The translations under genes were made by a program, and so were the position numbers. The notes under the pieces are model-generated. The model ran no database searches and was not told the origin of the DNA. It saw nothing but the letters and a program-made list of their open reading frames with translations. From assembly GCF_900187035.1 (NCBI RefSeq), contig NZ_LT906446.1, forward strand, positions 806,001-870,000: a stretch of 64,000 nt of DNA, in the 5' to 3' direction. Shown here in pieces: positions 1 to 64,000 of this stretch (position 1 is the stretch's first letter; every line of letters starts with the position of its first letter). The DNA is from Megamonas hypermegale (GTDB lineage Bacteria; Bacillota; Negativicutes; Selenomonadales; Selenomonadaceae).

Positions 1-204
1 TTCTTACTTGCCAAAACTTTTTCTAAGCTATGTAAAATTTCTTTAAAATCCCAAAAAACACCATATCAAAAGACTTTTCGATAAAAAATATTATTTCAAC
101 AAAATATATTTTACAGAGATTATTATAATCTCATTATCATTTTACTTTTAAAATCAAAATTTTATCTAATTATTACATAAACAGAATCTTTATATTTATT
201 TTCA

Positions 205-233
205 TTGAAAAAGCGTACTAAATATTGTACAAT
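205..233 (+). promoter_or_regulatory. Promoter and probable autoregulatory operator of yefM-yoeB
   Basis: A -35 TTGAAA at 205-210 and a -10 TACAAT at 228-233 are separated by 17 bp. The -10 overlaps TGTACA (226-231), and a second GTAC lies at 214-217. TGTACA is the core hexamer bound by YefM in E. coli, so autorepression by the toxin-antitoxin complex is a reasonable inference. The first 200 bases of the window are AT-rich and show no gene. Confidence 0.65.
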
Positions 234-257
234 AAATTATAGAAAGAGGTGTTTAAT

Positions 258-515
258 ATGTTAGCTGTAAATTATTCTACAATTAGAAGCAAACTCAAAA
301 CTTACTGCGATGAAGCTACAGATAATAATCAAACAATTATTGTTACTCGTAAAGCTGAAAAAAATGTAGTAATTTTAAGCCTTGAGAAATATAATCGCCT
401 TATGAAAATTGTTCAAAATGCTGAATATTTATCTATGATTGATAGAGGAATAAAACAATTAGAAGCTGGAAAAGGTCAAAAACATGACTTAATTGAGGTT
501 GATTTAGATGAATAA
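258..515 (+). CDS. yefM: YefM/Phd-family antitoxin
   Basis: Antitoxin of a type II toxin-antitoxin pair: it should bind and neutralise the toxin encoded directly downstream and repress the shared promoter. The 85-residue product starts MLAVNYSTIRSKL and carries the Phd/YefM N-terminal DNA-binding fold with the segment IIVTRKAEKNVVILSLEKYN, followed by an acidic tail ending EVDLDE that would wrap the toxin. I start at the ATG at 258 because AAAGAGGTG lies at the right distance; an in-frame GTG at 249 is inside that ribosome-binding site. It overlaps the toxin gene by 8 bases. Family assignment is strong; activity is inferred. Confidence 0.9.
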   Translation: MLAVNYSTIRSKLKTYCDEATDNNQTIIVTRKAEKNVVILSLEKYNRLMKIVQNAEYLSMIDRGIKQLEAGKGQKHDLIEVDLDE

Positions 516-768
516 ACTTTGGTCTGACCGAGCGTGGGATGATTATTTGTACTGGCAATTTCAAGACAAAAAAACTTTAAAGAAAATAAATGATTTAATT
601 AAAGATATAGAACGAAATGGATTGTCTGAAGGAATAGGAAAACCAGAACCTTTAAAATATAAAAATGTCTGGAGTAGACGTATCGATAAAGAAAATCGCC
701 TAGTCTATAATATTGTTGGTGAAGACTTATGGATTATAGCCTGTAGAGGTCATTATATTTCTTTATAA
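508..768 (+). CDS. yoeB: YoeB-family ribosome-dependent mRNA interferase toxin
   Basis: The 86-residue protein closely matches the YoeB/Txe family. It should bind the ribosomal A site and cut mRNA when the antitoxin is degraded. WSDRAWDDYLYWQ opens the protein, GKPEPLK is in the middle, WSRRIDKENRLVY follows and CRGHY is near the end. By comparison with E. coli YoeB the catalytic residues correspond to Glu47, Arg64 and His82, all present, so the toxin looks intact. The start codon lies inside the end of yefM, which suggests translational coupling. The pair is a typical accessory module and lies next to a Uma2 gene, another commonly mobile family. Confidence 0.92.
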   Translation: MNKLWSDRAWDDYLYWQFQDKKTLKKINDLIKDIERNGLSEGIGKPEPLKYKNVWSRRIDKENRLVYNIVGEDLWIIACRGHYISL

Positions 769-804
769 GTTAAATTATAAAAATCATATTTTATTCATAT
801 CCTA

Positions 805-847
805 AAAAAAGAGCCTAACCTTAATTTTTAATGGTTAGGTTCTTTTA
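805..847 (+). terminator. Rho-independent terminator of yefM-yoeB
   Basis: GAGCCTAACC (811-820) pairs with GGTTAGGTTC (833-842) around an AT-rich loop. It is preceded by an A-run and followed by TTTT. It lies 40 bases after yoeB. Confidence 0.8.
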
Positions 848-907
848 CAAAATTTAATATGTTAATCTAATAAACTAGTATAATTATAATAAAAGGAGTG
901 AATTACT

Positions 908-1447
908 ATGAACAATAATTTAGTTTACGAAAACACTCAAGACGAAATAAAAACTGAACTTATTAATGGTAAAGTTTTTATGATGTCACCTAGACCAAGA
1001 TTGGAACATAATATAGTTTTAGGTAATATATTTGGTTTATTTTGGACATATTTAAAAGGTAAAACTTGTCGTGCCTATTGTGATGGAGTAGATGTATTTA
1101 TTGATGAAAAAAATAGATTTATTCCTGATGTTATGATTGTTTGTAATCCTAGTATTAGAAAAAAAGATGGAATTTATGGAGCACCTGATTTAGTAGTTGA
1201 AGTATTATCTCCGTCTACCGCTCATAATGATAGATTTAGAAAAAAAGAAATATATGCTAAAGCAGGAGTAAAAGAATATTGGATTGTAGACCCATTAAAC
1301 TGTATAATTGAAACTTATTTAAATCAAAATAATGATTTCATACTGGATAAATTTTATAATACAGATGATACTGAAATCAAAGTTTCCGTTTGCGATAATT
1401 TAGTAGTAAAAATAGAAGATATATTCGATTATATTGATGAATTATAA
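908..1447 (+). CDS. Uma2-family (DUF820) predicted endonuclease
   Basis: A 179-residue protein of the Uma2 family, which has a PD-(D/E)XK nuclease-like fold but no settled physiological role. The hallmarks are visible: RFIPDVMIV at about 70-78, then GAPDLVVEVLSPST at 91-104, then a lysine-rich stretch and AGVKEYWIVDP at about 119-129. The acidic and lysine residues expected for metal-dependent cleavage are retained. The start is well supported by AAAGGAGTG upstream of the ATG. It is transcribed alone, downstream of the toxin-antitoxin terminator and upstream of its own terminator. Uma2 genes are abundant in cyanobacteria and scattered elsewhere, which fits an acquired gene. Confidence 0.85.
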   Translation: MNNNLVYENTQDEIKTELINGKVFMMSPRPRLEHNIVLGNIFGLFWTYLKGKTCRAYCDGVDVFIDEKNRFIPDVMIVCNPSIRKKDGIYGAPDLVVEVLSPSTAHNDRFRKKEIYAKAGVKEYWIVDPLNCIIETYLNQNNDFILDKFYNTDDTEIKVSVCDNLVVKIEDIFDYIDEL

Positions 1448-1460
1448 TAAAATACAAAAT

Positions 1461-1513
1461 AAACTGCATCCCAAAAGTTGAACACAAAAATAACTTTTGA
1501 AGTGCAGTTTTTT
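1461..1513 (+). terminator. Terminator of the Uma2 gene, resembling fused IS3-family ends
   Basis: AAACTGCA (1461-1468) and AAAAGTT (1473-1479) pair with TGCAGTTT (1503-1510) and AACTTTT (1492-1498), followed by a T-run. The arms resemble the terminal repeats of IS3/IS150-type elements, so this may be a remnant of such ends now acting as a terminator. That origin is inference. Confidence 0.6.
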
Positions 1514-1600
1514 ATAATTAAATACTCAAATAAATTTAATCAGTACAATAATAGTTTCTGTTGCCATTTTATTTATAGAAACTTACATAAAATAGAGAAA

Positions 1601-1631
1601 AGAGAGGACGTAAAAAATCCTCTCTTTTTTT
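1601..1631 (+). terminator. Strong intrinsic-terminator-like hairpin with no clear gene of its own
   Basis: AGAGAGGA (1601-1608) pairs perfectly with TCCTCTCT (1618-1625), followed directly by a run of T. There is no convincing coding sequence between the previous terminator and this one, so it may be the relic of a lost gene. Confidence 0.6.
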
Positions 1632-1658
1632 GTTTGAACGCTATTTTGCCGAAAATCC

Positions 1659-1778
1659 TTGATTTTACTGGCTTCGTGGACTATTTTTTTGTTGCCATTT
1701 TTTTAAAACTATATGAAAATCATACAAAAAATGATTTTGTTCTATTTTCATGAAATCCCGAAACCCCAGTAAAATCAA
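1659..1778. repeat. Nested inverted repeats in a 339-base gene-free stretch
   Basis: TTGATTTTACTGG (1659-1671) and CCAGTAAAATCAA (1766-1778) are a perfect 13-bp inverted repeat. Inside it, AAAATCAT (1717-1724) and ATGATTTT (1731-1738) form a second pair. The stretch 1448-1786 otherwise holds only the two hairpins above. It could be a miniature inverted-repeat element or recombination debris. Confidence 0.55.
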
Positions 1779-1786
1779 CATATTTT

Positions 1787-3364
1787 TCATTCTTCAAGTC
1801 TAGGTCCTGCATTTAAAATCTCATCTGGTATTTCACCCTTGAAACGCTGAACATTTTCAGCGAATTTACGAACTAATTTAGCAGCTTGTGTATGATAAGC
1901 TTTTTTATCAGCCCATGTATTTTCAGGATTTAATACTTCTGTTGGTACACCTGGACAAGAATCAGGAATACAAAGCTGGAAGTATCCATAATCTTTCCAT
2001 TCAACATCATCGAGTTTACCATCTAAAGCAGCAGTAATCATAGCTCTTGTATATTTGAGTTTCATACGACTACCAACACCATATGGACCACCAGTCCAAC
2101 CAGTATTAACAAGGTATACGCTTGTATTATATTGATTAATTTTTTCGCCAAGTAAATGAGCATATTTAAGTGGAGATAATGGGAAGAATGGTTCACCAAA
2201 ACCAATGGAGAATGTAGCCTGTGGTTCAGTAATGCCACGTTCAGTACCTGCAACTTTACTTGTATAACCAGATAAGAAATGATACATAGCTTGTTCTTTA
2301 GAAAGTTTAGAAATTGGAGGTAAAACACCAAATGCATCAGCTGTTAAGAAAATAATAGCATTTGGATGACCGCCAATACTAGGAACGAGTGCATCAGGGA
2401 TATTTTCAACTGGATATGCAGTACGAGTATTTTGAGTAAAACGAGCATCAAAGAAATCAGGTTCACGAGTATATGGATTGATATAAACATTTTCCAAAAT
2501 AGTACCATATTGAATTGCGTTATAAATCTGTGGTTCTGTTTCTGGAGTAATGTTTATAGTTTTTGCATAGCAGCCACCTTCAAGATTGAAGATACCATTT
2601 TCGCTCCAGCCGTGTTCATCATCGCCGATGAGTTTACGGTTAGGGTCAGCAGACAAAGTAGTTTTACCAGTACCACTGAGGCCAAAGAATAAAGCTGTTT
2701 TACCATCTTTACCAACGTTAGCAGAGCAATGCATGGAGAAGATATTTTTCTGTGGTAAAATAAAGTTCATTACGGAGAAAATGGATTTTTTCATTTCACC
2801 AGCATATGCACCACCGCCAATGAGTACCATGCGTTTGCTGAAGTTTACGATGATAAATGTTTCAGAATGTGTACCATCTTCGATTGGGTTAGCTTTTACG
2901 CTAGGCATACAAATTAAAGTAAAGCCTGCTGGAGTTGTTAATTTTTTTTCTGGTCTAATAAATAATTGTTTTAAAAAGAGGTGATGCCAAGCATACTCAT
3001 TGATACATTTTACTTGTAGGCGATAATCTGGGTCAGCACCAACAAGTGCATCTGTTACAAAAAGTTGATGGTCTTTTGCATATTCTTTCATCTTATCATA
3101 AAGACGATTAAAAGTATTTTCAGAGCATGGTTGATTTGTATTTGACCAATGAACAATATCATGAACATCTGGTGTATCTACGATAAATCTATCTTTTGGA
3201 GAACGACCTGTATGTTTACCAGTAGTAACACAAAGAGCACCATTATTAGATAAACGACCTTCATGGTTTCTAATAGCTTCTTCAAGAAGTTCAGGAATTG
3301 TTGCATCATAAGTAATTCTTCTAGCAACAGATAAAAAGTCTTGACAAGAATAGTTGTTAACCAT
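1787..3364 (-). CDS. pckA: Phosphoenolpyruvate carboxykinase (ATP)
   Basis: Interconverts oxaloacetate plus ATP with phosphoenolpyruvate, CO2 and ADP in the cytosol. In anaerobic fermenters it often runs towards oxaloacetate for succinate or propionate formation. The 525-residue length is usual for the ATP-dependent family. Visible motifs are the substrate-binding [13 protein letters not shown] (48-60), the kinase P-loop [11 protein letters not shown] (228-238), the metal-binding LIGDDEHGW (245-253) and a downstream arginine-rich region. It is transcribed alone, and the ATG is preceded by GTGAGG. The 3' end abuts the palindromic debris at 1659-1778, so that debris lies just downstream of it. 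Confidence 0.97.
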
Positions 3365-3540
3365 TTTACTAACCTCACTTTATATACATTTTTATTATTT
3401 ACATAATATTATTATTTTTTTCTTTTGTATATATAATTCTTTAAATAAAATTATTTTCCTGCAATTTTTAAAAATTTTTTAAAATTATTTCCTAGTTAAT
3501 AAATATTTATATTAACTTTTTTCTTTGATATCTATTTTAT

Positions 3541-3589
3541 TAAAAATAAAACTGTACTGAGCTTTATAAAAAAGTTTCTCAATACAGTT
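3541..3589 (-). terminator. Terminator of the first thrE gene
   Basis: AACTGTACTGAG (3550-3561) and CTCAATACAGTT (3578-3589) pair with one mismatch. Read on the minus strand the hairpin is followed by a T-rich tract. It lies just past the thrE stop codon. The remaining 3365-3540 is AT-rich and should hold the pckA promoter, which I could not place. Confidence 0.7.
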
Positions 3590-3601
3590 CTATTTATCAT
3601 A

Positions 3602-4933
3602 CTATGCCTTTTTTGACTTGGCTTTTACTAAAAATATCAACTTATCTTCTTTCAACTTGTTGATATAGTTACGAAAAAATATATTAGGTATTGCTACACC
3701 AACAGCTATAGCCAATAATATCAATGTTGTATTTACTCCATTATTCAAAACATGATGATAACTCATATTATTTACATTTTCTAAATTGATAATACTAAAT
3801 AATAAACGATACATAAATACACCGGGAATTAATGGAATTACTGATGGAATAGTCAATACATGACTTGGAGCATGTACTATATGCACTGCTTTTAAAGATA
3901 ATAAACTAACTATTACAGCTCCTATAAGTGAAGCTGTTGCTTGAGAATAATCACATTTCAACATTAAAAAATTACGCACACCTACTGAAATCACTGCACC
4001 ACAAGCTACTACAATTAATAATCTAGGTGGCATATTAAATATAGTAGCGAAACCGATTGCTGCTACTGCTGAAGCTATAGCACATACTAAAAAAGAATTT
4101 GAAGAAATGATGCTTAGACTAATAAAATCTTGAACATGACATAATTTTATGGCAAAAGCTATACCAAAAGTCATGCTACCTATCATCAATAAAGTATTCA
4201 TTGCCCTTGTCATTCCTGCTGTGATGAAATTATCTACTAAATCATCTATAGCATTAATAAGTGGAATTCCAGGAACAATAAACAAACTACAAGCAATAAG
4301 TGGATGCCATGGCGTTTGAGTAGGTAAAAAATGTATAAAGTATGCACAAATAGTTGCTACAAAAGCGGAAATAGCTATAGAGGCATACGAATTAAAGTTC
4401 AGTAAATTACATTTCATTCGCGTCCAATAACCTATCATGGCACAAATAGATGTATAAACAAATGCTAATAAATCTCCACCAAATAATAAACTAAAGCCGC
4501 CACAAGCTAACCCTGCACTAATCATAACGAGTGGCTTTTTATAATATCTTCTGCGTAAACAAATAAATCTCAATTCTTTTTCAAATTCATTTAAAGAATA
4601 ATCTTGTTCAATAGCTCGCCATGATAATTTGCTTATCCCTGAAATAGCTGTCATATCTACACCATGTCGATAGCATTTCTGAAAATTAGTAATAGATTTA
4701 TCTCCAGTATTGATATTCACCATTATCGTGGTAAATGTAATATGAATTTGTAATCTTCTTTCAGGAATTTTCATAAAAACTCCAACTCTTTTCATATTAC
4801 GCACAATACGGTTTGTATCTGCTCCACTTTCCATTAAAACTTTTCCTACACGCAAAATTAATTGTATTTTTCGTTCAACTTCATCATCATTTTTTAAATT
4901 CTTTAAATTATTTTGCTCCAGATAATCAGTCAT
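3602..4933 (-). CDS. ThrE-family threonine/serine exporter, paralogue 1
   Basis: Membrane protein of the ThrE family, in which the hydrophilic domain and the membrane domain (often split into two genes in Firmicutes) are fused. The N-terminal part has the family signature QLILRVGKVLMESGADTNRI, and about ten hydrophobic helices follow. The role inferred from the family is proton-driven export of threonine or serine. I start at the ATG at 4933, which follows GGAG at good spacing. The longer frame to 4981 lacks a ribosome-binding site, and the chosen length of 443 residues equals that of the paralogue at 10787-12118. A LysR gene is divergent to it and may regulate it. Confidence 0.85.
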   Translation of the reverse strand: MTDYLEQNNLKNLKNDDEVERKIQLILRVGKVLMESGADTNRIVRNMKRVGVFMKIPERRLQIHITFTTIMVNINTGDKSITNFQKCYRHGVDMTAISGISKLSWRAIEQDYSLNEFEKELRFICLRRRYYKKPLVMISAGLACGGFSLLFGGDLLAFVYTSICAMIGYWTRMKCNLLNFNSYASIAISAFVATICAYFIHFLPTQTPWHPLIACSLFIVPGIPLINAIDDLVDNFITAGMTRAMNTLLMIGSMTFGIAFAIKLCHVQDFISLSIISSNSFLVCAIASAVAAIGFATIFNMPPRLLIVVACGAVISVGVRNFLMLKCDYSQATASLIGAVIVSLLSLKAVHIVHAPSHVLTIPSVIPLIPGVFMYRLLFSIINLENVNNMSYHHVLNNGVNTTLILLAIAVGVAIPNIFFRNYINKLKEDKLIFLVKAKSKKA

Positions 4934-5331
4934 CTTTTCAACTCCAATATTAAAATATTTCTTTTTATTACTTAATAGCATAAATCATTTTATAATATAA
5001 TTGATTTCTTATTAAAATATATTTAATATTATCATGCAAATACAAATAAAATTCAAATACAGGTTTGTTATTTAATTTATAACAAAAATGCATTAATAGA
5101 TAGAAAAGATTCATCTTATAAAGTATTTCTTTTAATTACTATAAATTATTAAATACCTTATAGATAATTAGAAATTTTTGAACTAATAGAAGCAACATTA
5201 GCTATATAAAAGATATTTATATTTTAATTATGTATTAATAAATATTTATTTAATATTTGCATATGTTATGCTATAATATATATATACTTTAATTAATATT
5301 ATTTATATATAATCATTTAAGGAGGATAACA
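4934..5331. other. AT-rich divergent intergenic region between thrE1 and lysR
   Basis: No coding sequence or strong hairpin is visible in these 398 bases. A TATAAT at 5272-5277 is a plausible -10 for lysR, without a convincing -35. A divergent layout of this kind commonly contains the binding site of the LysR regulator, but I could not identify a specific dyad. Confidence 0.5.
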
Positions 5332-6207
5332 ATGGAACTAAAACAGTTAGAATATTTTCAAATGACTAGTCGATTGAAGAATATTACACGCGCTGCTAAA
5401 AGACTTTCAGTTTCTCAACCAAATATCACAGTAGCCATAAAAAAATTAGAAGCTGAATTAGGTATACAATTATTTGAACGTAGCCAAAAACAACTTTCCT
5501 TAACACCAGAAGGAGCTGTTTTTTTAAATCGTATAGAACAAGCACTACGCAATATTCAAGATGCCGTTTTAGAAGTAAATGATTATAAACAATTGCAAAA
5601 AGGCACAATAAAAATAGGTATTCCATCTATGATTGGTGCATACTTATTTCCCAAAATCTTTTCCGGCTTTCAAAAAAAATTTTCTCATTTAGATGTTTAT
5701 TTATATGAAAAAGGTTCTATGTCTATTCGTGAATCACTTGAACGAGATGAACTTGATTTTGGTATTGTGATTATTTCTAATGCATCACCAAGTTTGCAAC
5801 TTCTTCCAATGTCTACAAATCAAGTTGTAGCATGTGTTCCTGATTCACATCCTTTGGCTAGAAAAAATAAATTTTCTTGGAGCGATATAAATAACATTGA
5901 TTTAATCATGTTAAAAGAAGGCTCTTTCATTCGTAATATGATTTCAAATAAATTGAAAGAAAATAATATTAAGCCAAATATCGTCCTTGAATCAAATCAG
6001 ATAGAAACAATCAAAGGATTAATTTCCAGTAATGTCGGTATGGCATTCTTACTTGATTTTATAGTTCAAGATTCTCCACATATTAAAACTTTACCACTTG
6101 AAAAACCTATTTTTGTAGATGTAGGTCTTGCGTGGAAAAAAGACCGCTATATTTCTAAAGCAGCTCAATCATTTATAAATTTTTGTCAAGAAACACTAAC
6201 TAAATAA
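5332..6207 (+). CDS. LysR-family transcriptional regulator
   Basis: A 291-residue regulator of standard LysR length. The N-terminal winged helix-turn-helix is clear: MELKQLEYFQMTSR, then ITRAAKRLSVSQPNITVAIK, then the wing LGIQLFERSQKQLSLTPEG. The remainder is a periplasmic-binding-protein-like effector domain (about 90-291). The ATG is preceded by AAGGAGG. It is divergent to thrE paralogue 1, the usual geometry for a LysR regulator and its target, so amino-acid-responsive control of the exporter is a plausible inference. The effector cannot be told from sequence. Confidence 0.93.
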   Translation: MELKQLEYFQMTSRLKNITRAAKRLSVSQPNITVAIKKLEAELGIQLFERSQKQLSLTPEGAVFLNRIEQALRNIQDAVLEVNDYKQLQKGTIKIGIPSMIGAYLFPKIFSGFQKKFSHLDVYLYEKGSMSIRESLERDELDFGIVIISNASPSLQLLPMSTNQVVACVPDSHPLARKNKFSWSDINNIDLIMLKEGSFIRNMISNKLKENNIKPNIVLESNQIETIKGLISSNVGMAFLLDFIVQDSPHIKTLPLEKPIFVDVGLAWKKDRYISKAAQSFINFCQETLTK

Positions 6208-6214
6208 ATGGTAT

Positions 6215-6253
6215 AAAAAAACATCTATGAATTAATTATCATAGATGTTTTTT
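6215..6253. terminator. Bidirectional terminator between lysR and sepF
   Basis: ACATCTATGA (6221-6230) pairs perfectly with TCATAGATGT (6239-6248). It has an A-run on the left and a T-run on the right and separates convergent genes. Confidence 0.85.
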
Positions 6254-6255
6254 CA

Positions 6256-6744
6256 TTATGCTTTGTTAGATTCAATTTTTTCAATGGCAATTCCTTTTGG
6301 AACATATAATACCATTTTATTAGTAATCTGTTTTACAGAACCATCAAGTACATAACAAGCACCATTCATAAAATCACAGATACGAACTTGTTCGCTTGAT
6401 TCGATTTTTTCAAAATTAATAAGTACAGTTTTGCCATCTTTTAAAGCATCAGCTACAAATCTAGTGTCATTAAAATTAGTAGGTTCAAATACAAGAATTT
6501 TTATATTAGCATGTTCATAAACCTTCAAACTAGGACGACCTTCTTCTTTTTGAACAGGTTTTGCAGGTGCAGCTTCAGTGTATAAAGGAGCGCCATTTAC
6601 TACTTTTTTTCCCTCAGAAGCAACTCTAACTCTAGTTTTAATTGATTTTTCTTTTTCTTGAGCTTTCTGTGCTGGAGTTTCAACAACTTCAACTTCTTCT
6701 TCAGGAATTAATATCTTTGATAATTTAGATAAAAAATCTGACAT
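6256..6744 (-). CDS. sepF: Cell division protein SepF
   Basis: SepF is a membrane-associated Z-ring component that polymerises and tethers or bundles FtsZ. The 162-residue protein has a short N-terminal amphipathic segment (MSDFLSKLSKILIP), a charged linker, and the conserved C-terminal SepF domain (about 75-157) with IKILVFEPTNFNDTRFVADA, VLINFEKIESSEQVRICDFM and GACYVLDGSVKQI. The ATG follows GAGGTGATATT. In Bacillus sepF lies in the yggS/ylm cluster near ftsZ; here it stands alone between lysR and typA, which is a rearranged context. Confidence 0.93.
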   Translation of the reverse strand: MSDFLSKLSKILIPEEEVEVVETPAQKAQEKEKSIKTRVRVASEGKKVVNGAPLYTEAAPAKPVQKEEGRPSLKVYEHANIKILVFEPTNFNDTRFVADALKDGKTVLINFEKIESSEQVRICDFMNGACYVLDGSVKQITNKMVLYVPKGIAIEKIESNKA

Positions 6745-6879
6745 AATATCACCTCAATCACATATTTAATTATAATACAAAATAAATAAAATATAAAATA
6801 AAAGATATACATTCTTTTCTATTTAAATTTGAAAAATCCTGCAATAAAAAATATATTCTTACAATTTATCATTTAAGTA

Positions 6880-6914
6880 AAAGGAAACGATATTTAAATA
6901 TATCGTTTCCTTTT
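6880..6914 (-). terminator. Terminator of typA
   Basis: GGAAACGATAT and ATATCGTTTCC pair around a short AT loop and are flanked by A and T runs. It lies about 15 bases after the typA stop codon. Confidence 0.85.
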
Positions 6915-6929
6915 CGCTTATATCATAAA

Positions 6930-8744
6930 TTATTTTGCAGTTTTACGCATACGACCGCGCTGTGCTTTATCAAGAATTGTTTTTCTTAAACGAATGCTTT
7001 CTGGTGTAACTTCTACCATTTCATCTTTATTAATATATTCTAAAGCCTGTTCCAAGCTTAAAATACGTGGAGGTGTTAAGCGAATAGCTTCATCAGAAGA
7101 AGAAGAACGCATATTGGATACGTTTTTCTTTTTGCATGGGTTAACATCCATATCAAGTTCACGGCTATTTTCACCAATAATCATACCTTCATAAACCATT
7201 TGGTTTGGAGAGATGAACATTGTACCACGGTCTTGAAGTGTATAAATACCGTATGGAGTAGTTTCGCCTTGTTCAAAAGCAACGAGAGAGCCACGACTAC
7301 GTCCTGGAATATCTCCTTTATATGGAGCATATCCGCGGAATACATGGTTCATAATACCATTACCTTTAGTATTAGTTAAGAATTCAGAACGGAAACCGAT
7401 AAGACCACGAGCTGGAATTGTGAATTCAAGACGTAAATAACCTTTGAGTTCTGTCATATTGGAAAGTTCTGCTTTACGTGTACCAAGGGATTCCATAACA
7501 GTACCCATGAATTCCTGTGGAACTTCAATAGTGAGGTTTTCCATTGGTTCGCAGAGTTGACCATTAATTTCTTTATAAATAACTTCTGGTTTACCGATTT
7601 GAAGTTCATAACCTTCACGGCGCATTGTTTCAATCAAGATAGAAAGATGCAATTCGCCACGGCCAGAAACTTTAAATGTATCAGGACTATCTGTTTCTTC
7701 AACACGAAGACTTACATTTGTTTCAGTTTCTTTAAATAAACGTTCGCGTAAATGACGAGATGTTACAAATTGACCTTCACGACCAGCGAATGGGCTAGTA
7801 TTAACACCAAATGTCATGGAAAGTGTTGGTTCATCAATGTTGATTGTTGGAAGAGCTTCTGGATTTTCAGCATCTGCTACAGTATGACCAATACTTGCAC
7901 TTGCAAGACCAGTAAGAGCTACGATTTCACCGAGTGGAGCTTCTGGAACTTCAACACGTTTTAAACCTTGGTAAACATATACTTTACCAATACGTTCTTT
8001 CTGTTCACCATCGCCACTGATAACGACAACGTTTTGACCTTCTCTTATTTTACCACGCATTACTCTACCGATAGCTACGCGGCCAACATATTCATCAGAG
8101 TCAAGTGTTGTAACCATTAATTGAAGAGGACCATCAATATCGCCCTGTGGAGCTGGGATTTCTTTTACTAATAAATCCATTAATGGTTCAAGGCTATCAC
8201 TTTCATCTTCAAGGTTAAGTTTTGCAATACCATCACGAGCAATAGCATATACAACAGGGAAATCAAGCTGATCATCATCAGCACCGAGTTCCATGAATAA
8301 TTCCAGAATTTCATCATAAACATCATCGATACGCTGGTCAGGACGGTCGATTTTATTGATGACAACAATAGGTTTTAAACCTTGTTCTAAAGCTTTACGT
8401 AAAACATATTTAGTCTGAGGCATAGGACCTTCAGAAGCATCAACAAGCAAAAGGACACCATCAACCATGTTGAGTACACGTTCAACTTCGCCACCAAAAT
8501 CGGCATGGCCCGGTGTATCAACAATATTGATTTTAATATCTTTATACATTACAGCTGTATTTTTGGACAAAATGGTAATACCGCGTTCACGTTCAAGCGC
8601 ATTAGAATCCATTACACGTTCTGCTACTTGTTCATTAGCACGGAAAATATGACTTTGTTTAAGCATAGCATCAACAAGAGTAGTTTTACCGTGGTCAACA
8701 TGAGCTATGATAGCGACATTTCTCAATTTGTTGTTAGTATACAA
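6930..8744 (-). CDS. typA: Ribosome-associated GTPase TypA/BipA
   Basis: Translational GTPase of the elongation-factor family that acts in 50S ribosome assembly and stress adaptation. The 604-residue length is typical. The GTPase motifs are AHVDHGKTT (14-22), DTPGH (76-80) and NKID (130-133); EF-G-like domains III and V and a basic C-terminal TypA domain follow. The start is a TTG at 8744, behind AGGAGG at a spacing of 9. No ATG lies upstream of the P-loop, so TTG is the only reasonable choice. It is transcribed alone. Identification is secure from the complete motif set and length. Confidence 0.96.
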
Positions 8745-8868
8745 AAAAAATTCCTCCTAATGTATCAATGATATAGTTATATTTTAAAAGTATCTTTTTA
8801 TTAGTGTAGTATATCCATATATTTATGTCAAATATTAATTTACTTTGTAATAGTATTTATTGCGATAA

Positions 8869-9732
8869 TTATGGTTCTTCAAGTGAAATATTACCGAGTT
8901 TACCAGCGCGAAAATCTTTTAAAATAGCAATTGCTGTTTTTTCTGTATCAATCACGCCGCCTTTTTGTAAAAAGCCTCGTTTTTTACCAACAAGTGCAAA
9001 TAACTCTTCACTTGTCTGTGGCAATTCAGTTATTTTATAACGCTCCATTATATTTTGTCCATAGCGGTCTTTTAAACGCCAAATCAAAAGTTGTGCCGCA
9101 TGTTCAATATCATAGACTTCATCGCTAATAGCTCCTGTAAAAGCTAAATTTAAACCTACTTCTGGGTCTTCAAATTTAGGCCATAAAATACCTGGTGTAT
9201 CCAACAAGTCAAGATTATTTTTAATTTTAATCCATTGTTTAGCACGTGTAACACCTGGTTTATCGGCCGTTTTAAGTGAAGCACTACCTGATAGGCGATT
9301 TATTAGTGAAGATTTACCAACATTCGGTATTCCTACAATCATAACACGAGCATTGCGCGGTTTAGCACCTTTACTAGCAAATTTAGCAGTTTTACTTTTT
9401 GCAAGTTCATCTGCTTTAGTAACGAGTTGGCGAATGCCTTTACCATTTAATGAATTTATTTTTACAACGGATTTACCTAATGAAGTAAAATATTCTTCCC
9501 ATTCATTATTAATAGCATTATCTGCTAAATCAATTTTATTCAAAGCAATGAGATGAGGTTTACTTCCTATTAAATCTTTTAAAATTGGATTGGCACTGCT
9601 ACGCGGAATACGAGCATCTAAAAGTTCTATGACTACATCAACCAACTTTAAATTTTCTATGATGATACGCTTTGCCTTAGCCATATGACCAGGATACCAG
9701 TTAAGTTGCGCAAGTGTTCCTAAATCGTCCAT
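8869..9732 (-). CDS. rbgA: Ribosome biogenesis GTPase RbgA (YlqF)
   Basis: Circularly permuted GTPase needed for late assembly of the 50S subunit. The permuted order is visible: G4 NKID (65-68) comes before G1 GIPNVGKSSL (134-143) and G3 DTPG (178-181). The N-terminus LNWYPGHMAKAKR is the family hallmark, and a C-terminal RNA-binding helical domain follows. The true start is the ATG at 9732, seven bases after AGGAGG; an upstream in-frame TTG at 9738 is too close to it. The product is 287 residues. It is expressed as a single gene between typA and a HAD phosphatase gene. Confidence 0.95.
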   Translation of the reverse strand: MDDLGTLAQLNWYPGHMAKAKRIIIENLKLVDVVIELLDARIPRSSANPILKDLIGSKPHLIALNKIDLADNAINNEWEEYFTSLGKSVVKINSLNGKGIRQLVTKADELAKSKTAKFASKGAKPRNARVMIVGIPNVGKSSLINRLSGSASLKTADKPGVTRAKQWIKIKNNLDLLDTPGILWPKFEDPEVGLNLAFTGAISDEVYDIEHAAQLLIWRLKDRYGQNIMERYKITELPQTSEELFALVGKKRGFLQKGGVIDTEKTAIAILKDFRAGKLGNISLEEP

Positions 9733-9778
9733 ATTCAAACCTCCTTATAAAATTTATATATACGACAAATAAACTCAA

Positions 9779-9814
9779 CAAAAAAGGCACTGCTTTAAAA
9801 TAAAAAACAGTGTC
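9779..9814 (-). terminator. Terminator of the first HAD gene
   Basis: GGCACTG (9786-9792) pairs with CAGTGTC (9808-9814), with one G-U pair in the RNA. On the minus strand it is followed by a T-run. Confidence 0.75.
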
Positions 9815-9856
9815 TATTAATATATTATATACCATATTCATTACAAAATCAAAAAA

Positions 9857-10645
9857 TTATAGTACATTAAAATGTTTCAATGCATTTAAAATGCCATCAT
9901 TATCTACATCGGTCGTCACATAATCAGCAATAGATTTTACATCATCAGAAGCATTTCCCATAGCTACACCAATTTTAGCAAATTCCAACATTTCCTTATC
10001 ATTACCGCCATCGCCGAATGCCATGCATTCATCAATATCTATGCCGTAATAATCCAAAACGTATTTAATGCCCGTCGCCTTTCCGCCGTCCTTCGGAATT
10101 ATATCACCGACGAAAGGGCACCATCTGACCGAGCGGCAGTTCGGCATCATCTTTAAAATAGGAGCTTCGTCTTCTTCCGGTAAGAATAAATTCAGTTGAT
10201 ATGTTTTGTGCGTATATATACGTTGCATACTGTCGACAAATCTTTTCGGTGCAGTACCCCCAAGAGCTTTATCAAAATCATCCAGATACTGATTGCGCAG
10301 ATTGTAATAGAAATAATCAAGCTCAATGAAACCGCAGGCAATATCCTTATCCTTGAAATAATCCGTTAAAACGGTCAAATCGTTTTTATCAAGTGTCTGT
10401 TCGTGAATAATATTGTCATTTTTATCATAACAGTACTGCCCGTTCAACGTGATGTATCCGTCAAATAAATCATGCAGTTCCTTCGTCAAAAATTTGATAT
10501 CCGCAGGAGGACGACCCGTGCAGATGAATAATTTAATACCTTTATTATGAAGCTCGTTCAGTGCTTTTATTGTCGATTGCGGAATTTTATGCGTTTTAAA
10601 ACTGATTAATGTTCCGTCTATATCGAAAAAAATCGCTTTTACCAT
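9857..10645 (-). CDS. Cof-type HAD-superfamily phosphatase, paralogue 1
   Basis: A 262-residue sugar-phosphatase-like hydrolase of the Cof/YkrA group (HAD class IIB cap). The catalytic motif FFDIDGTLISF lies at 6-16 with Asp8 and Asp10, motif II is ICTGRP, and the C-terminal metal motif is FGDGGNDKEM at about 207-216. Substrates of this group are usually broad sugar or cofactor phosphates and cannot be predicted. The DNA encoding the N-terminal three quarters (about 10,020-10,645) is much richer in G+C than the last part; one 60-base stretch at 10081 has 34 G+C against 22 at 9901. This is part of the imported-looking block described below. Confidence 0.9.
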   Translation of the reverse strand: MVKAIFFDIDGTLISFKTHKIPQSTIKALNELHNKGIKLFICTGRPPADIKFLTKELHDLFDGYITLNGQYCYDKNDNIIHEQTLDKNDLTVLTDYFKDKDIACGFIELDYFYYNLRNQYLDDFDKALGGTAPKRFVDSMQRIYTHKTYQLNLFLPEEDEAPILKMMPNCRSVRWCPFVGDIIPKDGGKATGIKYVLDYYGIDIDECMAFGDGGNDKEMLEFAKIGVAMGNASDDVKSIADYVTTDVDNDGILNALKHFNVL

Positions 10646-11275
10646 ATAATTATCAGCCTACTTTCGTTGAAATACATAATCAGTATAATAAAATTCTCGC
10701 CAAATAACAAGAATAATATTTTTCATTCATATCGGCTATAATGAGGCACTACTTAAAATCTAAAAAAAGCAAAACAGTTTATGCTTTTATTTCTGCTGTA
10801 ATTGATGCAATGTACGCTGTCTGTATTTTCTTTCCGATAGAGCATGCCGCAGCCGCTTGCAATTAAGCGTATCAAAATATTTTCTGGCCACAATGTTGGG
10901 CAGAGCGACGCCGACTGTAATGGCCAATATGACCAATGTGGCATTTACGCCGCTTTGTACGGCCGACAGTAACTCGCTTGCATTTAAGGCATCTATATCT
11001 ATGATATTAAACAACAGGCGGTACATGAAAATTCCCGGCATTAAGGCAATCGCAGACGGAATAACCAATACGTGCGTGGGTACATGAAACCAGTGTACTG
11101 CCTTCAATGCAATAATGCTGATAGCCAGTGCCCCTAAAAAAGTTCCTATCGGCATGCCGACTCCCAGTAAATCCATGGATACGGTACGGACACAGACACA
11201 GATTATGCCGCCGATACCGACAATTAACAAAAGGCGCGGCGGCACATCGAACATGGTGGAAAAACCAGCTGAAGC
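10020..11275. other. Block of anomalous base composition spanning two partial genes
   Basis: Counts by eye in 60-base lines give 34 G+C at 10081, 29 at 10801 and 31 at 11161, against 15 at 11281 and 22 at 9901. The change at about 11,275 is abrupt and falls inside an intact reading frame. The block starts inside the HAD gene and ends inside thrE paralogue 2, and neither gene is broken. Homologous replacement from a relative with higher G+C is the simplest reading; exact borders are estimates. Confidence 0.7.
10764..10788 (-). terminator. Weak terminator of thrE paralogue 2
   Basis: On the minus strand AAAAGC and GCTTTT pair around a 12-base loop, followed by a T-run. It begins at the stop codon of thrE paralogue 2. 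Confidence 0.55.
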
Positions 11276-12118
11276 GATAAATGCTGAAAATACATAAATA
11301 ATATAAGACTGATGACTTATCATCTCTATATGCGTAAAATCTGTAACATTAAAAATTTTAATTGCAAATAATATACCAAAGGTCATAGCTCCTACCATTA
11401 AAAGCGTATTCATGGCACGCGTCATACCCGCTGTGATATATCCATCAAGCATATCCTCTAAGGCATTTATCATAGGAACACCAGGAACTATAAAAATAGC
11501 ACATGCAAGCATAGGATACCAAGGCGTAGAACTAAATGGCAAAAAATGCATGAAATAGGCAACTGTTGTCGCAACAAAAGAAGAAATCTGTATTGCTACA
11601 TATGGATTGATTTTGCTTTTAACACATACTTTTCTAACAAAAAAACCAATAAAAGCAGCAAATGCCGTATACAGTGCAGCTACTAAATCACAGCCAAACA
11701 TTTTGCCAACTCCACCGCAGGCAAGTGCAGCACCTAAGTTTATGATAAATGAAGTATATTTATTTTTCTTTTTAACAATTTGTTCGAGTTGATAACGAAA
11801 TTGTTCTAATGAGAAATCTTTTTCAATTGCTTCCCATGTCAACTTACTGACTTCAGATATTACATGCATATCAACATTATGTTGTTGGCACTTTTGCAAC
11901 TTCGTTAAATGGTAGTTATTCTCACTAACAGTAATCATTATCGTTGTATACGTTATGTGTATCTGTATTTGCTCATCGAATATATTAGCAAATGCTGCTG
12001 TTCTCTTCATAGAGCGTACAATTCTATTCGTATCAGCAGAGTTTTCCATTAAAAGTTGCCCAACTCTTAAAATAAGCTGTGCCTTAGCATTAAGTTCTAT
12101 ATATTTTTTATCTATCAT
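10787..12118 (-). CDS. ThrE-family threonine/serine exporter, paralogue 2
   Basis: A 443-residue membrane protein collinear with paralogue 1 at 3602-4933. It shares the N-terminal QLILRVGQLLMENSADTNRI, the central VPGVPMINALEDMLDGYITA and the late IMALK-type helices ending IPSAIALMPGIFMYRLLFNI. Amino-acid export is inferred from the family. The ATG follows AGGGGAAATTT. The 3' half of the gene (10787 to about 11,275) has much higher G+C and different codon choice from the 5' half, yet the frame is open throughout, so the gene seems to be a recombinant that stayed functional. Both copies are full length, so this is a duplication rather than a split. Confidence 0.85.
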   Translation of the reverse strand: MIDKKYIELNAKAQLILRVGQLLMENSADTNRIVRSMKRTAAFANIFDEQIQIHITYTTIMITVSENNYHLTKLQKCQQHNVDMHVISEVSKLTWEAIEKDFSLEQFRYQLEQIVKKKNKYTSFIINLGAALACGGVGKMFGCDLVAALYTAFAAFIGFFVRKVCVKSKINPYVAIQISSFVATTVAYFMHFLPFSSTPWYPMLACAIFIVPGVPMINALEDMLDGYITAGMTRAMNTLLMVGAMTFGILFAIKIFNVTDFTHIEMISHQSYIIYVFSAFIASAGFSTMFDVPPRLLLIVGIGGIICVCVRTVSMDLLGVGMPIGTFLGALAISIIALKAVHWFHVPTHVLVIPSAIALMPGIFMYRLLFNIIDIDALNASELLSAVQSGVNATLVILAITVGVALPNIVARKYFDTLNCKRLRHALSERKYRQRTLHQLQQK

Positions 12119-12319
12119 AAATTTCCCCTACTCAAATCATATATATTTATATTATAACCTGTCTTAATAAATTAATAGATAAATCTATGTAAAAAATAAA
12201 TATTTATGTAAATAGAACTTTTATATTTTAATATCTATAAAATATAATCATATTTATATTATACACAATAAACTTACATTTAAATGAAAACATACAATAA
12301 CTAACAATATAAATGTAGT

Positions 12320-12357
12320 AAAAAACAGCCTTAAAGCATAAAGCTAAAAGGCTGTTT
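12320..12357 (-). terminator. Terminator of the glycolytic cluster after pyk
   Basis: AAACAGCCTT (12323-12332) pairs perfectly with AAGGCTGTTT (12348-12357), and the minus strand continues into a T-run. The rest of 12119-12319 is AT-rich, with no gene. Confidence 0.85.
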
Positions 12358-12397
12358 CATACGTTTTATACGCGCGTATTAAATTACAAAATCAAAA

Positions 12398-13816
12398 TCA
12401 GATAGTATGAACGCGAATTGTGCTTGTGCTACCTTCGCCAAATTTCATACCAGAAGTGATGATTGTTTTATCGCCTTGTTTTACAATGCCTTTGCGAACA
12501 GCAGCAGCAGTTGCAGTTGCGATCATTTCATCAACATCATCCCATGCTTTACCTTCAACAGGGATAACGCCCCAACGTAAGTTGAGATGACGAGCAACGC
12601 GTTCGCTAGGAGTGTAAGCAACGATTGTAGCTTTTGGACGATATTTGGAAACTACTTTAGAAGTGTAACCGCTTTCAGTTGGAGTGATGATAGCTTCTGC
12701 ACTGAGTTCATAAGCCATCTGAACTGTAGCATGAGCGATAACGTCTGTAGTAGTGATATTGTGATGAGTGAAGCCTTTAGAAATAAAGATTTCTTTGTAT
12801 TCAAGAGCTTGTTCAACACGTTTAGCAATAGTGTTCATAGTGGAAACAGCTTCTAATGGATAATCACCATTTGCGGATTCACCGGAAAGCATGATAGCAT
12901 CTGCACCGTCGAAGATTGCATTAGCAACGTCGGAAGCTTCTGCACGAGTTGGACGTGGGTTAGCAGTCATGGATTCAAGCATCTGAGTTGCAACGATAAC
13001 TGGTTTACCGAGTTTGTTACATTTTTTGATGATATCTTTCTGAATAAGAGGAACTTCTTCAGCTGGCATTTCAACACCGAGGTCACCACGAGCAACCATG
13101 ATACCATCAGATGCAGCGATGATAGCATCGATATTTTTAACAGCTTCAACACATTCGATTTTGGAAATAATTTCCATGTGTCCACCATGTTCTTTAATTA
13201 AAGAACGAATAGCTTCTACGTCTTCAGCACGCTGAATGAAAGAAGCAGCGACAAAGTCCATGTCATGTTCGATACCGAAGATGATATCGTTTCTGTCTTG
13301 TTCGGAAATAGCTGGAAGACCTAAAGATACGCCAGGAGCAGCAGCACGTTTACGAGTGCTCATAGGTCCATCATTCAAAATAGTAGTAACAATGTCTTTA
13401 CCTACGATTTCGTCAACATGAAGACCAACGAGACCATCGGATAATAACAAAGTATTACCAGGTTTTACTTCAGTGTAAAGTTTTTTATGATTGATGGAAA
13501 CATGTGTTTCATCACCTGGAATGTCTTCATTAGTTAAAGTGAATTTGTTGCCTGCTTTAAGGAATACTTTACCTTCAGCAAAATCGCCAAGACGCATTTC
13601 AGGTCCTTTTGTATCAAGCATTAAAGAAACAGTTACGCCAAGTTTTTTAGCAGTTTCTTTTACTTGATTAATGCGAGTTTCATGTTCTGCATAGTCACCA
13701 TGAGAGAAATTGAAACGAGCAACGTTCATGCCATTTTCAATAACTTTTTCTAAAAGGCCATCGCCTTTATCATAGTTAGGACCCATTGTGCAAACGACTT
13801 TTGTTTTCTTTAACAT
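12398..13816 (-). CDS. pyk: Pyruvate kinase
   Basis: Last step of glycolysis, converting phosphoenolpyruvate and ADP to pyruvate and ATP. The protein starts MLKKTKVVCTMGP, has the B-domain insertion, the catalytic segment EIISKIECVEAVKN and MVARGDLGVEMP, and ends in an allosteric C-domain. There is no extra PEP-utiliser domain, and 472 residues is normal. I start at the ATG at 13816, because an in-frame GTG at 13831 is within the AGGTGGGG ribosome-binding site. It is the last gene of the glycolytic cluster, 29 bases after the GGGtGRT gene, so these two are probably co-transcribed. Confidence 0.97.
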   Translation of the reverse strand: MLKKTKVVCTMGPNYDKGDGLLEKVIENGMNVARFNFSHGDYAEHETRINQVKETAKKLGVTVSLMLDTKGPEMRLGDFAEGKVFLKAGNKFTLTNEDIPGDETHVSINHKKLYTEVKPGNTLLLSDGLVGLHVDEIVGKDIVTTILNDGPMSTRKRAAAPGVSLGLPAISEQDRNDIIFGIEHDMDFVAASFIQRAEDVEAIRSLIKEHGGHMEIISKIECVEAVKNIDAIIAASDGIMVARGDLGVEMPAEEVPLIQKDIIKKCNKLGKPVIVATQMLESMTANPRPTRAEASDVANAIFDGADAIMLSGESANGDYPLEAVSTMNTIAKRVEQALEYKEIFISKGFTHHNITTTDVIAHATVQMAYELSAEAIITPTESGYTSKVVSKYRPKATIVAYTPSERVARHLNLRWGVIPVEGKAWDDVDEMIATATAAAVRKGIVKQGDKTIITSGMKFGEGSTSTIRVHTI

Positions 13817-13845
13817 TTTTAAAATCCCCACCTAAATAAAATTTT

Positions 13846-14847
13846 TTATTTACTCATTGCTTCCTGTACAGCTACAGCTACGGCTACGCTAGCACCAACC
13901 ATAGGATTGTTACCCATGCCGATGAGACCCATCATTTCAACATGAGCAGGTACGGAAGAAGAACCAGCAAACTGAGCATCAGAATGCATACGACCCATAG
14001 TATCAGTCATACCATAGGAAGCAGGACCTGCTGCCATGTTATCTGGATGAAGTGTTCTACCAGTACCGCCGCCGGATGCAACGGAGAAGTATTTTTTACC
14101 CTTTTCAATGCATTCTTTTTTGTAGCAGCCTGCTACTGGATGCTGGAAACGGGTTGGGTTTGTAGAGTTACCAGTAATAGAGATGTCAACATCTTCTTTA
14201 TGCATGATGGCAACACCTTCTTGAACGCTATCTGCACCATAGCATTTAATAGCAGCACGTTCACCAGTAGAATAAGGAGTTTCCTTAACTACATTGAGGT
14301 CACCAGTTGCATAATCATACTGAGTTTGAACATAAGTGAAACCATTTATACGAGAAATAATCTGAGCAGCATCTTTGCCAAGACCATTTAAGATAACTTT
14401 CAAAGGAGTAGTTCTAACTTTATTTGCAGTTCTAGCGATACCAATAGCACCTTCAGCTGCAGCAAAAGATTCATGACCTGCGAGGAATGCAAAGCATTTT
14501 GCATCTTCACTTAAAAGCATGGAAGCAAGGTTACCATGACCTAAACCTACTTTTCTGTTTTCAGCAACAGAACCAGGAATACAGAAAGCTTGAAGACCTT
14601 CACCAATAACTTTAGCAGCATCTACAGCTTTTGTGCAACCTTTTTTAATTGCCATAGCTGCACCTACAGTGTAAGCCCAGCAAGCGTTTTCAAAGCAAAT
14701 TGGCTGAATACCTCTAACGATAGCAGCTACATCAATGCCTTTATCGTCACAGATTTTTTTAGCTTCTTCAAGAGAAGAAATACCATAGCCGTCTAAAGCT
14801 TTGTTAATTTTATCAATACGACGTTCGTAACTTTCAAACAATGCCAT
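13846..14847 (-). CDS. GGGtGRT-family protein of unknown function
   Basis: A 333-residue protein recognised by its namesake glycine motif, GGGTGRT at 259-265 within YFSVASGGGTGRTLHPDN. The family is found mainly in anaerobes, has no established activity, and is typically paired with an IscU/NifU-like scaffold gene, as here (25 bases apart). No signal peptide or membrane segment is seen. Nine cysteines (33, 51, 56, 71, 89, 118, 202, 241, 246) could matter if the protein binds or receives an iron-sulfur cluster. The glycine-rich motif could be a phosphate or nucleotide site, but that is speculation. The location between gpmI and pyk, where enolase often lies, is notable. Confidence 0.88.
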   Translation of the reverse strand: MALFESYERRIDKINKALDGYGISSLEEAKKICDDKGIDVAAIVRGIQPICFENACWAYTVGAAMAIKKGCTKAVDAAKVIGEGLQAFCIPGSVAENRKVGLGHGNLASMLLSEDAKCFAFLAGHESFAAAEGAIGIARTANKVRTTPLKVILNGLGKDAAQIISRINGFTYVQTQYDYATGDLNVVKETPYSTGERAAIKCYGADSVQEGVAIMHKEDVDISITGNSTNPTRFQHPVAGCYKKECIEKGKKYFSVASGGGTGRTLHPDNMAAGPASYGMTDTMGRMHSDAQFAGSSSVPAHVEMMGLIGMGNNPMVGASVAVAVAVQEAMSK

Positions 14848-14872
14848 TTAATTTCATTCCTTCCTAAATTTA

Positions 14873-15571
14873 TTATTCTTTACGAGGGTCTACGTATCTT
14901 GCAGCTTCAGCAAAACGACCATAAGTACCTTTTGCTTTTTCTAAAGCTTCTTGAGCAGGAATACCTTTTTTAGTAATCATTTCCATCATTTTGCCGAGGT
15001 GAACGAATTCATAACCGATGATACGGTCTTCTGCATCAAGAGCAATTCTTGTTACATAACCTTCAGCAAGTTCAAGATAACGGGAACCTTTTGCAAGTGT
15101 ACCATACATAGTACCAACCTGGCTTCTTAAACCTTTACCAAGGTCTTCAAGGCCAGCACCGATTGGAAGACCGCCTTCGGAGAATGCAGTCTGAGTTCTA
15201 CCATATACGATCTGGAGGAATAATTCTCTCATAGCAGTATTGATAGCATCACAAACAAGGTCAGTGTTTAATGCTTCAAGAATAGTTTTACCAGGAAGAA
15301 TTTCGGAAGCCATAGCTGCGGAATGAGTCATACCGGAGCAACCAATAGTTTCAACTAATGCTTCTTGGATAACGCCATCTTTAACATTGAGTGTTAATTT
15401 GCAAGCACCCTGTTGAGGAGCACACCAGCCAACACCATGAGTTAAACCACTGATATCTTTGATTTCTTTAGCCTGTACCCATTTACCTTCTTCAGGAATT
15501 GGAGCTGGGCCATGTTTTTCAATGCCTTTTGCCACACATGTCATGTTAGACACTTCTTGTGAATAGATCAT
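14873..15571 (-). CDS. IscU/NifU-like iron-sulfur scaffold partner of the GGGtGRT protein
   Basis: A 232-residue protein whose middle resembles the IscU/NifU N-terminal scaffold. Cys50 and Cys57 (WCAPQQGACKL), Cys78 (ETIGCSGMTHSAAMASEIL) and Cys107 (DLVCDA) are candidates for the cluster ligands. It is longer than IscU, with an extra C-terminal region (about 125-232) that includes YVTRIALDAEDRIIGYEFVH. The ATG follows AAGGAGAGG. It likely assembles or holds a cluster for the GGGtGRT partner encoded immediately downstream. No iscS, sufS or other assembly gene is adjacent, so it is unlikely to be the general housekeeping scaffold. Function is inferred from family and pairing. Confidence 0.82.
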   Translation of the reverse strand: MIYSQEVSNMTCVAKGIEKHGPAPIPEEGKWVQAKEIKDISGLTHGVGWCAPQQGACKLTLNVKDGVIQEALVETIGCSGMTHSAAMASEILPGKTILEALNTDLVCDAINTAMRELFLQIVYGRTQTAFSEGGLPIGAGLEDLGKGLRSQVGTMYGTLAKGSRYLELAEGYVTRIALDAEDRIIGYEFVHLGKMMEMITKKGIPAQEALEKAKGTYGRFAEAARYVDPRKE

Positions 15572-15621
15572 CTTTTTTTCCTCTCCTTATATATAATATA
15601 CACATTTTTTAAACGATATAC

Positions 15622-15651
15622 ATTATAACATTATATCATATCATTATTCAA
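15622..15651 (-). promoter_or_regulatory. Internal promoter of the scaffold-GGGtGRT-pyk segment
   Basis: On the minus strand TTGAAT (15646-15651) and TATAAT (15622-15627) are spaced by 18 bp. This gives the segment its own start in addition to read-through from gpmI. Confidence 0.6.
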
Positions 15652-15662
15652 GTTTATGACGC

Positions 15663-15683
15663 TAAATTGAATAATTCAATTTA
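15663..15683. promoter_or_regulatory. 21-bp perfect palindrome upstream of the internal promoter
   Basis: AAATTGAAT (15664-15672) and ATTCAATTT (15674-15682) are perfect inverted repeats around one base and extend to 21 bp. The site lies between the gpmI stop and the -35 of the internal promoter. It could be a regulator binding site or a weak terminator; it lacks a T-run. Confidence 0.6.
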
Positions 15684-15687
15684 AATT

Positions 15688-17211
15688 TTAGTCAATTAAA
15701 GATTTACCAGTCATTTCAGCTGGAACTTCAAGACCTGCTAAAGTAAGTAATGTTGGTGCTATATCGCATAATGCACCGTTTTTAACTTCTTTAACTTTAT
15801 CAGATACTACGATAAATGGTACTGGGTTTGTAGTATGTGCTGTAAATGGTTCTTTTGTTTCTTCATCAACCATTTTTTCAGCATTACCATGGTCAGCTGT
15901 GATGCATACGCTACCGCCAACTTGTCTAATAGCATCTACAAAACGACCAACACAAGTATCAACAGTTTCAACAGCTTTAACAGCTGCTTCCATTACACCT
16001 GTATGACCAACCATATCACCATTAGCATAGTTTAAGATAATAAAATCATATTTTTTAGATAAAATAGCTTCAACAACTTTATCTGTAACTTCAATAGCAC
16101 TCATTTCAGGCTGTAAATCGTAAGTAGCAACTTTTGGAGAAGGTACTAAGATACGGTCTTCACCTTCATATGGTTGTTCTACACCACCATTGAAGAAGAA
16201 TGTTACATGAGCGTATTTTTCAGTTTCAGCAATGCGAAGTTGAGTATAGCCAAGTTTACTTACATATTCACCTAAAGTATTAGTTAAAGCTTCTGGTTTG
16301 TAAGCGATTTCTACATTCATACCTTTTTCATACTGAGTCATTGTAACGAATGGAACTTTTAAATCTTCATTGCGAGCAAATCCGTCAAAAGTTGTATCAG
16401 TAAAAGCATGAGTAAGCTCACGAGCACGGTCAGGACGGAAGTTATAGAAAATAGCTCCATCGCCATTTTTCATACCAGCATAATCACCAACTACAACTGG
16501 TACAACAAATTCATCAGTTGTATCTTCTTCATAAGAATTTTTAATTGCAGCAGCTGCTGTAGGCTGATTTACACCTTTAGCCATTGCAATTGCTTCATAT
16601 GCTTTTTGTACACGGTCCCAACGTTTATCACGGTCCATAGCATAATAACGACCGGAAATAGTAGCAATTTTACCTACACCGATTTCTTTAAGTTTAGCTT
16701 CGAGCTGTTCTAAATATTCAGCAGCACTAGAAGGTGGAACGTCACGGCCATCAAGAAATGCATGAACGTAAACCTTTTCTATTCCTTCTTGTTTAGCTAA
16801 TTGTAATAAAGCATAAAGATGAGTGTTATGACTATGAACACCACCATCAGATAATAGACCCATTAAATGAAGAGCACCATTATTTTTCTTTATTGCATTA
16901 ATAACATCTAAAAATGCAGGATTTTTAAAGAATGAACCTTCACGAATAGCTTTTGTGATACGAGTCAATTCCTGATAAACAATACGACCAGCACCGATAT
17001 TAGTATGACCAACTTCGGAGTTACCCATTTGACCATCTGGAAGACCAACAGCTTCACCAGAGCAAGCTAGTTGTGCATGAGGATATTTAGCAGTTAAACC
17101 ATCAATAACAGGTGTGTTACCTACGCTTACAGCGTTTGTATCACTGCCAGCTACACCCATTCCCCAACCGTCCATGATAATCAGTGCAACAGGAGCATTA
17201 AGTTTAGACAT
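15688..17211 (-). CDS. gpmI: 2,3-bisphosphoglycerate-independent phosphoglycerate mutase
   Basis: Converts 3-phosphoglycerate to 2-phosphoglycerate without a bisphosphoglycerate cofactor, using two metal ions and a phosphoserine. The 507-residue length is standard. Asp14 lies in LIIMDGWGMG and the nucleophilic Ser65 lies in MGNSEVGHTNIGAGR; the C-terminal metal site includes CITADHGNAEKM and AHTTNPVPF. The ATG follows TGAGGTAA. It is the fourth gene of the gapA-pgk-tpiA-gpmI run. It is separated from tpiA by 134 bases with unusual structure and from the next gene by 116 bases with a promoter. Confidence 0.97.
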   Translation of the reverse strand: MSKLNAPVALIIMDGWGMGVAGSDTNAVSVGNTPVIDGLTAKYPHAQLACSGEAVGLPDGQMGNSEVGHTNIGAGRIVYQELTRITKAIREGSFFKNPAFLDVINAIKKNNGALHLMGLLSDGGVHSHNTHLYALLQLAKQEGIEKVYVHAFLDGRDVPPSSAAEYLEQLEAKLKEIGVGKIATISGRYYAMDRDKRWDRVQKAYEAIAMAKGVNQPTAAAAIKNSYEEDTTDEFVVPVVVGDYAGMKNGDGAIFYNFRPDRARELTHAFTDTTFDGFARNEDLKVPFVTMTQYEKGMNVEIAYKPEALTNTLGEYVSKLGYTQLRIAETEKYAHVTFFFNGGVEQPYEGEDRILVPSPKVATYDLQPEMSAIEVTDKVVEAILSKKYDFIILNYANGDMVGHTGVMEAAVKAVETVDTCVGRFVDAIRQVGGSVCITADHGNAEKMVDEETKEPFTAHTTNPVPFIVVSDKVKEVKNGALCDIAPTLLTLAGLEVPAEMTGKSLID

Positions 17212-17227
17212 TATTTCATTACCTCAT

Positions 17228-17335
17228 TTAGTAAAATTATTAACGGCATAGCACTCAATCATAAAAATAATTGAGTGCTTCTCGTTACAGACGAGCTAAC
17301 CCCACGTGCCACGCGGTTTCTTTTACTTTTTTTAG
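17228..17335 (-). ncRNA. Possible structured RNA between tpiA and gpmI
   Basis: Read on the minus strand, a G+C-rich tract (about 17,290-17,320) is followed by a small hairpin, CTCGT and ACGAG around CTGTA. A 10-bp hairpin, AGCACTCAAT with ATTGAGTGCT, follows at 17250-17279. There is no T-run after the hairpin. It may be a processing site or a cis-acting leader for gpmI. I do not recognise a known class. Confidence 0.35.
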
Positions 17336-17345
17336 GGATAAAATC

Positions 17346-18098
17346 TTATTTAAAGTTAACAATAGCACTGAAATCAGCAGCTTTCAAAGAAGCACCGCCA
17401 ACGAGTGCACCATCAACGTTAGGTTTTTTCATTAAACCATCAATTGTTGCAGGTTTTACGCTTCCGCCATATTGAATACGAACTGCATCAGCAGTTGTTT
17501 CATCGAACATAGCTTTTACAGTTTCACGAATGCAAGCGCAAACTTCTTCAGCTTGTTCAAATGTAGCAGTTTTACCTGTACCAATAGCCCAGATTGGTTC
17601 ATAAGCGATAACAAGACCAGCAACTTGTTCAGCAGTTAAGCCAGCAAGAGCAGCTTTAATTTGACCACTAACGAAATCATTAGTTGTACCAGCTTCACGA
17701 GTTTCTAAAGTTTCACCGCAGCAGATAATTGGAGTAATACCAGCAGCAAGAGCAGCTTTAGCGCGTTTGTTTACATATTCATCAGTTTCACCAAACATTT
17801 CACGGCGTTCGGAATGACCGATTACAACATATTCAACACCGAGTTCAGTGAGCATTTCAGCGGAAATTTCACCAGTGAAAGCACCGCTTTTTTCCCAATG
17901 AACGTTCTGTGCACCAACATGGATATTAGTGCCTTTTACAGCTTCACAAACAGCGGAAAGAGCTGTGAAAGTAGGGCAAACAACGATATCAACTGCATTG
18001 TTATCTTTAACAAGTGGAGCTAAATCTTTAACGAGAGCAACACCTGCAGCTGCAGTATTATTCATTTTCCAGTTACCAGCAATAATAGGTTTACGCAT
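17346..18098 (-). CDS. tpiA: Triosephosphate isomerase
   Basis: Interconverts dihydroxyacetone phosphate and glyceraldehyde 3-phosphate as a TIM-barrel dimer. All active-site landmarks are present: Lys11 in GNWKMN, His95 in [10 protein letters not shown] and Glu167 in [12 protein letters not shown], with the phosphate-gripping loop after it and GGSVKP near the end. The 250-residue length is typical. The ATG follows AAGAGG. It is the third gene of the glycolytic run, 44 bases after pgk. Confidence 0.98.
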
Positions 18099-18142
18099 TA
18101 CAAAATCAACCTCTTCTTAAATTATTATATATAATTTTTTTA

Positions 18143-19321
18143 TTATTTGTCAGCAATAGCTGCGATACCAGGCATTGGTTTACCTTCGAGGAATTCCAAA
18201 GTTGCACCGCCGCCAGTAGAAATATGAGAAATTTTATCAGAAAGACCAGTTTTCTTGAGAGCTGCGATAGAGTCACCGCCACCAACAATGCTAGTACCTT
18301 CTGATTCAGCAACAGCATGAGCGATTTCTTCTGTTCCTTTTGCGAATGCATCAAATTCAAATACACCCATAGGTCCGTTCCAAACAATTGTTTTTGCATT
18401 TTTAACTGCATCTTCGCATTCTTTGCTGAATTTGTTATCTAAAATCATCCAGTCAGCTGGAACTTCATCAACGGATACAGTTTTATGGTTTGCATCAGCT
18501 GCGAATTTATCAGCTACTACAACTTCAGCAGGAAGGAATACTTTTACGCCTTTTTCTTCAGCTTTAGCAAGTAATTCTTTAGCAAGTGGTAATTTTTCTT
18601 CTTCGAATAAAGAAGAACCAATGCCTTTGCCCTGAGCTGCGAGGAATGTATTAGCCATACCACCACCGATTACTACTGCATCAGCTTTTTCTAACAAGTT
18701 AGAAATAACGCCGATTTTATCGGAAACTTTAGCGCCACCGATGATAGCAACGAATGGACGTTGTGGATTAGATAATGCTGTACCGATGAACTGGATTTCT
18801 TTTTCAATTAAGAAACCAGCAACAACTTCAACATACTGAGCGATACCAGCATTGGAAGCATGAGCTCTGTGAGATACACCAAAAGCATCATCAACAGCAA
18901 CATCAGCTAAAGATGCAAGTTGTTTTGCAAATTCTGGGTTATTTTTAGTTTCTTCGTTGTGATAACGGAGGTTTTCAAGTAATAATACTTCACCTGGTTT
19001 TAAATCAGCAGCAGCTTTTTCAGCAGCTTCACCAACGCAATCTTCTGCATATTTAACTTCTTTACCTAAAAGTTCAGAAAGTCTTTTTACGATAGGTTTA
19101 ACAGACAATTCTGGAACTCTCTGTCCTTTTGGACGACCAACGTGGCAAGCAAGAATTAATGCAGCATTATGTTCTAACAGATAATTTAAAGTAGGTAATG
19201 TAGCACGAATACGTTTATCGTTAGTAATATTTTGGTTTTCATCCATAGGTACGTTAAAATCAACGCGAATAAATACTTTTTTACCGTTTACATCAATATC
19301 TCTGATAGATTTCTTATTCAT
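18143..19321 (-). CDS. pgk: Phosphoglycerate kinase
   Basis: Transfers a phosphate from 1,3-bisphosphoglycerate to ADP. The N-terminal substrate domain has [15 protein letters not shown] and the HVGRPKG loop; the C-terminal nucleotide domain has [14 protein letters not shown] and the terminal GGGDSIAAL and [14 protein letters not shown] start at the ATG at 19321 ([13 protein letters not shown]), eight bases after CGGAGGG. The longer frame to 19390 reads through an intergenic hairpin and lacks homology there. The product is 392 residues, a normal length. Confidence 0.97.
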
Positions 19322-19349
19322 TAATAAAACCCTCCGTAAATTCAAAATA

Positions 19350-19374
19350 GGACCGGCCTTTTTAAGACCGGTCC
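19350..19374 (-). terminator. Intercistronic hairpin between gapA and pgk
   Basis: GGACCGG (19350-19356) pairs with CCGGTCC (19368-19374) around a short A/T loop. On the minus strand the tail is only weakly T-rich. A partial terminator or mRNA-stability hairpin would give more gapA than pgk message. Confidence 0.6.
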
Positions 19375-19396
19375 ATAAAAGGCTGCACAAATCAAA

Positions 19397-20410
19397 TTAC
19401 TTAAGTTCAGCGAAGTATTTAATTGTACGAACCATCTGGCTAGTGTAGCTGTTTTCGTTATCATACCAAGAAACAACTTGAACTAAGGAGTTGCCATCTT
19501 CCATCTGGGAAACCATAGTCTGAGTTGCATCGAATAAAGAACCATATCTCATGCCAACGATATCGCTGGAAACGAGTTGTTCTTCAGTATAACCGAAGGA
19601 TTCAGTCTGAGCAGCTTTCATAGCTTCGTTGATACCTTCAACAGTTACATGGCCTTTTACAACTGCTACTAAAATAGTAGTGGAACCTGTAGGGGTAGGA
19701 ACACGCTGTGCAGAACCGATTAATTTACCGTTCAATTCAGGAATAACAAGACCGATAGCTTTTGCAGCACCAGTGGAGTTAGGAACGATGTTAACAGCTG
19801 CAGCACGGGAACGACGTAAGTCACCTTTACGCTGTGGGCCATCAAGAGTCATCTGGTCACCAGTGTAAGCATGAACTGTAGTCATGATACCGCTCTGGAT
19901 AGGAGCAAATTTGTTAAGAGCGTTAGCCATTGGAGCTAAGCAGTTAGTTGTGCAAGAAGCAGCGGAAATAACTGTGTCGCTAGCTTTTAAAGTTTCATGG
20001 TTTACATTGTAAACAATTGTAGGAAGATCGTTACCAGCAGGAGCGGAGATAACAACTTTTTTAGCGCCAGCTTTGATATGAGCTTCTGCTTTAGCTTTGG
20101 AAGCGAAGAAACCAGTGCATTCCAAAACAACGTCCACATCAAGTTCGCCCCAAGGTAATTCTTCAGGATTTGGTTTAGCATAAATAGTGATTTCTTTACC
20201 GTTTACAGTAATAGAATTTTCACCAGCTACAACGCTGTCAGCATATTTATATCTGCCCTGAGTAGAATCGTATTTGAGAAGGTGTGCAAGCATTTTAGGA
20301 CTTGTTAAGTCGTTGATTGCAACAACTTCATAACCTTCTGCATCGAACATTTGTCTGAAAGCGAGACGACCAATACGGCCGAAACCATTAATAGCAACTT
20401 TAACTGCCAT
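19397..20410 (-). CDS. gapA: Glyceraldehyde-3-phosphate dehydrogenase
   Basis: Oxidises glyceraldehyde 3-phosphate to 1,3-bisphosphoglycerate with NAD. The nucleotide-binding start is [16 protein letters not shown], and Asp34 in AINDLTSP favours NAD over NADP. The catalytic Cys153 lies in [17 protein letters not shown], and the C-terminal WYDNENSY is intact. The length of 337 is typical. It is the first gene of the lower-glycolysis cluster. Its message has a long leader (about 187 bases) with a terminator-like hairpin, so it may be attenuated. No CggR-type repressor gene is adjacent. Confidence 0.98.
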
Positions 20411-20433
20411 TTTAAAAATACCCCCTAAAAAGT

Positions 20434-20461
20434 AAAAAAAGTTTTTCCAGCTAAACTGGAA
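20434..20461 (-). terminator. Terminator-like hairpin in the gapA leader (possible attenuator)
   Basis: On the minus strand TTCCAG and CTGGAA pair around TTTAG, then AAAC and seven T follow. It lies 24 bases upstream of the gapA start codon, well inside the predicted transcript. Such a position suits conditional termination. Confidence 0.5.
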
Positions 20462-20469
20462 TAATATTT

Positions 20470-20501
20470 AACTAAAATTTGTACATATGCAAATTCTAGT
20501 T
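20470..20501 (-). repeat. 32-base imperfect palindrome in the gapA leader
   Basis: AACTA and AATTTG on one arm match CAAATT and TAGTT on the other, with CATATG near the centre and only a few mismatches. It lies just upstream of the attenuator-like hairpin and could be an alternative RNA fold or a protein site. Confidence 0.5.
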
Positions 20502-20603
20502 GATAACAATGAAAAAACTTACCTACTACATAAATTAAATATATCACGCAACATTTAACTAAATATATACATAATATATACATACAAGTTTTTCACTAAA
20601 CTT

Positions 20604-20633
20604 ATAATACAATAAATAACATCAAATTGTCAA
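20604..20633 (-). promoter_or_regulatory. Strong promoter of the gapA operon
   Basis: On the minus strand a consensus TTGACA (20628-20633) is followed 18 bp later by TATTAT (20604-20609). Transcription should begin near 20597. The intergenic region 20411-20827 therefore holds the leader, this promoter and the terminator of the scf genes. Confidence 0.75.
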
Positions 20634-20742
20634 TCATTTCAACTATTTTTTTATGGTATATTTATAAAACATGTCCATAAAATAAATTTATTTAAGTCTT
20701 CTATTTTATTTACTCTATATTATTACATATTCTCCATTAAAT

Positions 20743-20795
20743 AAAAAAAACCTGCTTTATATTATATTTTTTTTAATATAAAGCAGATTTTTTAC
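20743..20795. terminator. Bidirectional terminator after scfB
   Basis: CTGCTTTATATTA (20752-20764) pairs perfectly with TAATATAAAGCAG (20774-20786), with A and T runs on both sides. Confidence 0.88.
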
Positions 20796-20827
20796 TAATT
20801 TTTTACAAAAGGTAAATCAACTATGAA

Positions 20828-22189
20828 TTATAAGCCGAATTTTTTAGCTGTTTGTACTACAATAGCACATTCACAGCGTTTCTTCTGTAATTCACAACCA
20901 AGTTCATATGGTTCATGAATATTGCCATGGAATAAATCAGCATTAGCATGACAACCACCACTACAGAAAAATTTTGCCCAGCAATTACGACATTTTTCTT
21001 TGCTTAAAACATGTGTACTTCTGAATTCTTTTGGCAATTCTTTATTCTTAACGCCTTCAAATACGTTACCAAGCATATAATTTTCACGACCAGCAAATTG
21101 ATGACATGGATACATATTTCCATCAGCAGCTACAGCAAAGTATTCATGACCAGCACCACAGCCACTGAGACGTTTTGCTACACATGGGCCATGTTCAAGG
21201 TCTATATTGAAATGGAAGAAGAAGAAGCCTTTACCTTCTTTTTGACGTTTTAAATAAATTTCTGTGAGTTTATCGTATTCAGCAAAAATTGTAGGTAAAT
21301 CTTTTTCAGTAAAACCGTATGGAGAATCTTTTAATACAACTGGTTCTACTGATAAAATATCAAAACCTTCATCAGCCATACTGAGTACATCTTTAGAAAA
21401 GTCCATATTGCGGTTTGTGAATGTTCCACGCAAATAGTAGTTTTCTCCATTACGGGAATCTACTAATTTTTTAAAGTTCTTAACGACTTTATCGTATGTG
21501 CCATTACCACCAACATCAGGACGCATATAATCATGTACTTCTTTACGACCATCAAGACTTAATACTAAACTGATATTATTATCATTTAACCATTTTATAT
21601 TATCATCATTTAACAATACACCATTTGTTGTAAGTGTTAATTTAAAGATTTTGCCTGTTTCTTTTTCTTTTTGACGAACATATTCAGTTACGTATTTTAC
21701 TACTGGCATATTAACAAGTGGTTCGCCACCGAAAAAGTCAATTTCACAATGTTTACGTTTTCCACTATGTGCAATGATATAATCAACTGCTGCTTTACCT
21801 ACTTCTTTTGTCATCAAGCGACGGTCATGACCCATATCACCTGTACCAGCAAAGCAATAACGACAACGCAAATTACAATCTTCTGCAACTAATAAACACA
21901 TGGATTTTACTAAACCAGTTTCACCAAAATATGGAGGAACATCAATATCAGGAGCAAATAACTCTCCTTTATCCATGAGTTCATGCAATTCTACTAAGAT
22001 TTCTTCTAAATCTTTTTTGTCATATGTTCCAGAAAGTTTTTCAATTACTTCAGCATCATTAGTGCCATCAAAATAGTCCATTACATCATAAACTGTTTTA
22101 TCAATTAAATGTACTGTAGAACTATTTACATCTAATAAGATATACATACCATTTTGATAAAATTTGTGTATCTTGTTACTCATAGCCAT
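20828..22189 (-). CDS. scfB: Radical-SAM SCIFF peptide maturase (thioether-forming)
   Basis: A 453-residue radical S-adenosylmethionine enzyme expected to cross-link cysteines of the SCIFF precursor to neighbouring alpha carbons. The N-terminal region (about 1-90) resembles the peptide-binding RRE of such maturases. The cluster motif CNLRCRYC has Cys105, Cys109 and Cys112. The C-terminal SPASM region is cysteine-rich (CGAGHEYFAVAADGNMYPCHQ, then CRNCWAKFFCSGGCH), holding two auxiliary 4Fe-4S clusters in characterised homologues. The gene lies directly downstream of the precursor gene. The pair scfA-scfB is common in Clostridia; the mature peptide's role is unknown. Confidence 0.93.
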   Translation of the reverse strand: MAMSNKIHKFYQNGMYILLDVNSSTVHLIDKTVYDVMDYFDGTNDAEVIEKLSGTYDKKDLEEILVELHELMDKGELFAPDIDVPPYFGETGLVKSMCLLVAEDCNLRCRYCFAGTGDMGHDRRLMTKEVGKAAVDYIIAHSGKRKHCEIDFFGGEPLVNMPVVKYVTEYVRQKEKETGKIFKLTLTTNGVLLNDDNIKWLNDNNISLVLSLDGRKEVHDYMRPDVGGNGTYDKVVKNFKKLVDSRNGENYYLRGTFTNRNMDFSKDVLSMADEGFDILSVEPVVLKDSPYGFTEKDLPTIFAEYDKLTEIYLKRQKEGKGFFFFHFNIDLEHGPCVAKRLSGCGAGHEYFAVAADGNMYPCHQFAGRENYMLGNVFEGVKNKELPKEFRSTHVLSKEKCRNCWAKFFCSGGCHANADLFHGNIHEPYELGCELQKKRCECAIVVQTAKKFGL

Positions 22190-22273
22190 TATTTAAAAAT
22201 TACACCTCTATAAATAAATATAATTTATAATTTATTTTAAAACAAATAATTTGTACCACCCTAATTAACAGTA

Positions 22274-22305
22274 AGAAAGGGACTGCAATAACAGCCCCTT
22301 TTCTT
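22274..22305 (-). terminator. Partial terminator between scfA and scfB
   Basis: On the minus strand AAGGGGCTG pairs with CAGTCCCTT, including one G-U pair, followed by TCTT. Its place between precursor and maturase would set a high peptide-to-enzyme ratio. Confidence 0.7.
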
Positions 22306-22312
22306 AAAAATA

Positions 22313-22453
22313 TTAGTGTTTTTCACAAACCTGATTGCCAACTGTGCAAGAAGTTTTGCAAGCGGATTGACAAGAAGCTTGGCATTCGCCACAACCGCCA
22401 GTTTTAACACTAGCTTGTAAATAAGGTTTGTTTACAGTTTTAATATGTTTCAT
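22313..22453 (-). CDS. scfA: SCIFF ribosomal peptide precursor (six cysteines)
   Basis: A 46-codon gene. The product begins MKHIKTVNKPYLQASVKTGG and continues CGECQASCQSACKTSC, then TVGNQVCEKH. Six cysteines at 21, 24, 28, 32, 36 and 43 define the SCIFF family (six cysteines in forty-five residues). The N-terminal part is the leader that the maturase recognises, and the Cys-rich core is the modified part. The ATG follows GGAGCGATATAG. It is immediately upstream of the matching radical-SAM maturase, which makes the assignment very secure. A weak promoter may lie near 22480-22515 on the minus strand. Confidence 0.95.
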   Translation of the reverse strand: MKHIKTVNKPYLQASVKTGGCGECQASCQSACKTSCTVGNQVCEKH

Positions 22454-22523
22454 CTATATCGCTCCTTTTTTATTTAATACATTAATATTTTATATTCTTT
22501 TAATGAATTAAGCAAGTTTTTTA

Positions 22524-23657
22524 CTATTTTTTTGGAATCATTATTATTTGAACTGGTAAATTAGAAGCTCCTGGAGGCGTATATTCAAAATAAACATCAT
22601 CCGTATTATCATATGTTCCTAAATATGAATAATAATTTGTTTTTTCTTCATGACCGTAAAATGGTATATTTTCTGGTGTATTAATTAATCTTTTTTCACC
22701 ATCTTTTCCAATTTGTACAGTCATAGCTCCAGCATAAACTCCCCCAATTGGTTTTAAATAATAGCTAGTTTTGCCATTACCTTCAAGATTGAGATGAATT
22801 TTATAATTCACGCCATAATTACCAAAGTTTTGTGTCTGCACAAAATCAGTTTTATCTAAACCGTATTTATATAAATCGGTTTTATTATCACCTAAATAAA
22901 AATAAGCTTTTCCGCCTTGCTCTGGATTGTATGGAACACGATTAGTTACATAACGGTCGGCACCTTCAAATGTACCACGCAACATATGCTGGTCTCTTGG
23001 AAGTACCTTTGCAGATTTAGCAAAATCGTATAAATCGACATTTGCTGGTGCAAATACCACTGTTACTTGTAAATCTTCTTGTGCATTAAAATCAAATATA
23101 CCATACACTAAAGCTTCATTTTGTATAATTCTTTCTCCATCTTCCAAGCGAAGTAATGTTTTACCATATGGAGGCAAGTTTATTTCACGTGTTTGTTGCT
23201 GACCAAAATAGCGCTGCATAGTGACTTTACCTACATAAAGATAATCTGCACTAGGACCGCCTACAGCTTCTCTTGTTATTGTGATTTTATTTGGCTTATC
23301 TGACATATTTTTAATGACTACTGCCACTTTTTTATCTTGCTCAGTGCCGTTTACATGATAATATAATAATCTAGCATCGCCTTTAACAGTGTCTTGATAT
23401 AAAATACCATCTTTTTCAACTGTTTCAGGTGAATCAGAAAATAATAACGTTATATTATCATCATCATTTGAAGTCATAAACAAAAGTTTATCAGCTTCAT
23501 ATTTTTTTACATCACTATCTTTCTTAGACAAGATAATTGTATCTTGTTCATTCCCCTTTTTACTTTCATCACTACTTTTTGCTTGAACGTTATTCATGAA
23601 AAAGACAGTAAATACCATCATAAACGCAATTAAATTAAATAATTTTTTTAAACTCAT
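22524..23657 (-). CDS. Secreted protein of unknown function
   Basis: A 377-residue protein with a clear signal peptide: LKKLF, then a hydrophobic run to about residue 25 and cleavage after NVQA. The mature part starts with a charged, disordered stretch (KSSDESKKGNEQD) and continues as a beta-rich domain with repeated short strands, for example ITITREAVGGPSADYLYVG and INLPPYGKTLLRLEDGERI. I do not recognise the family; no catalytic motif or cell-wall anchor is visible. I start at the ATG at 23657 with GAGGATG upstream, not the TTG before it. It follows a polysaccharide deacetylase gene by 25 bases, which suggests a cell-envelope role. Confidence 0.75.
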   Translation of the reverse strand: MSLKKLFNLIAFMMVFTVFFMNNVQAKSSDESKKGNEQDTIILSKKDSDVKKYEADKLLFMTSNDDDNITLLFSDSPETVEKDGILYQDTVKGDARLLYYHVNGTEQDKKVAVVIKNMSDKPNKITITREAVGGPSADYLYVGKVTMQRYFGQQQTREINLPPYGKTLLRLEDGERIIQNEALVYGIFDFNAQEDLQVTVVFAPANVDLYDFAKSAKVLPRDQHMLRGTFEGADRYVTNRVPYNPEQGGKAYFYLGDNKTDLYKYGLDKTDFVQTQNFGNYGVNYKIHLNLEGNGKTSYYLKPIGGVYAGAMTVQIGKDGEKRLINTPENIPFYGHEEKTNYYSYLGTYDNTDDVYFEYTPPGASNLPVQIIMIPKK

Positions 23658-23682
23658 CAAACATCCTCAAATATATAATATT

Positions 23683-24477
23683 TTAATCTATATGTTGATT
23701 AATCCCTAATCTATACAAAATTTTTGTCTTAAGCAAACGCCATTTAAAGCCTAAACTACCAAAGCGATAATTTGATACATTTGTTCTTTGCAACAAAAAA
23801 TTATCCGTATTTGATTGATTATAACCAGCATTGCCTGTTACAGCTGCTAAATAATCATTATCTTTTAAACACTTAATACTTTCATCTGTATAAACACCAT
23901 TAGGATAAGAAAAGAAATATATCGTTTTCATGCCATTCCATTCCATTAAAAGTTTTGATAATTTTATTTCATTATCAAGATTTTCTACAGGAACTTCATT
24001 AAGCGGTATATGATTAGCTGTATGACTACCAATTTCAATGCCATTATCTTGCATTTCTTTTAATTGTTGCCAATTTACATAGCCTTCCTTACCAATGTAA
24101 TTAGTAGCCATGAACATAGTTGCTTTCATACCCATAGCCTGCACCATTGGCATCATATTTATATAATTATCTTCATATCCATCATCAAATGTCAAAATTA
24201 TTGGATTAGGTGGCAATTCTTCGCCGTATTTTTTAGCGCGAATATAATCCATAAGTGATATAGTGTTATAGCCATTATCCTTAAAATAATCTAGTTGTTC
24301 TTGAAATTGTTGTCTTGATAATGAGTAGTCATCTGTATCAACACTATCATCATTTACACGATGATATTCAAAAATCAATACACCTTGTGGTGGATAAATA
24401 TATACAGAAGCTACTGTACCTATCATAAAGACACAAAATAAAGCGACTACAGCTACTATCCATTTTTTTATATTCAT
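23683..24477 (-). CDS. Membrane-anchored polysaccharide deacetylase (CE4)
   Basis: A 264-residue NodB-type deacetylase that should remove N- or O-acetyl groups from a cell-envelope polysaccharide or peptidoglycan. A single N-terminal membrane segment (about 6-27) anchors it outside the cell. The catalytic motifs are ILTFDDGYEDNY (the Asp pair, motif 1) and EIGSHTANH (motif 2, metal-binding histidines), and SYPNGVYTDE resembles motif 3. The start codon overlaps the whiA stop by one base, so translation is probably coupled. Placement downstream of whiA is a little unusual and may be lineage-specific. Confidence 0.9.
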   Translation of the reverse strand: MNIKKWIVAVVALFCVFMIGTVASVYIYPPQGVLIFEYHRVNDDSVDTDDYSLSRQQFQEQLDYFKDNGYNTISLMDYIRAKKYGEELPPNPIILTFDDGYEDNYINMMPMVQAMGMKATMFMATNYIGKEGYVNWQQLKEMQDNGIEIGSHTANHIPLNEVPVENLDNEIKLSKLLMEWNGMKTIYFFSYPNGVYTDESIKCLKDNDYLAAVTGNAGYNQSNTDNFLLQRTNVSNYRFGSLGFKWRLLKTKILYRLGINQHID

Positions 24478-25430
24478 TATTTAGCCATATCACCTTTCCT
24501 CAGTTGTTCTGCTAATACATCTAGTTTTCTCATGCGATGATTTATTGCTGAACGACTACATTTTAAAATATCAGCCAGTTCTGTAAGTGAAGCTTCTGGA
24601 TTTTTAATACGTAAATTTGCTGTTTGTTTTACAACTTTTGGTAAATCTTCAAATTTATCATATCGTTTAATCAACTTTATATTATTAATTTGTCTTACCG
24701 CAGCATTAATTGTTCGCTGTAAATTAGCAGTTTCACAATTTATTAAACGATTTACTTGGTTCCTGATTTCTTTTAAATTGCGCGCCGATTCAAAATCACG
24801 CAATAAATCATCTTCAACACCAATCAGTCCCAAAAGCTCCAAAATTGCTTCACTTTCCTTTAAATAAACAATATAAACATTTTTCCTATCAGTAAGCCCT
24901 ACTGGTAAATATAATTCACGGCATAAATCATAAATTAACTTAACAAAATTATAATTATCCGTAACAAATTCTAAATGATATTGACCTTCAGGACGATTTA
25001 CCGAGCCACCACCTAAAAAAGCACCTCTTAAATAAGAAATTTTACAACAATCTTTTTTTAAAAAATTACGGTCTGTACCAGCATCTAATAAATTCTTTGC
25101 TGTTAAAAAACCTAATTTTTGTAAAATACTACTCGTTTCAGGTGAAGGAATTGCTCTTACAGAATAATTATTATGTTTGCGTAATCTACGCGAACGTCTT
25201 ACTGTAACTTCAGTGTGAATTTTCGGCACACTGGTCTTAAATAATGATAATATTTTACGAGCTACTGCCGCATTCTCAGTGACAAAATTAATACCAAAAT
25301 CATGTTTACTATTAAAGGAAATTGTGGCACCCATGCGAAGCAAAGCAGCAAGCTCTGCCATTTTGCAACATGTTTGCGAGCCTAATACATGTACCAATTC
25401 ATTTTTTACTTGACTGGCAAACGATGACAT
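24477..25430 (-). CDS. whiA: WhiA-family DNA-binding protein
   Basis: WhiA couples a LAGLIDADG-homing-endonuclease-like N-terminal domain (without nuclease activity) to a C-terminal helix-turn-helix; in Bacillus it influences cell division and chromosome segregation. Here the N-terminal core has MSSFASQVKNELVHVL and SCC-like packing; LRGAFLGGGSVNRP (about 135-148) is the diagnostic LAGLIDADG-like element. The HTH at the end has LTELADILKCSRSAINHRMRK. The 317-residue length fits. It is the third gene of the rapZ-yvcK-whiA cluster, conserved across Firmicutes. Confidence 0.96.
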   Translation of the reverse strand: MSSFASQVKNELVHVLGSQTCCKMAELAALLRMGATISFNSKHDFGINFVTENAAVARKILSLFKTSVPKIHTEVTVRRSRRLRKHNNYSVRAIPSPETSSILQKLGFLTAKNLLDAGTDRNFLKKDCCKISYLRGAFLGGGSVNRPEGQYHLEFVTDNYNFVKLIYDLCRELYLPVGLTDRKNVYIVYLKESEAILELLGLIGVEDDLLRDFESARNLKEIRNQVNRLINCETANLQRTINAAVRQINNIKLIKRYDKFEDLPKVVKQTANLRIKNPEASLTELADILKCSRSAINHRMRKLDVLAEQLRKGDMAK

Positions 25431-25454
25431 CAGTACTCTCCTTTATCTATTTTT

Positions 25455-26750
25455 TTAATTATCTTGTTGTAATGTGTGATAAATTTCCATTACTTGATGA
25501 GCAAGTTTTTGCGAATCGTGATGTATCATTTGTGAATCATCAATAATATCCGCTTTAAAACATTTAACACCTAAGCTTTCAATGGCATTTTCATCTACAA
25601 GTACAGGATATTGTCCTTCTTGTGCATAATGTTCCTGCATTTCCTGTGATATAGGTTTATTATTGACTAATACATAATCAACAATACCATTACCGCCATG
25701 TTCTATTAAAGCTTTAACATGCATAGAAGCCGTATAATCATCTGTTTCACCTGGTTGTGTCATTACATTACAAATATAGATTTTTACAGCATTGCTTTCT
25801 CTAATAGCTTTTGCAATATCATCAACCAACAAATTTGGAATAACACTTGTATATAAACTACCTGGTCCTAAAACGATAACCTTAGCTTCATAAATTGCTT
25901 TAAGTGCAGATGGAACAGCTTCAACATGATGTGGAAAAATATGCACACGTTTTATACGTTTGTGTACCAATGGAATTTGCGATTCACCCTCTACAAATGT
26001 ACCATCTTCCATAGTAGCATTTAAACGCACTTTAGACGTTGTAGCTGGAAATACTCTACCTTTAACAGCTAAAACACGACTTGATTCCTTCAAAGCTTGT
26101 TCAATATCCCCTGTAACTTCTGTCATTGCCGTAATAAATAAATTACCAAAACTATGACCGGCTAAATCACTATTACCACTAAAACGATATTGAAATAATT
26201 TTTCCATCATAGGTTCAGTATCAGCAAGAGCCACTAAACAATTTCGCAAATCACCAGGTGGAATAACATTGAATTCTTCACGTAATCTACCTGAAGAACC
26301 ACCATCATCTGCTACTGTTACTACAGCTGTCACATTGCGAGTTGCCTCTTTCATACCACGAAGCAGTACAGAAAGACCTGTACCACCACCTACTACTGTG
26401 ATATTAGGGCCTTTATCTAAACGACGATGTTCATAAATCATATCTACCAAACGACTTGATTTATCTGGAACAAGTACTGTTATAAGAGAACGAATTATCA
26501 TACGCGTTGCTAAAAGCATGATAACCACGCCTAGCAATATGACAATACTACCTACTAGAGCAGTAACTGTATAATTATATGTTCCCGTCCACGTATATGT
26601 TACATAGAACACTAATTCTTCAAAGCTATCAAGATATTTATAATTAAATACTACCGCCAATCCCATACCAGTTAAAAGTACACCGATAGCAAATAAAAAC
26701 AACCAGCGTTTAAACTTTAATCCAGGATAAAGCCATTTTAATAAGTGCAT
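25455..26750 (-). CDS. yvcK: YvcK/GlmR family gluconeogenesis factor with membrane anchor
   Basis: UDP-sugar-binding regulator that in Bacillus subtilis activates GlmS and links carbon supply to cell-wall synthesis. The conserved Rossmann-like domain begins ITVVGGGTGLSVLLRGMK and continues AVVTVADDGGSSGRLREE and PPGDLRNCLVALAD. Unlike the Bacillus protein (about 317 residues), this one has 431, with two predicted transmembrane helices in the first 85 residues, so it is likely membrane-tethered. It lies 18 bases after rapZ and 24 before whiA. Confidence 0.94.
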   Translation of the reverse strand: MHLLKWLYPGLKFKRWLFLFAIGVLLTGMGLAVVFNYKYLDSFEELVFYVTYTWTGTYNYTVTALVGSIVILLGVVIMLLATRMIIRSLITVLVPDKSSRLVDMIYEHRRLDKGPNITVVGGGTGLSVLLRGMKEATRNVTAVVTVADDGGSSGRLREEFNVIPPGDLRNCLVALADTEPMMEKLFQYRFSGNSDLAGHSFGNLFITAMTEVTGDIEQALKESSRVLAVKGRVFPATTSKVRLNATMEDGTFVEGESQIPLVHKRIKRVHIFPHHVEAVPSALKAIYEAKVIVLGPGSLYTSVIPNLLVDDIAKAIRESNAVKIYICNVMTQPGETDDYTASMHVKALIEHGGNGIVDYVLVNNKPISQEMQEHYAQEGQYPVLVDENAIESLGVKCFKADIIDDSQMIHHDSQKLAHQVMEIYHTLQQDN

Positions 26751-26768
26751 TTAAAATCTATCCTTTCA

Positions 26769-27671
26769 TTAATCAGCTATGTCCTCATCAGCTATATGTT
26801 CTTCTACTTTATTCTTCATCAAATCACGATGTTCAATATTAACAAGATAATCTTTATCTTTAAGCAATTTATATATATGATGTGCAATAAATACAGAACG
26901 ATGCATACCACCTGTACAGCCTACAGAAATGACAAGTTGACTTTTTCCTTCATTTATATATTGTGGAACAAGAAAATCAATAAAATCATCCAGTTTTTCT
27001 TTAAATTGCCTTGTAATATCAAAACTATCTATATATTTAGCTACATCTGCTACATTACCACTTTTATAACGTAATTTTTCATCATAAAATGGATTAGGTA
27101 AAAAACGTACATCAAAAATTAAATCAGACTCCAATGGCACGCCAAACTTAAAACCAAAAGATAATATATTTATATTCATTCTGCCACTGTCATTTGTCTT
27201 AAACATCTTTGTAATACGTTCTTTTAATTCGCCACTTTTTAAATTACTTGTATCAATAATATGTGTTGCCCTTTGTTTAATTTTATCAAGTGCTTTGCGT
27301 TCTTGTTTTATAGCATCACTGACAAGTGCATTAGGGTCCATTGGATGACGGCGACGAGTTTCTTTATATCGTCTGATGATAACCGCATCTGATGCATCCA
27401 TAAATAATAATTGATATGGTACATTCTGTTCATCAATTTCATCAAGCACTTGCATAAAAGTTTCAAAAAAATCCTTGCTTCGTGCATCAACTACCAATAC
27501 AAATTTTTGCATATGGTCTGAAGAATGACTGCATAATTCTACAAATTTAGGAATAAGCATTGGAGGCAAATTATCTACACAAAAATAATCCAAATCCTCC
27601 AAACTACGACATGCAAGTGTTTTTCCTGCTCCAGACATACCTGTAACAATTATCAGTTTAAAGTCTTTCAT
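26769..27671 (-). CDS. rapZ: RapZ/YvcJ nucleotide-binding protein
   Basis: P-loop protein of the RapZ family. In E. coli RapZ directs RNase E to the small RNA GlmZ; in Firmicutes YvcJ is a nucleotide-binding protein with a less clear role. The Walker A motif is GMSGAGKT (11-18). The C-terminal region has GCTGGMHRSVFIAHH, the conserved ligand-binding loop of the family, and DVRFLPNPFYDEKLR. I start at the ATG at 27671 (MKDFKLIIVTG), eight bases after AGAGGTG. The product is 300 residues. It leads the conserved rapZ-yvcK-whiA operon. Confidence 0.95.
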   Translation of the reverse strand: MKDFKLIIVTGMSGAGKTLACRSLEDLDYFCVDNLPPMLIPKFVELCSHSSDHMQKFVLVVDARSKDFFETFMQVLDEIDEQNVPYQLLFMDASDAVIIRRYKETRRRHPMDPNALVSDAIKQERKALDKIKQRATHIIDTSNLKSGELKERITKMFKTNDSGRMNINILSFGFKFGVPLESDLIFDVRFLPNPFYDEKLRYKSGNVADVAKYIDSFDITRQFKEKLDDFIDFLVPQYINEGKSQLVISVGCTGGMHRSVFIAHHIYKLLKDKDYLVNIEHRDLMKNKVEEHIADEDIAD

Positions 27672-27743
27672 ATAATAAACACCTCTAATCTTTAAAATAG
27701 CCACTATAAACAGTATATCGCTATAACATCACCATAAAATCAT

Positions 27744-27791
27744 AAAATGATTTATATTTGCTCTTAATTTTTGCAAAATATAAATCATTTT
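27744..27791 (-). terminator. Long AT-rich hairpin after the second HAD gene
   Basis: AAAATGATTTATATTT (27744-27759) and AAATATAAATCATTTT (27776-27791) form a perfect 16-bp stem. There is no strong T-run, so termination efficiency is uncertain. Confidence 0.5.
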
Positions 27792-27859
27792 ACAACTAAT
27801 TTATTTCGATATTTTTCCGATACACCGCATATATTATAATATTAATTATAATATTAATG

Positions 27860-28666
27860 TCAAATATCTGTCTTCAATACATACTTATAAATAGCTTCTG
27901 CAACACCATCATGTTCACAATCGCCAACTACAACATCGCCACATGCTTTTACATCATCTTTAGCACTGCCCATAACTGCACTAAAACCAGCTTCTTTTAA
28001 CATCGGAACATCATTATTAGCATCGCCGATAGCCATTACTTCATCCATAGAAAACCCCAATTTTTCGGCTAAACGTTTAAGTCCGCTCGCTTTATTCACA
28101 TTTGGAGCCATTATTTCCACATATGTTGGCTGAGATTTTGCTGCATGTGCTCTACCTGCGAAATCCTCATTGAAAGATTTTGCTACTGCATCACTTTCTT
28201 CATTACTATTAGTAACAATTAAAATCTTAGGAATACCGGTAGTTAACTTTTCAATTTCCTTGCCAATACAAATTCCTTTTACACCTATGGATTGTTCATA
28301 TCCAATAGATTTTTCATTGTAGACTTCAAAATATAATTTATCATTTTGGTAACTCTGAAAATAATATCCATGTTTATGGCAATATTCATAGATTTCACTG
28401 ACAAGCTCAGGTTCTAAAAAGCCTTCATAATAAACTTTGCCTGATACAGATTTTATCAATGCTCCATTATACGTTATAATCGGCACATCTAATTCTAATT
28501 GCTGCGCATAACGGCATGAAGCATCGTACATTCTACCCGTAGCAATTGTCGGTATAACGCCAGCAGCTGCTAAATCTTTAAAAGCTTTTTTATTACCTTC
28601 TGTAATCTGTTTTTTACCATTTAAAAGTGTACCATCTAAATCAGTTGCAAAAAGTTTTATGGCCAT
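27860..28666 (-). CDS. Cof-type HAD-superfamily phosphatase, paralogue 2
   Basis: A 268-residue HAD phosphatase with MAIKLFATDLDGTLL at the start (Asp9 and Asp11 as nucleophile and acid), PTIATGRM as motif II, LKRLAEKLGFSMDEVMAIGD leading into GDANNDVPMLKEAG near residue 225. The class IIB cap sits between. Substrate cannot be predicted. I start at the ATG at 28666 rather than the GTG at 28678. It is unrelated in composition to the paralogue at 9857 and has host-like base content. Confidence 0.9.
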   Translation of the reverse strand: MAIKLFATDLDGTLLNGKKQITEGNKKAFKDLAAAGVIPTIATGRMYDASCRYAQQLELDVPIITYNGALIKSVSGKVYYEGFLEPELVSEIYEYCHKHGYYFQSYQNDKLYFEVYNEKSIGYEQSIGVKGICIGKEIEKLTTGIPKILIVTNSNEESDAVAKSFNEDFAGRAHAAKSQPTYVEIMAPNVNKASGLKRLAEKLGFSMDEVMAIGDANNDVPMLKEAGFSAVMGSAKDDVKACGDVVVGDCEHDGVAEAIYKYVLKTDI

Positions 28667-28826
28667 ATACAATCCCACTCTCTCTAAAAATCTTTACCAC
28701 TAATTATTAAATTATACCAAAGCTAACGAATATATTAAAGCTAATTACCGTAAAATACACATTTTTATTTTTGACTAATAGGCATATAATATTATATGAA
28801 ACAAATTACACAGAAAAGGTGATACA

Positions 28827-29852
28827 ATGAGATTTTTTGACAGTGATTACTTAGAAGGAGCACATCCTGCCATTTTACAAAAATTGATGGAAACAAATTT
28901 TGAACAAACTCCAGGTTATGGTTGCGATAAATATTGCGACAGCGCAAAAGAAAAAATAAAAGCAGCTTGCAAAGCACCTCAAGCTCAAATTTATTTTATC
29001 TCTGGTGGAACGCAAACAAATGCAACAGTAGTAGATGCATTGCTTGCTAGTTATCAAGGTGTAATAGCTGCTCAAACAGGTCATATTGCAGCACATGAAG
29101 CTGGTGCAGTAGAGTTTTGTGGTCATAAAGTAATCACATTGCCACAGCAACAAGGAAAATTAAATGCTACTGATGTACAAGATTACTTAGAAACATTTTA
29201 CGCTGATGAAAACTGGGAACATATGGTTATTCCTGGTGCGGTTTACATCTCTCATCCGACAGAATGGGGAACATTATACACAAAAGAAGAATTAAAAAAT
29301 TTAAGTGAAATCTGTCATAAATACGATATACCACTTTTTCTTGATGGTGCACGCTTAGGTTACGGTTTAACTTCTGATGATACAGATGTAACACTTCCAG
29401 ACATTGCAAAATATTGCGATGTTTTCTATATCGGTGGTACAAAAGTAGGTGCCTTATTCGGTGAAGCAGTCGTAATAACTAAAGAAAATTTAATACCTCA
29501 TTTCTTCACTACAATAAAACAACACGGTGCATTGCTTGCTAAAGGCAGAATTTTAGGCATTCAATTTGATGTATTATTCACTGATGACTTATATTTAAAA
29601 ATTTCCCGCAATGCAATTGAAAAAGCTAACCGATTGAAAGAAATCTTCCATAAGAAAAATTATAAATTCTATATGGAAACACCTACAAATCAACAATTTA
29701 TCGTGATGAGCAATGATAAAATTAAAGAACTTAAACAAAAAATCAGCTTTGGCTTCTGGGAAAAATATGATGATACTCATACTGTAGTACGTTTTGCTAC
29801 AAGTTGGGCAACAACAGATGAAGCTATCAATGAATTGGATACTATTCTTTAA
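28827..29852 (+). CDS. Threonine-aldolase-like PLP enzyme
   Basis: A 341-residue fold-type I PLP enzyme of the beta-eliminating lyase/low-specificity threonine aldolase group, which cleaves threonine to glycine and acetaldehyde. The motifs are FDSDYLEGAHPAIL at the N-terminus, then FISGGTQTNATVVDAL (PLP phosphate contacts), then FLDGARLGYG with the Asp that holds the pyridine nitrogen, and YIGGTKVGALFGE with the Schiff-base Lys206. The ATG follows AAAAGGTG. A nitroreductase gene follows 35 bases later. Specificity within the group is not certain: it resembles the LtaE-like branch but could act on another beta-hydroxy amino acid. Confidence 0.85.
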   Translation: MRFFDSDYLEGAHPAILQKLMETNFEQTPGYGCDKYCDSAKEKIKAACKAPQAQIYFISGGTQTNATVVDALLASYQGVIAAQTGHIAAHEAGAVEFCGHKVITLPQQQGKLNATDVQDYLETFYADENWEHMVIPGAVYISHPTEWGTLYTKEELKNLSEICHKYDIPLFLDGARLGYGLTSDDTDVTLPDIAKYCDVFYIGGTKVGALFGEAVVITKENLIPHFFTTIKQHGALLAKGRILGIQFDVLFTDDLYLKISRNAIEKANRLKEIFHKKNYKFYMETPTNQQFIVMSNDKIKELKQKISFGFWEKYDDTHTVVRFATSWATTDEAINELDTIL

Positions 29853-29887
29853 ATAAAATATCTATTACCTACAAGGAGGAAATAATT

Positions 29888-30400
29888 ATGGAATTTACTG
29901 AAGTAGTAAAAAATCGCTATTCCTGCAAAAAATTTAATGATAGTAAAATAACAGCTCAGCAATTAAACGAAATTTTAGAAGCTGGCAGATTAGCACCAAC
30001 AGCTAAAAATTTACAAGAACAACACATTTATGTTGTTCAATCCGAAGAAGGCTTAGCAAAAATCGATAAAGTTACACCTTGCCGTTACGGTGCGACTACT
30101 GTACTCGTTGTTGCCTTTGATAAAAACAACGTCTTCACTTATCCAGGTGGAAAACGCGATTCTGGTATAGAAGATGCTTCTATCGTTGCTACACATATGA
30201 TATTAGCAGCTCATAATGCTGGTGTAGACAGTTGCTGGATTAACTTCTTTGACCCAGAAGTTTTAGCAAAAGAATTAAACCTTCCAGAAAACGAAGAAGT
30301 ATTAATGCTCTTAAATTTAGGCTTTGCTGCAGAAGGCACAAAAGCATTGCCAAATCATTTTAACCGCAAAGAGCTCACTCAAACAGTTTCTTATCTATAA
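29888..30400 (+). CDS. Nitroreductase-family protein
   Basis: A 170-residue FMN-dependent reductase of the nitroreductase fold. MEFTEVVKNRYSCKKFN is the usual N-terminal segment (R-x-S-x-R/K-x-F), GRLAPTAKNLQEQ carries FMN contacts, and DASIVATHMILAAHNAGVDS is the central helix. The ATG follows AAGGAGG. Physiological substrates are unknown for this size class. It is probably co-transcribed with the aldolase-like gene, and a shared terminator follows. Confidence 0.92.
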   Translation: MEFTEVVKNRYSCKKFNDSKITAQQLNEILEAGRLAPTAKNLQEQHIYVVQSEEGLAKIDKVTPCRYGATTVLVVAFDKNNVFTYPGGKRDSGIEDASIVATHMILAAHNAGVDSCWINFFDPEVLAKELNLPENEEVLMLLNLGFAAEGTKALPNHFNRKELTQTVSYL

Positions 30401-30410
30401 TCTATTAACT

Positions 30411-30454
30411 AAAAAAGCTATTCCAAGCTTAAACACTTGGAATAGCCTTTTTTT
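30411..30454. terminator. Bidirectional terminator between nitroreductase and AraC genes
   Basis: GCTATTCCAAG and CTTGGAATAGC pair around a short loop, with A and T runs on the two sides. Confidence 0.88.
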
Positions 30455-31286
30455 ATATTGCACAGCGAAAAATTTTTCGATAATTAAGCGGTGTATCCTT
30501 GTAAAATTTTTTAAATTGATAACAAAATAATGAAACCTGATTAAAACCACAAGCCTCTGAAATTTCACTAATAGAATTCTGCGTATTTTTTAGCTTATTC
30601 ATGGCAACTTTTAAGCGAAAATTAAGCAAATACTTCTGCGGTGACAATCCACATTCTTTTTTGAATAACCTGTATAAATAAGTTCTATCCACATTTAAAT
30701 AATTTGCCATATCACCAATAGCTATATTCTTATCATAGTTTTTATAAATATAATCTATTGCTTGCTCTACATAGATTGATTTTGCATTCTCATTTTTATA
30801 CTGTTGTTTCATTTGTGCAAAAAAATTATATAACAAACTTAATAGCATATATTCATTATCATTACTTGATTTATACGAAAAGATAAACTTTAAGAAAGCT
30901 TCTCGTATAATGCCTTTACTTTTATCAAAAAACAAAATATTATCCTTTGAAAAACCACAATCTTGTAAAATATTTTCTACTTCATATCCATCTATACAGA
31001 ACCAACAATATTCGCATAGTTTATTTTCATCAGCTAAATAAGTAGCATTCATTCCTGGTCTTATTAAAAAAATAGTGTTTTCACCGATTTCATGACAAAC
31101 ACATTTTTTATTATTAATCTGTAATTTTCCTTTACCTTTTGTAATATAACAAAATAAATAATGATATTGCTTTTCAGGATTAGATATCTGCAATGGATTA
31201 CAATTTTCCCAATCGCCACAATATACTACTAATGCACGATTTAATTTAGCTGTATCACTAAAAAAATAACTTTCTTTATTTTCCAT
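30453..31286 (-). CDS. AraC-family transcriptional regulator
   Basis: A 277-residue regulator with an N-terminal cupin-like ligand domain (about 1-150, containing QYHYLFCYITKGKGKLQ) and a C-terminal double helix-turn-helix: IAIGDMANYLNVDRTYLYRLF and ISEISEACGFNQVSLFCYQF followed by KFYKDTPLNYR. The ATG at 31286 follows AGGAG. The ligand cannot be predicted; sugar-responsive regulators of this layout are common. It is convergent with the nitroreductase gene and downstream of the sucrose operon, though separated from it by a terminator. Confidence 0.92.
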   Translation of the reverse strand: MENKESYFFSDTAKLNRALVVYCGDWENCNPLQISNPEKQYHYLFCYITKGKGKLQINNKKCVCHEIGENTIFLIRPGMNATYLADENKLCEYCWFCIDGYEVENILQDCGFSKDNILFFDKSKGIIREAFLKFIFSYKSSNDNEYMLLSLLYNFFAQMKQQYKNENAKSIYVEQAIDYIYKNYDKNIAIGDMANYLNVDRTYLYRLFKKECGLSPQKYLLNFRLKVAMNKLKNTQNSISEISEACGFNQVSLFCYQFKKFYKDTPLNYRKIFRCAI

Positions 31287-31328
31287 TACAAACACTCCTA
31301 ATCTTAAAATTTATAACTAAGTAATATA

Positions 31329-31378
31329 AAGCCATATAATACTCTACTATATTATTCAAATAAAATATTATATGGCTT
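31329..31378 (-). terminator. Terminator of the sucrose operon
   Basis: AAGCCATATAATA (31329-31341) and TATTATATGGCTT (31366-31378) form a 13-bp stem, with a weakly T-rich tail on the minus strand. Confidence 0.6.
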
Positions 31379-31414
31379 CAATTTTAAAATGTTTAATGTT
31401 TATTGATACAATTT

Positions 31415-32017
31415 TTATTTTTGCAATGCATTTATATATTTTATAATCGCATCTGCAATTTCATCTAAAGAAGCAGTTCCTGCATTCACCACTAAATCAT
31501 AATTAGACGGTTTACCCCACTGTTGACCAGTGTAATAATTATAATATCTAGCTCTTTTGCCATCTTCGACATCTAATTCTTTAAGAGTTTTACCGCCATA
31601 AACTTCCTTGCCACGTTTTTCTCTATATTCATCATCAGCTGTCACAAATATAGAAAAAACATTTGGCATATCATCTAGTACATAATCTGCACAACGACCG
31701 AGTATAACACAACTACCACTATTTGCTAATTTTCTAACAGCTGTTGCTTCAGATAAGAACATACCTCGACTTGACTCGCCCATTCGAATACCGAAGGAAC
31801 GGAATGGCATAAAAGCCATAGTTAATGGATGAACTGTGTTTTCTAATTCCAACAAATCTTGTTCATTTAAGTCATCTATGCCCAATTTTGCTGCTGCAAT
31901 ATGCACGATTTGTCTATCGTACAATTTTAAATTCAATTTTTCAGCAAGGAGATTGGCAAGCTCACGACCACCGCAACCATATTTACGGCTAACAGTAATA
32001 ACAATATTTTCCTTCAT
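31415..32017 (-). CDS. Cytidylate-kinase-like P-loop protein
   Basis: A 200-residue protein of the cytidylate kinase-like family, which lacks a proven substrate. The P-loop region reads ITVSRKYGCGGRELANLLAE, a variant of the usual GxxGxGKS with no Lys-Ser/Thr pair in the canonical position, and it retains SCVILGRCADYVL as a later kinase-like element. The ATG at 32017 follows GCAGGTG. It begins 15 bases after the permease stop codon, so it is part of the sucrose operon, in the position where a fructokinase (cscK) often lies. Whether it phosphorylates a sugar or nucleotide is unknown. Confidence 0.78.
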   Translation of the reverse strand: MKENIVITVSRKYGCGGRELANLLAEKLNLKLYDRQIVHIAAAKLGIDDLNEQDLLELENTVHPLTMAFMPFRSFGIRMGESSRGMFLSEATAVRKLANSGSCVILGRCADYVLDDMPNVFSIFVTADDEYREKRGKEVYGGKTLKELDVEDGKRARYYNYYTGQQWGKPSNYDLVVNAGTASLDEIADAIIKYINALQK

Positions 32018-32032
32018 GATATTCACCTGCTT

Positions 32033-33271
32033 TTATTTACTTTGAACATACTCTTTCAGTTCTTCTTGTTTTGCTTTTGGTATGCGCTTATCAGAAATCA
32101 ATACGAATAAACCGAAAATAGTGAATGTACCTACTACTGCACCGAGGAATAAATAAGCTGTTTTAAAACCAACTGTATCATAGAGATTTCCTACAATTGG
32201 AGATAAAATCGCAGAACCTAATTGGTTTGATAATTGATAACCAACTAAATACAATACAGAAGACAATCTTGTATCAAAGTTTTTAGCCAAATATTTAAAT
32301 ACAGATACTAACAAGATAGACAATTCAATAGCATGCAACAATTTGATAATTGAAATGCTGATTGGGTCATTTGCAAGTCCAGAGCCAATCATTCTGAATG
32401 TCATAATTGCCCCTGCTAAAATCAAACCGTGTTTTGGTCCAATTTTATTTACGATAAATGGTGCTAAGCACATACCGCCAGCTTCAAGAAATATCTGTAA
32501 AGAGTTCAAATAACCAAAAGTTTCATTACCCTGTTCTACAGTTGGGAACAATGAAGCGTAATAAATTGCAAATTGCTGGTCAAATACACCGTATACACAA
32601 GCAGAACCTAAAATAAAAATCATGAAAAGCCAAACATCTTTTAAGCTAAATAAATGCTTAACATTTGTTAAATTAATCGGTTCAGATTTTATGAAATCTA
32701 CTTTACTTTCATCAATGCGAACAGTCAATAAGATTAAAAGAAGGACAATTGCACCTGCAGAAGCCATCCAGAAAATGAGGTCAGGGTCGTAGTTAAAAGC
32801 GCGACCAGCACAAAATACACCAACAGCAGCACCAAGAGAACCCCAAGCACGAGCGCGACCAAATTCAAAATCATAGATACGACCGCATTTTTCAATGAAG
32901 GATTCAATAACAGCTACACCTGCATAATAAGCAAGACTTAATACGAAAGAACCAATAACAGCACCAACATAGAAATTATTTATCAATAACGGTTCATAGA
33001 CAAATACGAAAAATGGACCAGTTAAAGCTACTAATATGACAATGAAGAACAATAAATATCGCTTCATGCCTATCTTATCTGAAAGATATCCATAGAAAGG
33101 TTGCAATACCATACTAAAAATAGCATTTCCTGCATAAATTGTACCTATTTGCATACCTGTCAATTGAATTTTTTGACCAAACCATATTGGTAAAAAAGCA
33201 AAGAACACTAACCAAGAAAAGAAATATACAAAGAAAAATGCACTTAATTTCCAATAAATTATCTTTTTCAT
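32033..33271 (-). CDS. cscB: Sucrose (oligosaccharide):H+ symporter of the CscB/LacY type
   Basis: A 412-residue major-facilitator permease with twelve predicted helices, close in length to CscB (415) and LacY (417). N-terminal KLSAFFFVYFFSWLVFFAF, GYLSDKIGMKRY between helices 2 and 3, and FGRARAWGSLGAAVG are typical of the oligosaccharide:H+ symporter family. I start at the ATG at 33271, ten bases after AGAGGGG. It follows an invertase gene by 22 bases. Sucrose as substrate is inferred from this neighbour; a related oligosaccharide is possible. Confidence 0.88.
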   Translation of the reverse strand: MKKIIYWKLSAFFFVYFFSWLVFFAFLPIWFGQKIQLTGMQIGTIYAGNAIFSMVLQPFYGYLSDKIGMKRYLLFFIVILVALTGPFFVFVYEPLLINNFYVGAVIGSFVLSLAYYAGVAVIESFIEKCGRIYDFEFGRARAWGSLGAAVGVFCAGRAFNYDPDLIFWMASAGAIVLLLILLTVRIDESKVDFIKSEPINLTNVKHLFSLKDVWLFMIFILGSACVYGVFDQQFAIYYASLFPTVEQGNETFGYLNSLQIFLEAGGMCLAPFIVNKIGPKHGLILAGAIMTFRMIGSGLANDPISISIIKLLHAIELSILLVSVFKYLAKNFDTRLSSVLYLVGYQLSNQLGSAILSPIVGNLYDTVGFKTAYLFLGAVVGTFTIFGLFVLISDKRIPKAKQEELKEYVQSK

Positions 33272-33293
33272 ACGAAACAAGCCCCTCTATTGT

Positions 33294-34766
33294 TTAAATT
33301 TTATAAAAATCTATGGAAATATTCATCAAGCCATTTGGAACAAACACAATGCCCGTCGCTTCTTCTGTAGGATAAACTCTACTGCTGAGTACACGCTGTC
33401 CATCATTTATAAAAATTTCTAAAGACGAACGGTCGCTGAAAATTCGTAAAGATAATTTATTATCTATTGGCGCTACTTCAATTTGTCTTTGTCCCTCAAT
33501 ACCGCTACCAGATTTATCTCTATCTAAAAGTAAAATATTTGTCTCTTTATCATAAGCAATATCTGTTTCTTCATTTTCGGATACGCGTAATTTTAAATTA
33601 ACTCCATTTGCTTCTGTTAAATCAAAAACAGCATTTAATTCATAACAATCACCTGCAACATCATCAAAACTTACAGTTTTATCTGTAGTAACTTCATGAT
33701 GAACTTCACTTTTGCGAAGCTTAACAAGTTCTGGAGCTGGCAGACTATACACTGTATTGTCTTTTACTTTTAAAATACGTGGAATGCTCATCATGCCACA
33801 CCAACCATCTTTTTGTTCTGGCATTTTACTTTCCCACATATCGAGCCAACTAATCATAATGCAACGATTATTTTTTTCATCTTGCATAATCTGTGGCGCA
33901 TAGAAATCAAAACCATAATCAAAAATATCAAATGCAGTTTGACGGTCAAATTCACCTGTTTCATAATTCATTTTTCCTAAGAAAAATCCTGATTGATGTA
34001 CATTTAAATATTTTTCAGCTTCTGGTTTCATCCCTTGCGGTGAAACAATCAAGATATCTCTTCCATCAGCTTCGCCAAAATTAGGACATTCCCACATAAA
34101 ACCAAGATTTTCTTCTACCGTGGATTTTGCCATTATATTTAAAAATTCCCAATTAATTAAATCTTTTGATTTATAAACAACAACTGCTCCACTTTCTTCT
34201 AAAGTTTGAACACCAACTACTACATAATATAAATCACCATGTTTCCAAACTTTTGGGTCACGAAAATGTTCTGTACGAATGCCGATATTTTCAGGAACTT
34301 TCTTTATAACTGGATTATTTTCTACTTTTTTGAATGTATCTCCATCTTCGCTAATAGCGATACATTGACTCTCGATACGGTCATTACCACCGAGACTTTT
34401 GTCTAAATCAACATGACCAGTATACATTGCATATAATTTGCCATCTTTTTCAATAGCACTACCAGAAAAGCAACCGCCTTTGTCGTATTCATCAGTTGGA
34501 GCGAGAGCAATCGGTCTTGTTCTCCATTCAACTAAGTCACTACTTGATGCATGCCCCCAGTGCATAGGACCCCATTCTGCTGAATATGGATGATACTGAT
34601 AAAACAAGTGATATTCACCATCAAAATAGCAAAAACCATTTGGGTCATTTATCCAATTAGCTGGTGCTGTAATATGATATTTTGGTTTCCAATAACTTTT
34701 TTCAGCCTGTTTACTAGCCTCTTTTTGAAATAATTCTGCCTTTTCTAAAGCTTCTTGATGTGTCAT
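33294..34766 (-). CDS. cscA: GH32 beta-fructofuranosidase (invertase)
   Basis: Intracellular GH32 hydrolase that would split sucrose to glucose and fructose. The nucleophile Asp41 lies in NWINDPNGF, RDPK (169-172) holds the transition-state Asp170, and Glu226 in ECPNF is the acid/base. The N-terminal beta-propeller is followed by the C-terminal beta-sandwich (from about 350). No signal peptide, so it acts in the cytoplasm. With a non-PTS permease, it more likely acts on free sucrose than on sucrose 6-phosphate. The ATG follows GGGGAG. The length of 490 is typical. Confidence 0.92.
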   Translation of the reverse strand: MTHQEALEKAELFQKEASKQAEKSYWKPKYHITAPANWINDPNGFCYFDGEYHLFYQYHPYSAEWGPMHWGHASSSDLVEWRTRPIALAPTDEYDKGGCFSGSAIEKDGKLYAMYTGHVDLDKSLGGNDRIESQCIAISEDGDTFKKVENNPVIKKVPENIGIRTEHFRDPKVWKHGDLYYVVVGVQTLEESGAVVVYKSKDLINWEFLNIMAKSTVEENLGFMWECPNFGEADGRDILIVSPQGMKPEAEKYLNVHQSGFFLGKMNYETGEFDRQTAFDIFDYGFDFYAPQIMQDEKNNRCIMISWLDMWESKMPEQKDGWCGMMSIPRILKVKDNTVYSLPAPELVKLRKSEVHHEVTTDKTVSFDDVAGDCYELNAVFDLTEANGVNLKLRVSENEETDIAYDKETNILLLDRDKSGSGIEGQRQIEVAPIDNKLSLRIFSDRSSLEIFINDGQRVLSSRVYPTEEATGIVFVPNGLMNISIDFYKI

Positions 34767-34786
34767 AACAATCTCCCCTCAATAAA

Positions 34787-34800
34787 TCGAACCCGTTCGA
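34787..34800. promoter_or_regulatory. Downstream LacI-type operator of the sucrose operon
   Basis: TCGAACCCGTTCGA is a perfect 6+2+6 palindrome. It lies 21 bases upstream of the invertase start codon, within the transcribed leader. Confidence 0.75.
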
Positions 34801-34841
34801 CAAAATGTTAAAAAAATAAATAACAAAAAACTTTTCACTTA

Positions 34842-34857
34842 ATCGAACCCGTTTGAT
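34842..34857. promoter_or_regulatory. Upstream LacI-type operator at the transcription start
   Basis: ATCGAACCCGTTTGAT is palindromic with one mismatch. It lies about 14 bases downstream of the -10, so a bound repressor would block initiation. The two operators are about 56 bp apart centre to centre. Confidence 0.75.
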
Positions 34858-34870
34858 ATTTCATGATTAG

Positions 34871-34899
34871 ATAATAACACTCTTTATTTTAAAAATCAA
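34871..34899 (-). promoter_or_regulatory. Promoter of the sucrose operon
   Basis: On the minus strand TTGATT (34894-34899) and TATTAT (34871-34876) are spaced by 17 bp, immediately upstream of the first operator. Confidence 0.72.
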
Positions 34900-34954
34900 T
34901 ACCCTTTTGTAAATTATGTTAAAAAAAAGTTTATTCTGACAATTATTTGATAAT

Positions 34955-34984
34955 AAAAAGGGAATTCACATCACAAATTCCCTT
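34955..34984 (-). terminator. Terminator of the LacI-family gene
   Basis: AAGGGAATT and AATTCCCTT pair around a 9-base loop right after the stop codon, followed on the minus strand by a T-run. Confidence 0.82.
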
Positions 34985-35958
34985 CAGCAAGTATCGCCTT
35001 TGCGCAAAACTACCGGCAAAATTTTATCTTTGACAACTTTTTTCCCTTTTATGAGCGATACAATCATTTTTGCTGTTTCTGCTGCTAATAAATCAATCTG
35101 TTGAACAATTGATGTTATATTATAAAAACCGCTCTCTGTTATAAATGTACCATCATATGCTATAAATTTTATATTCTCTGGTATATTCAATTTACGTTTA
35201 TGCGCTTCACCCAAACAAGCACATACCACCATATCAGACCCATAAATTCCATCTATTTCAGGATATTTTTCAAAAACATCAACTGCTACTTGTTTAAAAT
35301 ATTTCATACTAAATTGGTTCCATTTCATTTCATAATTTATGACATCAATACCATTTTTAGCTAATTCTTCTTTAAAAGCAACATGATGTGAATAAGCAGA
35401 CATCGAAGCATTTTTTATCCCTGTTATCTGTAATGGATGTCTACAACCCGCTTTTATCAAAGTTTGTGCAGCTAACTTGCCACCTTGTTTATGGTCAGAA
35501 TGAATAAGTGGTATTCTATTATTAATTATTCTATCAAAAGCTACAATGGGTTTATTGACATTATCATACAATTCAACCTCTAAAGAATGACAACCCATTA
35601 TAATACCATCAATCATTTGTCTTTGTAACATATCAACGATTTCATGTTCAGCATTCTTTCTTTCAACTGTTGAACATACCATTATTTTATAATTATATTT
35701 ATAAAGTGCTATCTCCAACGCACTTATAAAAGCGCCAAAAAAAGGATGTGCAACATCTGGCACAATAATGCCAATTATATTCGTACTATTACGAAATAAG
35801 TTACGTGCTAATTCATTCGGCACATAATTTAATTTTTCTATAGCATCTAAAACCTTTTTACGCGCATTTTCCGAAACATAACCTTTATTATTTATAACCA
35901 ATGATACTGTACTTGGTGCCACCTGTGCCAACTTAGCTACATCTCTAATACTAGCCAT
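34984..35958 (-). CDS. LacI-family repressor of the sucrose operon
   Basis: A 324-residue LacI/GalR regulator: MASIRDVAKLAQVAPSTVSL is the helix-turn-helix, NNKGYVSENARKKVLDAIEK carries the hinge approach, and the rest is a periplasmic-binding-protein-like sugar domain with VVAFDRIINN-type dimer contacts. It lies upstream of the invertase and permease genes, in the same direction, and two palindromic operators surround their promoter, so it is most likely their repressor (CscR-like). It has its own terminator. The true inducer, perhaps sucrose or fructose, cannot be told from sequence. Confidence 0.9.
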   Translation of the reverse strand: MASIRDVAKLAQVAPSTVSLVINNKGYVSENARKKVLDAIEKLNYVPNELARNLFRNSTNIIGIIVPDVAHPFFGAFISALEIALYKYNYKIMVCSTVERKNAEHEIVDMLQRQMIDGIIMGCHSLEVELYDNVNKPIVAFDRIINNRIPLIHSDHKQGGKLAAQTLIKAGCRHPLQITGIKNASMSAYSHHVAFKEELAKNGIDVINYEMKWNQFSMKYFKQVAVDVFEKYPEIDGIYGSDMVVCACLGEAHKRKLNIPENIKFIAYDGTFITESGFYNITSIVQQIDLLAAETAKMIVSLIKGKKVVKDKILPVVLRKGDTC

Positions 35959-36087
35959 AAAACCCCACCTCTATTTATTATATTATATCATATACATATT
36001 ATGTATTTTATCACGAAACAATACTATTATAAAAATTTAAAATAAATAATGATAAAATCAATATATTTGACAAATTTTATCCATAAC

Positions 36088-36117
36088 TTGCATATAAATA
36101 GTATTATGGTTTATAAT
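36088..36117 (+). promoter_or_regulatory. Promoter of the rsmB operon
   Basis: TTGCAT (36088-36093) and a consensus TATAAT (36112-36117) are spaced by 18 bp. Transcription should begin near 36124, leaving a 90-base leader. Confidence 0.7.
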
Positions 36118-36141
36118 AAATTTGAATTAAAGATTTCTTTA

Positions 36142-36189
36142 ATGAATAGGTTTTTTCAGGGACGCTTTTTAGCGTCTCTTTTAGTTTAA
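36142..36189 (+). CDS. Possible 15-codon leader peptide before rsmB
   Basis: An ATG at 36142 opens a 15-codon frame (MNRFFQGRFLASLLV) that runs through the leader hairpin to a TAA at 36187-36189. There is no good ribosome-binding site, so translation is doubtful. If it were translated, the ribosome would melt the hairpin. Confidence 0.25.
   Translation: MNRFFQGRFLASLLV
36159..36182 (+). terminator. Terminator-like hairpin in the rsmB leader
   Basis: GGGACGCT (36159-36166) and AGCGTCTC (36171-36178) pair with one G-U pair, followed by TTTT. It lies about 35 bases into the predicted transcript and 33 before rsmB, a possible attenuator. Confidence 0.55.
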
Positions 36190-36214
36190 TAAAACAAATA
36201 TTAAAGGAGATTTT

Positions 36215-37543
36215 ATGAACGCTCGTGCTATTGCTTTAAATATTTTAAATGAAATTTATCAACAAAAAGCTTATGCCAATATATCACTATCTCGCCATTT
36301 TCAAAAATATGAAATAACAGAGCAAGACCGTCGCTTTATAACTGAACTCGTTTATGGTACAGTTAAATCAGGCGATACATTGCTTTGGATTTTAAAAAAA
36401 TTTGTAAATCGCCCACTCAACAAGATTGAACCAACAGTAATAAATATCTTGCGTCTCGGCATTTATCAAATTGTATTCATGGATAAAGTCCCTGCTTCTG
36501 CCGCTTGTAATGAAGCGGTAAATCTCGCTAAAAAATTCAGTAATCAAGGTTCTGCAAAATTTGTCAATGGCGTATTGCGCAATTTAATCCGCCAACCTGA
36601 AAAATACGCTATGCCAACGGGTAACAAAGCCATAGAAGTTGCTGTACGAGAACAACATCCCGTCTGGCTTGTAAAAAAATTCATTCATACATTTGGCAGT
36701 GAAGCTGCATTAAAATTATGCCAATTTAATAATACAAATGCACCACTCGTATTGCGTACTAATACTTTAAAAATTACTCGACCAGAACTTATAAAAGAAC
36801 TTGAGCAAAATGAATGCACAGTCATTCCATCAAAAATTGCTCCAGAAGGAATTATTTGTCAAAGCCATGCTTCACTCAATAAATTAAAACCCCTACAAAA
36901 CGGAATGGCACAAGTACAAGATGAAAGCTCCATGCTCGTCGCTCATGTACTCAATCCGCAAAAAGGCGATTTTATAATCGATACTTGCAGTGCTCCAGGT
37001 GGAAAAACTACACATATTGCCGCTTTGATGAACAACGAAGGTACTATTATCGCTGGTGATATTTATGAACATAAATTAAAACTTATAAATGAAAATGCCC
37101 ATCGTTTAGGTATAAACATCATTAAGACGCAACTTTTAGATGCGCGCGAAGTTGGCAATTTTTATCCAAATAAAGCTGATAAAATTCTTGTCGATGCTCC
37201 ATGTTCTGGACTGGGTGTACTTCGCCGTAAACCAGATTCACGCTGGAACAAAACAGAAGATTTATTATCCGAACTTCCCGCTCTTCAATTAGAAATTTTA
37301 AACTCCGCAGCTTTAGCAGTAAAAAAAGGCGGTGTATTAGTGTACAGCACCTGCACAATTATGCCAGAAGAAAATCAAAATGTAATAGATGAATTCTTAA
37401 AAACTCATGCTGATTTTAAACTTGATGATGTACACAAATTCTTACCATTTAAACATAAAGACAAAACTAAGACATTGCAATTAATGCCACATATCGACCA
37501 TACAGACGGCTTCTTTATAGCTCGTTTAATACGCAATGCTTAA
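36215..37543 (+). CDS. rsmB: 16S rRNA cytosine-5 methyltransferase RsmB
   Basis: Methylates C967 of 16S rRNA (E. coli numbering). The N-terminal NusB-like RNA-binding domain (about 1-150) begins ARAIALNILNEIYQQKAYAN. The methyltransferase domain has the SAM motif DTCSAPGGKTTHIAAL, then ILVDAPCSGLGVLRR with the releasing cysteine and LVYSTCTIMPEENQ with the catalytic cysteine. The length of 442 is typical. The ATG follows AAAGGAG. It leads an operon rsmB-rlmN-FHA gene; in many Firmicutes these two are followed by the Stp phosphatase and PrkC kinase, but not here. Confidence 0.96.
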   Translation: MNARAIALNILNEIYQQKAYANISLSRHFQKYEITEQDRRFITELVYGTVKSGDTLLWILKKFVNRPLNKIEPTVINILRLGIYQIVFMDKVPASAACNEAVNLAKKFSNQGSAKFVNGVLRNLIRQPEKYAMPTGNKAIEVAVREQHPVWLVKKFIHTFGSEAALKLCQFNNTNAPLVLRTNTLKITRPELIKELEQNECTVIPSKIAPEGIICQSHASLNKLKPLQNGMAQVQDESSMLVAHVLNPQKGDFIIDTCSAPGGKTTHIAALMNNEGTIIAGDIYEHKLKLINENAHRLGINIIKTQLLDAREVGNFYPNKADKILVDAPCSGLGVLRRKPDSRWNKTEDLLSELPALQLEILNSAALAVKKGGVLVYSTCTIMPEENQNVIDEFLKTHADFKLDDVHKFLPFKHKDKTKTLQLMPHIDHTDGFFIARLIRNA

Positions 37544-37574
37544 TATTTAAACTATAGAAAGGAAACTCTTTTTC

Positions 37575-38606
37575 ATGACGAATATTTTTGGACTTAATTT
37601 GGACGAATTAACTTCTTTGATAACCTCATTGAAATTACCAAAATTTCGTGCTAAACAAATCATTGAATGGATGTATTTAAAACACGCCATTTCATTTGAG
37701 CAAATGACTAATCTCTCTAAAGATTTACGTGAAAAATTATCTCAAGAATTTACTATAAATCGTGCAAAATCATGGGATAGATTAGACTCTGCCGATGGAA
37801 AAACTACTAAATTTCTTCTTCAATTTGGTGATGGTATTGGCGTAGAAACAGTTTTAATGCGCCAAAGCTACGGCAATAGCATTTGCGTATCTTCACAGGC
37901 CGGTTGTAATATGGGTTGCACTTTTTGCGCTTCCACTTTGCACGGCATGGCAAGAAACTTATCCACAGGTGAAATTTTAGCTCAAGCTATGTATATTCAA
38001 GAACTCTTAAATAAAACGGGTGAGCAAATCAACAATATCGTAATCATGGGCTCTGGTGAACCTATGTTAAATTATGACAACGTTTTAAAATTCATTCGCC
38101 TTGTACATGAACCATATTGTTTAAACTTAGGCTATCGCAATATAACGATATCAACTTCCGGCATTGTTCCAGGTATTGAAAAACTCGCTAAAGAAAACAT
38201 TCCTATCACGCTTTCCATATCCTTACACGCACCGAATAATGAGTTGCGTACATCTTTAATGCCAATCAATAAACGCTATCCACTAGAAGAAGTAATCAAA
38301 GCTGCCGTAAATTATGCCGATATTACAAAACGTCGTGTCACTTATGAATACATTTTAATCGATAAATACAACGACAATATTGCCGAAGCCCAAGAGCTTT
38401 GTCATTTATTAAAAAATCAATTAGCTAACGTTAATCTAATTCCTATCAATCCTGTAAAAGAACGCAATTTTAATCGACCATCAATATCTCGTATAAAAAC
38501 ATTTGCCAAATATTTAAACGACCACCATATAACCGCTACCATCAGACAGGAAATGGGCACAGATATCAATGCAGCCTGTGGTCAATTACGCAACAAACAT
38601 TTATAA
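37575..38606 (+). CDS. rlmN: Dual-specificity RNA methyltransferase RlmN
   Basis: Radical-SAM enzyme that methylates C2 of A2503 in 23S rRNA and A37 in some tRNAs. The cluster motif CNMGCTFC gives Cys111, Cys115 and Cys118, and the GSGEPMLNYDNV segment contacts SAM. The methyl-carrying C-terminal cysteine lies in AACGQLR near residue 335. The length of 343 fits. The ATG follows AGAAAGGAAAC. It sits 31 bases after rsmB. Confidence 0.97.
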   Translation: MTNIFGLNLDELTSLITSLKLPKFRAKQIIEWMYLKHAISFEQMTNLSKDLREKLSQEFTINRAKSWDRLDSADGKTTKFLLQFGDGIGVETVLMRQSYGNSICVSSQAGCNMGCTFCASTLHGMARNLSTGEILAQAMYIQELLNKTGEQINNIVIMGSGEPMLNYDNVLKFIRLVHEPYCLNLGYRNITISTSGIVPGIEKLAKENIPITLSISLHAPNNELRTSLMPINKRYPLEEVIKAAVNYADITKRRVTYEYILIDKYNDNIAEAQELCHLLKNQLANVNLIPINPVKERNFNRPSISRIKTFAKYLNDHHITATIRQEMGTDINAACGQLRNKHL

Positions 38607-38633
38607 AAACAAATTTAATCGGAGATGAATATC

Positions 38634-39398
38634 ATGTTTTTTTCCCGTATGGAAGATTTTTTAGAAAAAAATATTGAAGGCTTCTTTAATCGTAAATTTT
38701 CTAGTAAATTACAACTGGCAGAAATTGAAAAAATTCTCGACCGCTTATTAATCCGTCATAAAAAACGTGTCAATCGCGCAATATTCGTTCCAGATAATTT
38801 TGTTATTACAATAAGCCCTAATGATTATACCGAATTAAATACCATAGAAGTATTAATTAAATTAAAATTATTTCTCTATAAATCAGTTATCATGAAAGAT
38901 TATTTCATGCATAAAAAACCCGTTATAACTATATTAAAATCACCTGAATTAAAATTAGGCGTATGTGATATAAAAACAACATTCAGTACAGAAACTGAAA
39001 TTCAAAATACCATCTCCAGTGATAACACTGGAACACAAGGTACTATTGTCGTTCCACCTAATGACAGAGAACTATTTGCAAAATCACCAAAAATAAATCA
39101 AGAATTAAAATTTGCTTCTTTAACTATAGCAGAAGGGCCCGATAAAGACTCTTATATGGAAATCGGCGATAAACAAATTCATATTGGTAGACGCGATAGC
39201 AATGAATTTATCATTACAGATATCAATGTATCTCGTCTTCATGCTTACATCACATTCGAAAATGGTCGTCATATTTTACATGATGCCAATAGTTTAAATG
39301 GTACTAGCGTAAATGATACTCAAATATCAAGCTTTTGTCTGTGTCCTGGCGACAAAATTCAAATAGGAAATACGATTATTATTTACGATATTCTATAA
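38634..39398 (+). CDS. FhaA-like protein (DUF3662 plus FHA domain)
   Basis: A 254-residue cytosolic protein with the N-terminal DUF3662 region (FFNRKFSSKLQLAEIEKILD and about the first 110 residues), a polar linker, and a C-terminal FHA phosphothreonine-binding domain (about 165-254). The FHA landmarks are IHIGRRDSNEFIITD, SRLHAYITF and NSLNGTSVN. FhaA proteins usually act with a Ser/Thr kinase in cell-wall control, but no kinase, phosphatase or penicillin-binding protein is nearby. I start at the ATG at 38634, because the ATG at 38625 overlaps the GGAG site. Confidence 0.85.
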   Translation: MFFSRMEDFLEKNIEGFFNRKFSSKLQLAEIEKILDRLLIRHKKRVNRAIFVPDNFVITISPNDYTELNTIEVLIKLKLFLYKSVIMKDYFMHKKPVITILKSPELKLGVCDIKTTFSTETEIQNTISSDNTGTQGTIVVPPNDRELFAKSPKINQELKFASLTIAEGPDKDSYMEIGDKQIHIGRRDSNEFIITDINVSRLHAYITFENGRHILHDANSLNGTSVNDTQISSFCLCPGDKIQIGNTIIIYDIL

Positions 39399-39443
39399 AT
39401 CTATTATAATAGAATATATAAATATTTTTTCGAGGTGATAAAT

Positions 39444-40097
39444 ATGAAAAAAACTGCTAAAATTTTAACGGTAATGTCTACTGCTCTATTGTTAAATGGT
39501 TTTGGTGTAGAAATGCCATCTTTAGTAAATGCAGCTCCACTGCCACCACCAGCAATGGAACGTGTTGCTCCACAAGTTCGCATTGATACAGAAATGCAAC
39601 AGATAAGCGATATGTACGGCATTGATAAAGCAACACTTATGAGCTATTACAATGAAGGCTGGGGCCCTAAAGAAATTCAGCACGGTGCATTTTTAGCTTA
39701 TGCTTCTCAAAAACCTTTTGATGAAGTCATGAAATTAAAAGATGCTAATAGCTGGCCACGCGTTGAATATTTATTAAACTTGACACCAAATGATATCAAA
39801 GCCGCTCATGATAATTTAGCAGCTCAATATTTAAGTGAAAAGTTGTCCGTTAATAAAACAATTATCACCAACTTATTAGAAAAAAATTATGGCATGAAAG
39901 AAGTTCTGCACGGCGTATTGATGTCACAATATTGTACAGCTTCACCAGAAGATATAATTGCTATGCATAATCCTCCAACAAATGATTGGGATGCTATAGC
40001 GGAAAAACTCGGTATAACTGATGAACAGATGGAACAAATTCGCACTACAATGCAACAAATAAATCCACCAGGACCAAAAGGCCCTCATAAAATATAA
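39444..40097 (+). CDS. Secreted protein with two tandem repeats
   Basis: A 217-residue protein with a signal peptide (MKKTAKILTVMSTALLLNGF, cleaved after VNAA). The mature part contains two related segments of about 65 residues: one begins ISDMYGIDKATLMSYYNEGW, includes PKEIQHGAFLAYASQKPFDEV and ends near residue 110, the other begins LSEKLSVNKTIITNLLEKNY and includes MKEVLHGVLMSQYCTASPEDI. Both are predicted helical and share the pattern G/MKE-(I/V)-xHG. I do not recognise the family. The ATG at 39444 follows CGAGGTG. A Pro-rich tail (PPGPKGPHKI) ends it. Confidence 0.78.
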   Translation: MKKTAKILTVMSTALLLNGFGVEMPSLVNAAPLPPPAMERVAPQVRIDTEMQQISDMYGIDKATLMSYYNEGWGPKEIQHGAFLAYASQKPFDEVMKLKDANSWPRVEYLLNLTPNDIKAAHDNLAAQYLSEKLSVNKTIITNLLEKNYGMKEVLHGVLMSQYCTASPEDIIAMHNPPTNDWDAIAEKLGITDEQMEQIRTTMQQINPPGPKGPHKI

Positions 40098-40114
40098 AAA
40101 ATATATAATTAAAA

Positions 40115-40152
40115 TAAAAAAGCAGATACAGTTAAATTGTATCTGCTTTTAC
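40115..40152. terminator. Bidirectional terminator between the repeat-protein gene and dapA
   Basis: AAAAGCAGATACA (40118-40130) pairs perfectly with TGTATCTGCTTTT (40138-40150). Confidence 0.9.
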
Positions 40153-40164
40153 TTTTTCTATAAC

Positions 40165-41058
40165 TTATTTAATTAAATTAAATTTACGCATAGCTGCTTT
40201 TAATTGTTCTAAATGAGCTTCTTCCATTTCACAAAGAGGCATGCGAAGAGGACCCATATTAAAGCCCATCAAACGAAGTGCAACTTTTACTGGAATTGGA
40301 TTTACTTCACAGAACAAAGCTTTAATTAATGGAAAATATTCGAGTTGTTTTTGAGCAGCTTCTTTTACTTTTCCATCTAAGAATAATTGACACATATCAT
40401 GTGTTTCTTTTGGCATAACATTAGAAAGAACAGAAATAACCCCCTGTCCACCTAAAGACATAAGAGGAACAATCTGGTCATCATTTCCTGAATAGAAAGT
40501 GAGTTTATCGCCACAAAGAGCCATTGTTTCAGCAACTTGGCTGATATTTCCACTAGCTTCTTTTACTGCTGCAATGCGTGGATGTTCAGCCAAAACAGCA
40601 TAAGTTTCTGGTTTAATACCTACGCCTGTACGAGATGGAACATCATAAAGAATAATTGGAACATTTACATTATCAGCAATAGATGTAAAATGTTTGATAA
40701 GACCTTTTTGTGTGCATTTATTATAATATGGTGTTACTACTAACAAAGCATCAGCACCAGCTTTATCTGCATGTTGAGATAAATTTATTGCATATCTTGT
40801 ATCATTAGAACCCGTTCCTGCAATAACTGGCACTCGTTTATTTACATAATCAACTGTAAATTTAATAATATCCTCATGTTCTTGGTCAGTCATAGTAGCA
40901 GATTCGCCACTTGTACCAGCAATAACAATAGCATCAGTGCCATTATTAATGTTAAAATCAATCAGTTTTTTCAATTCATCATAATTGACACCCATACCAT
41001 CTTCATTAAATGGTGTAGCAATAGCTACGGCTGCACCTTTAAAAATTACATCTTTCAT
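40165..41058 (-). CDS. dapA: 4-hydroxy-tetrahydrodipicolinate synthase
   Basis: Condenses pyruvate with aspartate semialdehyde in lysine and diaminopimelate synthesis. Lys166 in AAVKEASGN is the Schiff-base lysine, Tyr138 and GTSGESATM (48-56) complete the active site. The 297-residue length is normal. The ATG follows AAGGAGG. It is transcribed alone. The IS30 element lies upstream of it, about 130 bases from the start codon, so the promoter may have been modified or displaced. Confidence 0.96.
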   Translation of the reverse strand: MKDVIFKGAAVAIATPFNEDGMGVNYDELKKLIDFNINNGTDAIVIAGTSGESATMTDQEHEDIIKFTVDYVNKRVPVIAGTGSNDTRYAINLSQHADKAGADALLVVTPYYNKCTQKGLIKHFTSIADNVNVPIILYDVPSRTGVGIKPETYAVLAEHPRIAAVKEASGNISQVAETMALCGDKLTFYSGNDDQIVPLMSLGGQGVISVLSNVMPKETHDMCQLFLDGKVKEAAQKQLEYFPLIKALFCEVNPIPVKVALRLMGFNMGPLRMPLCEMEEAHLEQLKAAMRKFNLIK

Positions 41059-41188
41059 AAAGAAAGCCTCCTTATGACATCTTTATACATACTTATTATT
41101 TGATTATACAGTTATTTTCCATGCTTAGCAACTATTTTACAAAATTACATAAAAAAACTTATTAATTATTTTTTACTTTTTTAATAAA

Positions 41189-41218
41189 TGATGGATTGTA
41201 TAATGAAGTGCAACATCT
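41189..41218. repeat. Left terminal inverted repeat of the IS30 element
   Basis: Begins TGATGGATTGT and contains AAGTGCAACA. A TATAAT at 41199-41204 within or next to it could be the -10 of the transposase promoter; no good -35 is seen. Confidence 0.75.
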
Positions 41219-41232
41219 AAAAAAATAAAAAA

Positions 41233-41302
41233 CTCATTATGAATTTTCGTGTAAAATAAAGTTACCACACAAAATCCACACGAAAGGAAAATTCATAATG
41301 AG
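41233..41302 (+). promoter_or_regulatory. Hairpin that sequesters the transposase start codon
   Basis: CTCATTATGAATTTTC (41233-41248) pairs perfectly with GAAAATTCATAATGAG (41287-41302), which includes the ATG at 41298-41300 and part of the ribosome-binding site. Transcripts entering from outside, or even from the element's own promoter, would fold this way and be poorly translated. Confidence 0.7.
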
Positions 41303-42239
41303 CTATCATCATCTTACCATATCTGAACGTATTCGTATAGAGGTTCTTTCTATTTTAGGTTATTCTACTCGTTTTATTGCTAAATTTTTACATCGTCATC
41401 ATTCTACTATTGCTCGAGAACTATCTCGTAATAAAATTGAAAATGAATATATCTCTTCATTTGCTCACAATAAATATCTTGAACGTCGTAAAAATTCTTC
41501 TTGCTCTAGTAAATACAATGATGTTCTTTCTAATCTTATTTCTGAAAAATTACATGAAAACTGGTCTCCAGAACAGATTTCTAATGCACTTTTAAATGGT
41601 AAACTTTCCTTTAAAACTATTTATAATTGGATTTATATTGGTAAATTAAAAGGTATTTCACTTAAGAATTTACGACATAAAGGAAAACGTAGAAAAAAGG
41701 AAACACGTGGTAAATTCTTAATAGGAAATAGTATCACAACTAGACCAAAAGATGTAAAAAGTAGAAAAACTTTTGGACATTGAGAGTTAGATACCATAGT
41801 ATCTAGTAGAGGAAAAGCTAAAGCTTGTTTAGCAACATTTGTAGAAAGAAAAACAAGATTTTATGTGGCAATAAAAATAAAAGATAGAACAGCATCATCA
41901 ATGCTAAAAGCAATAAAAAAGTTAGTGAAAGTACTACCAAAAAAGGCATTAAAAACATTTACAACAGATAGAGGAAAAGAATTTGCATGTTACAAAGAAG
42001 TAGAAAAATTAAATATAAAAGTATATTTTACAGATGCTTATGCAGCATGGCAAAGAGGTAGCAACGAAAATTCAAATGGGTTATTAAGAGAATATTATCC
42101 AAAGAAAACAGATTTAGGACAAATATCTAATGATGATTTAATAAAAAAATTAATATTATTAAATAGTAGACCAAGAAAATGTTTAAATTGGGATAATCCA
42201 TTTAATTTATTTTTAAAAGAAGTGTCGCACTTGGATTGA
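41298..42239 (+). pseudogene. IS30-family transposase with an in-frame stop
   Basis: One continuous frame of 314 codons is interrupted only by TGA at 41781-41783. Before it the protein begins MSYHHLTISERIRIEVLSIL, with a helix-turn-helix, and reads to KSRKTFGH; after it ELDTIVSSRGK follows. In IS30 transposases the motif is GHWE(I/L)DT, so the TGA most likely replaced TGG (Trp). The catalytic triad is present downstream: Asp in ELDT, Asp in FTTDRGKEFA, Glu in GSNENSNGLLREYYP. A single nonsense mutation has disabled it. Other genes here, such as pckA, end in TGA, so recoding is unlikely. Confidence 0.88.
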
Positions 42240-42249
42240 CAATTCATCA
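42220..42249. repeat. Right terminal inverted repeat of the IS30 element
   Basis: Read on the minus strand it begins TGATGAATTGT and contains AAGTGCGACA, matching the left end at most positions. It overlaps the 3' end of the transposase gene. Confidence 0.75.
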
Positions 42250-42254
42250 AATAT

Positions 42255-42290
42255 AAAAAAATCACCGCAGATATTTTTCTACGGTGATTT
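42255..42290 (-). terminator. Terminator of the M16C peptidase gene
   Basis: AAATCACCG (42259-42267) pairs with CGGTGATTT (42282-42290), with an inner AGA/TCT pair. The minus strand continues into a T-run. Confidence 0.85.
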
Positions 42291-42307
42291 CTCTCATCTT
42301 TTATAAT

Positions 42308-45223
42308 TTATAAAAGAGTTTTTACTGTTTTAAATACATCCTGTGCTTCATTTACTTTGCTACTGCTACCCAATACACAAATAGCATTTTCTTCCATGCA
42401 TGCATCAACTAAATCTGCCAAATTGCGAATGTCTTCCTGTGTTGTAGCTAAGACTTCATCACGCTGTTTTTGACGCATTTCATCAGTCATGCCTACAATA
42501 TAACTAGAAGCTGCTAATTCGCCTTTCAATGAAGGTGTAAGAGGCATATCCATTCCACTGATAGTACCAATGATGTATTTTGTCATTTCTCTATCACTAA
42601 CAGCAAAACTACGTAAAAATGCTCCTGTATTATCGTATACATTGAGTGTTTCTTTCAAATTAGGGTCACGATAAGAACCGAAATACATATTTCCATCACG
42701 ACGGAATTTTACAAAAGCACCGTATGCACCACCTAAAACGCGGATATGTGTCCATAAATATTCATAGCGCATAATTGTTTCTAATACTTTCATGACACCA
42801 GTGTATTTATAGCCCAAACGCATGAAATTAGCACCTTTAGCTACGTACTGAACTTGGCTTGATGTTATAAAGCCTTCATTTTTCTTATCAACATTAAACG
42901 GTATAGTCTGCACAGGATATTCTTCATCTGACAATGATTTTATAAATAAAGCTACACAATCTGCAACTTTTGTATAATCTTCGCCATCTACAGTAATACT
43001 TGTAATGAGATTGTGTTTATTAAATACCATTGGTATTATTTTAGCAAAAGCAACCTGCATTTTAGCAAATTCATTATCAAAATCATTCAAGAAATTCTTG
43101 ATGAAACTATAAAATCTTAAATCACCATAATTATCATAGCGTTCTTTCGGTGTAAAATATGCCATAAGCTCATCTAAAACTAATTGATGACCAGAGCGCA
43201 AAATAGACATTTCAAAATCACTGCGACATTGAAGAATTAAATCTTTTACACGTTCTTTTGCAGCAAATGAACCATTAAAGATAATTTCCTGTAAAAGCTC
43301 TATCAATTTTGGCATCTTATCAACTAAAACTTTTGCTTTAAATACCATCTTAGGCATATATGAATTAACATCGCCTTCTTTATCGTACGTAGCCACGCTA
43401 AAGCGCATACCACCCGTATAAAGATTTATAGCATTAGCCAATGCTTCATATGAATAATTTTTTGTAGCTGTTCTGCCGATTAATTCTTCTAATAAGAATA
43501 AATAATTTATATCTTCATATGCTATTGTTGAAACATCAAAGAACATTCTCAAATAAACAATGCCATTTGTTGCCACATCGTGTTTTAAAGCTGTAGTTCC
43601 TGCAATTTCATCTTCAGCAATTATGAGTTTATCACAATTTTTATTAATATCACTGATTTCTAAGAGCGGAATTTTAGCTAAAGCTTCTGGTGTATCCACA
43701 CTGCGCTGACGTTTTTTCAAACGTTTTGTAGCTTCAATAACTTCTTGTAACTGTTCATCGCTCATATTAGCTTTTATTTTTGCTAATTTTTCAGCTAAAA
43801 CACGTTCTCCTTCTGGAATAATCGTTTCATCTGGAGATAAAATCAACATTAAACTATGTGTATTATCTAAAAGATATGTCTTGATTAATTCTTCAAATTT
43901 ACCTTCATTTGCCCATTGTTTTACAGTTGTAAGCAAATCTTCATAATACAAGTACATAGTTGGTTCGCCATCATATAACCAGCTATTCATCAAATTGATA
44001 TTGTAAATGAGTCCTTTCGGGAATTGTCCAAAATCAGCTTCACGCAATTTAAATTCCATTACATTGATAGAAGCCTGTAATAATTCTTTATCAATACCTT
44101 TATTTACAATATCTGTTAAAACATCATTTACAATTTTTTCAAATTTATCAGCCTTATCAGCTTCAGAACCGTTGACAATTATACTGAACATTGGTTGAAG
44201 TACACCATTATCGAATGAAGAAATTACATCACTGCCAAGTCCAGCCTTAATCAAAGCATTTCTAAGTGGTGCAGCTTCACTCTTCAACAAAGCGTGTTCC
44301 AAAATAGAAAATGCTATCATTTTTTCTTTTTCCAAAGAAGTAGCAATCGAATAATTCAAGCTTAAAAATGTCTTATGTTCTTTGCTTTCATTTGGAGCAA
44401 TAGGATAAACATCATTTAAAACTTTGCGTTTTTCAAATGGTTTCTGTAAATCTACATGAGAGTCTACTTCAATTTTATCAAAAGCAGATAAATATTCTTT
44501 ATCGAGAAATTCCAAAGTATCCATCATATCCATATCGCCATACAAATAAATATAGCTATTAGATGGGTGATAATAACGACTGTGGAAATCAATGAACATC
44601 TTCTGTGTTAAATCTGGAATAGCAACTGGGTCCCCGCCAGATTCATATTGATAAGTCGTATCTGGATAAAGATTATTTAAAATCTTGCGTTCCAAAAGAC
44701 CATCAGGTGAAGAAAGAGCGCCTTTCATTTCATTATAAACAACACCGCTGTATTTTAATGGTTCATCAGCATTTTCAATTTCATAATGCCAACCTTCCTG
44801 CATTAAAATTTCTGGTGTAGTTCTCATATTTGGATAAAAAACAGCATCGAGATATACATCCATTAAATTGCGAAAATCCTTATCATTGCGACTAGCAACA
44901 GGATACATAGTCTTATCTGGGAAAGTCATTGCATTTAAAAATGTGTTAAGTGAACCTTTTACAAGTTCAACAAATGGTTCTTTCGTTGGAAATTTGCGTG
45001 AACCACATAAAGTGGAATGTTCTACAATATGAGCAACCCCCGTATCATCAGTAGGCGTAGTGCGGAAAGTGATTGAAAAAACCTTATTATCGTCATTATT
45101 AGCTACAAATAATAATTTTGCACCACTTTTAACATGTTCAAATTCATAAGCATTTGAAGCAATCTCTTTTATATATGAACTTTTCTTTAATTTAAAACCA
45201 TGATAAATTTGATTTTCTTCCAA
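42308..45223 (-). CDS. M16C-family (insulinase/PreP-type) zinc metallopeptidase
   Basis: A 971-residue cytosolic peptidase of the M16C/presequence-protease type. The inverted zinc motif HIVEH (65-69) has His65, Glu68 and His69, and a further glutamate lies in the following helix. The enzyme has four homologous half-domains joined by a hinge and probably degrades oligopeptides. The start is a TTG at 45223 with GGAG eight bases upstream; no ATG lies near. The gene is single and ends just before the IS30 element, without being damaged by it. Confidence 0.93.
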   Translation of the reverse strand: MEENQIYHGFKLKKSSYIKEIASNAYEFEHVKSGAKLLFVANNDDNKVFSITFRTTPTDDTGVAHIVEHSTLCGSRKFPTKEPFVELVKGSLNTFLNAMTFPDKTMYPVASRNDKDFRNLMDVYLDAVFYPNMRTTPEILMQEGWHYEIENADEPLKYSGVVYNEMKGALSSPDGLLERKILNNLYPDTTYQYESGGDPVAIPDLTQKMFIDFHSRYYHPSNSYIYLYGDMDMMDTLEFLDKEYLSAFDKIEVDSHVDLQKPFEKRKVLNDVYPIAPNESKEHKTFLSLNYSIATSLEKEKMIAFSILEHALLKSEAAPLRNALIKAGLGSDVISSFDNGVLQPMFSIIVNGSEADKADKFEKIVNDVLTDIVNKGIDKELLQASINVMEFKLREADFGQFPKGLIYNINLMNSWLYDGEPTMYLYYEDLLTTVKQWANEGKFEELIKTYLLDNTHSLMLILSPDETIIPEGERVLAEKLAKIKANMSDEQLQEVIEATKRLKKRQRSVDTPEALAKIPLLEISDINKNCDKLIIAEDEIAGTTALKHDVATNGIVYLRMFFDVSTIAYEDINYLFLLEELIGRTATKNYSYEALANAINLYTGGMRFSVATYDKEGDVNSYMPKMVFKAKVLVDKMPKLIELLQEIIFNGSFAAKERVKDLILQCRSDFEMSILRSGHQLVLDELMAYFTPKERYDNYGDLRFYSFIKNFLNDFDNEFAKMQVAFAKIIPMVFNKHNLITSITVDGEDYTKVADCVALFIKSLSDEEYPVQTIPFNVDKKNEGFITSSQVQYVAKGANFMRLGYKYTGVMKVLETIMRYEYLWTHIRVLGGAYGAFVKFRRDGNMYFGSYRDPNLKETLNVYDNTGAFLRSFAVSDREMTKYIIGTISGMDMPLTPSLKGELAASSYIVGMTDEMRQKQRDEVLATTQEDIRNLADLVDACMEENAICVLGSSSKVNEAQDVFKTVKTLL

Positions 45224-45317
45224 AATAACAACTCCTTTTACAACATTTCTTTAATTATGAATTAAAACAAACTATCTGTCAATTTTTGTATTAATTTAGA
45301 TATTATAAAATTAATAG

Positions 45318-45348
45318 TTGACTTGAAGTAAACTCTAAGTAGTATAAC
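45318..45348 (+). promoter_or_regulatory. MerR-type promoter of the cupin gene
   Basis: TTGACT (45318-45323) and TATAAC (45343-45348) are separated by 19 bp, the long spacer typical of MerR-family targets. The spacer holds the dyad CTTGAAGTAAACTCTAAG (45322-45339). No merR gene is nearby. Confidence 0.72.
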
Positions 45349-45381
45349 TAAGCTGTAAATATAAATTATGGAGGAATTATC

Positions 45382-45798
45382 ATGCAAACTATAGACGACT
45401 TTAAAAATTCTCTAATTTTCCCTTTAGGTGATAAATTACCCGAAGAATTTAGCAAAAACTTTATTGGCCAAGCTCATTTAAATATGCTAACGACAAAAGG
45501 CGTATCCATTGGCAATGTTACATTTGAACCAGGCTGTCGCAACAACTGGCACATTCATCATAAAGGCGGTCAAATTTTACTTGTAACCGCAGGCACAGGC
45601 TATTATCAAGAATGGGGCAAACCTGCACAAAAACTTCATGCTGGTGATGTTGTAAACATTCCACCAGAAATAAAACATTGGCACGGCGCCGCAAAAGATA
45701 GTTTCTTCTCTCATTTAGCTATTGAAGTTCCAGCTGAAGGTGCTTCTAATGAATGGCTTGAACCTGTAACTGATGATATTTATCTTAAACTAAAATAA
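45382..45798 (+). CDS. Cupin-domain protein
   Basis: A 138-residue single-domain cupin. The metal-binding motifs are NWHIHHKGGQ (about 55-64), with two His and a Gln, and IKHWHGAAKD at about 95-104. Related small cupins are often carboxymuconolactone-decarboxylase partners or quercetinase-like enzymes, and some are stress-induced; the function here is unknown. The ATG follows TGGAGG. A MerR-type promoter suggests induction by oxidative, electrophile or metal stress. It is transcribed alone. Confidence 0.88.
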   Translation: MQTIDDFKNSLIFPLGDKLPEEFSKNFIGQAHLNMLTTKGVSIGNVTFEPGCRNNWHIHHKGGQILLVTAGTGYYQEWGKPAQKLHAGDVVNIPPEIKHWHGAAKDSFFSHLAIEVPAEGASNEWLEPVTDDIYLKLK

Positions 45799-45810
45799 TA
45801 TATTACAAAT

Positions 45811-45845
45811 AAAAAAACAGTAGCCATATAGCTACTGTTTTTTAT
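45811..45845. terminator. Bidirectional terminator between cupin and Rrf2 genes
   Basis: AAACAGTAGC (45815-45824) pairs with GCTACTGTTT (45831-45840), flanked by A and T runs. Confidence 0.88.
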
Positions 45846-45860
45846 TTTTTAATCTTTATG

Positions 45861-46289
45861 TTATAAATTTTTAACTTTATTCTGTTGCCATTCAATTAAA
45901 TCTGCAAGCGTAATATTATCTACTACATCTGTAATTGCATCATATAATTTCTGCCAAAGAATTAATGTTGGACAAATATCTACACGTTTACAAGTATTAA
46001 CTTCATCTTCTAAACACGCTACTGGAGCTAAGTTCCCTTCAATTAAACGTAAAATCATTCCCACTGTATAATTTTCCGGTTTTTTTGTTAAGCGATATCC
46101 GCCCTGAGGACCACGTAAAGATTTAACAAAACCTGCTTTATTTAAGTTAGATACAATCTGCTCTAAATATTTATCTGATATTTGCTGTCTTTCCGCAATG
46201 TCTTTAATACGTACAGGACTATCAGCATCATTCAAAGCTATGTCAAGCATCAATCTTAAAGCATATCTTCCTTTTGTTGATATTTTCAT
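45861..46289 (-). CDS. Rrf2-family transcriptional regulator
   Basis: A 142-residue winged-helix regulator of the Rrf2 family (IscR/NsrR/CymR relatives). MKISTKGRYALRLMLDIAL is the usual start, the recognition helix is near ISDKYLEQIVSNLNKAGFV and RGPQGGYRL is the wing. Three cysteines, Cys92, Cys100 and Cys106 (spacing x7 and x5), sit where IscR and NsrR hold a 2Fe-2S cluster, so iron-sulfur, redox or nitric-oxide sensing is plausible. I start at the ATG at 46289; the ATG at 46307 overlaps the GAGGG site. No isc or suf operon follows. Confidence 0.9.
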   Translation of the reverse strand: MKISTKGRYALRLMLDIALNDADSPVRIKDIAERQQISDKYLEQIVSNLNKAGFVKSLRGPQGGYRLTKKPENYTVGMILRLIEGNLAPVACLEDEVNTCKRVDICPTLILWQKLYDAITDVVDNITLADLIEWQQNKVKNL

Positions 46290-46390
46290 AAAATCATAAT
46301 CCCTCATTTATGTATAAACTAAATTATTTAAATATAATTATAGTATATCATAAATTTATACAGGAAAAAAGTTATTTTATAAATTTACAC

Positions 46391-47629
46391 TCATTCTTTA
46401 GCGCAATCCACTCCAGCAACATACCCCATGGAAAATGCCGCTTGTAAATTATATCCACCTGTAAATGCATCAACATCTACAACTTCACCAATACAATATA
46501 AATTACCAATTAATTTTGACTCCATAGTTTTAGGGTTAATTTCTTTTGTCGAAATTCCACCACCAGTTACAATGGCTTCACTGAGCGGACGTGTGCGCGT
46601 AATAGTAATCGTTAAATTTTGTAATAAATCCACCAAACGCTCACGTTCTTCCTTGCTTATTTGATTTACAAATTTATCTTCATCAATGACAGCCAAATCA
46701 ATGATGTCCATAATCATTTTACTTGGTAATAAATCATGTAAAGCATTTTTAATCTGTTTTCGACTGTATTTTTCAAAATCGCGACAAATACGTTTATCCA
46801 ATTGTTCACGCGTAAGTGCTGGTTTTAAATTAATGGACAATTCCACATTTTTTCCAGCTTTTAAATCCAAAGCAATCTGTCTACTCAAAGATAAAATAAT
46901 TGGGCCACTTACACCAAAATGAGTGAATAACATTTCGCCAAACATTTCGCGTTCTTCTTTACCATCTACAATTACCTTAGCATTTATATTACGAAGCGAT
47001 AAACCTTGCCAATTTTTAACCCAATCCTCTTCACATTCAAGCGGAACTAATGCTGGATGCAAATCAACAATATTATGACCTACAGCTTGCGCTATCTTAA
47101 ATCCTTCACCGTTTGAACCTGTTCCAGGATAAGAAGCGCCTCCTGTAGCTAAAATAACACTATCTGCCTTATAAAAATCACCTTTAGAAGTAACTACACC
47201 AACAGCCTTATTATTTTCCACCTTAATTTCTTTTACATCTTCATTGTATTTTATCTGTACAGCTAAACTGTATAATAAATTGACGAAAGCATTTACAATA
47301 TCGATTGCTTTATCACTAACAGGAAAAACACGTCCACCGCGTTCTTCTTTCAATGGCACATTTAATTCTTCAAAAAAAGACCATGTGTCCCAATTAAAAA
47401 ATTTACTAAATACGCTGTATAAAAATCTGCCATTGCCGGGAATATTTTTTACAAAATCCTGTAATGGTGCTGTATTAGTAACATTACAACGACCTTTTCC
47501 CGTAATCAAAAGCTTTTTGCCTAAACGGTCATTTTTTTCTAAAAGCAGAACTTCTGCCCCATTTTGTGCAGCAGTAACAGCTGCCATAAGTCCAGCAGCT
47601 CCACCACCTATTACGATAACTTTCTGCAT
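46391..47629 (-). CDS. HI0933/BaiN-type FAD-dependent oxidoreductase
   Basis: A 412-residue flavoprotein of the aminoacetone-oxidase/YhiN family. FAD-binding begins KVIVIGGGAAGLMAAVTAAQ, followed by LLITGKGRCNVTN, a family signature. TGGASYPGTGSNGEGF and YNLQAAFSMGYVAG are later conserved blocks. No reaction is assigned with certainty to this group. The gene start overlaps the pseudouridine synthase stop by one base, so translation is coupled. Confidence 0.9.
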   Translation of the reverse strand: MQKVIVIGGGAAGLMAAVTAAQNGAEVLLLEKNDRLGKKLLITGKGRCNVTNTAPLQDFVKNIPGNGRFLYSVFSKFFNWDTWSFFEELNVPLKEERGGRVFPVSDKAIDIVNAFVNLLYSLAVQIKYNEDVKEIKVENNKAVGVVTSKGDFYKADSVILATGGASYPGTGSNGEGFKIAQAVGHNIVDLHPALVPLECEEDWVKNWQGLSLRNINAKVIVDGKEEREMFGEMLFTHFGVSGPIILSLSRQIALDLKAGKNVELSINLKPALTREQLDKRICRDFEKYSRKQIKNALHDLLPSKMIMDIIDLAVIDEDKFVNQISKEERERLVDLLQNLTITITRTRPLSEAIVTGGGISTKEINPKTMESKLIGNLYCIGEVVDVDAFTGGYNLQAAFSMGYVAGVDCAKE

Positions 47630-48360
47630 TATTTATCTCCCATTAATTTACGCAGCTTCAACAATTCCCTTTCTGTAAGCGGACGATATTCTCCACGCTT
47701 CAATCTATTCAGTGTGAGACCTGCAAAAGCAATGCGTTTTAATGCCTTAACTTCATAACCAAGTGCCTTAAACATACGGCGTACTTGACGATTTCTGCCT
47801 TCATGAATAGTGATTTCCACGCGTGAAGTCTTCGTCTGCTTATCAACAGAATCTAAATAAACATCTGCTGGTGCTGTCTTGCCATCTTCTAATTTCACAC
47901 CATCAGCCAATTTATGCAAATCATCTAAATTGATGATACCATCTATCTTTGCAACATATGTTTTTTCAATTTCATACTTAGGGTGTAACAATTTATTCAT
48001 GAAATCGCCATCATTTGTGAGTAAAATTAAACCTTCAGTATTGTAATCTAATCTACCAATCGGAAAAATTCTTTCTTTTACATCAGATAAGATATCCACG
48101 ATTGTCTTTCTGCCATTTTCATCTTTTACGCTGGAAATATATCCTTTTGGTTTATTCAATATATAATAAACCTTTTTATCTTCTGGTTTTAATCTTTTTC
48201 CTTCATAGAAAACTTTATCTTTAATAGGGTTAATTTTAGTCCCTAATTCCTTAACAACAATACCATTAACACGAACTTTACCTTCAAGAATTAATTTCTC
48301 TGCATTGCGACGTGAAGCCACACCTGCACGAGCCAAAAACTTTTGTAATCTTTCCTCCAA
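47629..48360 (-). CDS. rluB: RluB/RsuA-family pseudouridine synthase
   Basis: A 243-residue synthase with an N-terminal S4 RNA-binding domain (MEERLQKFLARAGVASRRNA and on to about residue 60) and the catalytic domain with Asp105 in PIGRLDYNTEGL. RQVRRMF, present as NRQVRRMFKALGYEV, is the later signature. Target is probably U2605 of 23S rRNA, as for RluB, but rsuA-type specificity cannot be excluded. The start is a TTG at 48360 behind GGAG. It leads a two-gene unit with the flavoprotein. Confidence 0.92.
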   Translation of the reverse strand: MEERLQKFLARAGVASRRNAEKLILEGKVRVNGIVVKELGTKINPIKDKVFYEGKRLKPEDKKVYYILNKPKGYISSVKDENGRKTIVDILSDVKERIFPIGRLDYNTEGLILLTNDGDFMNKLLHPKYEIEKTYVAKIDGIINLDDLHKLADGVKLEDGKTAPADVYLDSVDKQTKTSRVEITIHEGRNRQVRRMFKALGYEVKALKRIAFAGLTLNRLKRGEYRPLTERELLKLRKLMGDK

Positions 48361-48450
48361 AACAATTCTCCTTTATTAAAAATTACTTACTTTATACTAT
48401 CGTCAATACAGCAAAGTGTCAATTAAAACATCATACAAAACAATAAATAT

Positions 48451-48491
48451 AAAAAGACTTCTCCAGTATTATAACAAACTGAAAAAGTCTT
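48451..48491 (-). terminator. Terminator of the nusA-infB-truB operon
   Basis: AAGACTT (near 48454) pairs with AAGTCTT (48485-48491), with an inner CAGT/ACTG pair and internal loop. The minus-strand tail is T-rich. Confidence 0.55.
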
Positions 48492-48546
48492 CAATATCTC
48501 ATTTTATTCAAAACATATATATAGAATTAATTAAAATCAGCTTTTT

Positions 48547-49419
48547 TTATAATAAAACTTTATGCGGAGCAATTTTATGTTCGCTGAACACATATCTTCC
48601 AATTCCAACAAATTCTTTATCCGTATATAAACGAATAAATTTTTCTGAAACCTCTACTCCTTCAGCTACATCAATTTTCTTGCCCTGCTTTATCATCAAA
48701 GCTTCATCTTCTGTTATTTTATATTCTGGAAGATGTTTTATTGGAAAATCCATTGCATATAATGCTTTATGTGGTAACATCCCAATTTCTTCAGTAGTCC
48801 AAGCATTTTCTAATTTAAATTTTCCCACATGCGTACGTACAAGAAAACTCATCACTGTCGGTATACCGAGTTTTTTACCGATATCTATACAAAGACTACG
48901 AATATATGTGCCTTTAGAACATTTTACAGAAAAAACGAAACCGTTTTCTTTCATTTCATGAAATTTAATATCATGAATGAATACCGTTCGCTCTGGCATT
49001 TCCACCTCAATATTTTTACGTGCAAGATTATAAGCTTTCTGTCCGTTAATGCGCACTGCTGAATACATTGGTGGGCGTTGTTTTATTTCACCGCAAAAAG
49101 TTTCCAATGCTCCTTTTATTGCATCTTCCGTAGGCAACTCATAAGAAAACATTTCTTCTATAACTTTACCAGTATCATCACCGCTATCTGTTGCATAGCC
49201 AAATGTTACTTCCGCTGTATATGATTTGTCTACATCATCCATATACTCTAACATGCGAGTTGCTTTTCCCAAAGCGATTGGCAATACACCTGCTGCCGCT
49301 GGGTCAAGAGTTCCAGCATGACCAATTTTTTTCATACCATATACTTTACGCAAATGAGCAACGATATCATGTGATGTTATTCCCGGTGCTTTTAATACAT
49401 TTACAAAACCATTAGGCAT
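48547..49419 (-). CDS. truB: tRNA pseudouridine-55 synthase TruB
   Basis: Makes pseudouridine 55 in the T-loop of tRNAs. The catalytic Asp39 lies in HAGTLDPAAAGVLPIALG. The protein is 290 residues, with SKGTYIRSLCIDIGKKLG in the middle and a C-terminal PUA-like domain. The start codon lies within the end of nrnA (8-base overlap). It is the last gene of the rimP-to-truB operon. Confidence 0.97.
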   Translation of the reverse strand: MPNGFVNVLKAPGITSHDIVAHLRKVYGMKKIGHAGTLDPAAAGVLPIALGKATRMLEYMDDVDKSYTAEVTFGYATDSGDDTGKVIEEMFSYELPTEDAIKGALETFCGEIKQRPPMYSAVRINGQKAYNLARKNIEVEMPERTVFIHDIKFHEMKENGFVFSVKCSKGTYIRSLCIDIGKKLGIPTVMSFLVRTHVGKFKLENAWTTEEIGMLPHKALYAMDFPIKHLPEYKITEDEALMIKQGKKIDVAEGVEVSEKFIRLYTDKEFVGIGRYVFSEHKIAPHKVLL

Positions 49420-50362
49420 TTTGTTTCTTCATTCCTTCAATAATAGCATTGAGTACAATTTCTTTAGCTTGACTTAAATTTTTGTACACAGTAGCACCAG
49501 CAGCACGAATATGACCGCCACCGCCAATTGATTGTGCAACTTCACTGACATTCGTGTTCTTTGAACGCATGCTTACACGTGTAACATTTTCATCAGCATA
49601 TTTTATCATGACTGCTACATCAACACCACGTATATTTCTAGCAAAATTAACAAAGCCCTCTGTATTATCAGCTGACTCTTTCAACGCTTTATCGACTGTC
49701 ATCAATGCTATTTTACCATCATGATATAAATCAATCGTGCCAATAGCTCTTCCAGCTGCTTTTACACTAGAAAATGAACGTTGGTCGAATATTTCTGATA
49801 TTTTATCTGGTCTAGCACCAGCTTCTAAAAGTTCAGCTGCTGCTCTCAATGTATACGGTGTTGTATTACTATAACGGAAAAAGCCTGTATCAGAAACAAG
49901 TCCCGTATATAAACAAGTAGCACTATCTACATTAAAATCCATGCCCATTTCTTTTATCAAGCTATATACAATCTGTGCCGTAGCAGCTGCATTAGCATCT
50001 ACATAACAAAAATCACAAACTTTACTATTAGAAATATGATGGTCAATATTTAGTACAGGCGCATCTACCACATCGCGAACTTTGCCAATACGGTCGATAT
50101 CCACATCTAAAATCACCATCAAGTCAATGCCTTCCAGTTTTTTATCAGGTTTTTGATAAAGGTCTAATCCCTTCATCATACCTAAATTATCTGGTAAATC
50201 GTCGTCCAACAAAATTTTTATATTTTTGCCAGTTCCCTTTAGGGCATGATATAACCCTAAAGTAGAACCAACATTATCTCCGTCTGGATTGACGTGCGAG
50301 GACAACACTATATTTTTAGCCTTTAAAATTATTTCTCCAGCTTGTTTAAGTGTTACTTCCAT
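49412..50362 (-). CDS. nrnA: Bifunctional oligoribonuclease/PAP phosphatase NrnA
   Basis: DHH/DHHA1-family phosphoesterase that degrades short RNAs and dephosphorylates 3'-phosphoadenosine 5'-phosphate. Metal-binding residues are His23, Asp27 and Asp29 (SSHVNPDGDNVGS), Asp86 and the DHH at 107-109 (NIDHHISN). The C-terminal DHHA1 part has IGGGGHIRAAGATV. The 316-residue length is typical. It overlaps rbfA by 17 bases and truB by 8, so translation is tightly coupled. Confidence 0.96.
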   Translation of the reverse strand: MEVTLKQAGEIILKAKNIVLSSHVNPDGDNVGSTLGLYHALKGTGKNIKILLDDDLPDNLGMMKGLDLYQKPDKKLEGIDLMVILDVDIDRIGKVRDVVDAPVLNIDHHISNSKVCDFCYVDANAAATAQIVYSLIKEMGMDFNVDSATCLYTGLVSDTGFFRYSNTTPYTLRAAAELLEAGARPDKISEIFDQRSFSSVKAAGRAIGTIDLYHDGKIALMTVDKALKESADNTEGFVNFARNIRGVDVAVMIKYADENVTRVSMRSKNTNVSEVAQSIGGGGHIRAAGATVYKNLSQAKEIVLNAIIEGMKKQNA

Positions 50363-50717
50363 GACTTTTTTCCTCTTCTTTTTGTACTTTAATCAAAAGT
50401 TCTTGAATATGTGCACTATATTCTAATGAAGTATCCATCAAAAATTTAATATCTGGGATAAATTTTAAACGAATACGATGAGCTAATTCTCTACGAATAA
50501 AACCCAAAGAGGAGTTAAGACCCTTCCATGTTTCTTCGATTTGTTTATCACTGCCCAAAATACTTACATATAATTTAGCATTGCGTAAATCGCTAGAAAC
50601 ATCAACTTCAGTTACAGTAACAAAGCCTATGCGTGGGTCTTTAAGTTCGCGCATAATAATTTCACTGGTTTCCTGTTTTATAAGTTCCTGTATCTTTTCT
50701 ACTCGAACGCTTCCCAT
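50346..50717 (-). CDS. rbfA: Ribosome-binding factor A
   Basis: Small KH-fold factor that helps mature the 30S subunit, in particular 16S 5' end processing and cold adaptation. The 123-residue product begins MGSVRVEKIQELIKQETSEI and contains LKDPRIGFVTVTEV. I start at the ATG at 50717, five bases after AAGGAGG; the frame extends further upstream into infB but without homology. It begins ten bases after infB. Confidence 0.96.
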   Translation of the reverse strand: MGSVRVEKIQELIKQETSEIIMRELKDPRIGFVTVTEVDVSSDLRNAKLYVSILGSDKQIEETWKGLNSSLGFIRRELAHRIRLKFIPDIKFLMDTSLEYSAHIQELLIKVQKEEEKSHGSNT

Positions 50718-50727
50718 CGCTTCCTCC

Positions 50728-53088
50728 TTATTTCTGCGGAATTTCTTCCATAGTATAAACTTCGAGAATATCTCCTTCTCTGAAATCACGGTAATTATCG
50801 ATAGTGATACCACATTCGTAACCAGAAGCAACTTCTTTTACATCATCTTTGAAACGACGTAAGGATTCAATTTGGCCTTCATATAATACGATATTATCAC
50901 GAATAATACGGATTTTAGAGTTATTGCATACTTTACCTTCTAATACATATGAACCGGCAACAAGAGCTTTAGAGAACTTCATAACTTGACGAATTTCTAC
51001 TTTACCTTGAATTACTTCTTTATATTTAGGCGCAAGCATACCTTTCATTGCTGATTGAATATCATCAATAGCTTCATAGATTACACGGTAAGTATGAATT
51101 TCAATTTTTTCTGTATCAGCAAGTTTACGAGCATTAGCATCTGGACGTACATTAAATGCAATGATTAAAGCATTAGCTGCTGAAGCAAGCATTACGTCAG
51201 ATTCTGTTACAGCACCTACACCAGAGTGAACGATGCTTACACGAACTTCACTTTCATTTTTATTAAGCGCTAAAAGTGAAGAACAAACAGCTTCTACAGA
51301 ACCTTGAACATCTGCTTTAACAAGCAAGTTTAATTCTTTTATATCACCTTGGTTGATTTGATTGAACAAATCATCTAAGGATACTTTCTTCGAACGCATG
51401 AGTTCGTTACGTTGTTTTTCAATACGTTTTTCAGCGATTGTTTTAGCGAGTTTTTCATCTAATACAGCGAGTTCATCCCCAGCTTCTGGAACATCGGATA
51501 AACCTAAAACTTCAACTGGCATAGATGGGCCAGCTTTTTTAACATTTTCGCCACGGTCATTAACCATTGCACGAACCTTACCGCAAGCAGTACCAGCGAT
51601 GATAAAATCACCAATGCGAAGTGTACCATTTTGAACAAGTACAGATGCTACAGGGCCACGACCTTTATCAAGACGTGCTTCAATGATAACACCACGTGCT
51701 TCACGATTTGGATTAGCTTTAAGTTCTTGTACTTCTGCTACTAAAAGTATCATTTCCAACAAATCATTAATACCCATTTTCTTTTTAGCAGAAACAGGTA
51801 CCATGATAGTCTGTCCGCCCCATTCTTCTGGAATGAGTTCATGTTCAGCAAGTTGTTGTTTTACATGTTCTGGATTAGCACCAGGTTTATCAATCTTGTT
51901 GATAGCTACAACGATTGGTACTTTTGCTGCTTTAGCATGGTTGATTGCTTCTAAAGTCTGTGGCATAACACCATCATCAGCTGCAACAACGAGTACTGCA
52001 ATATCTGTAACTTGTGCACCGCGCGCACGCATAGCAGTAAATGCTTCATGACCTGGAGTATCTAAGAATACAATTTTTTGACCATTACACATTACTTGGT
52101 AAGCACCGATATGCTGAGTGATACCACCAGCTTCGCTAGAAGTAACAGATGTTTTACGAATAGCATCAAGTAAAGAAGTTTTACCATGGTCAACGTGTCC
52201 CATTACAGTAACAACTGGTGGGCGAAGTTGTAATTTTTCTGGGTCATCTTCGATTTCTGGAATTTCCGTTAAATCAACTTCTGGTGGTAATTCTTCTACT
52301 GCAATGCCAAATTCTTCTGCAATTAAAGAAGCTGTTTCAAAATCAAGTTCCTGGTTAATAGTAGCCATTGTACCGAGTAACATTAATTTTTTGATTACTT
52401 CTGTTACTGGATATGTCATTTTACTAGCCAATTCTTTTACAGTAATCGTTTCCCCAACTTTTATATGTTTTGGACGAATAATTTCTTGATGTTTAACTTC
52501 AGGCTGAACTTGTTTAGTATTTTTACCTTTATTTTTCTTATTACCACTGAATTTATTGGAAGGATTATTATTTTTATTATTGTTTTTATTGTTATTAGGA
52601 CGATTATTATTGCGATTATTATTCTGATTTTGATTGCGATTATTTTTATTGTTACGATTTTTACTACGTTCGTTATTGCGTTCACTACGTTCGTTTTTAT
52701 CGTTTACTAAATTATTATTCATTGCGGCATTTTTATTATTTCTTTGTTTATGTTCCGCATTATTATTAGGTTTATTATGATTGTTGTTATGATTACTATT
52801 TTTGTTATTAGTGCCGTTATTTTTATGTTTATTTCCGTTATTATTTGCGGAAGTATTATTTCTATGCTGATTAGCATTTTGATTGTTTTGTTGATTATTT
52901 TTTTTAACAGTATTTTTATTATTATTTTCTTTATTATTCACGATAGTAGCTATAACCTCACGTTCTTTCTCTCCAACAAGATTAAAGTTGTTGTTTATTT
53001 TAAAATTATTCTTATTCAATATATCAATAACTTTTTTTGTATCAAGATTAAATTCTTTCGCTAACTGATATACCCTGTATTTGGACAT
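50728..53088 (-). CDS. infB: Translation initiation factor IF-2 with Asn-rich linker
   Basis: Brings initiator tRNA to the ribosome. The N-terminal IF2-N domain begins [16 protein letters not shown]. The G domain starts with [18 protein letters not shown], then DTPGHEAF and NKIDKPG; the C-terminal tRNA-binding domains follow. Between about residues 55 and 195 lies a linker made almost only of Asn, Lys, Arg, Gln and His, with long Asn tracts (for example [12 protein letters not shown]). Family linkers usually have Ala/Pro/Glu or Gly/Arg richness. The start is the ATG at 53088, after AGGGGGTG. It is 786 residues long. Confidence 0.97.
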
Positions 53089-53109
53089 TAATTCACCCCC
53101 TAGGCTCAA

Positions 53110-53424
53110 TCAATTATCCAAGATTTTTAAAATAGCATTGCAAAAACCTTCATCACAGACTGCCGCTGCTGCTCGATTTTCCTTTCCAATGCAATTTGCT
53201 AATTTTTCCTTTGTCAGTGGTGTTTTTCTTAGCAAAATTTTATTTTTCTCTGCTAGTTTTTCATATCTAGCCTGTGTAGCTTCTGTCGTATCTTCAGCTA
53301 ATAATATCAATTTAACATTGTGCCTGCCAGCTAAAGTTTTTTCTATTACAAACTCGCCAGATATAACCTTACCCGCACGACAAGCAATACTTAATATATT
53401 AATTAATTTTTTTCCTTTATTCAT
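53110..53424 (-). CDS. ylxQ: L7Ae/L30e-family ribosomal-associated protein YlxQ
   Basis: A 104-residue L7Ae-like RNA-binding protein. Its core has LINILSIACRAGKVISGEFV and VKLILLAEDTTEAT, typical of the kink-turn-binding fold. The ATG at 53424 overlaps the ylxR stop; the TTG at 53436 is too close to the ribosome-binding site. It always lies between ylxR and infB in Firmicutes. Its function is unclear. Confidence 0.88.
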   Translation of the reverse strand: MNKGKKLINILSIACRAGKVISGEFVIEKTLAGRHNVKLILLAEDTTEATQARYEKLAEKNKILLRKTPLTKEKLANCIGKENRAAAAVCDEGFCNAILKILDN

Positions 53425-53683
53425 CAAGTTTGGCAAATTCCTCTTTTAACTGTTCATATACTGAATTATCTATAGGGCATTTAAAAGATTTTTCTAAACG
53501 ATGCTGTTTTATTGCTATTTCTAAACAAGCACTATTTTTACAGATATATGCACCACGTCCAGATTTTTTACCAGTAGTATCGATTGAAAATTCCCCTTCA
53601 GGACTCTTCACAATACGTATCATTTCTCGCTTAGTATGAGGCTCTTGACAGCCAACACACAAACGCACAGGAAGTTTTTTCAT
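53417..53683 (-). CDS. ylxR: YlxR (RnpM) RNA-binding protein
   Basis: An 88-residue DUF448 protein with RLCVGCQEPHTKREMIRIVK and GRGAYICKNSACLE. YlxR has been described as a modulator of RNase P (RnpM) in Bacillus. It lies between nusA and ylxQ in the conserved order. The ATG follows AGGTAATTT. It overlaps ylxQ by eight bases. Confidence 0.92.
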   Translation of the reverse strand: MKKLPVRLCVGCQEPHTKREMIRIVKSPEGEFSIDTTGKKSGRGAYICKNSACLEIAIKQHRLEKSFKCPIDNSVYEQLKEEFAKLDE

Positions 53684-53699
53684 AAATTACCTCCCATTA

Positions 53700-54818
53700 T
53701 TAATCAACAGAAAAAGAATCATCACAGACTACATCAACCATGTTCATATTTAATTCATCAGCATCTGCGCCTTCTTCTTTTGCCTGAGATTCACTCTTAA
53801 TATCAATCTTCCAACCAGTAAGTTTAGCAGCAAGGCGTGCATTTTGACCTTCTTTACCAATAGCTAAAGATAATTGATAATCTGGAACAATAACACGAGA
53901 CATTTTCTTTTCTTCGTTGATTGCCACAGAAACAACTTTTGCAGGGCTCAAAGAATTTGCAATATATTTTGCTGGGTCTTCATTCCATTTTACAATATCG
54001 ATTTTTTCACCGCGAAGTTCATCAACTACAGCCTGTACGCGTAAACCTTTTTGACCTACACAAGAACCTACTGGATCAATATTTTCATCGGCGGAATATA
54101 CTGCAATTTTGGAACGCATACCTGGTTCACGTGCAACAGATTTTATTTCTACTGTGCCATCTTGAATTTCTGGAACTTCTAATTCAAATAAACGTTTTAA
54201 AAGTCCTGGATGAGTACGTGAAACTAAAATCTGTGGACCTTTAGAAGTTCTTTTTACTTCTACTACATAAACTTTAATTCTATCGTTATGTTTATATTTT
54301 TCTGTGCTAATCTGTTCAGAAGGAGTAAGAACTGCTTCTGTTTTACCAAGGTCGATAAATACATTATGACCTTCCATGCGTTGTACTATACCTGTTAAAA
54401 TATCACTAGAACGATTGGAATATTCTTCATAAATAATACCACGTTCTGCTTCTCTAATACGTTGTACTACAACCTGTTTTGCTGTCTGTGCAGCAATACG
54501 GCCAAAGTTGGCAGGTGTAACTTCAAGTTCAATAACATCATCAAGCTCATAATTATCATTAATTTTCTTTGCTTGGTCTAATGAAATTTCCATAACTTTA
54601 TTTTCTACTTTTTCTACTACTTTTTTCTGAGCATAAACATGAAAATCACCTGTAGCTCGTTCCAAATAAACACGCACATTAGAAGCTGTATTAAAATTAC
54701 GTTTATATGCAGAAACAAGTGCTGCTTCTACCGCATCAAATAAAACCTCTGGTGCAATGCCTTTTTCCTTCCCAACTTCTTTCAAAGCTTCTAAAAAACC
54801 TTTATCTTTGGTTGCCAA
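53700..54818 (-). CDS. nusA: Transcription elongation/termination factor NusA
   Basis: Binds RNA polymerase and nascent RNA to control pausing, termination and antitermination. It has an N-terminal polymerase-binding domain (to about 125), an S1 domain (starting near IVQRMEGHNVFIDLGKTEAV) and two KH domains including GACGQKGLRVQAV-like and SLAIGKEGQNARLAAKLTG. There are no C-terminal acidic repeats, as usual for Firmicutes, and 372 residues is normal. The start is a TTG at 54818 behind AGGAG. It is 22 bases downstream of rimP. Confidence 0.96.
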   Translation of the reverse strand: MATKDKGFLEALKEVGKEKGIAPEVLFDAVEAALVSAYKRNFNTASNVRVYLERATGDFHVYAQKKVVEKVENKVMEISLDQAKKINDNYELDDVIELEVTPANFGRIAAQTAKQVVVQRIREAERGIIYEEYSNRSSDILTGIVQRMEGHNVFIDLGKTEAVLTPSEQISTEKYKHNDRIKVYVVEVKRTSKGPQILVSRTHPGLLKRLFELEVPEIQDGTVEIKSVAREPGMRSKIAVYSADENIDPVGSCVGQKGLRVQAVVDELRGEKIDIVKWNEDPAKYIANSLSPAKVVSVAINEEKKMSRVIVPDYQLSLAIGKEGQNARLAAKLTGWKIDIKSESQAKEEGADADELNMNMVDVVCDDSFSVD

Positions 54819-54840
54819 TTTTTGTTACTCCTTAATCTTT

Positions 54841-55287
54841 TTAAAAATCAATATGCAATCGAACTAAAGCAACATCCTTTAAAGGAAATTCTCTAGTATC
54901 ATCAATTGTTATGCTGTTTTCAGCATAACCTGTTAAAACACCTGTAATATTTTTTTCACCATTTATAGGTTTATATAAAGTAATATCTACTTTTTTACCC
55001 ATTTCCCGTTTAAAATCTTTTTCTTTCTTCAATGCTCTATCAAGACCAGGTGAAGAAACTTCAAGAATAAAACGGTCATTTAAAATGCCGAGTTTTTCAA
55101 TTTGTTCATCTAAAAGGCCGCTTACTTCCTGACAATCATCAAGGCCTACTCCACCCTTTTTGTCTATGTAGATACGTAAAAACCAATCTCTTTCTTTTAC
55201 ATATTCAACATCGACAAGTTCATAATCAGTACCAGCTAAAATTTCTTCAGCAATTTTTTCAACTGCCTCTTCTACACGATTTGCCAT
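54841..55287 (-). CDS. rimP: Ribosome maturation factor RimP
   Basis: Needed for 30S assembly. The 148-residue product begins MANRVEEAVEKIAEEIL, with YELVDVEYVKERDWFLRIYI and FILEVSSPGLDRALKKEKDF as family signatures. I start at the ATG at 55287, seven bases after AGGAGG; the longer frame to 55323 covers the hairpin. It is the first gene of the rimP-nusA-ylxR-ylxQ-infB-rbfA-nrnA-truB operon. Confidence 0.95.
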   Translation of the reverse strand: MANRVEEAVEKIAEEILAGTDYELVDVEYVKERDWFLRIYIDKKGGVGLDDCQEVSGLLDEQIEKLGILNDRFILEVSSPGLDRALKKEKDFKREMGKKVDITLYKPINGEKNITGVLTGYAENSITIDDTREFPLKDVALVRLHIDF

Positions 55288-55320
55288 TGAAACACCTCCT
55301 AATATATTCCCAATATAAAG

Positions 55321-55348
55321 CAAAGAGTGGGTAGATACCCACTCTTTG
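55321..55348 (-). terminator. Perfect 28-base palindrome between yacP and rimP
   Basis: Thirteen-base arms beginning CAAAGAGTGGGTA pair around GA. It lies 34 bases upstream of rimP, after the yacP stop. It could terminate yacP or regulate rimP as part of its leader; the minus-strand tail is only moderately T-rich. Confidence 0.7.
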
Positions 55349-55416
55349 AGGAATAATCAAATTAATTTCTTAAATCAGTATAACACATAAAAATTGCCAA
55401 TGCAACAATCAAAGTA

Positions 55417-55974
55417 TTATTTCTTCTTTCGCAGTTGTTCAAGCTTAGCTATCACATCATCATCAATACGTGAACCAAGTTCTCTACGCTTTAATGGCAA
55501 TGCATGTTTACCCGTATATTCGTCACGTATATTCTTTTTACTATGCTTCACACTTCGCAACAATTCTTTTGCCGTGATGCGATAAGCACCTGCTCCTAAA
55601 ATTAAACTCTGCTCTGCACCATCAGAAGTAACTACATATACTTCTTTACCATAATATCGTGTAGCTTCATATGCACTACGCTCAATATAACTATCAGCCG
55701 TTTCTTTTTCCTTTGTATAAACTACTTTACAATGTGGTGTTATTTCATCCACATTTTCTTCCGCATTTGTATATTGTGCATCAAACACTATTGTCATATC
55801 ATATTTTTCATATTGTCCAAATTCAACTAATAAATGAATTAATTTATCTCTAGCAAATTCTAAATCTTCATTACTTATTTTTTGCAAAAAATCCCAAGCA
55901 TTTATAACATTATAACCATCAACAATCATGTATTTTTCATGTCTATTTGGTGTCAAATAAGTTCTGCTTCTCAT
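55417..55974 (-). CDS. yacP: NYN-domain ribonuclease of the YacP/Rae1 type
   Basis: A 185-residue protein with a PIN-like NYN fold: MIVDGYNVINAWDF (first acidic motif), TIVFDAQYT, VVYTKEKETADSYIE and VVTSDGAEQSLILGAGA. In Bacillus the homologue Rae1 is a ribosome-associated mRNA-cleaving nuclease. The four acidic positions expected for metal binding are visible. I start at the ATG at 55974. It lies upstream of the rimP operon, not in its usual place next to cysS and rlmB. Confidence 0.88.
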   Translation of the reverse strand: MRSRTYLTPNRHEKYMIVDGYNVINAWDFLQKISNEDLEFARDKLIHLLVEFGQYEKYDMTIVFDAQYTNAEENVDEITPHCKVVYTKEKETADSYIERSAYEATRYYGKEVYVVTSDGAEQSLILGAGAYRITAKELLRSVKHSKKNIRDEYTGKHALPLKRRELGSRIDDDVIAKLEQLRKKK

Positions 55975-56127
55975 AATATATCCACTACCCCAGTTCACTT
56001 TTTATCTTTAACTAAAATTATACCATATTATTTTAGCTATATTCATCAAAATTCATAACTATAAATAATCTATAGACAAAAAAATCAACAAAATAATTAT
56101 CATTAAAACATCATCTTAACAAAATCT

Positions 56128-56155
56128 TTGATTTTACTAATAATTATGCTAAAAT
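56128..56155 (+). promoter_or_regulatory. Promoter of def-fmt
   Basis: TTGATT (56128-56133) and TAAAAT (56150-56155) are spaced by 16 bp. Confidence 0.5.
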
Positions 56156-56186
56156 TTATTTATTGAATTAATGGAGGTAATTTTTA

Positions 56187-56645
56187 ATGGCTATTTTAGA
56201 TATAAAAAAAGCTGGCGATGTTGTATTAAAACAAGAAGCTGCGCCAGTAGAAAGAATTGATAAAAAAATCCGTACATTGCTTGATGATATGGCAGAAACC
56301 ATGTATAAAGCAGACGGCGTAGGACTTGCTGCTCCTCAAGTTGGTGAATCAATTCAAGTAGTAGTAATCGATGTTGGCGAAGGGTTATTAGAACTCGTAA
56401 ATCCAGAAATTATTCGTATGGAAGGCGAAGAAACAGACGCTGAAGGTTGCCTCAGTGTTCCACAAATCTATGGTGATGTAAAACGTGCCGCTAAAGTGAG
56501 CGTAAAATATTTAAACCGCCAAGGCAAACGTCATCGCATTACAGCAACAGGTTTACTTGCTCGTTGCTTGCAACACGAAATTGACCATTTACACGGTCGT
56601 CTTTTTATTGATATTGCTACAAACTTACGTAAAGTTACTAAATAA
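56187..56645 (+). CDS. def: Peptide deformylase
   Basis: Removes the formyl group from nascent proteins. The metal and catalytic residues are Cys88 in EGCLSVP, His130 and His134 in QHEIDHLHG, Glu131 as the catalytic acid, and Gln51 in GVGLAAPQVG. The 152-residue length is typical. The ATG follows TGGAGG. It precedes fmt, the enzyme that adds the formyl group, as in many bacteria. Confidence 0.97.
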   Translation: MAILDIKKAGDVVLKQEAAPVERIDKKIRTLLDDMAETMYKADGVGLAAPQVGESIQVVVIDVGEGLLELVNPEIIRMEGEETDAEGCLSVPQIYGDVKRAAKVSVKYLNRQGKRHRITATGLLARCLQHEIDHLHGRLFIDIATNLRKVTK

Positions 56646-56708
56646 TATCTTTAGTTTAATTGATTTAAATTACAAACTCGTTTAACAATATTGTGAGGTA
56701 TAAACTTT

Positions 56709-57653
56709 ATGCAAATTAACAATATAATTTTCATGGGTACACCAGATTTTGCTGTACCTTGCCTTGATAAATTACATCAAAACTATAATGTAACAGCTGT
56801 AATCACTCAGCCTGATAGACCAAAAGGACGCGGTCAACACCTTGCCAAATCCCCAGTAAAAGTCTACGCTGAAGAACATAATCTGCCTGTTTATCAACCA
56901 GAAAAGATAAAAACAGCTGAATTTACAGAAAAACTTCGCCAAATGCAACCAGATTTAATCATCGTTGTTGCTTTCGGTCAAATATTATCACAAGAAATAC
57001 TTGATATTCCAAAATTTGGCTGTATTAATGTTCATGCTTCATTATTGCCACGTTGGCGCGGTGCCGCACCTATTCACTGGTCAATCATCGGTGGAGATAC
57101 AGAAACTGGTGTTACTACTATGTATATGGACGCTGGACTCGACACAGGCGACATGATTTTAAAAGCAAAGACAGTCATTACACCTGAAATGACTACTGCT
57201 CAATTACATGATGCATTGATGATGCAAGGTGCAGATTTATTGATTGAAACAATCCAGTCTATTGAAAATGGTACAGTTTCTCGTGAAAAACAAGATGATA
57301 GCCTATCTTGCTATGCTAAAATGCTCAATAATGATAACTGCCGTATTGATTGGACAAAATCCGCGCAAGAAATTCATGACCTTGTTCGCGGTTTAAATTC
57401 TTGGCCAATCGCTTACACGACTTTAAACGGCAAGAAATTTAAAATCTGGCAGACAAAAATAATCGATACTGATACTACAGGTAAAACACCTGGACAAATT
57501 ATTGATTTAACTAAAAAAGGCATAATTGTAGCTACTGGTAATGGTGCAATTGAACTTTTACAAATTCAACCACCAAATAAAGCCAAAATGCCAGCAAGTT
57601 CTTATATAAACGGTCATCGTCAAGAACTCTCTTCTGATGTTTCTTTCATTTAA
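56709..57653 (+). CDS. fmt: Methionyl-tRNA formyltransferase
   Basis: Formylates initiator Met-tRNA with 10-formyl-tetrahydrofolate. NIIFMGTPDFAVPCLDKL is the N-terminal core; NVHASLLPRWRGAAPIHW holds the folate site and catalytic residues. A C-terminal tRNA-binding domain follows. The 314-residue length is normal. The ATG follows GTGAGG. It lies 63 bases after def. Confidence 0.97.
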   Translation: MQINNIIFMGTPDFAVPCLDKLHQNYNVTAVITQPDRPKGRGQHLAKSPVKVYAEEHNLPVYQPEKIKTAEFTEKLRQMQPDLIIVVAFGQILSQEILDIPKFGCINVHASLLPRWRGAAPIHWSIIGGDTETGVTTMYMDAGLDTGDMILKAKTVITPEMTTAQLHDALMMQGADLLIETIQSIENGTVSREKQDDSLSCYAKMLNNDNCRIDWTKSAQEIHDLVRGLNSWPIAYTTLNGKKFKIWQTKIIDTDTTGKTPGQIIDLTKKGIIVATGNGAIELLQIQPPNKAKMPASSYINGHRQELSSDVSFI

Positions 57654-57661
57654 ATTTATTT

Positions 57662-57688
57662 AGCGAAAATGGTTAAACTGTTTTCGCT
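57662..57688 (+). terminator. Intercistronic hairpin between fmt and DUF116
   Basis: AGCGAAAA (57662-57669) and TTTTCGCT (57681-57688) pair perfectly, then TTATTT follows. Partial termination or mRNA stabilisation is possible. Confidence 0.55.
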
Positions 57689-57710
57689 TTATTTATATAG
57701 AGGTATTCTA

Positions 57711-58478
57711 ATGAACACAGATATTTTAAAAACTACAAAAAAAAGCCTTTTCATAAAATTATCTGCTTTAAGCACTGCCAGTATAATAATCTTAATTTCC
57801 TTTATTATCTGGCTCTGTTATCCTCGTCTTATTGCATTAAACCTACTAATTGTAACAGATGTTTTAATAGCTATTGCTACACTATTGTTTTTGATGAGTT
57901 TTCTATTCATCATGAATATGTTATTTAACTTGGCAAATATCACGATATTTTCATTTCTAGATAAATATATATTTAACTTCATAAATACTATATTTCCTTT
58001 GATTATCCTCTGGGGAAAAATATTCAATATATCCCGTCGCGAAATAGAGCGTTCTTTTATTGCGCTAAATAACTATATCTTAACTCATCGCAAAATAAAA
58101 GTTAACGCAAGTGATTTGCTTGTTATTTCTCCGCACTGTTTGCAATTAGCATCTTGCCCACATAAAATCACACATAACATAAACAATTGTAAACGCTGTA
58201 ATCAATGTACTATCGGGCCTTTAATCACGATGTCTGAACGCCTCGGTTTTCATTTTCGTGTAGCTACTGGTGGCACGCTTGCTCGCAAAATAGCGAAAGA
58301 ACTTCGTCCTAAAATGGTTCTTGCCATCGCTTGCGAACGCGATTTAACCAGCGGTATTCAAGATGTATACCCTCTACCCGCTGCTGGTGTTTTAAACATC
58401 CGACCAAATGGCCCATGTTATAATACGACTGTAGACTTAAAATTAGTTGAAGAAACCATAAAACAATTTATAAAATAA
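57711..58478 (+). CDS. DUF116-family membrane protein with a cysteine-rich domain
   Basis: A 255-residue DUF116 protein. Three hydrophobic helices fill the first 110 residues, and the C-terminal domain has cysteines in CLQLASCPHK, NCKRCNQC and later AIACERDL. The cluster suggests a metal or iron-sulfur site, but its activity is unknown. I start at the ATG at 57711, after AGAGGTATTCTA, rather than 57669. DUF116 commonly follows fmt in Negativicutes and other Firmicutes, which hints at a link to translation or lipid or cofactor metabolism that has not been worked out. Confidence 0.85.
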   Translation: MNTDILKTTKKSLFIKLSALSTASIIILISFIIWLCYPRLIALNLLIVTDVLIAIATLLFLMSFLFIMNMLFNLANITIFSFLDKYIFNFINTIFPLIILWGKIFNISRREIERSFIALNNYILTHRKIKVNASDLLVISPHCLQLASCPHKITHNINNCKRCNQCTIGPLITMSERLGFHFRVATGGTLARKIAKELRPKMVLAIACERDLTSGIQDVYPLPAAGVLNIRPNGPCYNTTVDLKLVEETIKQFIK

Positions 58479-58492
58479 TATCCCATTCCAAA

Positions 58493-58529
58493 ATAAAACG
58501 ACATAGCTAAATACTATGCCGTTTTATTT
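58493..58529. terminator. Bidirectional terminator between DUF116 and folBK
   Basis: AATAAAACG, then CATAG, pair with CTATG and CGTTTTATT around a short loop and one mismatch. Confidence 0.85.
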
Positions 58530-59351
58530 TTATTTTGACTGTAATTCTTCATACATATCTTTTATTGTCTTATGATAAACAGGGTGTACTTTATACGGTG
58601 CAATCTGCATCAATGGTTTTAATACAAAATTGCGATTTTTCATATCAGGATGCGGAACTATTAAATTCTCACTCTCTATGATTTCATCATCGTAAAATAA
58701 AATATCCAAATCAAGCGTTCTCGGTCCCCAATGAATTTCTCTCGTTCTGCCTGCATGCAATTCAATCTGCTGCAAAATCTGCAGCAATTCTTCTGGTGGT
58801 AACAACGTCTTCACTTTTATTACACCATTTAGAAAATCATCTTGCTCAACTCCGCCATAAGGTTTAGTTGCGATTTTATCCGATATCGCTTCTATTTCAA
58901 TTTGCGGTAAATTGCCTATAGCTTCTAGTGCATCATCTATATATTTTTCCCTATCTCCCAAATTAGAACCAAATGCTATATACGCTTCATGCCAACCGCG
59001 CACAATTTCCACTGAAACAGAACCAAACTCTAAAGCAATCGGCGCAGATGGTTTGCGAATTTCTAATACAATACTCTTGACTAATTTAAATTTTAACAAA
59101 ATTGCCTGCGCCATTTGTTCTGCCGCTGTTTCAATCAAATTATACGTATTATTTTTCATAAAATCAGCGATAAATTCACAGACAGTTCCATAATTTGTCG
59201 AATAATCCAGTTCATCTGTCATGCCTGCTTTGCGTGTATCAACAAATAAATCCGCATTTACATAGAAGAATTGTCCTTTTTCCTTTTCTTCAACATAAAC
59301 GCCATGATAAGCGTATATTTCCAATTCACTAATTCTAATAATGTCCATCAT
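58530..59351 (-). CDS. folBK: Fused dihydroneopterin aldolase and hydroxymethyl-dihydropterin pyrophosphokinase
   Basis: Two consecutive folate enzymes in one 273-residue chain. FolB (about 1-118) contains ELEIYAYHGVYVEEKEKGQ and ILEIRKPSAPIA; FolK (about 123-273) contains AYIAFGSNLGDREKYIDDAL and HWGPRTLDLDILFYDDE. The start overlaps the folP stop by four bases (ATGA). Either of two adjacent ATG codons could be used. Fusions of folB and folK occur in several lineages. Confidence 0.93.
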   Translation of the reverse strand: MMDIIRISELEIYAYHGVYVEEKEKGQFFYVNADLFVDTRKAGMTDELDYSTNYGTVCEFIADFMKNNTYNLIETAAEQMAQAILLKFKLVKSIVLEIRKPSAPIALEFGSVSVEIVRGWHEAYIAFGSNLGDREKYIDDALEAIGNLPQIEIEAISDKIATKPYGGVEQDDFLNGVIKVKTLLPPEELLQILQQIELHAGRTREIHWGPRTLDLDILFYDDEIIESENLIVPHPDMKNRNFVLKPLMQIAPYKVHPVYHKTIKDMYEELQSK

Positions 59352-60166
59352 TTTTCACCTCCGCTATTTCTTATCGCCAATGCCATTTTTACTGCTCGTA
59401 AATTTGCCTTTACATCATGCACTCGCACAAAAGCATAGTTATTCATAACAGCCAAAACCGATGTTACAAGTGTTCCTTCTAATCGTTCATCAGTCGGCAA
59501 ATTAAGCGTATTTCCTATTACAGATTTTCGTGACGCGCCTAAAAGAAGTGGATAACCAAGTTTATTTAAAGCACTTAAATTATTTAGCATGATTAAATTT
59601 TGTTCATACGTCTTACCAAATCCAATTCCTGGGTCTAAGATTATTTTTTCATCTTTAATACCAGCATTTTTAGCTATATTTAAACTTTCTTTCATTTCAT
59701 CGACTACATTATTTAAAAAATCTTTATACTCTGTACCATTACGATTGTGCATTAAGCAACAACTGACATTATTTTCTGCGATGACACTTGCCAAAGCTTC
59801 ATCATATTTTAAACCCCAAATATCGTTGATTAAATCTGCACCTGCTTTTATCCCCGCCTTAACAACTTTACTTTTATACGTATCAAGTGATATCGGCACA
59901 TCAAAATTTTGTTTTAGCGTTTCAATAACTGTTGAAACGCGATTTATTTCTTCTTCATCGCTCAAAAGCGTATAACCAGGGCGAGTCGACTCCCCGCCAA
60001 CATCAATAATATCAACGCCTTCATTTACCATTTCTTCAGCATGAAATAAAGCTTTATCTAAAGAATTAAATCTTCCACCATCAGAAAATGAATCAGGTGT
60101 TACATTCAAAATTCCCATAATATAAGTACGATTTTTTACATCAAAAAATTTTTTACCAATCTGCAT
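59348..60166 (-). CDS. folP: Dihydropteroate synthase
   Basis: Joins p-aminobenzoate to hydroxymethyl-dihydropterin pyrophosphate. The pterin-binding signature MGILNVTPDSFSDGG lies near the N-terminus, GGESTRPG and LGASRKS follow. The 272-residue length is typical. The ATG follows TGAGGAGG. It lies ten bases downstream of an HD-domain gene, so the three genes may form one unit. Confidence 0.96.
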   Translation of the reverse strand: MQIGKKFFDVKNRTYIMGILNVTPDSFSDGGRFNSLDKALFHAEEMVNEGVDIIDVGGESTRPGYTLLSDEEEINRVSTVIETLKQNFDVPISLDTYKSKVVKAGIKAGADLINDIWGLKYDEALASVIAENNVSCCLMHNRNGTEYKDFLNNVVDEMKESLNIAKNAGIKDEKIILDPGIGFGKTYEQNLIMLNNLSALNKLGYPLLLGASRKSVIGNTLNLPTDERLEGTLVTSVLAVMNNYAFVRVHDVKANLRAVKMALAIRNSGGEK

Positions 60167-60176
60167 TTTAGCCTCC

Positions 60177-60665
60177 TCAATATTTCATAGATAAATTCTT
60201 TTTATTATCTGGCCAATTACACAATTTTTCTGCCTTACAACAAAAACAAGCCCTACTCATCTTATCAGCCCTATATAATAAACCATTTAAATTCTTTTCT
60301 TTGCTTACCCTTTTATCTCTATGATTTAAAATAGCATTTAAAATCTTGCACTTTTCCTTCTTATTAAAATTAAAGTCTCGCAAAATTTCTGTTGCTATAA
60401 AAAAGCTTGATATCTCATGCCCAATACCAAATCGATATTGTAAATGCCTACCCGTATCATGAAGTAATGCCGTCGCATAAATTATCTCTTCATCTATATT
60501 TAAATCTTCCTTAACATTTAAAATCATCATTAATCGCGCTACATCTAATAAATGATTTATATCATGTTTGCAAAAAATCCTATTGCGCTCTTCTTTCTCT
60601 ATCTCTTCACAACATCTTTTAAAAACTTCATGATGTAAAATTTTATTCCTGTAATCTTTTTTCAT
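60177..60665 (-). CDS. HD-domain protein
   Basis: A 162-residue HD-superfamily phosphohydrolase-like protein. His34 or His38 in CKHDINHLLDVARL, the HD pair His69-Asp70 in ALLHDTGRHLQ, and His83 in FGIGHEISSFF fit the metal site. The C-terminus is Cys-rich (SRACFCCKAEKLCNWP), unusual for the group and possibly a second metal site. Substrate is unknown. I start at the ATG at 60665 (MKKDYRNKIL) after GAAAGG. Confidence 0.85.
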   Translation of the reverse strand: MKKDYRNKILHHEVFKRCCEEIEKEERNRIFCKHDINHLLDVARLMMILNVKEDLNIDEEIIYATALLHDTGRHLQYRFGIGHEISSFFIATEILRDFNFNKKEKCKILNAILNHRDKRVSKEKNLNGLLYRADKMSRACFCCKAEKLCNWPDNKKNLSMKY

Positions 60666-60728
60666 ACGCTTAAAGCCTTTCAAAAATCTATATCATAAAT
60701 TATAAAAGAAAAGCGTTATCTACACAAT

Positions 60729-60768
60729 AAAAAAACGGCTCTTGCCAACAAACAAGAACCGTTTTTTA
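60729..60768 (-). terminator. Terminator between the OPT gene and the HD-domain gene
   Basis: AAAACGGCTCTTG (60732-60744) pairs with CAAGAACCGTTTT (60753-60765) apart from one mismatch; A and T runs on both sides. Confidence 0.85.
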
Positions 60769-60786
60769 TATTATTTATCTTATTTA

Positions 60787-62828
60787 TTATTTTTTAGCTG
60801 TTATAACACGGCGTGCAAATTCTATCATAAGTAAGATATTTACTACTAAGCCAAGCCATTCAGCTGTACCACCAAAACTTGCATCAACCATGCGAAGTGG
60901 TGATTCATCCCCGCCAGATGTTACAGAAATAACGATAATAGCTGCCATGATAACGCCCATTAAGGACTCACCAACAATCAAACCAGAAGCGAATAATACG
61001 CCATGGCGATTGCAATTTTCTACATCGCCTTCAATATCCTGTGGGCTGCGAACAGCTGCACGTTTTTTCAAATATGCATGAATTAAATAAGCGATTACTG
61101 CACCAAAAACGAGTGGCATTTCAAGTTCTGGTGGAAGATAAATACCCATACCAACAGCAAGAGGTGGTAAACTGTATTTCTTTGTATTTTTCTTTAAGAG
61201 AACATCAATAATAATGATGATAACACCAAAAATAACACCATAGAAAATAAATGACCAATCCATATTACTGCTGAAAATACCTCTAGCAATAGTAGTCATA
61301 AGTGTTGCCTGAGGAGCAGATAAAGCCTGGCTTTCATCCATGCCTTCACGAGGGAATGCACCAGGGAAACCATATGCTTCAAAAAGAAGGTTTAATACTG
61401 GAGCAATAGCAACAGCACCAGCGATACAACCGATTAAAAGAGCAACCTGTTGTTTCCAAGGAGTTGCGCCAACGAGTAAACCAGTTTTTAAATCCTGTAA
61501 ATTATCATTAGAAATTGCTGCAATACTAGTAATAACACTAGTGATAAAAATAGCAAATGCTGTAGCAAATAAAGTTCCTTCAGAAGTTGCAAACAAATTA
61601 GCATAATCACCAAGTGCAAGAACTACAATAGAAGAAACAATAATACCTAAAATACCGATACCAGAAATAGGGCTAGAAGATGTACCGATAAGACCTGCCA
61701 TATAACCACAAGCAGCCGCTACAAAGAAGCCCATAGCAACAGCTATAAAATACCAACGATGATATATAACCACATAGTACCAGTAGATAAATGACCATCA
61801 GATAAGAAAGAGTAAAATACTGTTACTAAACCGATGATAACCAATAAGAATACGATACCAATACTTTTTGGTGTCATATCTGTATCCATACGATGTAAAT
61901 TGTCATTTACTTTACCACCATCGGATACGGCTTTAATAGACATTTTAATACCATCTATAATTGGTCTCATCAAAGTAAGTAAAGTCCATATAGCTGCAAT
62001 ACCCATTGTGCCAGCACCCATAAAACGAACTTTTGCAGACCAAATACTCTGAGCTGCATCAGAAAGTTCAGTACCTACTGGAATATTAGCTATAGACATT
62101 AAATAAGGAACAAAACCACACCAAGCAGCAATCATGCCGACAAGCATTGCAATACCACTTGCAAGACCGATTAAATATCCTGCTCCTAAAAGTGCTGGAG
62201 AAAAACCGAGAGGTAAAAGTGTAACAGCTTGTTTACCAACACTAAAATAAGTAAGCATTGAACCAGAAAGATAACCAAATCCACTGGAAAATAAATTGAT
62301 AAGTGCAGCAATAATACCACCACTTAAGATGTCTCTAATACCGCTAACACCAGATTTTCCGTTAGAAGTTGCACTGCCAACTTTTAAAATTTCAGCAGCT
62401 GCACGACCTTCTGGATATGGTAAATCTGTATTAACTACCATAGCACGACGAAGTGGAATAGTGAAAAGTACACCCAAGCAACCACCGCAAGCACAAATCA
62501 TTAAAGTTTGCCAAAATTGAAATCCTTGCCAATAACCAATCATTAAAAGACCAGGAATAATGAAAATTACAGCAGATAAAGTACCAGCTGCTGAAGCTTG
62601 CGTCTGTACGAGGTTATTTTCCAAAATATTGGAATCTTTGAACATACGCAAAATTGCCATGGAAATTATTGCAGCTGGAATAGCAGATGAAAATGTAAGA
62701 CCAACTTTCAATCCCAGATACACATTTGAAGCTGTGAATACGATTGTTATAAGTAAACCTAAAATCATACCACGTATAGTAAGTTCAGGCAGCTTCAATT
62801 CATGACTCATGAAATCATGCTCTTTCAT
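60787..62828 (-). pseudogene. OPT-family oligopeptide transporter broken by a frameshift
   Basis: Two adjacent frames form one OPT family protein of about 680 residues. The N-terminal part starts MKEHDFMSHELKLPELTIRG (ATG at 62828 after AAGGAGA) and ends at TAG near 61743; the C-terminal part continues from about 61,755 with AVAMGFFVAAACGYMAGLIG. Adding one T to a run of four T on the minus strand (61747-61750) restores a continuous IVGIFIAVAMGFF. Either the base was lost in a homopolymer, by mutation or assembly error, or a ribosome slip is used. The transporter would take up oligopeptides or metal chelates; the family is proton-driven. Confidence 0.9.
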
Positions 62829-62863
62829 CAATGAAATCTCCTTTACAAATAAATTCAAACCTA

Positions 62864-62892
62864 ATTGTATAATACTATTGCACAAAGTGCAA
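62864..62892 (-). promoter_or_regulatory. Promoter of the OPT gene with a dyad on the -35
   Basis: On the minus strand TTGCAC (62887-62892) and TACAAT (62864-62869) are 17 bp apart. The perfect dyad TTGCAC-TTT-GTGCAA (62878-62892) covers the -35 and looks like an operator. The rest of 62893-63102 is AT-rich, with a second TTGTGCAA-like site and no gene. Confidence 0.6.
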
Positions 62893-63102
62893 GACTAAAT
62901 ACACAATAAATACATAATTAATTAAACATATATTGCATAAATATTGTTATCTTGCACAATATTAATCTTTAACAATAAAATATATAATACAGATTTTACA
63001 AAAAAATCCATTATCAAAAAACATATATTTATTCATTGTACATTAAAAAATATACCTTCATTGTAAATTATTTTAATTTTCATGCTATTAAAATTCAAAA
63101 TA

Positions 63103-63138
63103 TAAAAGGCTTTACATTAGCATATACATGTAAAGCCT
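63103..63138 (-). terminator. Terminator of trpS
   Basis: AGGCTTTACAT (63107-63117) pairs perfectly with ATGTAAAGCCT (63128-63138), and the minus strand continues into a T-rich tail. Confidence 0.85.
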
Positions 63139-63144
63139 CTCATC

Positions 63145-64000
63145 TTAATCTTTATATTTATTAATTTGTTGATTTAATAATTCTACATCATCAAAATAAT
63201 TTATTTTCATAGCATCTTTTACTTCATGCAAAGTTTTAGCTGCTGTTTCTCTTGCTACATCGCAACCATCTTTAAGCATCTTATATACAGAAGCAATATC
63301 TTTTTGATATTCTTTACGACGATTTCTAATAGGTTCTAATTCTTCCTGTAATATAGCGTTGAGAAATTTCTTAACTTTTACATCACCCAAGCCACCGCGC
63401 TGATAATGTGCTTTTAATTCATCTAAATTAGCATAGTCAGGCAAATATTTAGTAAAATCTTCATCTTTGCAGAAAGCATCTAAATACGTAAATACTGTAT
63501 TTCCTTCAATTTGACCTGGGTCAGATACTTTTATATGGTTAGGGTCTGTATACATGTTCATTATTTTCTGTTTAATAACATCTGGTTCATCAGATAAATA
63601 AATGCAGTTTCCTAAAGATTTACTCATCTTAGCTTTGCCATCAGTACCAGGTAAACGCAAGCATGCTTTATTTTTAGGCAAGAGAATTTCTGGCTCAACT
63701 AAAGTATCTGTATTGTAAATCATATTAAAACGGCGCACGATTTCACGAGTTTGTTCAAGCATTGGTTCTTGGTCTTCACCTACAGGAACAGTAGTTGCTT
63801 TAAATGCTGTGATATCAGAAGCCTGACTGATTGGATAAGCAAAAAATCCAACTGGAATACTAGCTTCAAAATTACGCTGTTGAATTTCTGATTTTACTGT
63901 AGGATTGCGTTGTAATCTTGATACAGTAACGAGGTTCATATAATAGCAAGTCAATTCACAAAGCTGTGGTATCTGTGATTGAACAAAAATTGTCGATTTC
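63145..64000 (-). CDS. trpS: Tryptophanyl-tRNA synthetase, partial (5' end outside the window)
   Basis: Class I synthetase that charges tRNA-Trp. The visible 285 or so codons run from the middle of the Rossmann fold to the stop. KMSKS lies in GTDGKAKMSKSLGN, and VPVGEDQEPMLEQTREI and SQASDITAFKATTVPVGEDQ are family signatures. The frame is open to the window edge (KSTIFVQSQIP at the edge), so the HIGH motif and start codon lie beyond 64,000. A methionine-like start at 63954 (TTG) is internal, not the true start. Confidence 0.96.
   Translation of the reverse strand, partial: KSTIFVQSQIPQLCELTCYYMNLVTVSRLQRNPTVKSEIQQRNFEASIPVGFFAYPISQASDITAFKATTVPVGEDQEPMLEQTREIVRRFNMIYNTDTLVEPEILLPKNKACLRLPGTDGKAKMSKSLGNCIYLSDEPDVIKQKIMNMYTDPNHIKVSDPGQIEGNTVFTYLDAFCKDEDFTKYLPDYANLDELKAHYQRGGLGDVKVKKFLNAILQEELEPIRNRRKEYQKDIASVYKMLKDGCDVARETAAKTLHEVKDAMKINYFDDVELLNQQINKYKD

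Follow-up and report, generated by a model that had tools for sequence, protein, structure and literature searches.

Genes at the locus

The window, a stretch of 64,000 nucleotides of Megamonas hypermegale DNA (contig NZ_LT906446.1, positions 806,001 to 870,000), belongs to a genome of 2,230,342 bases in one contig (G000) and carries two paralogues of the threonine/serine exporter family. Paralogue 2 (thrE2; 10787..12118, minus strand) encodes a single-chain family protein of 443 aa that matches both Pfam domains of the family, ThrE (PF06738; residues 15-255; 202.8 bits, cut-off 26.3) and ThrE_2 (PF12821; residues 276-409; 99 bits, cut-off 27). In having both domains in one chain it resembles the ThrE family as a whole; unlike characterised ThrE, it stays below the equivalog cut-off of the NCBIfam ThrE model NF047720 (64.8 bits, cut-off 550), and its base composition shifts near the border between the domains. 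Its substrate is left at family level here because that equivalog cut-off was missed. The neighbouring gene (9857..10645, minus strand) encodes a Cof-type HAD-IIB phosphatase of 262 aa (TIGR00099, PF08282) that passes the TIGR00099 cut-off (208.7 bits, cut-off 137).

The pair is flanked on the left by a YlqF/RbgA-like GTPase gene (8869..9738, minus strand; Pfam MMR_HSR1 and related), with a third-codon-position G+C content (GC3) of 0.19, and on the right by a pyruvate kinase gene (12398..13831, minus strand; GC3, 0.27). The first exporter paralogue, a 459-aa frame at 3602..4981 on the minus strand, has a GC3 of 0.16-0.19. The names pyk, typA, rbgA (YlqF/RbgA-like), PTS IIC/IID, PitA, FeoB and CstA, as used below, are those that the sequences suggest.

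A two-edged block of raised GC3

A one-block likelihood fit over rbgA, the HAD gene, thrE2 and pyk placed a high-GC3 block at 9986..11258 of the window (approximately 1.27 kb, 377 codons, minus-strand genes), within which GC3 is 0.464 against 0.238 in the flanking genes. The log-likelihood ratio (lnLR) of this fit was 32.9, and none of 500 shuffles reached the score of the block; on a coarse grid, the real block scored 32.6 and the highest of the 500 codon shuffles 11.6. It takes in the final 157 codons of thrE2, crosses the 141-bp intergenic gap and extends through codon 220 of the HAD gene, whose last 42 codons lie outside. The 95% interval of the left edge is 9941-10070 (129 bases; best estimate, 9986) and that of the right edge 11243-11426 (183 bases; best estimate, 11258-11261). 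The block of about 1.25 kb (10020-11275) proposed in an earlier note on this DNA was thus correct to about 35 bases of the best edge estimates (9986 and 11258).

The edge within thrE2 is strong in its own right: analysed alone, the gene steps from a GC3 of 0.25 to 0.52 at codon 286 (change-point interval, approximately 231-292) with an lnLR of 15.4, which ranks first among 946 reading frames from a 1.26-Mb sample of the genome, as well as first among 343 in a smaller sample, and lies above the highest value of 11.5 among 2838 in a shuffled-gene null. The 946 frames were mechanical frames of at least 150 codons, from which those within 6 kb of a 16S match had been removed, including the PTS IID gene discussed below. 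As the step lies close to the border between the ThrE and ThrE_2 domains, a true import would have swapped roughly one domain. The HAD edge by itself is weaker (GC3 from 0.43 to 0.14 at codon 220; lnLR, 6.8; rank 20 of 946), falls within the null range and is supported mainly by the joint one-block fit.

The G+C counts per 60 bases follow the same pattern, with 31 at 11161, 29 at 11221 and 15 at 11281 on the right side, and 34 at 10081 against 22 at 9901 on the left; the four counts on which the earlier note had relied (11161, 11281, 10081 and 9901) proved exact on recount. The quoted counts are nevertheless picked extremes, as the block also contains 60-mers no richer than the flanks (19 at 10261, 16 at 10621); GC3 is the cleaner measure. 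The intergenic gap at 10646-10786 has a G+C content of 0.262 against 0.185-0.212 in three neighbouring gaps, which is no evidence alone because 22% of 185 intergenic gaps in a genome sample are at least as rich. Collectively, the compositional mosaic is real and statistically strong.

Comparison with relatives and a second assembly

In the one congeneric genome compared (G001), the block is absent from both orthologues: thrE2 (71% protein identity) is flat, with GC3 values of 0.26 and 0.25 on the two sides of the step, as is the HAD gene (65% protein identity; 0.19 and 0.17). Before and after the step alike, the thrE2 protein is 71% identical to that of G001. Among nine other homologues (the homologues comprising two copies of paralogue 1 and genes of eight family relatives), GC3 of the C-terminal part (C-part, residues 287-443) is at most 0.06 above that of the N-terminal part (N-part, residues 1-286), the largest rises being 0.30 to 0.36 in G042 and 0.51 to 0.57 in G178. 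A shift common to all relatives, which the earlier note had named as an observation that would speak against import, was accordingly not seen, and a family-wide or domain-driven codon pattern was rejected in view of the flat orthologues with the same domains. Gene conversion from paralogue 1 was likewise rejected, as that paralogue is G+C-poor. The strongest step in G001 itself had an lnLR of 8.7 (smaller sample, 142 frames).

At conserved residues of thrE2, codon identity to G001 falls from 91/190 before the step to 34/106 after it (nominal p 0.01), a drop that would also come from a G+C rise alone. Across 33 gene pairs between G000 and G001, synonymous sites are near saturation in most (median excess codon identity, 0.14), which precludes dating from nucleotides. 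The HAD gene and thrE2 are among the eight least conserved of these 33 pairs, and thrE2 over its entire length, its poor part included, has either diverged fast or an older complex history behind it. The two exporter paralogues differ greatly in divergence rate, the identity to G001 being only 71% for paralogue 2 and 92% for paralogue 1.

A separate metagenome-assembled record (L008), the one second assembly in our within-species sampling, also has the tract: it is contiguous across both edges, and its block is 99.7% identical (4/1273 differences). Since this record carries the block through both edges, an assembly chimera is very unlikely and was dismissed as a candidate, and the block occurs in more than one assembly. 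Divergence within the species is uneven along this region, the same record differing from the window at 59/4185 positions left of the block (5801-9985), 4/1273 inside it and 5/1172 to its right.

Phylogeny of the two parts of the exporter

Separate trees of the two parts of the exporter had been proposed in the earlier note, with the prediction that they would conflict. Of 43 protein rows collected, 41 were used, with L009, which shares its contig with G045, and L008, which hardly differs from the window, omitted; 10 loci were taken from one set of 80, and 28 rows besides G000 and G001 came from another set of 30. No conflict between the parts was found in these 41-protein trees. In the N-part tree, G000 groups with G001 (support, 100/99) and G042 with G045 joins next (99/96), and the C-part tree recovers the same groups (100/99 and 98/94); the path between G000 and G001 is 0.50 and 0.48, respectively. 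With the same tree for both halves, import from a sampled distant genus is unsupported, and a donor would have to be near, unsampled and G+C-richer.

The branches are equal in the N-part (0.25 each), and in the C-part that of G000 is 0.42 against 0.056 for G001. We take the longer C-part branch of G000 as a hint only: a relative-rate flip between the halves looked promising in pairwise identities and was set aside, as the site-count contrast reached significance with a single outgroup panel of five (p 0.007), the other four giving p 0.25-0.69. In both half trees, the exporter L080, whose contig is labelled Candidatus Akkermansia, groups with Phocaeicola, which may reflect a recent transfer or a mis-binned contig.

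Donor search, codon usage and gene order

No donor matching the tract better than its flanks was found in 189 genomes of the family by DNA or in 380 genomes of the class by C-part protein. At E 0.001, block DNA had matches in 15 of the 189 family genomes, the own genome counted, the best besides G000 being G001 (70%) and then G045 (66%). At 1e-35, C-part protein matches were obtained in 92 of the 380 class genomes, again with the own genome counted, and none was nearer than G001 (71%), followed by G045 (59%) and G042 (56%). If the block was imported, its donor would be an unsampled relative whose distance from G001 is about that of G000. The HAD protein has a close relative among the 189 family genomes only in G001 (65%), the next being 33-35%; in plasmids, 12 records matched at 1e-30, the best at 45.5% from Parabacteroides (Bacteroidota), and no relative was found in viral contigs. 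The distribution within the family, together with the best plasmid match, suggests that the HAD gene may have been acquired earlier from outside the family.

The block is foreign to the bulk codon usage of its own genome. Out of 15 codon-usage tables, those of the G000 bulk (-1.31 per codon) and of G001 (-1.41) fitted it worst, and the N-part of thrE2 fits the G000 bulk well (-0.98). The best fit was given by another rich tract of the same genome (L169 1-7000; -1.08), and the next ones were about alike, namely sampled family loci (-1.11), G045 (-1.13), the L167 tract (-1.13) and Bacteroidota (-1.14). Codon usage was therefore abandoned as a pointer to a single donor, as it is not specific and much of it reflects G+C and table size. 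The tract in PitA fits the codon usage of the block worse (-1.25), and a common source for the rich tracts is therefore not required.

The G001 counterparts of the genes at the locus are dispersed, with rbgA/typA at approximately 1442 kb, the HAD gene at 1255 kb, thrE2 at 914 kb and pyk at 1207 kb, and the thrE2-HAD junction is absent there, the two genes not being neighbours. The match to the rbgA side of G001 stops at 9854, three bases before the 3' end of the HAD gene. The gene-order breakpoints relative to G001, at 9854 and 12381 of the window, coincide with both ends of the HAD-thrE2 pair, and the four pieces around the pair sit tens to hundreds of kb apart in G001. No HAD homologue (E 1e-15) was found in the fetched flanks of the thrE loci L009-L087, which extend up to 5 kb and are shorter in several cases. 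Homology to G001 at the edges of the block is mild (percentiles, 0.62-0.90), and the idea that recombination edges lie at strongly conserved DNA was dropped on that account.

Other rich tracts in the genome

Counting the block, a survey of 350,472 codons gave eleven tracts that are at least 100 codons long and have a GC3 of at least 0.44. Of their 22 edges, 14 fall 30 codons or more into a frame; some of these frames might not be real genes, and some tracts may be noise or truncated at the ends of the stretches. The list leaves out frames within 6 kb of a 16S match; the PTS IID tract, which is additional, was handled separately. In the PTS IID gene (228.3 kb), GC3 rises at codon 117, from 0.26 to 0.55, and DNA identity to G001 is 0.87 before this point and 0.77 after it; the G001 orthologue shows no step, and the order IIC-IID-HAD is conserved. 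The tract that starts inside this gene (L167 8633-13056; G000:C1 about 228633-233056) is approximately 4.4 kb long with a GC3 of 0.51, covers what we take to be a HAD paralogue and a CstA-like protein, and ends approximately 0.8 kb before a 16S rRNA gene (13844-15399), a possible long anchor for homologous pairing. Some rich frames of L167, from 13799 onward, overlap this 16S rRNA gene.

A gene presumably encoding a PitA-like phosphate permease (L182 15848-16846; G000:C1:1775848-1776846) has a GC3 of 0.59 in codons 1-203 and 0.30 thereafter; it is flat in G001, and its protein is 92% identical to that of G001 inside the rich part and 91% outside. The longest rich tract listed (G000:C1 894937-905188; L243) extends over approximately 10 kb with a GC3 of 0.50. 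It includes a presumed FeoB gene (900.4 kb), which we did not retain as a clean native-to-foreign step, as its GC3 is raised throughout (0.40, then 0.61). A further tract (L169 1-7000; G000:C1:440001-447000; GC3, 0.49) contains what is presumably an ABC iron/haem-uptake-like gene set, after which the rich state ends at a TonB-type receptor gene. The p-values for PTS IID, PitA and FeoB are nominal because the break points were chosen from the data. That PTS IID and PitA also step where G001 does not suggests a recurrent process.

Origin of the block

We consider it probable (about 0.7) that the block is a replacement tract that came from a close, unsampled, G+C-richer relative by homologous recombination. 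DNA of such a donor, with a GC3 of about 0.5 and already having the thrE2-HAD gene order, would have recombined into the chromosome and replaced approximately 1.27 kb of the resident copy, and the replacement would have ended inside both genes with both frames kept. This reading draws on the sharp two-edged block within open frames, on its absence from G001, on its presence in the second assembly and on the comparable steps elsewhere in the genome, from which we infer the outside origin, the homologous recombination, the gene order shared by the donor and the route of entry. The homologous import proposed in the earlier note gains from the two-edged block that is absent from G001 and loses from the identical tree of both halves and the fruitless donor search. 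The hybrid exporter that it had foreseen is a hybrid in base composition; its function is not demonstrably hybrid. Judged from the protein sequence, no change in transport would be expected, since identity to G001 is equal on both sides of the step and both domains are matched. A replacement ending inside both genes requires a donor with the thrE2-HAD junction, which points to a near relative; the import model is at its weakest in assuming this gene order.

The main rival, which we regard as unlikely, holds that the DNA is native and that its G+C rose in place in this lineage, for instance through local selection on synonymous sites or through G+C-biased gene conversion at a site prone to recombination. 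Such conversion has been suggested to occur in bacteria (PMC4450053), and one account says that it has not been observed in them (PMC8153448). It would produce a local synonymous G+C rise with no change of the tree, as in the block, and the topology is compatible with a gradual native rise: both parts of thrE2 give the same tree at about equal protein distance, and the near-equal identity of PitA to G001 inside and outside its rich part means that only synonymous change is needed there. The edges argue against it, since two sharp boundaries in one gene pair, placed within 129 and 183 bases, and a doubling of GC3 in one short tract would be unexpected from gene conversion, just 11 such patches, this one included, were counted in 350,472 codons, and gradual processes should not end so abruptly.

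Much less probable is a history in which the rich block came with the formation of the thrE2-HAD junction itself, as a foreign fragment that entered through homology on one side and end-joining on the other, with no resident pair replaced. The four separate places of HAD, thrE2, pyk and rbgA in G001, the lack of the junction there and the end of the rbgA-side match three bases short of the HAD 3' end all fit such a history. Against it, the tail of the HAD gene beyond the block edge is poor in G+C (GC3, 0.14) and roughly as similar to G001 as the rest (protein identity, 0.62 against 0.65), which suggests a resident HAD gene, although this argument depends on the weaker HAD edge. We give hardly any weight to chance, domain-driven codon choice or an assembly chimera as the source of the pattern. 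Some patches in the genome are small and may be noise, and the HAD edge alone is within the null range; the empty count among 500 shuffles, the flat same-domain orthologues and the same block in L008 oppose this explanation, and at the thrE2 edge the shuffles, the 946-frame ranking, the G001 comparison and L008 already count against it.

Mosaic genes arise by in-frame replacement of part of a chromosomal gene, typically as a short tract with edges inside genes. Such genes formed by intragenic homologous recombination are described for penA of Neisseria (PMC10926701), and recombination among E. coli is likewise described (PMC1779527). Replacement from a close relative would place thrE2 and the HAD gene in this company, as part of a gene would have been exchanged in frame in a short tract with edges inside genes; the features that they show are a sharp change inside a continuous frame and a signature that is absent from G001, one congener. 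The block differs from those mosaic genes in that it has no found donor, mainly compositional support and no known selective benefit. Among titles retrieved from the literature on homologous recombination in Megamonas and on the M. hypermegale genome and horizontal transfer, none concerned recombination in Megamonas. The event is most likely an ordinary one, as intragenic replacement is already well known and one further case changes little.

The methodological point is that composition and phylogeny disagree at thrE2. The usual test, a comparison of half-gene trees, misses an import whose donor is a near relative outside the sampling, and GC3 edges are not blind to it; unsampled lineages are also described as affecting gene-flow tests (PMC9473628). 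Beyond this locus, we tentatively entertain, with more doubt than confidence, the idea that short replacement tracts scattered over the genome, the block among them and several ending inside genes, derive from a single unsampled sister lineage of higher G+C (a "ghost donor"). If several tracts share one missing donor, the genus would lend itself well to the study of gene flow out of a lineage that is itself unsampled, and, were the ghost-donor reading true, these tracts could help to recover part of the gene content of that lineage.
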